This document shows positions 1 through 33,496 of a stretch of 33,496 nt of DNA, in pieces. Position 1 is the first letter of the stretch. Every line of letters begins with the position of its first letter. Made by a program: the position numbers and the translations under genes. Below the pieces are notes generated by a model that saw nothing but the letters and a program-made list of their open reading frames with translations, did no database searches and was not told the DNA's origin. Origin of the DNA: an uncultured Bacteroidota bacterium. GTDB lineage: Bacteria > Bacteroidota > Bacteroidia > B-17B0 > Aurantibacillaceae. The stretch lies in the NCBI GenBank assembly GCA_937868545.1, contig CALMMX010000153.1:1-33496 (forward strand), given 5' to 3'.

Positions 1-289
1 CTAAACCTAAACCAAGTCTACCTTTTCTTTTTTTCTTGCTATTAGTAGGTACTTTGCCAGAAATAGAAGCTCCATAACTCGTAAAAGGTTGAGCAACCGC
101 TTTCCATTGATTACGATGAATAATACCAATATCCAAATCATATTCAACGCCAGCATTAGCTGGATTAACCAAAATGGGCATTGCGAAAAATTGAGAAAAG
201 TGAATATCTTGAGCTTTAGAAACAGCAACACACATTAGAGCAACTAGTGTTACTTTAATGCGTGTTGGCAGATTATTTTTATAGGTCAT
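1..289 (-). CDS. PorP/SprF-family type IX secretion protein, N-terminal part (runs off left edge)
   Basis: Reading from the ATG at 289 towards base 1 gives 96 open codons with no stop, so the gene continues outside the window. The product begins with a basic, hydrophobic signal peptide ending near SKAQ, then DIHFSQFFAMPILVNPANAG, the typical start of mature PorP/SprF proteins (family pattern: FSQ, a few residues, then NPA.AG). Known members are outer membrane proteins needed for secretion or surface attachment of T9SS cargo; SprF serves SprB in Flavobacterium. Placement directly downstream of a type B sorting-domain gene on the same strand is the usual arrangement and suggests this protein serves that cargo. 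The gap to the upstream gene is about 45 bases and holds a hairpin. Family assignment is good; the cargo pairing is inferred. Confidence 0.85.
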   Translation of the reverse strand, partial: MTYKNNLPTRIKVTLVALMCVAVSKAQDIHFSQFFAMPILVNPANAGVEYDLDIGIIHRNQWKAVAQPFTSYGASISGKVPTNSKKKRKGRLGLGL

Positions 290-305
290 AGTCAATTTTT
301 AAAAT

Positions 306-338
306 ATAGAAACTTAGTAAGTTGATTAATGTTTCTAT
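306..338 (-). other. Intercistronic hairpin between the type B adhesin gene and porP/sprF-like gene
   Basis: Perfect 8-base inverted repeat ATAGAAAC (306-313) / GTTTCTAT (331-338) with a 17-base loop. One arm overlaps the TAG stop of the upstream cargo gene. On the minus-strand RNA only four T follow shortly after, so it is a weak terminator at best; an attenuator or RNA-processing site lowering or separating porP expression is equally possible. An element close to TAnnTTTG (TAAGTTTC) lies inside the loop/arm region and might start a separate porP transcript. Confidence 0.35.
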
Positions 339-2776
339 TTAACAACGGTAATATTACCTTTTTTGTTTACCACCTCGCCGCTTTTTAACTTGGCCGATAA
401 TTGATAGACAAATACACCAGCAGTAACTGAATAACCTTTGTATTTGCCATCCCATTTGTTGCTTGTATCAAAACTTTCATAAACCATTTCTCCCCATCTA
501 TCGTATATTCTGAAAACTAAATCTTTGATACAATTTCCAAATACAATTAGTTCATCATTATGACCATCATTGTTGGGAGAAAAGGCATTTGGCACAAAAA
601 TATCACCACATTTTACAATAATATCTATGCAAGCAGTGTCTTTACAATTATCAACAGATGTAGCTTCAACACAATACGCAATGTCATCCATTGGAGTTGC
701 AATTGTAACAGGGCAAACATCACAACTTAAATATAAATTAGGAGACCATGTATAAGTTACACCGCTCATTCCAGTAAGAGTAACAGGTTCACCTTGAAAA
801 ACTTCAGTACTTGAAGCAGTTAAACTTGCTTGGAAAATTGCTGATCCTGCAATAGCAGAACTAAATGTAGATTTACATTGATTCCCATCCTGAATTGTAA
901 CTGAATAATTATCAGGACACAATCCAGTAACAAATGATTGAGTACTTACACTTGGTGACCATGAATAGGTGTATGGTGCTAAACCTGCAGATGCTGAGGC
1001 AGTAATAATACCATTACATAAACCACAAGTTGTATTTGTCAATGTAAGCACACCAATAATTGGTGAAGGGACAACACTTATAGTTTTTACTGCCGAATTT
1101 GTACAAGAACCTGCACCAACAATAACAGTATAGGTTGTATTAGTAAGTGGAGTTGCAGTAGTAATAGATGCAGAAGGTGAGCCTAATGTACCAGATGGTG
1201 TCCATGTGTATCCAATTGATGCAGAACTATTGGCTGTTAATGTAGCTGTGTTATTTATGCAAAGTGTATTACTTGTTGAGGAAATGGTAACTGTTGGCAG
1301 TGCTATGACGGAGACTGTAGTTTGGGCAATAATACACGATGTTGCATTAGAAACAGTGTAGGTTCCAGAATTTGCAAGTGTACTAGGTGTTATGGTTGGA
1401 CTTATTAAAGAAGAGGAATAACCACCTGGACCAAACCAGGTGTAAACACCACCAGTACCAGTACTTGTGCCATTTAAGAAAATTGGATTACCAGCACAAA
1501 CTGTAATAGATGGATTAAAAACAGTGGTTACAGGCATTGGCACTACAACAATTGTAAATACTGCCGCTGTTGTTGCACTACATGGGCCTGGTAATGGAAC
1601 TCCAGTTATTGTATAAGCGGTTGTAACAGATGGGTTAGCAATCGTACTAAATGTAGTTGAACTAGACAAACCTGTTGGCGGATTCCAAGTCCAATTAAAG
1701 TTACTTAAATTAGTTCCAGTAACTTCAATCATGGTTGGGCCGCATATTTTAGCTGTATCACTTGTAGCAGGAGAACATGCCGATGGGCCAGAGGTAGATG
1801 AACCCGGATAAGATAATGCCATTAAACTATTAATCGCTTGTACTTTATCAGTAGATTTTAATATTGTTACAAAATTAAATGTCCTACTCGTTCCTGGTAA
1901 AAAATTTAAAATCTTATATGAAATTGAAATTGCTTCATCACCTGTATTTGTAGATCCAACCGCTTGAGTAAATCCAACTGTGCCATTCCACAAATCAAAT
2001 CCGTTTCTGTTACTAAAACCACCATAACACACCCTAAAGTCTGAACCAACACCCGCAAAAGCCATATATGAAACACCAGATGTGCCAGTTGCTGCTTGAC
2101 TTGCACTTACACAGGCTAATGCACATGGATCTGTAGTAGATTGATTTTCAATTAATTGATCTGTAACAAAACTTCCTGACAAAGACTGATTGTTATCAGG
2201 ATCCACATTTCTATAGTAATACATTTCAGGAATAGCGCTAGTTGAATTATTTGTTAATTTGACGGTAGTAGTATAATATAAATTATTAGTACCTAACGAA
2301 TAAACTATGTTTGCAGAAATATTATTGGTGCCAGAAACTACAGAGCCATTCCAACATACATTAATACTTGTACCAAAATTTGCATAAGAAACACCGGCTC
2401 CTGTACTTATAAGAGAAGGACCAGCGGCATTATTACCTAATTGCAAACCTGCAGCAGAATTTCCAATTAATAAACCCCAACCATTTTCAGGTGTTCCAGG
2501 CGTGAAAAAGTCTCCATTATAATTTGCCCATGCGCTTAATAATGGATCGGCAACAAATCCTGATAAACCAAAACCACCTCTAAAATGGTATCCTCCTGGT
2601 GCAGCTGAACCAGCTCCTTCAAATCCATTCGTTCCATCAACACCAATTTCAACACTAGTACCTTTCATAAAAGCATCGCCTCCAGAAAGTTGAGCCTTAA
2701 GTTTATTGTTAAATGTTAAAATTGTTATTAATAAAACAATTGAAATTTTAAGATTTTTGATAAATGATGATTTCAT
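335..2776 (-). CDS. Secreted SprB-repeat protein with type B (CHU_C/gliding-type) T9SS sorting domain
   Basis: 813 residues. Residues 1-28 form a signal peptide (ends KAQ). Residues 29-320 are a Gly/Asn/Ser-rich region with no recognised fold. About 335-412, 415-492 and 493-568 are three Ig-like modules, each with TAYTITG- or TYTV-type ends. About 573-645 resembles a SprB repeat (TCG.CNG.I...AG..PYTYSWSP, then Y.VTI.D.N.C). A further Ig-like module spans 648-722. Residues 728-813 are a type B sorting domain: FVPNAFSPNNDGHND, then IYDRWGEMVYES and GVFVYQL. The family crosses the inner membrane by Sec and the outer membrane by T9SS, and often acts as a gliding adhesin or surface protein. A PorP/SprF-like gene follows, as expected. 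The binding target is not predictable. It is much shorter than SprB itself, with a single SprB-like repeat. Confidence 0.88.
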   Translation of the reverse strand: MKSSFIKNLKISIVLLITILTFNNKLKAQLSGGDAFMKGTSVEIGVDGTNGFEGAGSAAPGGYHFRGGFGLSGFVADPLLSAWANYNGDFFTPGTPENGWGLLIGNSAAGLQLGNNAAGPSLISTGAGVSYANFGTSINVCWNGSVVSGTNNISANIVYSLGTNNLYYTTTVKLTNNSTSAIPEMYYYRNVDPDNNQSLSGSFVTDQLIENQSTTDPCALACVSASQAATGTSGVSYMAFAGVGSDFRVCYGGFSNRNGFDLWNGTVGFTQAVGSTNTGDEAISISYKILNFLPGTSRTFNFVTILKSTDKVQAINSLMALSYPGSSTSGPSACSPATSDTAKICGPTMIEVTGTNLSNFNWTWNPPTGLSSSTTFSTIANPSVTTAYTITGVPLPGPCSATTAAVFTIVVVPMPVTTVFNPSITVCAGNPIFLNGTSTGTGGVYTWFGPGGYSSSLISPTITPSTLANSGTYTVSNATSCIIAQTTVSVIALPTVTISSTSNTLCINNTATLTANSSASIGYTWTPSGTLGSPSASITTATPLTNTTYTVIVGAGSCTNSAVKTISVVPSPIIGVLTLTNTTCGLCNGIITASASAGLAPYTYSWSPSVSTQSFVTGLCPDNYSVTIQDGNQCKSTFSSAIAGSAIFQASLTASSTEVFQGEPVTLTGMSGVTYTWSPNLYLSCDVCPVTIATPMDDIAYCVEATSVDNCKDTACIDIIVKCGDIFVPNAFSPNNDGHNDELIVFGNCIKDLVFRIYDRWGEMVYESFDTSNKWDGKYKGYSVTAGVFVYQLSAKLKSGEVVNKKGNITVVK

Positions 2777-2946
2777 ATAAATAAAATAATAATGGTAAAT
2801 ATATTGATGTTTAAAATTAAAAAAAAATAAGTATCATCAAAGTGGAATTTAGTGAAATGATGTTTTGGGTTATTGTAGGTATAGTATTAAGAAGTTGACT
2901 TAATTAACTTATACAGTATAACAAAATGAATAAAGTATAAAAAAAA

Positions 2947-3801
2947 TTAGAAGTTTTTCATATAATCTTCAAAGCAAATACCCTTCATAAACTCTTCAGA
3001 ATATATAAATTGATATAAAAGTTTAGACCATTCTCTGTCTGTTTTACGTTTATCTAGCAATTGAGAATCAAAAGGTTTACTATAGTGAATTTTTATTGTT
3101 TCTTTTCTTGCTTTAAACATTTCATCAGGCAAAAACAACATTTCAATATTAGCTTTTATACCTATTTTTTTTCTAAAATTAGCAAAATTGTAAAAGAATT
3201 TTGAGTTTTCACCTTCTATATAAACTGGCTGTATCATACGCTTATGATCAATAGCTTGAGTTACAAAACTTTTTTTCCATTCTAAATCTCTCACCAAACC
3301 ATTTTGTTTACGAGAAACTAAGCCTGCTGGAAAAAACAAAACTGCACATTCTGTCATAAAGGTTTCTTCCATTGTTCTTAAAGAACTTGTGGATGACGCA
3401 CCAACTTTGTTTACAGCAACAAAAATTTCGCCGTAATTCTTTAAATTTTTTAAAATATCATTCACAAAAAAACGAACGTCTGGCCTCACTTCTCCAACCG
3501 ATTTAATAAGGGACATACCGTCTAATCCACCCAAAGGATGATTTGCTGCTATTATAATTGAGCCAGTTTTTGGAATTAGTTCTTGATTTTTAGATTCAAC
3601 CTTTGCGCCAAGTCTGTCTAAAGCTTTTCTGTTAAACTCCAAGCCATAATCATCTTTAAAATCAACCATGGCTTTATTAATTTCATCTTCATGAAGCTTT
3701 TTTTTAAGCCAATTAATAGCAAAACGCGGTAGCCATTTGTATAATTTATAGGCTTTTTCTTTTAAAACCTTATCAATATCAATAAATTTTTTTTCTTCCA
3801 T
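2947..3801 (-). CDS. PlsC-like acyltransferase (1-acyl-glycerophosphate / putative hemolysin type)
   Basis: 284 residues. The catalytic motif is N87-H88-PLGGL-D94, followed by FPAGLVSRK at 157-165 in place of the FPEG of classical PlsC. Together these place it in the lysophospholipid acyltransferase superfamily. The His and Asp are separated by five residues rather than the four of E. coli PlsC; this HX5D form is, as I recall, typical of the Bacteroidota and 'putative hemolysin' branch. There is no clear transmembrane helix, and the N-terminal 75 residues are basic and helical, which suggests a peripheral inner-membrane enzyme. The likely reaction is acyl transfer to a lysolipid or an amino-lipid precursor; the acceptor cannot be read from sequence. 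It is transcribed divergently from mraZ, so any link with the division cluster is positional only. Confidence 0.8.
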   Translation of the reverse strand: MEEKKFIDIDKVLKEKAYKLYKWLPRFAINWLKKKLHEDEINKAMVDFKDDYGLEFNRKALDRLGAKVESKNQELIPKTGSIIIAANHPLGGLDGMSLIKSVGEVRPDVRFFVNDILKNLKNYGEIFVAVNKVGASSTSSLRTMEETFMTECAVLFFPAGLVSRKQNGLVRDLEWKKSFVTQAIDHKRMIQPVYIEGENSKFFYNFANFRKKIGIKANIEMLFLPDEMFKARKETIKIHYSKPFDSQLLDKRKTDREWSKLLYQFIYSEEFMKGICFEDYMKNF

Positions 3802-3812
3802 ACTTAGTTTGC

Positions 3813-3842
3813 CAAAGTTAACACAATTGTTAATATCTCAAA
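3813..3842 (-). promoter_or_regulatory. Candidate promoter of the acyltransferase gene, with a dyad between its elements
   Basis: On the minus strand TAACTTTG (3820-3813) matches the Bacteroidota -7 consensus TAnnTTTG, with TTTG (3842-3839) 18 bases upstream; the usual spacing is 19-21. A 16-base dyad, TTAACA-CAAT-TGTTAA (3818-3833), fills the spacer and touches the -7 box, a good place for an operator. The predicted leader is only a few bases before the ATG at 3801, which is short, so the promoter call is moderate. Confidence 0.4.
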
Positions 3843-3989
3843 AATCAAAAATCAGATTTCATGAAAATTTAGAATGTACTAAAAAAGAGTTATTTAACTG
3901 TAAAATATAGCCTTTTGGAATAACCTTCTGATCTTTTTAATAAGAATAAAATCTCACACTTTTATTAACAGAAGATAAAATTTTCAACA

Positions 3990-4026
3990 AAAGTGGTAAA
4001 AAATGGCTTAAAGTGGTAATAAGTGG
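3990..4026 (+). promoter_or_regulatory. Putative MraZ operator: four phased AAAGTGG-type boxes
   Basis: Boxes AAAGTGG (3990-3996), AAAATGG (4000-4006), AAAGTGG (4010-4016) and TAAGTGG (4020-4026), each followed by a 3-base spacer, so the period is exactly 10 bases. MraZ is known to bind short direct repeats ahead of its own gene; the AAAGTG[T/G]+N3 form described in Mollicutes is almost identical. The boxes end 44 bases before the proposed mraZ ATG. The rest of the 268-base divergent region (3802-4069) is AT-rich, and I found no confident plus-strand promoter in it. Confidence 0.7.
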
Positions 4027-4069
4027 TAAAATTTTGATATTTTTGACGCTATTCAAACCAAAACCACTG

Positions 4070-4540
4070 ATGTCGAGCCTTATAGGAGAATTTGATTGTA
4101 AAGTAGATGCTAAAGGGCGTTTTATGTTTCCTGTTAATTTAAGGAAGCAGCTTGACGATGCGTTTGAAAAAGGGTTTGTGATAAATAGAAATCTTCATCA
4201 AAAATGTTTAGTGCTTTATCCCATTAATGAATGGAATAAACTCAATAAAAAATTAAGTAAGCTAAATAGATTAATAAAAGCTAACGATGTATTTGTAAGA
4301 AAATTTACTGGTGGAGCAACTGGTGCTGATGCTGACAATACTGGTAGGGTTTTACTTCCAAAGGCATTAGTAGATTATGCTGGTATTACAACTGATATAA
4401 AAGTTTTAGGCAGTAATAATGTAATCGAAATTTGGGATAAAACAATGTATGATCAATTCTTGTCTCAAGATTTGGATATTGAAAAATTAGCTCAAGATGT
4501 ATTAGGTAACTTAAATTTTAATGATGGAGATGATGAGTAA
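4070..4540 (+). CDS. mraZ: Transcriptional regulator MraZ
   Basis: 156 residues, beginning SSLIGEFDCKVDAKGR. It carries the two DxxGR motifs of the duplicated AbrB/SpoVT-like fold: DAKGRFMFP early and DNTGRVLLPKALVDYAGI in the second half. MraZ forms ring-shaped oligomers that bind direct repeats before the dcw operon and usually repress it. The frame is open back to a GTG at 4013, but that codon lies inside the repeated operator boxes and the extra 19 residues do not look like MraZ, so ATG 4070 is chosen. It is the first gene of the cluster; its stop overlaps the rsmH start region. Confidence 0.95.
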   Translation: MSSLIGEFDCKVDAKGRFMFPVNLRKQLDDAFEKGFVINRNLHQKCLVLYPINEWNKLNKKLSKLNRLIKANDVFVRKFTGGATGADADNTGRVLLPKALVDYAGITTDIKVLGSNNVIEIWDKTMYDQFLSQDLDIEKLAQDVLGNLNFNDGDDE

Positions 4541-5441
4541 TACGTATCATATCCCCGTTCTTTTACAACAGTGCATACAACATTTATCTATCAATCCAGA
4601 TGGAGTATATGTGGATTTAACTTTTGGTGGCGGAGGTCATTCAAAGGAAATATTAAAGCATCTTTCTGAAAAAGGAAAGTTGTTTTCTTTTGATCAGGAT
4701 GAAGATGCTAAAGCAAATATACCGAATGATAAACGTTTAATTTTTATACCTCATAATTTCAGATTCATTTCTAATTATTTAAAATTATATGGCGTTACCC
4801 AAGTTGATGGAATACTTGGAGATTTAGGCGTTTCATCACATCAATTTGATAAAGGTGAGCGTGGCTTTTCTATCCGCTTTAATGCCGATTTAGATATGCG
4901 CATGAATCAAAAAAGTGCATTAACAGCTCATAAGGTTATTAACACCTACGATGTAAAGCAGCTTACAGCAATGTTTAGAGAGTATGGCGAAGTTGATAAT
5001 GCTTTTAAATTAGCTAATGTAATCGTTGAGCAACGTGCTAACGGTTTAATTGAAAGTACTACGCAATTTAATGAAGCTATTATAAAATGTACGCCAAAGT
5101 TTGAAGCTAATAGGTATTTAGCTAAAGTTTATCAAGCTATTAGAATAGAAGTAAACCAAGAAATGGAAGCTCTTAAAGAATGTTTAACTCAGTGTTACTC
5201 ATTGTTAAAGCCTGGAGCTCCATTGGTAGTTATGAGTTATCATAGTCTTGAAGATAGATTGGTGAAGAATCTTGTAAAATCAGGGAATGTTGAAGGTGTT
5301 GAAGAAAAGGATATTGTGTTTGGAACTATAAAAAAATATTTTAAGTCATTAACAAATAAACCAATTGTGCCTAGTGCTGAAGAGATTGAAGGTAATTCGA
5401 GGGCAAGAAGTGCGAAGTTGAGAGTTGCAGTTAAATTATAG
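4533..5441 (+). CDS. rsmH: 16S rRNA (cytosine-1402-N4)-methyltransferase RsmH
   Basis: 302 residues from the preferred start. It methylates N4 of C1402 in the ribosomal P site using S-adenosylmethionine. The motifs are VDLTFGGGGHSKEIL (SAM-binding), GILGDLGVSSHQFD, GERGFSIR..ADLDMRM, LAKVYQAIRIEVN and MSYHSLEDR, all standard for the family. Four ATG codons stand in frame at 4521, 4524, 4530 and 4533; the last gives MSNTYHIPVL, which fits the family start (short tail, then H.PVL), and overlaps mraZ by 8 bases, suggesting translational coupling. Length is normal. Confidence 0.95.
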   Translation: MSNTYHIPVLLQQCIQHLSINPDGVYVDLTFGGGGHSKEILKHLSEKGKLFSFDQDEDAKANIPNDKRLIFIPHNFRFISNYLKLYGVTQVDGILGDLGVSSHQFDKGERGFSIRFNADLDMRMNQKSALTAHKVINTYDVKQLTAMFREYGEVDNAFKLANVIVEQRANGLIESTTQFNEAIIKCTPKFEANRYLAKVYQAIRIEVNQEMEALKECLTQCYSLLKPGAPLVVMSYHSLEDRLVKNLVKSGNVEGVEEKDIVFGTIKKYFKSLTNKPIVPSAEEIEGNSRARSAKLRVAVKL

Positions 5442-5474
5442 TGGTTGGTTTTTAATGTTTAGGTCTTAATAAAA

Positions 5475-5512
5475 GAAACTAAAAACTAAAAACTAAAAAC
5501 TAAAAACTAAAT
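5475..5512 (+). repeat. AAAAACT tandem repeat in the rsmH-ftsL gap
   Basis: About five copies of a 7-base unit (AAACT / AAAAACT) fill half of the 77-base gap before the ftsL-like GTG start. Similar short A-rich runs are, from memory, common between genes in Bacteroidota. They could vary by slipped-strand mispairing and would keep the leader of ftsL unstructured. Confidence 0.75.
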
Positions 5513-5518
5513 AAAAAG

Positions 5519-5959
5519 GTGGCAAATAAATTTAGAGATAAACCAGTGTTAACTGAAGTTGAAGAACTTGAGGAATTGGATATTATTGATAATGAGCCAG
5601 AGATTGAAGAGAAGCCAAAGAAGCAAGGTAAGAAAGGAGTTTTAGCAAATGCTTTATCAAAGGTTTTTGGAGGTTCGTTTTTAAGTAATGATAAAGCGGT
5701 AGAGATGATACCCTTTATTTTGTTTTTAGGGGTTATAGCCATTTTATATATAGCTAATGGATATTACGCAGATGATAAAATAAGAGAAGTAAATAAAACT
5801 AGTAACGAAATAAAGGAAAAACGTACAGAATATATTTCAACAACATCTGATTTGATGTTTGTTAGTAAACAAAGTGAAATTGCAAAAAGAGTAGAAAAAC
5901 TTGGATTAAAGGAACCTGTTGTAGCACCAATGAAAATTGAAATTGATACACTAAAATAA
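5519..5959 (+). CDS. FtsL-like divisome protein
   Basis: 146 residues with a GTG start. Residues 1-35 are strongly acidic (VEELEELDIIDNEPEIEE), 36-60 are basic, 63-83 form a single transmembrane helix, and 85-146 are a periplasmic Lys/Glu-rich segment likely to form a coiled coil. Size, topology and position between rsmH and ftsI match the FtsL-like proteins of Bacteroidota (FtsL of other phyla is similar only in shape). FtsL joins FtsB and FtsQ to activate FtsW-FtsI. The stop is two bases before the ftsI TTG. No ATG alternative would keep the acidic tail, and the GTG is the first start after the upstream repeat. Confidence 0.82.
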   Translation: MANKFRDKPVLTEVEELEELDIIDNEPEIEEKPKKQGKKGVLANALSKVFGGSFLSNDKAVEMIPFILFLGVIAILYIANGYYADDKIREVNKTSNEIKEKRTEYISTTSDLMFVSKQSEIAKRVEKLGLKEPVVAPMKIEIDTLK

Positions 5960-5961
5960 AA

Positions 5962-8112
5962 TTGGAAAATAAGAAAGACATATTATCACGTAGTTATATA
6001 GTATACATTATGCTATGTGTATTTGCTATATCTATTTTATACAAAATTTGTGTTATACAATTTAAAGAAGGTGATCAATGGAAGGCAAAAGCTGAAGCAT
6101 TAACTACTGATTTAAAAACTATAGAAGCTGTTAGAGGAAATATATTTGATGAAAATGGAAATTTATTAGCAACATCGTTGCCATACTACGAGGTAGCAGT
6201 TGATATAAATGCTCCATCTATTGATAAAAAATTATTTGAAAGTAAAGTTGATTCTTTGGGATTTATGCTTTCAGATTTATTTAAAGATAAAGCTGCAAGT
6301 CTTTATACTCGATTACTGCGCAAAGCTCGTAAAAAAGGAGATAGATATGTTGTGTTAAAACGAAATGTTTCCTATAAAGATTTACAAACTTTAAAAACGT
6401 TCCCCATTTTTAAAAGAGGAAAACGTGGTGGTTTAGTTACCCTTCAAACTAATAAACGTGAGCGTCCATTTAAAATGTTAGCGGCTCGTACAATTGGCAT
6501 GTCTCGTGAAGGGGTATTGCCTGTTGGCTTAGAAGGAGCTTATGATTCTATTTTAAAAGGTATAAGCGGACAGCGTTTAATGCAAAAAATTGCTGGTGAT
6601 GTTTGGCGCCCTATTAATGATGAAAATGAAGTTGAGCCAAAAGATGGAAGTGATTTATATACAACAATAGATATTAATATCCAAGACGTTGCAGAAAATG
6701 CTTTATTAAAAACTTTAGTTAAGAATAATGCATCGCATGGTTGTGCAATTTTAATGGAAGTGAAAACTGGTAAAATAAAAGCCATTGCTAATTTAACAAG
6801 AGATGGTAAAGATTCTACAAGTTCATATTCTGAAAATTTAAATTATGCAATTGGTTATGCAACTGAGCCTGGTTCTACATTTAAGTTAGCATCATACTTA
6901 GCAGTAATAGATGATTACGATTTGAGTTTAGATGAAAAAATACAAGTAGGAAATGGAGAAGTAACATATTACAACAAAACTATTAAAGATTCTCATGCAC
7001 CAGAATCACCTGTATTAACTTTACAAAGAGCTTTTGAAGTCTCTTCAAATACTGCTGTTGCCAAAACTATAACTAAATATTATTCTAAAAACCCACAACA
7101 ATACATTGATAAAATTAAATCGTTTCATTTAAATGAAAAACTTGGTTTATCAATACCAGGAGAAGGTGTGCCTTTAATTAAAAATCCTAAGGGTAAAGAT
7201 TGGTCGGGCATTACATTGCCTCAAATGAGTTATGGATATGAAACTTTAATTACTCCATTACAAACTTTAACTCTTTACAATGCTATTGCTAATAATGGCA
7301 AAATGATTCGCCCACGCTTTGAAAATGAAATTAAAAAAAATGGGGTAACGGTTAAAACATTTAGTACTGAAGTAATAGCTGAACAAATCGTTAAAAAATC
7401 TACAATTATTAAAGCAAAAAAAATGTTGGAAGGTGTTGTTCAAAACGGAAGTGGTAAAGGTTTAAATATTACTGCTTTTAAAGTGGGTGGAAAAACAGGT
7501 ACAGCGCAAATTGCAAATGTAGGAGTAAAAAAAGTAGCTGGCCAAACATTATATGGCGGAGTAGGTGAGCGTAAGTATCAAGCTTCATTTGTTGGTTATT
7601 TCCCGGCAGATAATCCTTTATACACTTGCATTGTTGTTATTAATTCTCCAAGTAATGGTATTTATTATGGTGGTTTAGTAGCAGGACCAGTGTTTAAAGA
7701 AATAGCAGAGAAAGTATATTCTACTAGTTTAGATTTTATTGAACCTATAAATAATAAACAAAGTATTTTAAGCTCAGGTCCATCTGCAATAAAATCAAAT
7801 TCATCTGAACTGGCATCTATTTATAAAACATTTAGTTTACCAAATACAAAAACATATACTGTAGCTGAAACCCCTTCGCAACATAAAAAAGGTAATGCAT
7901 ACGAAACTATTGAATCATCAAATTTAGAAAGTCAATTAAAAAAAGGTATTGTTCCAAACTTAAATGGATTATCGGCAAAGGATGCTTTGTTTTTACTCGA
8001 AAACAGTGGATTTAATGTGAAGTTGTATGGAATGGGCTCAGTAAAAAAACAATCACTCGAAGCTGGAAAAAAATATAATAAAGGAGATAAAATAACATTG
8101 ATTTTAAGTTAA
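5962..8112 (+). CDS. ftsI: Septal peptidoglycan transpeptidase FtsI (PBP3-type) with one PASTA domain
   Basis: 716 residues with a TTG start. One N-terminal transmembrane helix (about 12-30) is followed by the PBP dimerisation domain and a transpeptidase domain with S305-TF-K308 (nucleophile), S361-S-N363 and K511-T-G513. Residues of about 660-716 (VPNLNGLSAKDALFLLENSG...) form a single C-terminal PASTA domain, as in the Spo VD/FtsI class of Bacteroidota. It crosslinks septal peptidoglycan in partnership with FtsW. It starts 2 bases after the ftsL-like stop and ends 2 bases before murE, so the three are surely co-transcribed. Confidence 0.95.
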   Translation: MENKKDILSRSYIVYIMLCVFAISILYKICVIQFKEGDQWKAKAEALTTDLKTIEAVRGNIFDENGNLLATSLPYYEVAVDINAPSIDKKLFESKVDSLGFMLSDLFKDKAASLYTRLLRKARKKGDRYVVLKRNVSYKDLQTLKTFPIFKRGKRGGLVTLQTNKRERPFKMLAARTIGMSREGVLPVGLEGAYDSILKGISGQRLMQKIAGDVWRPINDENEVEPKDGSDLYTTIDINIQDVAENALLKTLVKNNASHGCAILMEVKTGKIKAIANLTRDGKDSTSSYSENLNYAIGYATEPGSTFKLASYLAVIDDYDLSLDEKIQVGNGEVTYYNKTIKDSHAPESPVLTLQRAFEVSSNTAVAKTITKYYSKNPQQYIDKIKSFHLNEKLGLSIPGEGVPLIKNPKGKDWSGITLPQMSYGYETLITPLQTLTLYNAIANNGKMIRPRFENEIKKNGVTVKTFSTEVIAEQIVKKSTIIKAKKMLEGVVQNGSGKGLNITAFKVGGKTGTAQIANVGVKKVAGQTLYGGVGERKYQASFVGYFPADNPLYTCIVVINSPSNGIYYGGLVAGPVFKEIAEKVYSTSLDFIEPINNKQSILSSGPSAIKSNSSELASIYKTFSLPNTKTYTVAETPSQHKKGNAYETIESSNLESQLKKGIVPNLNGLSAKDALFLLENSGFNVKLYGMGSVKKQSLEAGKKYNKGDKITLILS

Positions 8113-8114
8113 AC

Positions 8115-9578
8115 GTGAAATTACTAAGCGACATATTATATAAAACTCGACTTGAAGAAATTATTGGTTCAACTAATATTGCTATTTCTTCAGTTACTTT
8201 TGATTCGAGAAAAGTAAAAAAAGATTCGTTGTTTATTGCTACTGTTGGCGTTACAGTTGATGGTCATAATTTTATTGATAAAGCAATAGAATTAGGTGCA
8301 ATAGCAGTAGTTTGCGAAACGTTACCTTCTTCTTTAAACGAAAATGTTACGTATATAAAAGTTCTAAATTCTTCTGAAGCATTAGGTTTTATAGCTTGTA
8401 ATTTTTATGATAATCCATCTGAAAAATTAAAATTAGTTGGAGTTACAGGTACCAATGGTAAAACAACAACTGTAACCTTATTATTTAATTTGTTTAGAGG
8501 TTTAGGTTATAACGTTGGATTATTATCTACAGTAGAAAATAAGATTAATAATACAATTATTCCATCTACTCATACCACGCCAGATGCATTATCATTAAAT
8601 GAATTACTAAATCAAATGGTAGATGAAGGTTGTCAATATGCATTTATGGAAGTGAGTTCTCATGCAGTTGTTCAACATCGTATAACAGGCTTAAAATTTA
8701 CTGGTGGTGCATTTACAAACATAACGCACGATCATTTAGATTATCATAAAACATTTGATGAATACATTAAAGCAAAGAAATTATTTTTTGATAACTTATC
8801 AGATGATGCTTTTGCTTTAACAAATAAAGACGATAAAAATGGCTTAGTGATGTTACAAAACACAAAAGCTAAGAAAGTTACCTATGCATTAAAGTCTATT
8901 GCAGATTACAAATGCAGAGTAATGGAAAATCATTTGAACGGATTGCTTTTAAATATAGATAATCAGGAAGTTTGGATAAAATTGATAGGATCTTTTAATG
9001 CTTATAATGCCTTGGTAGTTTATTCTATTTCTCAATTATTGAAACAAGATAAAGTACAAGTTTTAACTACACTCAGTAATTTAAATTCTGTAGAAGGTCG
9101 CTTTCAGTATGTGAAATCTAAAAATGGAATTATTGCTATTGTTGATTATGCTCATACACCCGATGCCTTAAAAAATGTTTTAGAAACTATAAAAGATATT
9201 AGAACAGGTAATGAGCAAGTAGTAACTGTTGTTGGTTGTGGTGGTGATAGAGATTCTGCTAAACGTCCTATAATGGCAAGAATTGCTTGTGAGTATAGCA
9301 ACAAAACAATATTAACAAGCGATAATCCTCGAAGCGAAAATCCAGAAGAAATTCTAAATCAAATGCAAAGTGGCTTATCTCCTGTTGAGATGAAAAATGC
9401 CTTAAGAATAAGTGATAGAAAAGAAGCTATTAGAACCGCAGTGGCATTTGCGAAGGAAGGAGATATATTATTAATAGCAGGCAAGGGGCACGAGAAGTAT
9501 CAGGAAATAAATGGTGTGAAACATCATTTTGATGATTTTGAAATTATTAAAGAACTATTTGAAACACAAACTATATAA
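8115..9578 (+). CDS. murE: UDP-MurNAc-L-Ala-D-Glu:meso-diaminopimelate ligase MurE
   Basis: 487 residues with a GTG start. It adds the third amino acid of the stem peptide, using ATP, in the cytoplasm. The Mur ligase central P-loop is GVTGTNGKTTT (about 111-121); THTTPD and EVSSHA bind the UDP-MurNAc substrate; the C-terminal domain holds D403-N-P-R406 followed by SENPEEI, the signature of enzymes that take meso-diaminopimelate rather than lysine, so the wall is predicted to be of the DAP type. GKGHE near the end is also conserved. Length is normal. Confidence 0.96.
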   Translation: MKLLSDILYKTRLEEIIGSTNIAISSVTFDSRKVKKDSLFIATVGVTVDGHNFIDKAIELGAIAVVCETLPSSLNENVTYIKVLNSSEALGFIACNFYDNPSEKLKLVGVTGTNGKTTTVTLLFNLFRGLGYNVGLLSTVENKINNTIIPSTHTTPDALSLNELLNQMVDEGCQYAFMEVSSHAVVQHRITGLKFTGGAFTNITHDHLDYHKTFDEYIKAKKLFFDNLSDDAFALTNKDDKNGLVMLQNTKAKKVTYALKSIADYKCRVMENHLNGLLLNIDNQEVWIKLIGSFNAYNALVVYSISQLLKQDKVQVLTTLSNLNSVEGRFQYVKSKNGIIAIVDYAHTPDALKNVLETIKDIRTGNEQVVTVVGCGGDRDSAKRPIMARIACEYSNKTILTSDNPRSENPEEILNQMQSGLSPVEMKNALRISDRKEAIRTAVAFAKEGDILLIAGKGHEKYQEINGVKHHFDDFEIIKELFETQTI

Positions 9579-9581
9579 AAC

Positions 9582-10859
9582 ATGTTTTATTATTTATTCC
9601 ACTATTTAGATCAACAATTCAACTTCCCTGGAGCTGGAGTGTTTCAGTATATTTCGTTTAGAGCAGCTTTGGCTTTATTATCATCATTAATTATAACAAT
9701 GGTGTTTGGTAAACGCATCATAAATTTTATTCGTAAAAAACAAATTGGTGAAACAATTAGAGAATTAGGATTACAAGGACAAAATGAAAAAGCAGGAACA
9801 CCTACAATGGGTGGTTTAATTATTTTAGCTGCTATTATTATTCCAACATTATTATTTGCAAAGGTTCATAATATATATATTGTTATAATGATAATTTCTA
9901 CCATTTGGCTTGGAACTATTGGTTTTATAGACGATTATATTAAAGTGTTTAAAAAAAATAAAGAAGGATTAAAAGGGAAGTTTAAAGTTGTTGGTCAAAT
10001 TGGAATTGGATTAATTGTAGGTGCTGTATTTTATTTTCATCCTGATGTGGTTATTAAAGAACGCGTCTCACATAATAGTTCAAGTGTATATGAAACTAAA
10101 GATTTTGATTTATTAACTGGTGCACCTAAAGATTTATCCATTCCAAAATATTCGGTTACTCCAATTAAAACAATAAAAACAACTATTCCATTTGTAAAAG
10201 ATAATGAGTTTGATTACACAGAGTTATTGTCTTTTATGGGTGATAACGCTATAAAATATGGTTGGTTAATTTTTATACCAATTGTTATATTAATAGTAAC
10301 AGCAGTATCAAATGGTGCAAATATTACAGATGGTATTGATGGGCTAGCCGCCGGAACTAGTGCCATTATAGGAACAACGTTAGGAATATTAGCCTATGTA
10401 AGTGGTAATACTGTTTTTGCCGATTACTTAAATATTATGTACATACCTAACACTGGAGAGCTAGTTGTTTTTATGGCAGCATTTGTTGGTGCTTGTGTTG
10501 GTTTCTTATGGTATAATGCATTCCCAGCTCAAGTGTTTATGGGAGATACAGGTAGTTTAGCTTTAGGTGGAATTATTGCTGTGTTTGCTATAGCCATTCG
10601 TAAGGAATTGTTAATACCAATTTTGTGTGGCGTGTTTCTAATAGAAAATTTATCAGTGATTATGCAAGTGTTTTATTTTAAATACCAACGCAAAAAGCAT
10701 GGGTTGGAGTTTGCAAAGGCTAACCGTTTATTTAAAATGGCACCACTTCATCATCATTATCAAAAATCAGGATTTCATGAATCTAAAATAGTAATGCGTT
10801 TTTTCATTATTGGAATCATGTTAGCAGCGCTTACAATCATCACATTAAAATTAAGATAA
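9582..10859 (+). CDS. mraY: Phospho-MurNAc-pentapeptide transferase MraY
   Basis: 425 residues, longer than the roughly 360 of E. coli MraY. It moves phospho-MurNAc-pentapeptide onto undecaprenyl phosphate, forming lipid I in the inner membrane. The family motifs are present: TPTMGG early, GFIDDYIKV (aspartate pair), [21 protein letters not shown] and the [10 protein letters not shown] loop. There are about ten hydrophobic helices. The extra length lies mainly in a hydrophilic stretch at about residues 155-210 ([10 protein letters not shown]..., [11 protein letters not shown]), the usual insertion in Bacteroidota MraY. It begins 3 bases after murE. Confidence 0.96.
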
Positions 10860-10865
10860 TACCCA

Positions 10866-12212
10866 TTGAATAAACGAATAGTAATATTAGGTAGCGGCGA
10901 AAGCGGAGTTGGCAGTGCAATATTAGCACAGTCAAAGGGCTTTGCTGTGTTTGTATCTGATAAAGGTTTGATTCAAGAAAAGTATAAAACAGAATTGAAA
11001 AATAATAATATTGCTTTTGAAGAAGGTAAACATACAGAAGAATTAATTTTAAATGCTGATGAAATTATTAAAAGCCCAGGGATACCTGATAAGGCTGAAT
11101 TAATAATTAAGGCTAAAGAAAAAAACATCCCAATTATTTCTGAAATTGAATTTGCTGGAAGATACACAAATGCTAAAATGATTTGCATAACTGGTAGCAA
11201 TGGGAAAACAACCACAACACTATTAACTTACCATATTTTTAAAAAGGCAGGTTTAAATGTTGGCTTGGGTGGAAATGTTGGTAAGAGTTTTGCCTATCAA
11301 GTTGCTACTCAAAATTTTGATTACTATATTTTAGAGCTAAGTAGCTTTCAATTAGATGGAATGTATGATTTTAAAGCGGATGTAGCTATTTTATTAAATA
11401 TTACTCCCGATCATTTAGATAGATATGAATATAAATTTGAGAATTACGTTGCCTCTAAGTTTCGTATTGCTCAAAATCAAACAGAAAAAGATGCCTTTGT
11501 GTATTGTGCTGATGATGAAGTGATGGAAGAATTTATGAAGCACAATTCAATTCAAGCAGAAAAACTCCCTTTCAGTATTAAAAAAACGGTTGAAGGAAAT
11601 GGCGCTTTTTTACAAAACAATGAAATAACCCTTAATTATAATAATAACCCTAAACCCTTAATTATGACCCTAGAACAATTGGCATTGGCCGGTAAACATA
11701 ATGTTTACAATTCAATGGCTGCATCAATGGCAGCTAGTATTGTTAATATCCGCAAGGATATTATTCGCGAAAGTCTTGAAGACTTTGTAAATGTTGAACA
11801 TCGTTTGGAATTTGTTGCTACTGTTAATGGCATCGAATTTATTAACGATTCAAAAGCTACAAATATTAATTCGGCTTGGTATGCTTTAGAAAGTATGGAT
11901 AAACCAACTGTATGGATAGTTGGTGGACAAGATAAAGGAAATAACTACGAAGAGTTAGCCGAATTAGTTAACGAAAAAGTAAAAGCTATTGTTTGCTTAG
12001 GTGTAGATAATAAAAAAATTATTAAAGCATTTAAAAATTCAGTAGAAATAATAATGGAAGCTTCTTCTGCTGCTGAAGCAGTAGCAATGTCTTATAAATT
12101 AGCAACTAAAGGTGATGCTGTATTATTATCTCCTGCTTGTGCTAGTTTTGATTTGTTTAAAAACTACGAAGATAGAGGTGTGCAATTTAAATCGGCTGTT
12201 AGAGGATTATAG
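10866..12212 (+). CDS. murD: UDP-MurNAc-L-Ala:D-Glu ligase MurD
   Basis: 448 residues with a TTG start; the N-terminal ILGSGESGVGSAILA binds the UDP-sugar, GSNGKTTTTLL (about 109-119) is the ATP loop, and the C-terminal domain starts near H312 with HRLEF, INDSKATN, VGGQDKG and LSPACASFDLF. These correspond to the E. coli residues reported to contact nucleotide (the R of HR) and D-glutamate (K and T of DSKAT, the K of the GG..K loop, S and F of S.C.S.D.F). It adds D-Glu to UDP-MurNAc-L-Ala. Complete and apparently fully active. The next gene, 3 bases on, is a second copy of its C-terminal domain only. Confidence 0.96.
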   Translation: MNKRIVILGSGESGVGSAILAQSKGFAVFVSDKGLIQEKYKTELKNNNIAFEEGKHTEELILNADEIIKSPGIPDKAELIIKAKEKNIPIISEIEFAGRYTNAKMICITGSNGKTTTTLLTYHIFKKAGLNVGLGGNVGKSFAYQVATQNFDYYILELSSFQLDGMYDFKADVAILLNITPDHLDRYEYKFENYVASKFRIAQNQTEKDAFVYCADDEVMEEFMKHNSIQAEKLPFSIKKTVEGNGAFLQNNEITLNYNNNPKPLIMTLEQLALAGKHNVYNSMAASMAASIVNIRKDIIRESLEDFVNVEHRLEFVATVNGIEFINDSKATNINSAWYALESMDKPTVWIVGGQDKGNNYEELAELVNEKVKAIVCLGVDNKKIIKAFKNSVEIIMEASSAAEAVAMSYKLATKGDAVLLSPACASFDLFKNYEDRGVQFKSAVRGL

Positions 12213-12215
12213 AAA

Positions 12216-12677
12216 ATGAAAACTGAAATTAAATCAAAAACATTTGCCATTAGCCGTGAAACAGATCACAGTTTTGAGTTTGTTGCAAATATTAATGATG
12301 TAACATATATTAATGACTCTAAAGCAACTAATGCTAAACTAACTGTAGAAAGTGTTAATTCTATTGACGCTGAAATTATTTTAATTTTAGGCGGAGATGA
12401 TTTGAAAACGGATTACTCGTGGTTTACAAATATTAATTATTATAACATTAAAACTGTTATTTATTATGGAAGACGTTTCCCTGAAATAAAAAATATTTTT
12501 AATAGACATGTAATGATTGTGTTATTAGATGATTTAGAGACTTCAGTGAAATTTTCGAAAGACAGAGCTATTAAAAATCAAGTTGTGTTGTTTTCGCCAG
12601 CTTGTCCTAGCTACGATATTTTTGATAATTATAAAAACAGAGGAAATAAATTTAAAACTTTAGTGCTAAGTAATTAG
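12216..12677 (+). CDS. Free-standing MurD C-terminal-domain paralog (no ATPase domain), function unknown
   Basis: 153 residues aligning almost without gaps to residues 312-448 of the adjacent MurD. By hand, H18-S-FEFVANIND...INDSKATN matches 14 of 22 positions, and the end VVLFSPACPSYDIF.NY..RG.KFK matches 16 of 28; the middle is diverged. The N-terminal UDP-binding and central P-loop ATPase domains are absent, so it cannot be a ligase alone. The D-Glu-side residues (DSKATN, S and F of SPACPSYDIF) are kept, but the MurD arginine after His is Ser, and the GG..K loop reads LGGDDLK with Lys shifted one place. Intact ATG start, no frameshift, 3 bases after murD, so translated with it. It might bind D-Glu or the MurD product, regulate or stabilise MurD, or be a slowly decaying duplicate; none is demonstrated. 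Homology to MurD is certain, function is not. Confidence 0.88.
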   Translation: MKTEIKSKTFAISRETDHSFEFVANINDVTYINDSKATNAKLTVESVNSIDAEIILILGGDDLKTDYSWFTNINYYNIKTVIYYGRRFPEIKNIFNRHVMIVLLDDLETSVKFSKDRAIKNQVVLFSPACPSYDIFDNYKNRGNKFKTLVLSN

Positions 12678-12680
12678 AGT

Positions 12681-12721
12681 TAAGTGATAAGAACTACTTT
12701 TCAGTAGAACTTAGCCACTTA
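12681..12721 (+). other. Hairpin between the MurD-like gene and ftsW
   Basis: A long imperfect stem in the 76-base gap: TAAGTG/CACTTA, TAAG/CTTA and CTACT/AGTAG, 15 pairs in all, interrupted by A/GC and AA/AA internal loops and capped by TTTC (12699-12702). No T-run follows, so it is not a standard terminator; an RNA-processing, stability or attenuation role is possible. CACTTAC recurs at 12730-12736. Confidence 0.5.
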
Positions 12722-12753
12722 CTGCTATTCACTTACCACCAATCACTAATAAA

Positions 12754-13902
12754 ATGAAACTATTCACATATTTAAAAGGAGATAGAGTAATTTGGGCAAT
12801 AGTATTTCTATTGTCGCTTCTCTCTATTTTAGTTGTGTATAGTTCTGTAGTTACATTAGCACATAAGTACAAACAAGGTAATGCCGAAGCATTTTTATTT
12901 AAACATATGTTTTTGGTTTTTGGTGGGATTGTGATAATGTATTTTGTGCACAAATTGCGTTACACTTTGTTTTCGAAAGTTGGACAATTAGGCATTTTTT
13001 TAGTAATACCTCTTTTGCTATTTACATTAATAAAAGGTGTAAGTGCAGGTGAGGCTAGCAGATGGATTGCAATACCAGGGTTAGGGTTAACATTTCAATC
13101 ATCTGATGTTGCTAAAATAATATTACTAATTTTTGTTGCTCGTGTATTAACTGTAAAACAAGGTCAATTAGATGATTTTAAGTCACTTTTAAAATATATT
13201 TTATTCCCTGTGGGAGCTATATGTTTATTGATTTTTCCAGCCAATTTTTCTACTGCAGCATTGTTATTTGTAAGTTGTTTGTTTTTAATGTTTGTCGGCG
13301 GAATAAAATTAAAATTCATAGCCTATATAATTGGTGCATGTATAGGAATGGGCTTATTATTAGGAGTAATAATTTACCAATTTCCTGATTTATTGAGACG
13401 TGGTGCAACTTGGAAAGCACGTATAGAGAACTTTAGTAAAGGTGATGCTAAAAATAATTACCAAAGCGACCAAGCAAAAATTGCTATTGCAACTGGCGGT
13501 GTTATAGGTAAAGGACCTGGTAACAGCACACAAAGGGCATTTTTGCCACAAGCATCTTCCGATTTTATTTATGCAATTATAATTGAAGAGTATGGTTTGT
13601 TTACAGGATTCATCATGTTGTTTTTATACATGATACTATTGTTTAGAGGTATACGCATTTTACGAGATTCTGAAAAAACATTTGGAGGATTAATTGCTGT
13701 TGGATTAAGTTTTAGCTTGGTTTTTCAAGCTTTAGTAAATATGGCAGTTGCTGTAAATTTATTTCCAGTTACTGGTCAACCATTGCCATTAGTAAGTATG
13801 GGAGGAACCTCTATTTGGTTTACTTGTATTGCAATTGGTATTATTTTAAGTGTAAGTAAAACAAACGAAGAAAAAGATACAAACGAAGTAATTGCAACAT
13901 AG
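12754..13902 (+). CDS. ftsW: SEDS-family septal glycosyltransferase FtsW
   Basis: 382 residues with about ten transmembrane helices. SEDS motifs are visible: GEASRWIAIPGLGLTFQSSD in the first large loop, YQSDQAKIAIATGG..GKGPGNS in the periplasmic loop, SSDFIYAIIIEEYG, and P.TGQPLPLVSMGGTS near the end. SEDS proteins polymerise lipid II into glycan strands together with a class B PBP; here FtsI from the same cluster is the natural partner. It could be RodA by sequence alone, but the position in the dcw cluster before murG argues for FtsW. ATG start after a 76-base gap containing a hairpin. Confidence 0.95.
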   Translation: MKLFTYLKGDRVIWAIVFLLSLLSILVVYSSVVTLAHKYKQGNAEAFLFKHMFLVFGGIVIMYFVHKLRYTLFSKVGQLGIFLVIPLLLFTLIKGVSAGEASRWIAIPGLGLTFQSSDVAKIILLIFVARVLTVKQGQLDDFKSLLKYILFPVGAICLLIFPANFSTAALLFVSCLFLMFVGGIKLKFIAYIIGACIGMGLLLGVIIYQFPDLLRRGATWKARIENFSKGDAKNNYQSDQAKIAIATGGVIGKGPGNSTQRAFLPQASSDFIYAIIIEEYGLFTGFIMLFLYMILLFRGIRILRDSEKTFGGLIAVGLSFSLVFQALVNMAVAVNLFPVTGQPLPLVSMGGTSIWFTCIAIGIILSVSKTNEEKDTNEVIAT

Positions 13903-13929
13903 TAATTTGGTTTGAACAAAATTTAAAAA

Positions 13930-15039
13930 ATGAAACCATTAAAAGTCATATTAAGCGGAGGCGGAACAGGAGGTCATATTTTTCCTGCAGTTGCCATTGC
14001 TAATGAAATAAAAAAACTTGTACCTCAAGCCGAAATTTTATTTGTTGGGGCATTAGGTAAAATGGAAATGGAAAAAGTCCCTGCTGCTGGCTATAGAATT
14101 ATAGGTGTTCCTATTGCTGGTTTTCAACGTAATTTTTCTCTCTCTAATTTTAAATTGCCTTTTTTAATTATTCAAAGCTTATTAAAAACTCGTAAAATAG
14201 TAAATGAATTTAAACCAGATGTGGTAGTTGGAACTGGAGGATATGCTTCTGGACCGCTTTTAAAAGCTGCAACTAATAAAGGTATACCAACATTGTTACA
14301 AGAGTGTAATTCTTATGCTGGAATTACTAATAAAATTTTATCGAAAAAAGCTAAAAAAATTTGTGTTGCATACGATGGTATGGAAAAATTTTTTGAAAAG
14401 GAAAAAATAATATTAACGGGTAATCCAGTTAGGCAAGATATTTTAAATGGGAATGTAAATAGAGATGAAGCATATCAATATTTCAAACTTGATAAAAATA
14501 AAAAAACAATTTTAGTAGTTGGTGGAAGTTTAGGGGCAAGGGGAATTAATGAAGCTATAATTGAAGGATTAAAACAGTTTGCAGATAATGATATTCAACT
14601 AATATGGCAAACAGGAAAGATATATTTTGATACAGCAAAAGTAGCTACCAAGCCCTATTCAAATAAGAATATTAATGCTGTTGATTTTATATCTCGTATG
14701 GATTATGCCTATGCTGTAGCAGATGTTGTAATATCTAGAGCTGGCGCAGGAGCAGTTTCTGAATTATGTATTGTTTCAAAGCCTTCTATATTAGTTCCAT
14801 TGCCATCAGCTGCCGAAGATCATCAAACTAAAAATGCAATGTCCTTGGTAAATAAAAATGCTTCAGTATTAGTAAAAGAAGCTGACGCGAAAACGAAGTT
14901 AGTTGTTGAGGCTATTTCATTAATTAATGATACAATACGTTTAAAAGAAATTAGTAAAAATTGTGGGGCAATGGCATTGCCAAATGCCACAAGTCAAATA
15001 GCTCATGAAGTTTTAAAACTAGCAAATTATACCAGTTAA
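13930..15039 (+). CDS. murG: UDP-GlcNAc:undecaprenyl-PP-MurNAc-pentapeptide GlcNAc transferase MurG
   Basis: 369 residues. It adds GlcNAc to lipid I to give lipid II at the inner face of the membrane. A GT-B glycosyltransferase with the N-terminal GGGTGGHIFPAVAIA loop, VGTGGYASGP, QECNSYAGITN, the second-domain VGGSLGARGINEA loop and the donor-binding SRAGAGAVSEL...PSAAEDHQTKNA. All are standard family motifs and the length is normal. It lies 27 bases after ftsW and its TAA shares a base with the murC ATG. Confidence 0.96.
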   Translation: MKPLKVILSGGGTGGHIFPAVAIANEIKKLVPQAEILFVGALGKMEMEKVPAAGYRIIGVPIAGFQRNFSLSNFKLPFLIIQSLLKTRKIVNEFKPDVVVGTGGYASGPLLKAATNKGIPTLLQECNSYAGITNKILSKKAKKICVAYDGMEKFFEKEKIILTGNPVRQDILNGNVNRDEAYQYFKLDKNKKTILVVGGSLGARGINEAIIEGLKQFADNDIQLIWQTGKIYFDTAKVATKPYSNKNINAVDFISRMDYAYAVADVVISRAGAGAVSELCIVSKPSILVPLPSAAEDHQTKNAMSLVNKNASVLVKEADAKTKLVVEAISLINDTIRLKEISKNCGAMALPNATSQIAHEVLKLANYTS

Positions 15040-16439
15040 TGCAGATATTAAATTATAAATTATATTATTTTTTGGGCGTTGGAGGCATTGGTATGAGTGC
15101 TTTGGCTCGATATTTTAACCATTATGGTAAAACTGTTTATGGTTACGATAAAACTGAAAGCTTGTTAACAAAGCAATTACAGTCAGAAGGAATTACTATT
15201 CACTATGATGATAATGTTGATTTATTAAAGTCTATACTTGAGAATTACAATTCCAGTGATGTTCTGTTTATTTATACACCTGCCATTCCTAAAACACATG
15301 CAGAATTACTTTATGTTCAAGCAAATAATTTTAAATTGCAAAAAAGAGCTTGGGTATTGGGCGAAATTACAAAGCAGTTTAAAACCATTGCAATTGCTGG
15401 AACACACGGAAAAACAACTACCACAACCATAGTTACTCATATATTAAAATCGGCAGGAATAAATTGTTTTGCTTTTTTGGGTGGAATATCACAAAATTAT
15501 AAAACTAACCTTCTTCTAGGTGATGCAGAAGATTCTAATGCGTTTGTTGTGGTTGAGGCTGATGAATATGACCGCTCTTTTTTAACATTGCATCCTTATA
15601 TTTCTGTAATAACAAGTGTTGATCCAGATCATTTGGATATTTATGGTGATAAAAATACCATGCACGAAAGTTATACTCAGTTTGCTTCTCAAACCCAAAA
15701 AGAAGGATTTTTGATTGTTAAAAAATCTGTTGATAACGATTTGAAAATCAAAGATAAACGTCTCATCTACTCACTAAATTTAGATACTGAATATTCTGCA
15801 GATTCTATTGAAATTATTGATGGTGAGTTTTGTTATAACATCAATAGTCCGATAGAGCCTGTAAGTCATGTGGCTATTGGGCTTCCTGGTTTACATAATG
15901 TAGAAAATTCTATTGCAGCTGTTGCAGTTGCACAACAATTAGGTATTAAGGGCGATGTGATAAACAGTGCCTTACGTTCTTTTAAAGGTGTAAAAAGAAG
16001 ATTTGATTATCGTGTAAAATCGAAGTCAATCGTATATATTGATGATTATGCTCATCATCCGGAAGAATTAACAGCATCCATTTCTGCTGCTAAACAATTA
16101 TATCCAGATAGAATTATTACAGGCATTTTTCAACCACATTTATTTTCTCGTACAAGAGATTTTGCAGATGGGTTTGCTAAAAGTTTGGATTTATTAGATG
16201 AGTGTATTTTATTAGAAATTTATCCAGCGCGTGAACTTCCCATAGATGGGATAAATTCACAAATGTTATTGGATAAAATGAAAAGTAAAAATAAATATTT
16301 GGTTAAAAAAGAAAACGTAATTGAGTTTTTAAAAACAAAACAATGCCAAGTGGTTATGACGTTAGGAGCAGGAGATATAGATTCACTTATTGAACCAATT
16401 GAAACATTATTGAAAAGTAGAGTGGAGAATTTAAAATGA
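15039..16439 (+). CDS. murC: UDP-N-acetylmuramate:L-alanine ligase MurC
   Basis: 466 residues. It starts stem-peptide synthesis by joining L-Ala to UDP-MurNAc with ATP. YFLGVGGIGMSALARYF at the N terminus binds the UDP-sugar, IAGTHGKTTTTT (about 120-131) is the P-loop, EADEYDRSFL and VDPDHLDIYGD belong to the central domain, and DDYAHHPEE, FQPHLFSRT and YPARE mark the C-terminal domain. GTHGKT, rather than GTNGKT, distinguishes MurC from MurE and MurD. It overlaps murG by 1 base and ftsQ by 4 bases (ATGA), pointing to coupled translation. Confidence 0.96.
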   Translation: MQILNYKLYYFLGVGGIGMSALARYFNHYGKTVYGYDKTESLLTKQLQSEGITIHYDDNVDLLKSILENYNSSDVLFIYTPAIPKTHAELLYVQANNFKLQKRAWVLGEITKQFKTIAIAGTHGKTTTTTIVTHILKSAGINCFAFLGGISQNYKTNLLLGDAEDSNAFVVVEADEYDRSFLTLHPYISVITSVDPDHLDIYGDKNTMHESYTQFASQTQKEGFLIVKKSVDNDLKIKDKRLIYSLNLDTEYSADSIEIIDGEFCYNINSPIEPVSHVAIGLPGLHNVENSIAAVAVAQQLGIKGDVINSALRSFKGVKRRFDYRVKSKSIVYIDDYAHHPEELTASISAAKQLYPDRIITGIFQPHLFSRTRDFADGFAKSLDLLDECILLEIYPARELPIDGINSQMLLDKMKSKNKYLVKKENVIEFLKTKQCQVVMTLGAGDIDSLIEPIETLLKSRVENLK

Positions 16440-17242
16440 AGATAAATAAAAAAATAGTAAGCATCGTTCTTTGGATTATTGGATTATCAACGCTAATGGT
16501 ATCATTAGCCTTTGTGTCAAGTAAACAAAAAAAAGTTGAGGTTAAAAATTTAAGTGTGTATGTAGAAAATAATACCGACGACACTTTTGTTGATGAAGAA
16601 GATTTAAAAACTTATTTGAAAGATAGACAAGATTCTATTGTTAATACTGAAATTAAAAATTTAGATATTACAAAAATAGAAAAGGCTCTTAATGCTCATC
16701 CTGCAATTGAAAATGCTGAAGTATCTGTTGATGTTAATGGAGATGTAAATGTAGAAGTAAAACAACGAACACCATTAGTAAGAGTATTTAATTTGGATGG
16801 TGAAAGTTATTACATCGATACTCAATCTAAATTAATGCCTTTAAGCGATTCTCACACAGCGCGAGTTTTAGTGGCTACTGGATTTATTTTAGAGCCTTAT
16901 GCACAAAGAGTACTTGTATCTGTAAACGAAATTGCTAAAAATGAGTTATTTAGTAAAGTAAGTATGTTAGATGATATTTATAAACTATCATCATTCATAG
17001 TAAAAGATACAGTTTTAAATATGCTCGTACAGCAAATTAATGTTACAAAAGACAAAGAATTTGAATTGTTTTTAGCAGTTGGTAATCATAAAATAATATT
17101 TGGAGAAGCTGTTGATATAGAAGAGAAGTTTAAAAAATTAAAAACATTTTATACAGACGGATTAAATAAAACGGATGGATGGAATAAATATTCAATAATT
17201 AATATTAAGTATAAAAACCAAGTGGTTTGCACTAAAAAATAA
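16436..17242 (+). CDS. ftsQ: Cell division protein FtsQ
   Basis: 268 residues: a short basic cytoplasmic start (KINKK), one transmembrane helix at about 7-27, then a periplasmic part with a POTRA-like segment (LSVYVENNTDDTFVDEEDLKTYL..., then IEKALNAHPAIENAEVSVDVNGDVNVEVKQRTPLVRVF read in sections) and a beta domain (SYYIDTQSKLMPLS). FtsQ links the early and late divisome and binds FtsL/FtsB. Sequence conservation of FtsQ is low, but RTPLVRVF, topology and position between murC and ftsA are decisive. Confidence 0.92.
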   Translation: MKINKKIVSIVLWIIGLSTLMVSLAFVSSKQKKVEVKNLSVYVENNTDDTFVDEEDLKTYLKDRQDSIVNTEIKNLDITKIEKALNAHPAIENAEVSVDVNGDVNVEVKQRTPLVRVFNLDGESYYIDTQSKLMPLSDSHTARVLVATGFILEPYAQRVLVSVNEIAKNELFSKVSMLDDIYKLSSFIVKDTVLNMLVQQINVTKDKEFELFLAVGNHKIIFGEAVDIEEKFKKLKTFYTDGLNKTDGWNKYSIINIKYKNQVVCTKK

Positions 17243-17249
17243 ATAGTTT

Positions 17250-18614
17250 ATGGACGATAAACAAACACATCAAAAAGGAAAAATTACTGGCGAATTAGTA
17301 GTAGGATTAGATATTGGTACTACTAAAATTGCAGCTATTGTAGGTTACAAAAATGAATTCGGTAAAGTAGAAATACTTAGCGTAGGTAAAGCCGAATCAT
17401 TAGGTGTGCAACGTGGTGTGGTTGCTAATATCGAACAAACTATTGAGTCTATTAACGCTGCAATTAAAATAGCTGCTGATAAGGCTGATATTGATATTGA
17501 AGAAGTTATTGTTGGTATAGCTGGTCAGCATATTAAAAGTATGCAACACAGAGGCATGATTACTCGTAAATCACTTGATGAGGAAGTAAACCAAAATGAT
17601 GTAGATCAATTAATTGATAACATGCATCGTTTGGTTATGAATCCAGGTGAAGAAATTATACATGTTATTCCACAAGAATATATTATTGATAATGAAGGTG
17701 GGATTAGAAACCCAATTGGTCATTCAGGAATTCGTTTAGAAGGAAATTTTCATATTATAACAGGACAAGTTTCTGCAGTAAAAAATATTTTTAAATGTGT
17801 AACGCGTGCTAAATTAACTACAGTTGATTTGCATTTAGAACCATTAGCTAGTGCTGATGCTGTTTTAAGTGATGAGGAAAAAGAAGCAGGTGTTGTATTA
17901 GTTGATATTGGTGGTGGTACAACAGATGTGGCTATTTTTTATGATGGCATTATTCGTCATACTGCTGTAATTCCATTTGGTGGTAATATCATTACTGATG
18001 ATATTAAAGAAGGATGTGGCATTATTAAAACTCATGCAGAGCAATTAAAAATGCGTTTTGGTTCGGCACTTGCCCAAGAAAATCAAATGAACGAAGTGAT
18101 TTCAATTCCTGGTTTAAGAGGTCGTCCACATAAAGAAATTTCCGTAAATACTTTAGCTCAAATTATCCAAGCGCGTATGGAAGAAATTTTGGAGTTTGTG
18201 TTATTCGAAATTAAAAACTCAGGGTTTGAACGTAAACTTGCTGGTGGTATTGTAGTTACAGGTGGTGGTGCACAACTAAAACACTTACCTCAATTAATTA
18301 TGTTGCAAACTGGCTTAGATTGCCGTATTGGTACTCCAAACGAACACTTAGCAGGGGCTGATGATGAATTGAAAAACCCTATGTATGCTACAGGTGTGGG
18401 CTTAGTAATGAAAGGTATTGAAAAATACGAAAGAGAAATTAAGCGTGGTACTAATAACACTAAAGTTAAGGAAGAGCCTAAAGTTGCTATAAATACAGAA
18501 GAAAAGAAGAAAGAAGATAAAAAAATCACTGGTCACTCAACTAAAAAAGTTGGAAGCTTATTATCTGATTTAGTTTCTAAAGCTAAAGATTGGATGACTG
18601 ATGATGTTGAATAA
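17250..18614 (+). CDS. ftsA: Cell division protein FtsA
   Basis: 454 residues. An actin-like ATPase that ties FtsZ filaments to the membrane. The phosphate-1 motif VVGLDIGTTKIAAIVG is at about 17-32, a second nucleotide motif is VLVDIGGGTTDVAIF, and the adenosine motif is GIVVTGGGAQLKHL. Residues after about 390 form a charged, Lys/Glu-rich linker ending in VGSLLSDLVSKAKDWM, a likely amphipathic membrane-targeting helix. The linker is longer than in E. coli FtsA. It starts 7 bases after ftsQ; a 54-base AT-rich gap separates it from ftsZ. Confidence 0.95.
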   Translation: MDDKQTHQKGKITGELVVGLDIGTTKIAAIVGYKNEFGKVEILSVGKAESLGVQRGVVANIEQTIESINAAIKIAADKADIDIEEVIVGIAGQHIKSMQHRGMITRKSLDEEVNQNDVDQLIDNMHRLVMNPGEEIIHVIPQEYIIDNEGGIRNPIGHSGIRLEGNFHIITGQVSAVKNIFKCVTRAKLTTVDLHLEPLASADAVLSDEEKEAGVVLVDIGGGTTDVAIFYDGIIRHTAVIPFGGNIITDDIKEGCGIIKTHAEQLKMRFGSALAQENQMNEVISIPGLRGRPHKEISVNTLAQIIQARMEEILEFVLFEIKNSGFERKLAGGIVVTGGGAQLKHLPQLIMLQTGLDCRIGTPNEHLAGADDELKNPMYATGVGLVMKGIEKYEREIKRGTNNTKVKEEPKVAINTEEKKKEDKKITGHSTKKVGSLLSDLVSKAKDWMTDDVE

Positions 18615-18668
18615 TTAATAAATACAAAAAATAATAAATAAGAATTAAAATTTTAAAACTATATAATC

Positions 18669-20282
18669 ATGATGCAATTTGATTTACCAGAAAACGAAGA
18701 AAGCTCAATTATTAAAGTAATTGGAGTAGGTGGTGGCGGTAGTAACGCTGTAAACCATATGTTTAAACTTGGAATAAAAGGCGTTGATTTTATCGTGTGT
18801 AATACAGATAAACAAGCATTAAGCAAAAGTCCAGTTACACATAAAATACAACTTGGTAATTCTCTAACAAGAGGTTTAGGAGCTGGAGCAAAACCAGAAG
18901 TTGGTCGTGATTCTGCTTTAGAAAGTATTGATGAAATAAAAAATATTTTAAAAGATAATACCGAAATGGTATTTATTACTGCTGGTTTAGGTGGTGGTAC
19001 AGGTACTGGTGCTGCGCCTGTTATTGCATCTATTGCTAAGGAGTTGGGTATTTTAACGGTTGGTATTGTTACTATTCCATTTTCTTTTGAAGGTAAAAAG
19101 CGTAGAGAGCAAGCTGAAAAAGGCTTAGAGGAAATGAAAAAGTATGTAGATACTCTAATTGTAATTGGTAATGATAAATTACGTGAAATCTACGGAAGTT
19201 TAAAAATGACTGAAGCTTTTGCTCATGCAGATAATGTATTAACGAATGCAGCAAAAAGTATTGCAGAAATCATTAGTTTACACATGCATGTAAATGTTGA
19301 CTTTAATGATGTAAAAACTGTTATGCAAGATAGCGGTGTTGCTATTATGGGATCAGCAATTGCTAGTGGCGAAAAACGCGCATTACGTGCAGTTGAAAAT
19401 GCTTTAGTATCACCATTATTAAATGATAATGATATTTCTGGTGCTCGCCATGTATTATTAAACATTATGAGTGGTAGCGATGATATTGAAATGGATGAGT
19501 TTGGTGAAATCACTGATTTTATTCAAGAAGCGGCTGGTGGTACTGCCGAATTAATTACAGGTTATGGAACTGACCCATCATTAGGAGATAATGTTTCTGT
19601 TACTATTATTGCTACTGGATTCAATTCAAAAATTGGGACAGGTTACGAAGCTCCAGTATTTGCTGAAAGAAAAATTGTGAAATTTGATGAGCCTGTTGTA
19701 ACTAAAGTAGAGCCAATTCAAACAAATATTATTTCTGAAATTGAAAAAGCTGAGCCTTTTGTTTTTATTAAAGATGAAGTTACTGAAAAACCAGTTTCAA
19801 CACTAACTGATGAAGATATTACAGCTAAAAATAATGTAATTATTGATACGCCAGTTTCTGAGATTAAAGTGTATTCTTTAGAAGAAGAAATTGTTGAAGA
19901 ACCAAAAGTTACTCCGTTGTTTGAAACGCCTGTAAATACTAGTGAAACGGTTAAATCAGAATTTGTTATTAATGATGTAACATCAAATTCAAAAGAAACT
20001 GTTAGTCAAAAATCTTCAGAAGAAATTACTAGAGAAGAGCAAATTCGTTTAGCTCAAGAGCGTATCAAAAAATTAAAAGAGTTAACGTTAAAAATGAAAA
20101 CTCCTGAAGGTCTTTCTCATTTAGAAAAAGAATCAGCTTGGCAACGTAAACAAATTAATTTAGATACAAATTCTACACCTTCAACAGATTCTCAAGTATC
20201 TCGCTTTACTTTAGGTGAAGGTGATGGAAAGAATATCGAAATCCGTTCTAACAATTCTTTTTTACATGATAATGTAGACTAA
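18669..20282 (+). CDS. ftsZ: Cell division protein FtsZ
   Basis: 537 residues, longer than the roughly 380 of E. coli FtsZ. A tubulin-like GTPase that forms the Z ring. The N-terminal VIGVGGGGSNAVNHM and tubulin signature G108-GGTGT-G114 bind GTP; NVDFNDVKTVM..SG.AIMG belongs to the T7-loop region. The globular part ends near residue 330. About 190 residues of acidic, low-complexity linker follow, including a probable helix (EEITREEQIRLAQERIKKL), and then the conserved tail NSFLHDNVD in place of the usual DIPAFLR-type peptide. The long linker and this tail are typical of Bacteroidota. Two ATG codons stand in tandem (18669 and 18672); either could be used. A strong terminator follows, closing the cluster. 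Confidence 0.97.
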   Translation: MMQFDLPENEESSIIKVIGVGGGGSNAVNHMFKLGIKGVDFIVCNTDKQALSKSPVTHKIQLGNSLTRGLGAGAKPEVGRDSALESIDEIKNILKDNTEMVFITAGLGGGTGTGAAPVIASIAKELGILTVGIVTIPFSFEGKKRREQAEKGLEEMKKYVDTLIVIGNDKLREIYGSLKMTEAFAHADNVLTNAAKSIAEIISLHMHVNVDFNDVKTVMQDSGVAIMGSAIASGEKRALRAVENALVSPLLNDNDISGARHVLLNIMSGSDDIEMDEFGEITDFIQEAAGGTAELITGYGTDPSLGDNVSVTIIATGFNSKIGTGYEAPVFAERKIVKFDEPVVTKVEPIQTNIISEIEKAEPFVFIKDEVTEKPVSTLTDEDITAKNNVIIDTPVSEIKVYSLEEEIVEEPKVTPLFETPVNTSETVKSEFVINDVTSNSKETVSQKSSEEITREEQIRLAQERIKKLKELTLKMKTPEGLSHLEKESAWQRKQINLDTNSTPSTDSQVSRFTLGEGDGKNIEIRSNNSFLHDNVD

Positions 20283-20303
20283 ATTTGAAACTAATCTAAT
20301 TGA

Positions 20304-20335
20304 GACTCACCAACATAATGGTGAGTCTTTTTTTT
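20304..20335 (+). terminator. Rho-independent terminator after ftsZ
   Basis: Perfect 9-base stem GACTCACCA/TGGTGAGTC with a 6-base loop (ACATAA), followed by eight T. It lies about 20 bases past the ftsZ stop and marks the end of the dcw transcript. Confidence 0.92.
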
Positions 20336-20369
20336 GCCCAATTTGGTACAAAAAATCGTTTTTTTGCCA

Positions 20370-20415
20370 TTTTGTCATTTTTTAGGCTAATGGTATAACC
20401 TTTGACTTAAATTTG
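20370..20415 (+). promoter_or_regulatory. Candidate promoter(s) of htpG
   Basis: TTTG at 20371-20374 stands 21 bases before TAACCTTTG (20396-20404), close to the Bacteroidota TTTG / TAnnTTTG pattern but with one extra base in the -7 box. A second, exact TAnnTTTG (TAAATTTG) is at 20408-20415 without a clear -33 element. Both lie between the ftsZ terminator and the htpG ATG at 20459, where a promoter is required. No CIRCE-type inverted repeat was seen. Confidence 0.45.
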
Positions 20416-20458
20416 GTACTTAAAATCCAAATTTTATTAATTAAAAAACATATACTTT

Positions 20459-22357
20459 ATGAGCACAGGAAAAATTAACGTACAAACCGAAAACATTTTC
20501 CCAATTATTAAAAAGTTTCTTTACAGCGATAATGAAATTTTTTTAAGAGAATTAGTGAGTAATGCTACAGATGCCACTCAAAAATTAAAAGCGCTAACCT
20601 CTATGGGAGAAGCTAAAGGTGAGTTGGGCGATTTAAAAATTGAAGTTGAAGTTAATAAAGAAGCCAAAACTATTACCATTAAAGATAAAGGTATTGGTAT
20701 GACTAAAGATGAAATTGAGAAATACATTACTCAAATTGCATTTAGTGGAGCAGAAGAGTTTGTACAAAAATACCAAGATAAAGTAGATAAAAACGTTGTA
20801 ATTGGTCATTTTGGTTTAGGCTTTTATTCGGCATTTATGGTGGCCAAAAAAGTTGAAATTTTCTCGTTATCATACAAAGAAGGTTCAAAGGCTGTGCGTT
20901 GGGAATGTGATGGAAGCCCAGAGTATCAAATTGAAGAAATTGATTCTAAAACAGACAGAGGGACTAGTATTGTTTTACATGTTGCTGATGATAGCGAAGA
21001 GTTTTTAGAAACTTCTAAAATTGAAGGCTTGCTAAAAAAATACTGCAAATTTTTACCAGTAGAAATTGTTTTTGGTACTAAAAAAGATTGGGTTCCATCT
21101 GGTGAAAAAGATGAGAAAGGAATTGATAAAGAAAAGGAAATTGAAGTAGAAAATATTATCAATAACCCAAACCCAGCATGGATAAAAAAACCTATCGATT
21201 TAAAAGATGAAGACTATAAAGCATTTTATCGTGAGTTATATCCAATGCAGTTTGAGGAACCTTTATTTCACATCCATTTAAATGTTGATTATCCGTTTAA
21301 CTTAACTGGTATTTTATATTTCCCTAAATTATCTAATAAATTCGAAGCTCCTAAAGACCGCATTCAATTATATAGCAATCAAGTTTTTGTAACAGATAAT
21401 GTAGAAAACATAGTGCCTGATTTTTTAACCATGTTGCGTGGTGTAATTGATAGCCCGGATATTCCATTAAACGTAAGTCGTAGTTATTTACAAGCTGATA
21501 GCAATGTTAAAAAAATATCAGCGCACATTACAAAAAAAGTTGCTGATAAATTAGACGAATTATTTAAAAAAGATCGTCCCGATTTTGAATCTAAATGGGA
21601 TGATATTAAAATATTTGTTCAGTATGGTTTAATTAGTGATGAAAAATTCTACGAAAAAGCATCTAAGTTTACTTTATTAAAAAACACAGAAGGAAAAGCC
21701 TTTACCTTTGAAGAATATGATGCTCACGTTAAAGCAAACCAAACTGATAAGGATAATAAATTAGTGTTTTTATATGCAACTAATGTTGACGAACAACATA
21801 CATATATTGATGCAGCAAAATCTCGTGGGTACGATGTGTTATTAATGGATTCTCCATTAGATGCTCATTTAATTAATCACTTAGAAAGTAAATTAAATAA
21901 TACGCAATTTGTTCGTGTAGATTCGGATACGGTAGAGAAATTAATTAAAAAAGATGACGAACAAGTAAGTAAATTAACTGAAGAAGAACAAAACAAGATT
22001 AAACCAGTAATTGAAGGTGTGGTTGCAAAAGAAAAATACACTGTTCAGTTTGAAAGTTTGAGCGAAACTGATGCTCCAATGTTAATTACTCGCCCTGAAT
22101 TTATGCGTCGTATGAAAGATATGCAAGCCATGGGTGGCGGTGGCGGAATGAATTTTTACGGTTCAATGCCTGATATGTATAATTTGGTAGTGAATTCAAA
22201 CCACCCATTAATAACAAAAATATTAGCTGAAACAAATGCAGAAAAACAAACACAGTTAGCTAAACAAACCGCCGATTTGGCATTGCTTGCACAAGGTTTA
22301 CTTAAAGGTGAGGAGTTAACTAAATTTGTAAAGCGCTCAGTAGAAATGATTAATTAA
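20459..22357 (+). CDS. htpG: Chaperone HtpG (Hsp90 family)
   Basis: 632 residues, the normal length. A dimeric ATP-driven cytoplasmic chaperone. The GHKL ATPase domain shows NIFPIIKKFLYSDNEIFLRELVSNATDA (E and N of the ATP site, read in parts), IKDKGIGMT, and IGHFGLGFYSAFMVA. The middle domain includes PLNVSRSYLQ with the catalytic Arg. The C-terminal dimerisation domain has a Gly-rich insert (AMGGGGGMNFYG) and LVVNSNHPLI. It has its own promoter region and a hairpin terminator, so it appears to be a single-gene unit; no functional link with ftsZ or dnaG is implied. Confidence 0.97.
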   Translation: MSTGKINVQTENIFPIIKKFLYSDNEIFLRELVSNATDATQKLKALTSMGEAKGELGDLKIEVEVNKEAKTITIKDKGIGMTKDEIEKYITQIAFSGAEEFVQKYQDKVDKNVVIGHFGLGFYSAFMVAKKVEIFSLSYKEGSKAVRWECDGSPEYQIEEIDSKTDRGTSIVLHVADDSEEFLETSKIEGLLKKYCKFLPVEIVFGTKKDWVPSGEKDEKGIDKEKEIEVENIINNPNPAWIKKPIDLKDEDYKAFYRELYPMQFEEPLFHIHLNVDYPFNLTGILYFPKLSNKFEAPKDRIQLYSNQVFVTDNVENIVPDFLTMLRGVIDSPDIPLNVSRSYLQADSNVKKISAHITKKVADKLDELFKKDRPDFESKWDDIKIFVQYGLISDEKFYEKASKFTLLKNTEGKAFTFEEYDAHVKANQTDKDNKLVFLYATNVDEQHTYIDAAKSRGYDVLLMDSPLDAHLINHLESKLNNTQFVRVDSDTVEKLIKKDDEQVSKLTEEEQNKIKPVIEGVVAKEKYTVQFESLSETDAPMLITRPEFMRRMKDMQAMGGGGGMNFYGSMPDMYNLVVNSNHPLITKILAETNAEKQTQLAKQTADLALLAQGLLKGEELTKFVKRSVEMIN

Positions 22358-22385
22358 AAAATCGTATATTATAATTTTAAATTCT

Positions 22386-22428
22386 AGGATTTTGAGAGTA
22401 TATTTATATTCTTAAAATCCTTTTTTTT
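22386..22428 (+). terminator. Terminator after htpG, overlapping the dnaG start codon
   Basis: A 17-base stem, 22386-22402 with 22405-22421 (15 Watson-Crick pairs and two G-T pairs), tight 2-base centre, followed by a run of eight T (22421-22428). The dnaG TTG start takes its first bases (22427-22429) from this T-run. Confidence 0.85.
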
Positions 22429-24400
22429 GATACCTAAATTTACCATAGATAAAATTATTGACGCAGCTCGAGTAGAGGATGTGATTGGTGATTTTATTAC
22501 CTTAAAAAAAAGAGGAGCCAATTTATTAGGACTTTGCCCATTTCATGGCGAAAAATCACCTTCGTTTACAGTATCTCCTGCAAAAGGAATTTATAAATGC
22601 TTTGGTTGTAGTAAATCGGGTACTGCTGTAAATTTTATCATGGATCACGAAAGCTTATCTTATCCTGAGGCTTTACGTTATTTAGCAAATAAATATAGTA
22701 TTGAAATTGTTGAGAAGGAAGTAACTAATGAAGAGAAGGCTCAGCAAAATGAAAAGGAAAGCTTGTATATTGTAATGCAATATGCACAAAAGTATTTCAC
22801 CGATTTGTTATTAAATGATGATTTGGGGCGTTCTGTTGGATTGGGTTATTTTATTGAAAGAGGCTTTACTCAAAATACTATTGATAAATTTCAATTAGGT
22901 TATAGTTCCGAAGAAAGAAGGAGGTTTTCTGAAACTGCTGTTAAAAATAGTTTTAAGCCCGAGTATTTAGTTAAAACAGGCATGTCCATTTTATCTAATA
23001 ATCATGTAGAAGGATCACCTATTACAGTTTCAGATATTTTTGATAGATACACCGGAAGGGTTATGTTTCCTATACATAACATAAGTGGTAAAATAATAGG
23101 TTTTGGTGGACGTATTTTAACTAATGATAAAAAATTAGCTAAATACATTAATTCTCCTCAAACCGAGATTTATGATAAGAGTAAAACGCTGTATGGTTTA
23201 TTTCAAGCTAAAAAAACAATTATACAAGAAGATAATTGTTATTTAGTTGAAGGCTATACTGATGTTATTTCAATGCATCAATCAGGTATAGAAAATGTTG
23301 TTGCCTCTAGTGGAACGTCATTAACTGTTGAACAAATAAAATTAATACATAGGTTTACTAAAAATATCACCATTTTATATGATGGCGATGTGGCTGGTAT
23401 TAAAGCTAGTTTCAGAGGTATTGATCTAATTTTAGAAGAGGGAATGAATGTGCGTGTATTATTGTTCCCAGACGGCGATGATCCTGATTCATATAGTAAA
23501 AAAGTAACTAACGATGAGTTTAAAGCATTTATAAAATCAAACAGTAAGGATTTTATTTCGTTTAAAACAAGTTTATTATACAAAGAAGTTGAGCACGATC
23601 CAATAAAACGCGCTGAACTTATAAAAGATATTGTTGAGAGTATTGCAGTAATTCCTGATGCTATTAATCGTTCTGTGTATGTAAAAGAATGTTCTTCTAT
23701 CATGGATATTAGTGAACAGATTTTGCAAATAGAAATTAATAAGATTATTCGTAAAAAATCAAGTAAATCAAATTCAAATCAACAAGCTCCAGATAACGAG
23801 CCACCTCCTGAAGAATTATATCAAGAAGAAGAACAGCCAAAAGATGTTGTTTTGGATAGCGAAGAAAAGGAATTATTAAGCATGATGATTCGTTATGGAA
23901 ATGTATTAGTAGATGTAGAGGCAGAAGACACGGATAGTGTGCAGCAATCATTTCAACTAACGGTTTGCGAATTTGTTATTTTTGAATTGTGGAGAGATCA
24001 ATTACAATTTATTAATCCAATACATCAATTGGTTTTAGATGAATTTCAACATCAATTGGAACAAGAAATAATACCAAACATGCAGCATTTTACTAATCAT
24101 CAAAATCCTGCAATTTCTCATTTTGCAATTGAATTGGCGTCATTTTCAGATTCAGTTAGTGATGGTTGGGGTAAATTTGGTGTTGAAGTTCCTAAAGAAA
24201 TTCATTTATTAAAAAGAGGAATAGAGCACCAACTCTTCTCTTTAAAAGAAAAACGATTATTAAAAATTATTCAAGAAGCAAAAGAATTGCTTAAGGACGC
24301 TGATCCATTTGAAAACATAAAACCTTATGAATTTGTAATGATGCTTGAGGCTCAAAAAAAGCGAGTTAATAAAATTTTAGGAAGAACCGTTATTAAATAA
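22427..24400 (+). CDS. dnaG: DNA primase DnaG
   Basis: 657 residues with a TTG start giving MIPKFTIDKIIDAAR, the expected family beginning, so no later start is credible. It makes RNA primers for chromosome replication. The zinc-binding domain has C37-PF-H40 and C58-FG-C61; the TOPRIM core has E275 in LVEGYTDV and D319-G-D321, followed by DPDSY. The C-terminal part, which binds the DnaB helicase, is weakly conserved and contains an acidic Pro/Glu-rich linker (NEPPPEELYQEEEQ). The start lies in the T-run of the preceding terminator, so the promoter must be either within or upstream of the hairpin. Its last base is shared with the next gene's ATG. Confidence 0.96.
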   Translation: MIPKFTIDKIIDAARVEDVIGDFITLKKRGANLLGLCPFHGEKSPSFTVSPAKGIYKCFGCSKSGTAVNFIMDHESLSYPEALRYLANKYSIEIVEKEVTNEEKAQQNEKESLYIVMQYAQKYFTDLLLNDDLGRSVGLGYFIERGFTQNTIDKFQLGYSSEERRRFSETAVKNSFKPEYLVKTGMSILSNNHVEGSPITVSDIFDRYTGRVMFPIHNISGKIIGFGGRILTNDKKLAKYINSPQTEIYDKSKTLYGLFQAKKTIIQEDNCYLVEGYTDVISMHQSGIENVVASSGTSLTVEQIKLIHRFTKNITILYDGDVAGIKASFRGIDLILEEGMNVRVLLFPDGDDPDSYSKKVTNDEFKAFIKSNSKDFISFKTSLLYKEVEHDPIKRAELIKDIVESIAVIPDAINRSVYVKECSSIMDISEQILQIEINKIIRKKSSKSNSNQQAPDNEPPPEELYQEEEQPKDVVLDSEEKELLSMMIRYGNVLVDVEAEDTDSVQQSFQLTVCEFVIFELWRDQLQFINPIHQLVLDEFQHQLEQEIIPNMQHFTNHQNPAISHFAIELASFSDSVSDGWGKFGVEVPKEIHLLKRGIEHQLFSLKEKRLLKIIQEAKELLKDADPFENIKPYEFVMMLEAQKKRVNKILGRTVIK

Positions 24401-26346
24401 TGAAAGTGAAAAATTTCTATATATTTCTGATTATATTATTTACAAATTTAAGCAGTTACAGTCAGATTACTGAAAAACAAATAGATTTACTAATTAACCA
24501 AGTTGATTCTTTAGCAAATTTGGGCTTTGGTGAATCTCTTTTACCAAAGTGTGATAGTATATTAAGCTATTCAAGAATGCTTAAGTATAAAAAAGGAACC
24601 GCACAAACATATTATAGAAAGGCTCTTATTTACGAAAATTCCGAAAAATATAAATTAGCATTAGAGAATTTGAAATATGCACTAACTATTTACGAAGAAT
24701 TAAAGAATGATTATCAAACTTCAAAAATTTTATTGAATATTGGTAAAATTTATTCTGATCTAAATGAAGATAAAATTGCAATAAGCTATTATTTTAAAGC
24801 TGAGAAAGTTGCTGAGCGAATTAAAGAGAATTCTGTTATAAGCACATCTTACAACAATATCGCAAACAGTTATCAGCATATGCAACAATTTGTTCAATCG
24901 CATTATTATTTAAAAAAATCTTTAGCAATTAGTTTAGCATTAAACGATAGTTTATCAATTGCAAGAGTTTATCACAACATAGGCGTTAATTATGAAATAA
25001 CAAATAGTAACGATTCAGCATTACACTATTTTCAAAAATCATTATCCTTTTTAAATCCATTAGATGAAGATATTGGACATGCTTATAATTATTTGGAAAT
25101 AGGTATTGTTTATTTAAAACTGGATAAAGTTTCAAAGGCAGAAAAAATTGTTTTAAAGTGTTTGGAAGTTGTAAATAAAAAAAAATTACTCTCAATACAG
25201 AATGATGTTTATCCTATACTGTCTGATATTTATGAAAAAAAGAAAGATTATAAGTTAGCTTATGAGTATCATAAAAAATACGCGAATTTAAAAATAGCTG
25301 ATATAGATAGTAAGGATAAGAAGGATATAGTAAAAAAAGAAATTGAAGATGAATATATTAAACAAAGAGAAATACAAAATAAAATTGCTGAACAAAAACA
25401 AATATATGCTCGAGCAGAAATTAAAGCTCAGAAAAATTTAACTAATTATGCAATTATAGCATTAGTAATACTTTTGGGCTTAATAATAATTGTTTTTAAA
25501 AGTAATTTCCAAAAAAATAAAGCAAATAGAATTATTTCAATGCAAAAATCCATAGTTGAGCATAAACAAAAAGAAATATTAGATTCGATTAATTATGCAA
25601 AATACATACAAGACGCATTGTTGCCTGATGAATTACTTATTCATAGTTTAAATGCCTTTGTATTGTTTAAACCTAAGGATATTGTAAGTGGCGATTTTTA
25701 TTGGTATTATGAAAATAAGTTTGGGGGAAATAATGGTGAAATTGCTACATATTTTGCAGTGGCAGATTGCACAGGGCATGGTGTTCCTGGCGCGCTAGTG
25801 AGTGTGTTGGGAAATAATGGATTAAATAGTTGTGTAAAAGAATTTAAGATTGCTGATACAAATTTAATTTTAGATAAGTTGACAGAAATTGTTGAAGACA
25901 CATTTAAAAAAAGTCAAAATCAGCTAAAAGATGGAATGGATATTTCTATTGTTAAATTGGTAAGAAGTAATAATTCAAAAACTGTAAATGTTCAGTGGAG
26001 TGGGGCAAATAATCCAATTTGGATTATAACTAAAAACGGAGAGTTTTCAGAAATTAAGGCAAATAAACAACCTATTGGAAGTTTTGATAATAAGGTTTCT
26101 TTTTCAAAACATGAATTTGAATTAGAGAAAGGGGATAGAATTTATTTGTTTACTGATGGTTATGCAGATCAATTTGGTGGACCAAAAGAAAAGAAATATA
26201 GGTACAAACAATTATCTGATTACTTGATTTCAACTAATAATCTAAGTTTGCAATTGCAAAAAGAAGGCCTTGAAAAAAACTTCAAAGATTGGAAAGGAAA
26301 TTTAGAGCAAGTTGATGATGTTTGTGTTATGGGGATTTGTATTTAA
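24400..26346 (+). CDS. TPR membrane protein with SpoIIE/PP2C-type phosphatase domain
   Basis: 648 residues. A signal peptide or N-terminal anchor (about 1-22, ends SYSQ) is followed by about six or seven tetratricopeptide repeats to residue 300, a charged, probably coiled-coil stretch, a transmembrane helix at about 349-366, and a C-terminal PP2C domain of the SpoIIE class from about 395: PKDIVSGDFYW, VADCTGHGVPGALVS, KDGMDISIV, WSGANNPIWI and RIYLFTDGYADQFGG. The aspartates (SGDF, ADCTGHG, TDGYAD) should bind two metal ions. Topology suggests periplasmic TPRs and a cytoplasmic Ser/Thr phosphatase, as in partner-switching signalling, but no kinase or antisigma antagonist lies nearby. The target is unknown. 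It overlaps dnaG by 1 base, so it is co-translated with primase. Confidence 0.88.
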   Translation: MKVKNFYIFLIILFTNLSSYSQITEKQIDLLINQVDSLANLGFGESLLPKCDSILSYSRMLKYKKGTAQTYYRKALIYENSEKYKLALENLKYALTIYEELKNDYQTSKILLNIGKIYSDLNEDKIAISYYFKAEKVAERIKENSVISTSYNNIANSYQHMQQFVQSHYYLKKSLAISLALNDSLSIARVYHNIGVNYEITNSNDSALHYFQKSLSFLNPLDEDIGHAYNYLEIGIVYLKLDKVSKAEKIVLKCLEVVNKKKLLSIQNDVYPILSDIYEKKKDYKLAYEYHKKYANLKIADIDSKDKKDIVKKEIEDEYIKQREIQNKIAEQKQIYARAEIKAQKNLTNYAIIALVILLGLIIIVFKSNFQKNKANRIISMQKSIVEHKQKEILDSINYAKYIQDALLPDELLIHSLNAFVLFKPKDIVSGDFYWYYENKFGGNNGEIATYFAVADCTGHGVPGALVSVLGNNGLNSCVKEFKIADTNLILDKLTEIVEDTFKKSQNQLKDGMDISIVKLVRSNNSKTVNVQWSGANNPIWIITKNGEFSEIKANKQPIGSFDNKVSFSKHEFELEKGDRIYLFTDGYADQFGGPKEKKYRYKQLSDYLISTNNLSLQLQKEGLEKNFKDWKGNLEQVDDVCVMGICI

Positions 26347-26427
26347 TGAATTTGTTTTATTTTTTGAACATTTTTGTTTTTTTATCTATTGTAGATTAGT
26401 ATTTTTATTATCAAAATATTATTACTT

Positions 26428-28257
26428 ATGAATAAATTGTGTTTTATTTTATTGCTGTGTTTATTTTCTTTAAATAAATTTATGGCACAAAAAACTGTTT
26501 CGGCAAAAGTTACTGAAATTAAATGTACAGGTTTTGCAATATCCAAACCGTTAAGCGAATGCACTATAGTTGATGATAATGATAATTTAAGTATAGATAA
26601 AAAAAAGGAAGTTGAACAGCGCAGAACTTCACCCAAAATAGTTAATAAACCAAATACATCTTTTGCAGGTGACCCAATTGCACAGAGGCAAAGTGGATTA
26701 AAAACTATGTCACCGCCTATTGCTAATTGGCAAGGATTAAGTGGTTCTGGTTATCCGCCAGATCCATCAGGTGCGGTAAGTGCAAACTATTATTTTCAAG
26801 CTGTAAACACTCAATATAGAGTTTACACAAAAACTGGAGGTGCGGTTGTTGGTGGCGGACCTTTTAATTTAAGTAGTTTGTGGGCAGGTAGCACAGATGA
26901 TGGCGACCCAATTGTTATGTATGATAGATATGCTGATAGATGGTTTATGTCCCAATTTAATGGATTTGATAGGTTATTGATAGCTGTTTCAACAAGTTCA
27001 AACCCTTTAGGTACTTATTTTACATATACTTTTGTTCCTAGTGCAGGTTCTTTTCCAGATTATCCAAAATATTCTATTTGGAGTGATGGATATTATTTTA
27101 GTACTAACATTGGAGAACCGAATAAAATTGGTGCAATGAATAGGACAAAAATGTTAGCTGGAGACCCCACTGCTACAATGATTTCGTTAGATCTACCACC
27201 TACACCAAACGTTGGCTTCTTTTGCCCATTAACAGCTTGTGCTGATGGTGTATTGCCACCTTTTGGTACACCTTGCCCAGCTTTTTCATACGAAGATGAT
27301 ACTTGGGATATTGGTGGTGCAGACAGATTGCGCATTTTTAAAATAATAATTGATTGGGTTACTCCATCTAGTTCCTCAGTAGTTCTTGATCAAATGTTGA
27401 ATACATCTCCAATAAATGTTGATTTTGATCCTTCTTGGGATGATGTTCCTCAACCTGGAACTTCTCAAAAGTTAGATGCAATGAATGGTGTCTTAAATTT
27501 TAGAGCACAATATAGGAGATGGGTAGGGTACAATACAGTTGTTTTATGTCAAGCTGTAATTGTAGAACCTACAACTAAACAAGTAGGTGTGAGATGGTAT
27601 GAATTGCGTCAGGATGTAACAACAGGTATTTGGAGTATTTATCAAGAAGGAACTTATGCGCCCGATGGCGAAAGTCGTTGGTTAGGAAGTATAGCAATGG
27701 ATGATAATGGAAGTATTGGACTAGCTTATGCAGTATCAAGTGAAGTTGTATCTCCATCATTACGTTATACTGGTCGTAATGCTCATGATCCACTTGGAAC
27801 AATGACTTTTACAGAAACTTCTGCAATTGTTGGTTCTGGAGCTCAAAGTTTTATTAATAGATTTGGTGATTATTCTCAAACAGAAATGGATCCCGATGGT
27901 TTAACATTTTGGCATACTGGTGAATATTTAATTAGTGGAAACCCTCGTACTAGGATATATTCTTTTAAAATCCCAGTTTTAGATGTTGGTGTTTCAGAGA
28001 CAGTTAGTCAATCAAGTTTAAATGTTTTTGCAAATAAAGACAAAATTGAAGTTACAGCTTTAAATTTACCAAATAACGAAGAGGCTAAAATTGAATTATA
28101 TACAATTGATGGTAGAGAATTATCAAGCCAAAAAGTAGTTCCAGTTCAAAATAAATTCAATACATCAATTTTTACAAATAATATTAGCAAAGGTGTTTAT
28201 ATTGTTAGAGTAGGAAATGCTTATTTTCAAAAAACAAAAAAGATTGTAGTTGAATAA
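26428..28257 (+). CDS. Secreted protein with type A T9SS sorting domain
   Basis: 609 residues. A signal peptide (about 1-21, ends FMAQ) precedes a polar region. The central part from about residue 85 (WQGLSGSGYPPDPSGAVSAN, then GDPIVMYDRYADRWFMSQF and FPDYPKYSIW) resembles the family of secreted Bacteroidota proteins predicted to form a beta-propeller or sialidase-like fold; the catalytic function, if any, is unknown to me. Residues about 525-609 are a type A (Por secretion tail) domain: ending in ELYTIDGRELSSQ, GVYIVRV, KKIVV. It is exported by Sec, passes the outer membrane by T9SS and has the tail removed. Paired with the type B protein at the left edge, the organism uses both sorting classes. 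The 81-base upstream gap is AT-rich, without a clear promoter. Confidence 0.85.
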   Translation: MNKLCFILLLCLFSLNKFMAQKTVSAKVTEIKCTGFAISKPLSECTIVDDNDNLSIDKKKEVEQRRTSPKIVNKPNTSFAGDPIAQRQSGLKTMSPPIANWQGLSGSGYPPDPSGAVSANYYFQAVNTQYRVYTKTGGAVVGGGPFNLSSLWAGSTDDGDPIVMYDRYADRWFMSQFNGFDRLLIAVSTSSNPLGTYFTYTFVPSAGSFPDYPKYSIWSDGYYFSTNIGEPNKIGAMNRTKMLAGDPTATMISLDLPPTPNVGFFCPLTACADGVLPPFGTPCPAFSYEDDTWDIGGADRLRIFKIIIDWVTPSSSSVVLDQMLNTSPINVDFDPSWDDVPQPGTSQKLDAMNGVLNFRAQYRRWVGYNTVVLCQAVIVEPTTKQVGVRWYELRQDVTTGIWSIYQEGTYAPDGESRWLGSIAMDDNGSIGLAYAVSSEVVSPSLRYTGRNAHDPLGTMTFTETSAIVGSGAQSFINRFGDYSQTEMDPDGLTFWHTGEYLISGNPRTRIYSFKIPVLDVGVSETVSQSSLNVFANKDKIEVTALNLPNNEEAKIELYTIDGRELSSQKVVPVQNKFNTSIFTNNISKGVYIVRVGNAYFQKTKKIVVE

Positions 28258-28268
28258 ATAAAATAAAG

Positions 28269-28333
28269 TATAATTTATGAAAAATATAATAGTATAATGT
28301 ATATCGTTTAATATTATAATTTATGAAAAATAT
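28269..28333 (+). repeat. 19-base direct repeat duplicating the translation start of the lipoprotein gene
   Basis: TATAATTTATGAAAAATAT occurs at 28269-28287 and again at 28315-28333; the second copy contains the ATG of the lipoprotein gene at 28323. The first copy contains an ATG at 28277 that opens a six-codon frame (MKNIIV, stop at 28295-28297) in another phase. It may be a leader peptide or a relic of a local duplication. Confidence 0.75.
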
Positions 28334-28658
28334 GTTTTACTTAGTTGTTTTTGTAATGACTATTTCATGCCAAACTACTAAAAAAGATACTGTTGTAATT
28401 ACCACAACTAATGAGGTAAAAGGTAAATTCTTAGGAAAGGTTACTTATAATTTAAATGAAAGCAAATGTTTGAGTGTTATTTTACAAAATACTGAAAATG
28501 ATAAACAACTAGTGTTGATTCCAAAAGATGTAATTGAAGAAAAGTACAATAAAGAAGGAACCTTTATTTATTTTAATTATAGGTTGCTTAAAATGCCTAA
28601 TAAAGATGGGTGCAAAAATGGATTGCCAGCTCAACTTACTGATATATCGAAAAAGTAA
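28323..28658 (+). CDS. Small predicted lipoprotein, function unknown
   Basis: 111 residues. A hydrophobic start (FYLVVFVM) leads to TISC, with Cys16 as the probable lipid-modified residue; the lipobox is imperfect (Thr at -3), which is tolerated in Bacteroidota. The mature part is a short soluble domain with two more cysteines (KCLSV and DGCKNG) that might form a disulphide. No family is recognised. It has no acidic export signal after the Cys, so it is likely to face the periplasm. It follows the type A cargo gene by 65 bases and may share its transcript; convergent with the desaturase gene, no hairpin terminator was found in the 56-base gap. Confidence 0.7.
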   Translation: MKNMFYLVVFVMTISCQTTKKDTVVITTTNEVKGKFLGKVTYNLNESKCLSVILQNTENDKQLVLIPKDVIEEKYNKEGTFIYFNYRLLKMPNKDGCKNGLPAQLTDISKK

Positions 28659-28714
28659 TATTTTTAAAGTAAAGCTTCTTCAAAAGGGGCATTAGAAAAC
28701 CAAATTAAATCTAT

Positions 28715-29470
28715 TTATTTTGATACCCTTGCTAATTTTATAATTCTGAGTTTATCAAGTAAAATTATCACACTATATGTAGGGTCAAATTCAAACCATT
28801 TTACTGCAAAATTTGGTTTTGAACCTGCGTGATGATGATTGTTTTGAAATAGTTCGCCAAGCATTAAAAAGTCTAAAAATAAAGTATTCCTCGATTTGTC
28901 GCCATCATGATAATTTTGATAACCGTATTTATGCCCTGCCCAATTTACTATTGCACCTTGTATTGGTCCCATTAAGAAATGTATTGGTAAAAACAAATAT
29001 TCCCACCAAACTGTTGCAAAAAAAGCATAAAACACAATATAACCTGCTGCGAATAATAATCTAATAAACCAACTATCTGCAATTTTATCTAGTTTTTTAT
29101 ATTCAGGAAAATTTCTATCAAATTTTTCTTCTATGACGGTTACTCGGTTTAATACATTATTGTAAATTTTTCGAGTGTGCATCATCATCGTAAATGCATT
29201 TTTAAAAAAGTGAGGAGTATGAGGATCTTTTTCAGTATCGCTATAAGCATGATGCATACGATGTAATATAGCATAAGCTCTGGCATTTAAATATGATGAC
29301 CCTTGTGTTATCCATGAAAAATAATAAAAGAAAATCTCCCAAAATTTGTTCATTGTAAACATTTTATGGGCCGAATATCTGTGTAAAAAAAAGGTTTGTG
29401 CAAATAATGATAAATACCAATGAAGTATTAAAAATAAGAAAATAGCCATTTGATTTGATTTATGCATCAA
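28715..29470 (-). CDS. Membrane fatty acid desaturase (acyl-CoA/acyl-lipid type)
   Basis: 251 residues, about four transmembrane helices. Its histidine boxes are H30-RYSA-H35, H70-RM-HH74 and NNHH at 210-213, with N176-WAG-H180 matching the extra metal-ligand region of stearoyl-CoA desaturases. In the third box the first His of the usual HNNHH is Gln (Q209), a variation I recall in some bacterial members. It would insert a double bond in an acyl chain using a diiron site and an electron donor; the position of the double bond is not predictable. It is shorter than animal enzymes because there is no N-terminal extension. Two ATG codons stand in tandem (29470 and 29467). Confidence 0.87.
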   Translation of the reverse strand: MMHKSNQMAIFLFLILHWYLSLFAQTFFLHRYSAHKMFTMNKFWEIFFYYFSWITQGSSYLNARAYAILHRMHHAYSDTEKDPHTPHFFKNAFTMMMHTRKIYNNVLNRVTVIEEKFDRNFPEYKKLDKIADSWFIRLLFAAGYIVFYAFFATVWWEYLFLPIHFLMGPIQGAIVNWAGHKYGYQNYHDGDKSRNTLFLDFLMLGELFQNNHHHAGSKPNFAVKWFEFDPTYSVIILLDKLRIIKLARVSK

Positions 29471-29489
29471 AGGTGCATATATTAAACTT

Positions 29490-29527
29490 AATAAAACTAT
29501 CGTTTATCTAATATTAACAGTTTTATT
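29490..29527 (-). other. Inverted repeat before the desaturase gene
   Basis: Perfect 9-base arms AATAAAACT (29490-29498) and AGTTTTATT (29519-29527) with a 20-base AT-rich loop, in the 100-base gap between the LRR gene and the desaturase start. No T-run follows on the minus strand. It could be an operator or leader structure; in such AT-rich DNA chance is possible. Confidence 0.3.
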
Positions 29528-29570
29528 GAATATATTTTAAAGGAATTTAAATTGAATTAATTAAATGATT

Positions 29571-30185
29571 TTACCACTTACACTTGCAACTTGGAGACAT
29601 ATACACATTGCATTTAGGTAATAGGCTATGAATGTATAATTGGGTTTCGTCGCTAATTAAAATATTTCGTAAATCTAAAACATTAAGAGCCTTAAGATTT
29701 TTGAGCGTTGCTGGAAATTCATCAAAGTTATTGCTCCAAGCATCTAAAATTTCTAACTTTTCTAAATTCCCTATTTGTGGAGGTAAACTCGATAAATCAT
29801 TTTGATTAATGTTTAAGTAGGTTAAGTTAGTAAGTTTACCAATTTGTTTTGGTAAACGTTTGAGTCCAGTTTTGCTGCAAATCAAAACTTGCAATTTCGA
29901 AAGTTGATTTATACTATCAGGTAATTCGTCAATGCTGTTTTTACTAATATCTAAATATTGTAAATTTTTAAAATTTAGAATTTCAATTGGGAATGTTTTT
30001 AAATGATTTCTTCTTAAAACTAACTTAATAACAGCATCTGGGTTCTTCATGGCTTCGATAATAGAAGTATGGCCTGTTAAAGTATCTAGAGATAGAGAGT
30101 CTAATAATTGCGCTTTTGTATTTACAAATAAACACAGGCAAAGTAATGTGAATAATAGATTTTTAAATTTATTTGACTTATGCAT
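29571..30185 (-). CDS. Exported leucine-rich repeat protein
   Basis: 204 residues. A signal peptide (about 1-25, ends TKAQ) is followed by about five 23-residue leucine-rich repeats of the LxxLxLxxNxLxxLPxx type (NLQYLDISKNSIDELPD, NLTYLNINQNDLSSLPP and similar). The C terminus is short and Cys-rich (SCKCKW). Repeats of this kind bind proteins, but the partner is unknown. The start overlaps the ribF stop by 8 bases (ATGCATAA), so it is translated with ribF; there is no obvious functional link. It ends about 100 bases before the desaturase start. Confidence 0.83.
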   Translation of the reverse strand: MHKSNKFKNLLFTLLCLCLFVNTKAQLLDSLSLDTLTGHTSIIEAMKNPDAVIKLVLRRNHLKTFPIEILNFKNLQYLDISKNSIDELPDSINQLSKLQVLICSKTGLKRLPKQIGKLTNLTYLNINQNDLSSLPPQIGNLEKLEILDAWSNNFDEFPATLKNLKALNVLDLRNILISDETQLYIHSLLPKCNVYMSPSCKCKW

Positions 30186-31113
30186 CTTTGAATAATTTTA
30201 AACAATCTTGTTTATCTTTTCCCAATTGTTGTTTTAGTTCATCTAAGTTAGCAAATTTTACTTCATTTCTTAAATGTTTTACAAATTCAATTTTAATAGT
30301 TTGCCCATAAATGTCTTCATCAAAATCAAAAATATTCACTTCAATTTTTTGCAATTTGTCACTATCTGTTGTTGGATTAAATCCAATGTTTAACATGCCA
30401 AAATAACCTTTATTATTTAAGATAACTTTAACTGCATAAACACCAGTTTTTGGCTTTATTTTATCAATATCATTAATTTGCACATTTGCAGTGGGGTAAC
30501 CAATTGTTCTGCCTAATTGTTTACCTTTTACAACTTGCCCTTTAATAAAAAAAGTGTAGCCCAAAAATCTGTTAGCAATTTCAATGTTACCGTCTTCAAT
30601 TGCTTTTCTTATGCGAGTACTGCTAACATTTAGTTGATCAATTTCTTTAGCAGAGATTTCCTCTACATTAAAATTGTGTTTTTCGCAAACTTGTTTTAAA
30701 GTATTAATGTTGCCTTCTCTGTTTGTGCCAAAGTGATGATCGTAACCAATTACTAATGTTTTTGTTTTTAATTTTTCGGAAATTATATTTGAAATATAAT
30801 CACTGGCACTCATTTGCGAAAACTCTTTTGTAAAAGGAAATACAAGCACATTGTCAATTCCAAACTGTTTAAGTAAATCACATTTTTCTTCAGTAGTAGT
30901 AATTAATTTTAAATCATTTTGATTTGGAAATAATACTTTTCTAGGATGAGGATCAAATGTAAATAACAACGTTTCGCCACCATATTGTTTTTTTAATTCA
31001 AGTAAGCGATTAATTATTTTTTGATGCCCTAAATGAACACCATCAAATGTTCCAATGGTAACAATGGTATTTGTTAATTCTTTGGTTTCGGATATGTTAT
31101 TAAAAATACGCAC
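30178..31113 (-). CDS. ribF: Bifunctional riboflavin kinase / FAD synthetase RibF
   Basis: 311 residues, normal length. The N-terminal nucleotidyltransferase domain makes FAD from FMN (GTFDGVHLGHQKI; TFDPHPRKVL; GYDHHFG; SSTRIRKAI), and the C-terminal domain phosphorylates riboflavin (GKQLGRTIGYPTAN; KTGVYAV; ending with VEFVKHLRNE-like EFVKHLRNEVKF). Cytoplasmic. It follows the VWA/MORN gene by 23 bases and overlaps the LRR gene, giving a three-gene minus-strand operon. No FMN riboswitch was seen ahead of it. Confidence 0.96.
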   Translation of the reverse strand: MRIFNNISETKELTNTIVTIGTFDGVHLGHQKIINRLLELKKQYGGETLLFTFDPHPRKVLFPNQNDLKLITTTEEKCDLLKQFGIDNVLVFPFTKEFSQMSASDYISNIISEKLKTKTLVIGYDHHFGTNREGNINTLKQVCEKHNFNVEEISAKEIDQLNVSSTRIRKAIEDGNIEIANRFLGYTFFIKGQVVKGKQLGRTIGYPTANVQINDIDKIKPKTGVYAVKVILNNKGYFGMLNIGFNPTTDSDKLQKIEVNIFDFDEDIYGQTIKIEFVKHLRNEVKFANLDELKQQLGKDKQDCLKLFKDA

Positions 31114-31136
31114 AAAAATGGTTGATAAAGATACAA

Positions 31137-32294
31137 TTAAAACACTTTCACACTTCCGTTTTTAATAATATAATCTACACCATTAATATTAAACTTTTTA
31201 CCAGTGCTTTGTTTCATTAAATCTGTTATATCTTGCTCAATAGTATGCACCGAACCTTTTGTTTTATAGGCAATATTTAAGTAATCTTCACTAATTTCCA
31301 TGCCTTCATAAACTCCGCATAAAATAACTCTTACAGGAACTTTTATTCTTGCTAATAATTTAATATCCCTTGCTTTTGCCCAGTTATCAGCAATTAAAAT
31401 CACATCATCAACTTTACCACTTTTATTTAAGCCATATAAAATGGCCTCTATCGGATTTTCAGGAGCATCTCCACCTGTTCCTTTTCTTATGGTTAACTCC
31501 ATAGTAGACACTAGTTGTTCGCATGTTTTAGCTCTACAATAATAAATTCCACCTGTAGCGCCAATTTTCTTTTGTTCATCAGATTTTTTATCACCATCAT
31601 TAAAAAAAACAAAATGTTGACTTACACTATCTTTAATAAAATGTAATTTTAGCCATGTGTTAAGTTGTTGGGCGTATGGATACATGCTTCCAGTAAGGTC
31701 GGCAACTATTAGTTTGTTTTTCCATTGTTTATTCCTTTTAAACACATTAAAAACAACATTATTGGCAGAGTCAGATTCATTTGGTTTTAGATCCGCTTCA
31801 CTTTCAGTACTTCTACTTTCAAAAGAAAAATTCCCCTTTTTATCATAAACTTTATAATAGCCATTTAAATTCCCTTTTTTATAATTTCCTTCGGCTTTAA
31901 TATTACCGTTTGGATAATAAGATAATTCCAATCCCTCTTTAACACCATTTTTAAATGTTTCAAAAAAGTCTTTTTTACATTTTTTTGAATAATAAATACT
32001 TGGACCTTCTAATTTTCCATCTTTGTAGTAAGATTCTTGCTCAACACAATCAGGCACGTCAAACCACTTAATTTCTAAACCTTGTTTTTTATTGTTTTTG
32101 AAAATTACCTCCGATTTTAAATCGCCATTTTCCCAAAATTCTTTCCATACGCCTTGCCTTAAACTATCTTTATCAAGTATATTAATTGTATCTTTTTCAT
32201 AAACTTTATAATCAATATAGTTTTGGGCATTCCCAAAATGGCTATTTAGGATTAAATAGGTGAAAAAAAGATATATACTTTTAAAGGCTTTCAA
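31137..32294 (-). CDS. Exported protein fusing MORN-type repeats to a VWA-like domain
   Basis: 385 residues. A signal peptide (about 1-23, ends GNAQ) is followed by about five toxin-antitoxin-type MORN_2 repeats at 45-155 (GVWKEFWENGDLKSEV, GLELSYYPNGNIKAEGNY and similar), a linker, then a von Willebrand A-like domain at 193-365. Its metal site reads D199-LTG-S203 with Thr at 201 in place of the usual Ser, then T273-GG-D276 and ADN at 302-304, so metal binding is plausible. The C-terminal ~25 residues are Gly/Lys-rich. The protein should act outside the cytoplasm; the partner is unknown. It heads the operon with ribF. MORN and VWA in one chain is not a common arrangement. Confidence 0.8.
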   Translation of the reverse strand: MKAFKSIYLFFTYLILNSHFGNAQNYIDYKVYEKDTINILDKDSLRQGVWKEFWENGDLKSEVIFKNNKKQGLEIKWFDVPDCVEQESYYKDGKLEGPSIYYSKKCKKDFFETFKNGVKEGLELSYYPNGNIKAEGNYKKGNLNGYYKVYDKKGNFSFESRSTESEADLKPNESDSANNVVFNVFKRNKQWKNKLIVADLTGSMYPYAQQLNTWLKLHFIKDSVSQHFVFFNDGDKKSDEQKKIGATGGIYYCRAKTCEQLVSTMELTIRKGTGGDAPENPIEAILYGLNKSGKVDDVILIADNWAKARDIKLLARIKVPVRVILCGVYEGMEISEDYLNIAYKTKGSVHTIEQDITDLMKQSTGKKFNINGVDYIIKNGSVKVF

Positions 32295-32326
32295 TGTCTA
32301 AAAATCATTAAATTTACGGTCATTAT

Positions 32327-32355
32327 CAAATTTATATGTTAGAAAAAATAAACAA
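32327..32355 (-). promoter_or_regulatory. Candidate promoter of the VWA/MORN-ribF-LRR operon
   Basis: On the minus strand TAAATTTG (32334-32327) is an exact TAnnTTTG match, with TTG at 32355-32353 about 18 bases upstream. Transcription would start near 32320 and read into the ATG at 32294. The element overlaps the pheS start region (ATG 32336) in the 41-base divergent gap, so the two promoters would compete. No equally good plus-strand promoter was seen for pheS; TAAATTTA at 32309-32316 is the closest. Confidence 0.38.
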
Positions 32356-33361
32356 TCTTTTGACAGAAGTAGAAGGGTTTGCTGCTCAAAGTAAAGAACA
32401 AGTTGAAGAATACCGTATTAAATGGCTTAGTAAAAAAGGTCAAATAACAGCTTTGTTTGAAGATTTTAAATCTGTAGCACCTGAAATTAAACGTGAGGTT
32501 GGTCAAAAGCTTAATGAGCTTAGAAATAAAGCACAAGAAAGAATAAATGAATTAAAGGATAAGTATTCTGAAAATGATTCGGTTAATACTAATGCAAATA
32601 TTGATTTAACAACACCTTCTGATCCAACAATTGCTATAGGTTCTCGCCATCCACTATCAATAGTTAAAAATCAAATTATTGATGTTTTTGCACGTATAGG
32701 ATTTACTGTAAGTGATGGTAGAGAAATTGAAGATGATTGGCATAATTTTACGGCTTTAAATACGCCCGAAAATCATCCAGCAAGAGATATGCAGGATACA
32801 TTTTATGTAAATATAAATCCTGAAATGGTTTTGCGTACTCAAACTTCTTCGGTGCAAGTTCATATTATGGAAAATCAAAAGCCACCAATACGTACAATTT
32901 CACCAGGAAGAGTTTACCGTAATGAAGCAATTAGTGCGCGTGCTCATTGCCAGTTTCATCAAATTGAAGGGCTATATATTGATGAAAAGGTTTCATTTGC
33001 TGATTTAAAACAAACATTAAATTTTTTCGCAAAAGAATTATTTGGTACTGAAACAAAAATTAGAATGCGCCCGAGTTATTTTCCATTTACTGAGCCAAGT
33101 GCAGAAGTTGATATTAGCTGTACTATTTGTAAAGGTGAAGGTTGTAATGTTTGTAAATACACAGGATGGGTAGAGATTTTGGGTTGCGGTATGGTTGATC
33201 CTCAGGTTTTAGATAATTGTGGTATTGATAGTAATAAATTCAGTGGTTTTGCTTTTGGAATGGGCATTGAGCGTATTACCATGTTAAAATACAGAGTGAA
33301 AGATTTGCGTTTGTTTTTTGAGAATGATGTTCGTTTTTTAAAACAATTTTCAGGAGAATAG
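32336..33361 (+). CDS. pheS: Phenylalanine-tRNA ligase alpha subunit
   Basis: 341 residues, normal length. The N-terminal helical coiled-coil arm (about 1-85) contacts tRNA-Phe. The class II catalytic core shows HPLSIV, FTALNTPENHPARD, TSSVQVHIM, PGRVYRNE, AHCQFHQIEG, RPSYFPFTEPSAEVDI, WVEILGCGMVDP and GFAFGMGIER (motif 3). The CTICKGEGCNVCK loop carries four cysteines, a variation found in several bacterial PheS proteins. pheT, encoding the beta subunit, is not next to it. Confidence 0.96.
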   Translation: MLEKINNLLTEVEGFAAQSKEQVEEYRIKWLSKKGQITALFEDFKSVAPEIKREVGQKLNELRNKAQERINELKDKYSENDSVNTNANIDLTTPSDPTIAIGSRHPLSIVKNQIIDVFARIGFTVSDGREIEDDWHNFTALNTPENHPARDMQDTFYVNINPEMVLRTQTSSVQVHIMENQKPPIRTISPGRVYRNEAISARAHCQFHQIEGLYIDEKVSFADLKQTLNFFAKELFGTETKIRMRPSYFPFTEPSAEVDISCTICKGEGCNVCKYTGWVEILGCGMVDPQVLDNCGIDSNKFSGFAFGMGIERITMLKYRVKDLRLFFENDVRFLKQFSGE

Positions 33362-33364
33362 GAA

Positions 33365-33496
33365 TTGGAACCAAAAACACGAAAAGATCAATTATTAAAA
33401 ATGCTGGAATTAGAACCAGATGATGTGTTTTTGAATTATGCTTTAGCTATGGAATATTTAGCAATTGATAGTTTTGAAATTGCTGCGCAAATGCTT
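33365..33496 (+). CDS. Tetratricopeptide-repeat protein, N-terminal part (cut by the right edge)
   Basis: A TTG at 33365, 3 bases after the pheS stop, opens a frame to the edge (44 codons) giving EPKTRKDQLLKMLELEPDD, then VFLNYALAMEYLAIDSFEIA. The Leu/Ala/Tyr spacing is that of a TPR helix pair. There is no signal peptide in the visible part, so it should be cytoplasmic. The full product cannot be judged. The spacing shows co-transcription with pheS. Confidence 0.7.
   Translation, partial: MEPKTRKDQLLKMLELEPDDVFLNYALAMEYLAIDSFEIAAQML

Follow-up and report, generated by a model that had tools for sequence, protein, structure and literature searches.

The stretch of DNA analysed here (the window) comprises 33,496 nucleotides from an uncultured Bacteroidota bacterium of the GTDB family Aurantibacillaceae (GenBank assembly GCA_937868545.1, contig CALMMX010000153.1, positions 1 to 33,496). 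It carries a cell-wall and division gene cluster in the order ftsI, murE, mraY, murD, SA, ftsW, murG, murC, ftsQ, ftsA and ftsZ, as assigned by reading the products, where SA denotes a stand-alone paralog of the MurD C-terminal domain. The genes of this region that are discussed below are as follows.

mraY, 9582..10859, + strand: upstream in the same cluster; directly 5' of SA in the family that has lost the cluster murD (f72)
murD, 10866..12212, + strand: full length with a TTG start; TIGR01087 match of 409.6 bits; catalytic residues of the C-domain preserved; member of the family from which SA arose
SA, 12216..12677, + strand: stand-alone MurD C-terminal-domain paralog of 153 aa with an ATG start; probably non-catalytic
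ftsW, 12754..13902, + strand: constant downstream neighbour of SA
murG, 13930..15039, + strand: 3' of ftsW; product with the highest partial distance correlation with SA

A MurD C-terminal domain encoded on its own

The SA gene is an open reading frame that begins with ATG 3 bases after the end of the murD stop codon at 12212 and terminates with a stop codon at 12675-12677. The initial annotation had described a free-standing MurD C-terminal domain at this position, and the reading frame, start, stop and 3-base gap were all confirmed. When the product was compared with the adjacent MurD by BLASTP, residues 17-150 of SA aligned to residues 311-445 of the latter; 35% of the positions were identical and there was a single gap (E 1e-23), in agreement with the nearly gap-free alignment reported earlier. 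The motif details in that annotation also were correct: DSKATN and SPACPSYDIF were retained, a Ser replaced the Arg that follows the His, and the Lys after the GG pair was shifted by one place (GGDDLK in SA, GGQDK in MurD). The 76-base gap between SA and ftsW (12678-12753) contains a short inverted repeat (CTACT...AGTAG, identified by eye).

Consistent with the reported lack of the UDP-binding and ATPase domains, Pfam and NCBIfam searches of the window SA revealed neither an N-terminal domain nor a P-loop ATPase domain (Mur_ligase_M). The sole Pfam match was to Mur_ligase_C (PF02875; 21.8 bits, below the gathering cut-off of 28.4), and the NCBIfam murD model TIGR01087 was matched at model positions 303-439 with 121.3 bits, under its curated cut-off of 211.95; this cut-off was passed by SA only when it was joined in frame with its neighbours. 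A phmmer search against the PDB gave a MurD match at 1.5e-14. There was no family model specific to SA in either Pfam or NCBIfam. The window SA is a MurD C-terminal domain only, located between murD and ftsW. It differs from a working MurD ligase in having one domain instead of three, in the residues equivalent to R302 and K348 and in its TIGR01087 score, and it belongs with the Mur ligase C-terminal domains (PF02875) by homology and predicted fold, the Pfam score below the cut-off notwithstanding.

The AlphaFold2 model of the window SA (mean pLDDT 82.5, pTM 0.81) was confident except for residues 1-17. Its best structural matches were MurD structures over the C-domain, with TM scores normalised to the query of 0.69-0.81 among the MurD entries listed and 0.73-0.74 for the E. 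coli MurD entries. The window SA is predicted, therefore, to keep the Mur-ligase C-domain fold. As well as this fold, SA has in common with the MurD C-domain the core motifs H.E, NDS, GG, SPAC and RG..F and a location beside murD; it differs in the absence of the N-terminal and ATPase domains, the lack of conservation of R302, K319, T321 and K348, an N-terminal tail of its own and its separate grouping in trees. MurT, of the MurT/GatD amidotransferase, gave a weak fold match to the model (E 4e-4) and likewise derives its architecture from the Mur ligases. Whereas MurT contains the central domain of these ligases and works with a glutamine amidotransferase, SA is a single domain with no ATPase and no adjoining amidotransferase gene.

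Distribution, selection and descent

A closely similar, full-length SA occupied the corresponding position in all but one of the 19 other genomes of the genus (18 of 19), well above what chance would give; the remaining genome had a 39-residue match within a 47-codon open frame. At least two MurD C-domain matches were detected by profile search in about 80 of 396 Bacteroidia genomes, from 19 of 77 families; the figure of about 80 is a count of two-match genomes that were individually inspected in part, and 58 genomes were re-listed. Most Bacteroidia families had no SA, which suggests that its role is dispensable or replaced in those families. No SA was found among about 186 genomes from other classes of the phylum (247 genomes were drawn from the phylum). 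Two genomes of these classes that had double matches (G496 and G628) were rejected as carriers, each having one MurD broken in pieces.

Gene order was read in more than 100 loci. Many of the genomes are metagenome-assembled (MAGs), as are the named SA-bearing loci, which are mostly labelled Bacteroidetes, with some labelled Flavobacteriales, Crocinitomicaceae, Sediminibacterium or Chitinophaga. The order murD-SA-ftsW was observed at 81 distinct loci, in one of which murD is cut by the contig end (L164) and in another of which it lies in two frames (L081). The gene downstream of the cluster SA was ftsW wherever that side was readable, except at L190, where it was a second SA copy; the median gap from the SA stop to the ftsW start was 19 bases (34 loci with a placeable start). 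In one genome (G076) the SA-ftsW pair was on a different contig from murE-mraY-murD, and murG was not found beside this ftsW within the stretch read. The presence of SA in the cluster beside ftsW supports the initial suggestion of an accessory part of wall synthesis.

Several loci departed from the single-copy arrangement. L190 has a tandem pair of SA copies between murD and ftsW. At L081 the two murD frames overlap beside an intact SA, which may reflect either an error in the sequence or a true interruption of the gene. A second, very diverged SA was located outside the cluster at L157, L167 and L199 (families f4 and f45), with an aldehyde-dehydrogenase-like frame, recognised by reading the sequence, adjoining it in all three. 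Additional copies outside the cluster at L153 and L194 had no common context.

For unsaturated pairs, available within the genus only, the median dN/dS of SA was 0.044 and the maximum 0.216; the corresponding values in the genus were similar, at 0.068 for murD, 0.083 for ftsW and 0.049 for mraY. These values indicate that SA is under strong purifying selection and that selection acts on the protein. SA was neither missing from close relatives of the window genome nor close to a dN/dS of 1, and its position across distant lineages, together with purifying selection, is that of a conserved accessory gene of the dcw cluster. The selection data contradict the view that SA is a functionless leftover of a duplicated murD. 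Loss of the gene in many families of the class would fit such a relic, but the intact frames, a dN/dS of about 0.04, a fixed position across 19 families and survival in f72 after the canonical murD left the cluster make it very improbable.

Two other origins were rejected. A recent duplication of murD was ruled out by the 35% identity and by the grouping of SA apart from MurD. A split or frameshifted MurD, including the earlier concern that SA might be a frameshifted part of one larger gene, was ruled out because the adjacent murD encodes a complete protein and both genes occur in relatives; since MurD itself is intact, SA is not part of a split enzyme.

In a tree of 142 C-domains, built on an alignment of 146 columns in which few forks were resolved and several branches were long, the SA copies required 3 label changes compared to a mean of 47.7 for shuffled labels. 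With the most divergent rows left out, a tree constrained to hold all SA copies together exceeded the unconstrained quick tree by 30.6 in log-likelihood (AU p 0.80). SA copies grouped together, away from MurD, and were not placed next to the MurD that the same genome encodes. The distances between SA copies were significantly correlated with those of MurD, FtsW, MraY and MurG (Mantel tests, all p 0.0005), which argues for mainly vertical descent. The simplest reading of these data, with which they are compatible but which they do not prove, is a single old duplication deep in the class Bacteroidia followed by mostly vertical descent and many losses. The occurrence in 19 of 77 families, the low dN/dS and the separation from MurD agree with the old duplication under selection that had been proposed from the window.

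Residue loss and persistence without the canonical murD

Residues were numbered according to E. coli MurD and mapped by motif. In the closed state of MurD, R302 forms a bond to the phosphate of ADP (PMC4816537); the Glu site is lined by T321, K348, S415 and F422, which contact glutamate mimics (PMC3527612). The equivalents of R302, K319, T321 and K348 were 98-100% fixed in 50 Bacteroidia MurDs; in 62 SA copies they were retained in 45%, 56%, 66% and 13%, respectively, the K348 position being Lys in 98% of the MurDs. The window SA has Ser for R302 and Leu for K348, and retains K319 and T321. Other positions were better kept in the SA copies, namely N (98%), S (92%), P (100%) and C (87%), the H.E and RG pairs, and the positions that match S415 (81%) and F422 (Tyr in 87%). 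Because residues that are fixed in MurD are eroded in SA, it is probably a pseudo-domain rather than an enzyme. A general role as a C-domain that complements MurD in trans was rejected, given that the catalytic residues are retained in MurD and not in the SA copies. In some copies (families f12 and f72, genus g209) the glutamate-site residues were nearly complete, and these copies may have a ligand-binding role.

One family, f72, retains SA without a canonical cluster murD. In genome G289 the order was mraY-SA-ftsW with no murD between, and MurD was encoded elsewhere, within an 885-residue frame. The N-terminal half of this frame matched MurL with 257.8 bits, against a cut-off of 700, and the C-terminal half matched murD above the cut-off (288 bits). 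All 20 of the f72 genomes inspected had mraY-SA-ftsW with no murD in the cluster. SA was detected in 54 of 61 f72 genomes; among the other seven, three were 55-71% complete and four belonged to genus g207, in which the copies are very diverged. Sixteen further f72 murD regions comprised six MurL-MurD fusions, two with MurL directly before MurD and eight with MurD alone in the stretch. Seven regions encoded the fusion as one frame of 885-1043 aa (L187, L229-L231 and L234-L236), and at L226 and L227 a separate MurL gene lay directly 5' of the replacement murD, the open frames overlapping. At L206 and L215, murG was unmatched within about 1.7 kb after ftsW.

MurL was matched in 28 of 28 f72 genomes tested, always below the curated cut-off, and glutamate racemase (MurI) gave no match in 28 of 28. 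Control genomes from f1, f9 and f10, which have SA and a canonical murD, all had MurI, and MurL was absent from the three. The f72 SA copies clustered with other SA, and the f72 replacement MurDs formed a separate group (100, in a quick tree with weak deep forks). The MurD2/MurL pathway is known from Xanthomonas and other bacteria that have no D-Glu-forming gene, is listed for proteobacteria and actinobacteria only, and consists of a complete ligase (MurD2) and an epimerase (MurL) (PMC8788868). SA is neither of these; it persists in f72, where the MurL-bearing pathway is present and the canonical murD is not.

As far as homology shows, SA in f72 has outlived the canonical murD and the supply of free D-Glu through MurI. 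Its retention there argues against the proposal, made in the initial annotation, that SA senses D-Glu or a D-Glu-bearing precursor. Most copies do keep the NDS and SPAC motifs and, in the last motif, the Ser and Tyr, as such a sensor might lead one to expect, but the K348, T321, K319 and R302 equivalents are not conserved and the final motifs are often gone from the f72 copies (for example, L201 SPACENGIPMKEQG); a sensor role is thus improbable. The same annotation had suggested that SA might hold MurD in a complex. A complex with MurD is possible, but the canonical enzyme cannot be an obligate partner, since SA outlives it in f72; the replacement MurD, encoded elsewhere in these genomes, could serve as the partner there.

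Candidate role at the membrane steps

When the other cluster proteins were taken out in partial Mantel tests, the SA distances remained correlated with those of MurG (r 0.36) and MraY (r 0.27; permutation p 0.002 each). There was no significant correlation with MurD (-0.04, p 0.71) or FtsW (0.02, p 0.42). The partial correlations were stable when single loci or the fast family f9 were omitted; they are weak and were computed on saturating distances. Mur ligases are reported in reviews to bind MurG, MraY and MreB, and a scaffold that joins the cytoplasmic Mur ligases to MraY and MurG is proposed (PMC4929429, PMC6420597).

On the basis of these correlations and the reported binding, SA is tentatively regarded as an adaptor that lacks catalytic activity and acts in the membrane-bound part of the pathway (MraY/MurG/FtsW). 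The conservation, gene position, selection, residue loss and predicted fold of SA, and its persistence where murD has been replaced, are results of the analysis; we infer both the adaptor role and the identity of the partners. According to this model, the MurD C-terminal domain would have been duplicated deep in Bacteroidia and the copy would have settled in the murD-ftsW interval. SA would retain the Mur-ligase C-domain fold as a docking module, and this module would link cytoplasmic precursor synthesis to the membrane steps on the MraY/MurG and FtsW side. It would act without catalysis and independently of the canonical MurD and of free D-Glu. Several points count against the adaptor reading: most families of the class have no SA, the correlations are weak and the partner they favour, MurG, is not the product of the adjoining gene, ftsW, the replacement MurD of f72 could be the partner in that family, and the copies with a nearly complete glutamate site may bind a ligand.

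Alternatively, SA could be a regulatory decoy. It would dock onto two domains of MurD, the N-terminal and the central one (in the canonical enzyme or, in f72, its replacement), either displacing the mobile C-domain of MurD itself or sitting beside it, and would so tune the activity of the enzyme. The predicted sharing of the MurD C-domain fold and the adjacency to murD at 81 distinct loci are consistent with such docking, which is mechanically plausible because the MurD C-domain rotates between open and closed states (PMC4816537). The nil partial correlation with MurD is not, and in f72 and G076 SA stays beside ftsW and away from any murD; furthermore, over half of the copies, that of the window among them, have lost Arg302, a residue that contributes to locking MurD in its closed state. 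A decoy is considered unlikely.

A role unrelated to Mur ligases, such as that of an FtsW- or divisome-specific factor, is judged no more probable than the decoy. It would account for the retention of ftsW as the sole neighbour in all rearranged cluster cases and for the extreme divergence of the motifs in several families. However, most copies still have the NDS, SPAC and RG..F residues, the model of the window SA retains a Mur-ligase fold, and no partial distance correlation with FtsW was observed. The adaptor is preferred to both of these alternatives and to a sensor, which ranks below them.

The MurG/MreB scaffolds of Thermotoga, Bordetella and E. coli consist of an enzyme and a filament protein, unlike the single-domain SA, and no stand-alone Mur-ligase domain is described as an adaptor in the portions of the two reviews covered (PMC4929429, PMC6420597). 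The part of the open-access literature that was searched held nothing relevant on either a shortened paralog of MurD or a pseudo-enzyme of the Mur-ligase type in Bacteroidota, which is a weak absence. It is conceivable, on comparative grounds and with some way to go to an even chance, that SA represents an undescribed non-catalytic subunit of wall synthesis at the MraY/MurG/FtsW step, present in a large part of Bacteroidia and capable of outliving its parent enzyme.

Family f72 provides a natural experiment, in which any binding partner of SA must be something other than the canonical MurD, and free D-Glu is an improbable candidate. Few pathways have been studied as thoroughly as peptidoglycan synthesis, whose gene cluster is a standard textbook example. 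If a conserved dcw gene specifies a protein that is not an enzyme and is not one of the known division proteins, this would imply that a coupling of the precursor ligases to the membrane machinery has gone unnoticed, and would suggest that domains of Mur ligases can take on new, non-catalytic uses.
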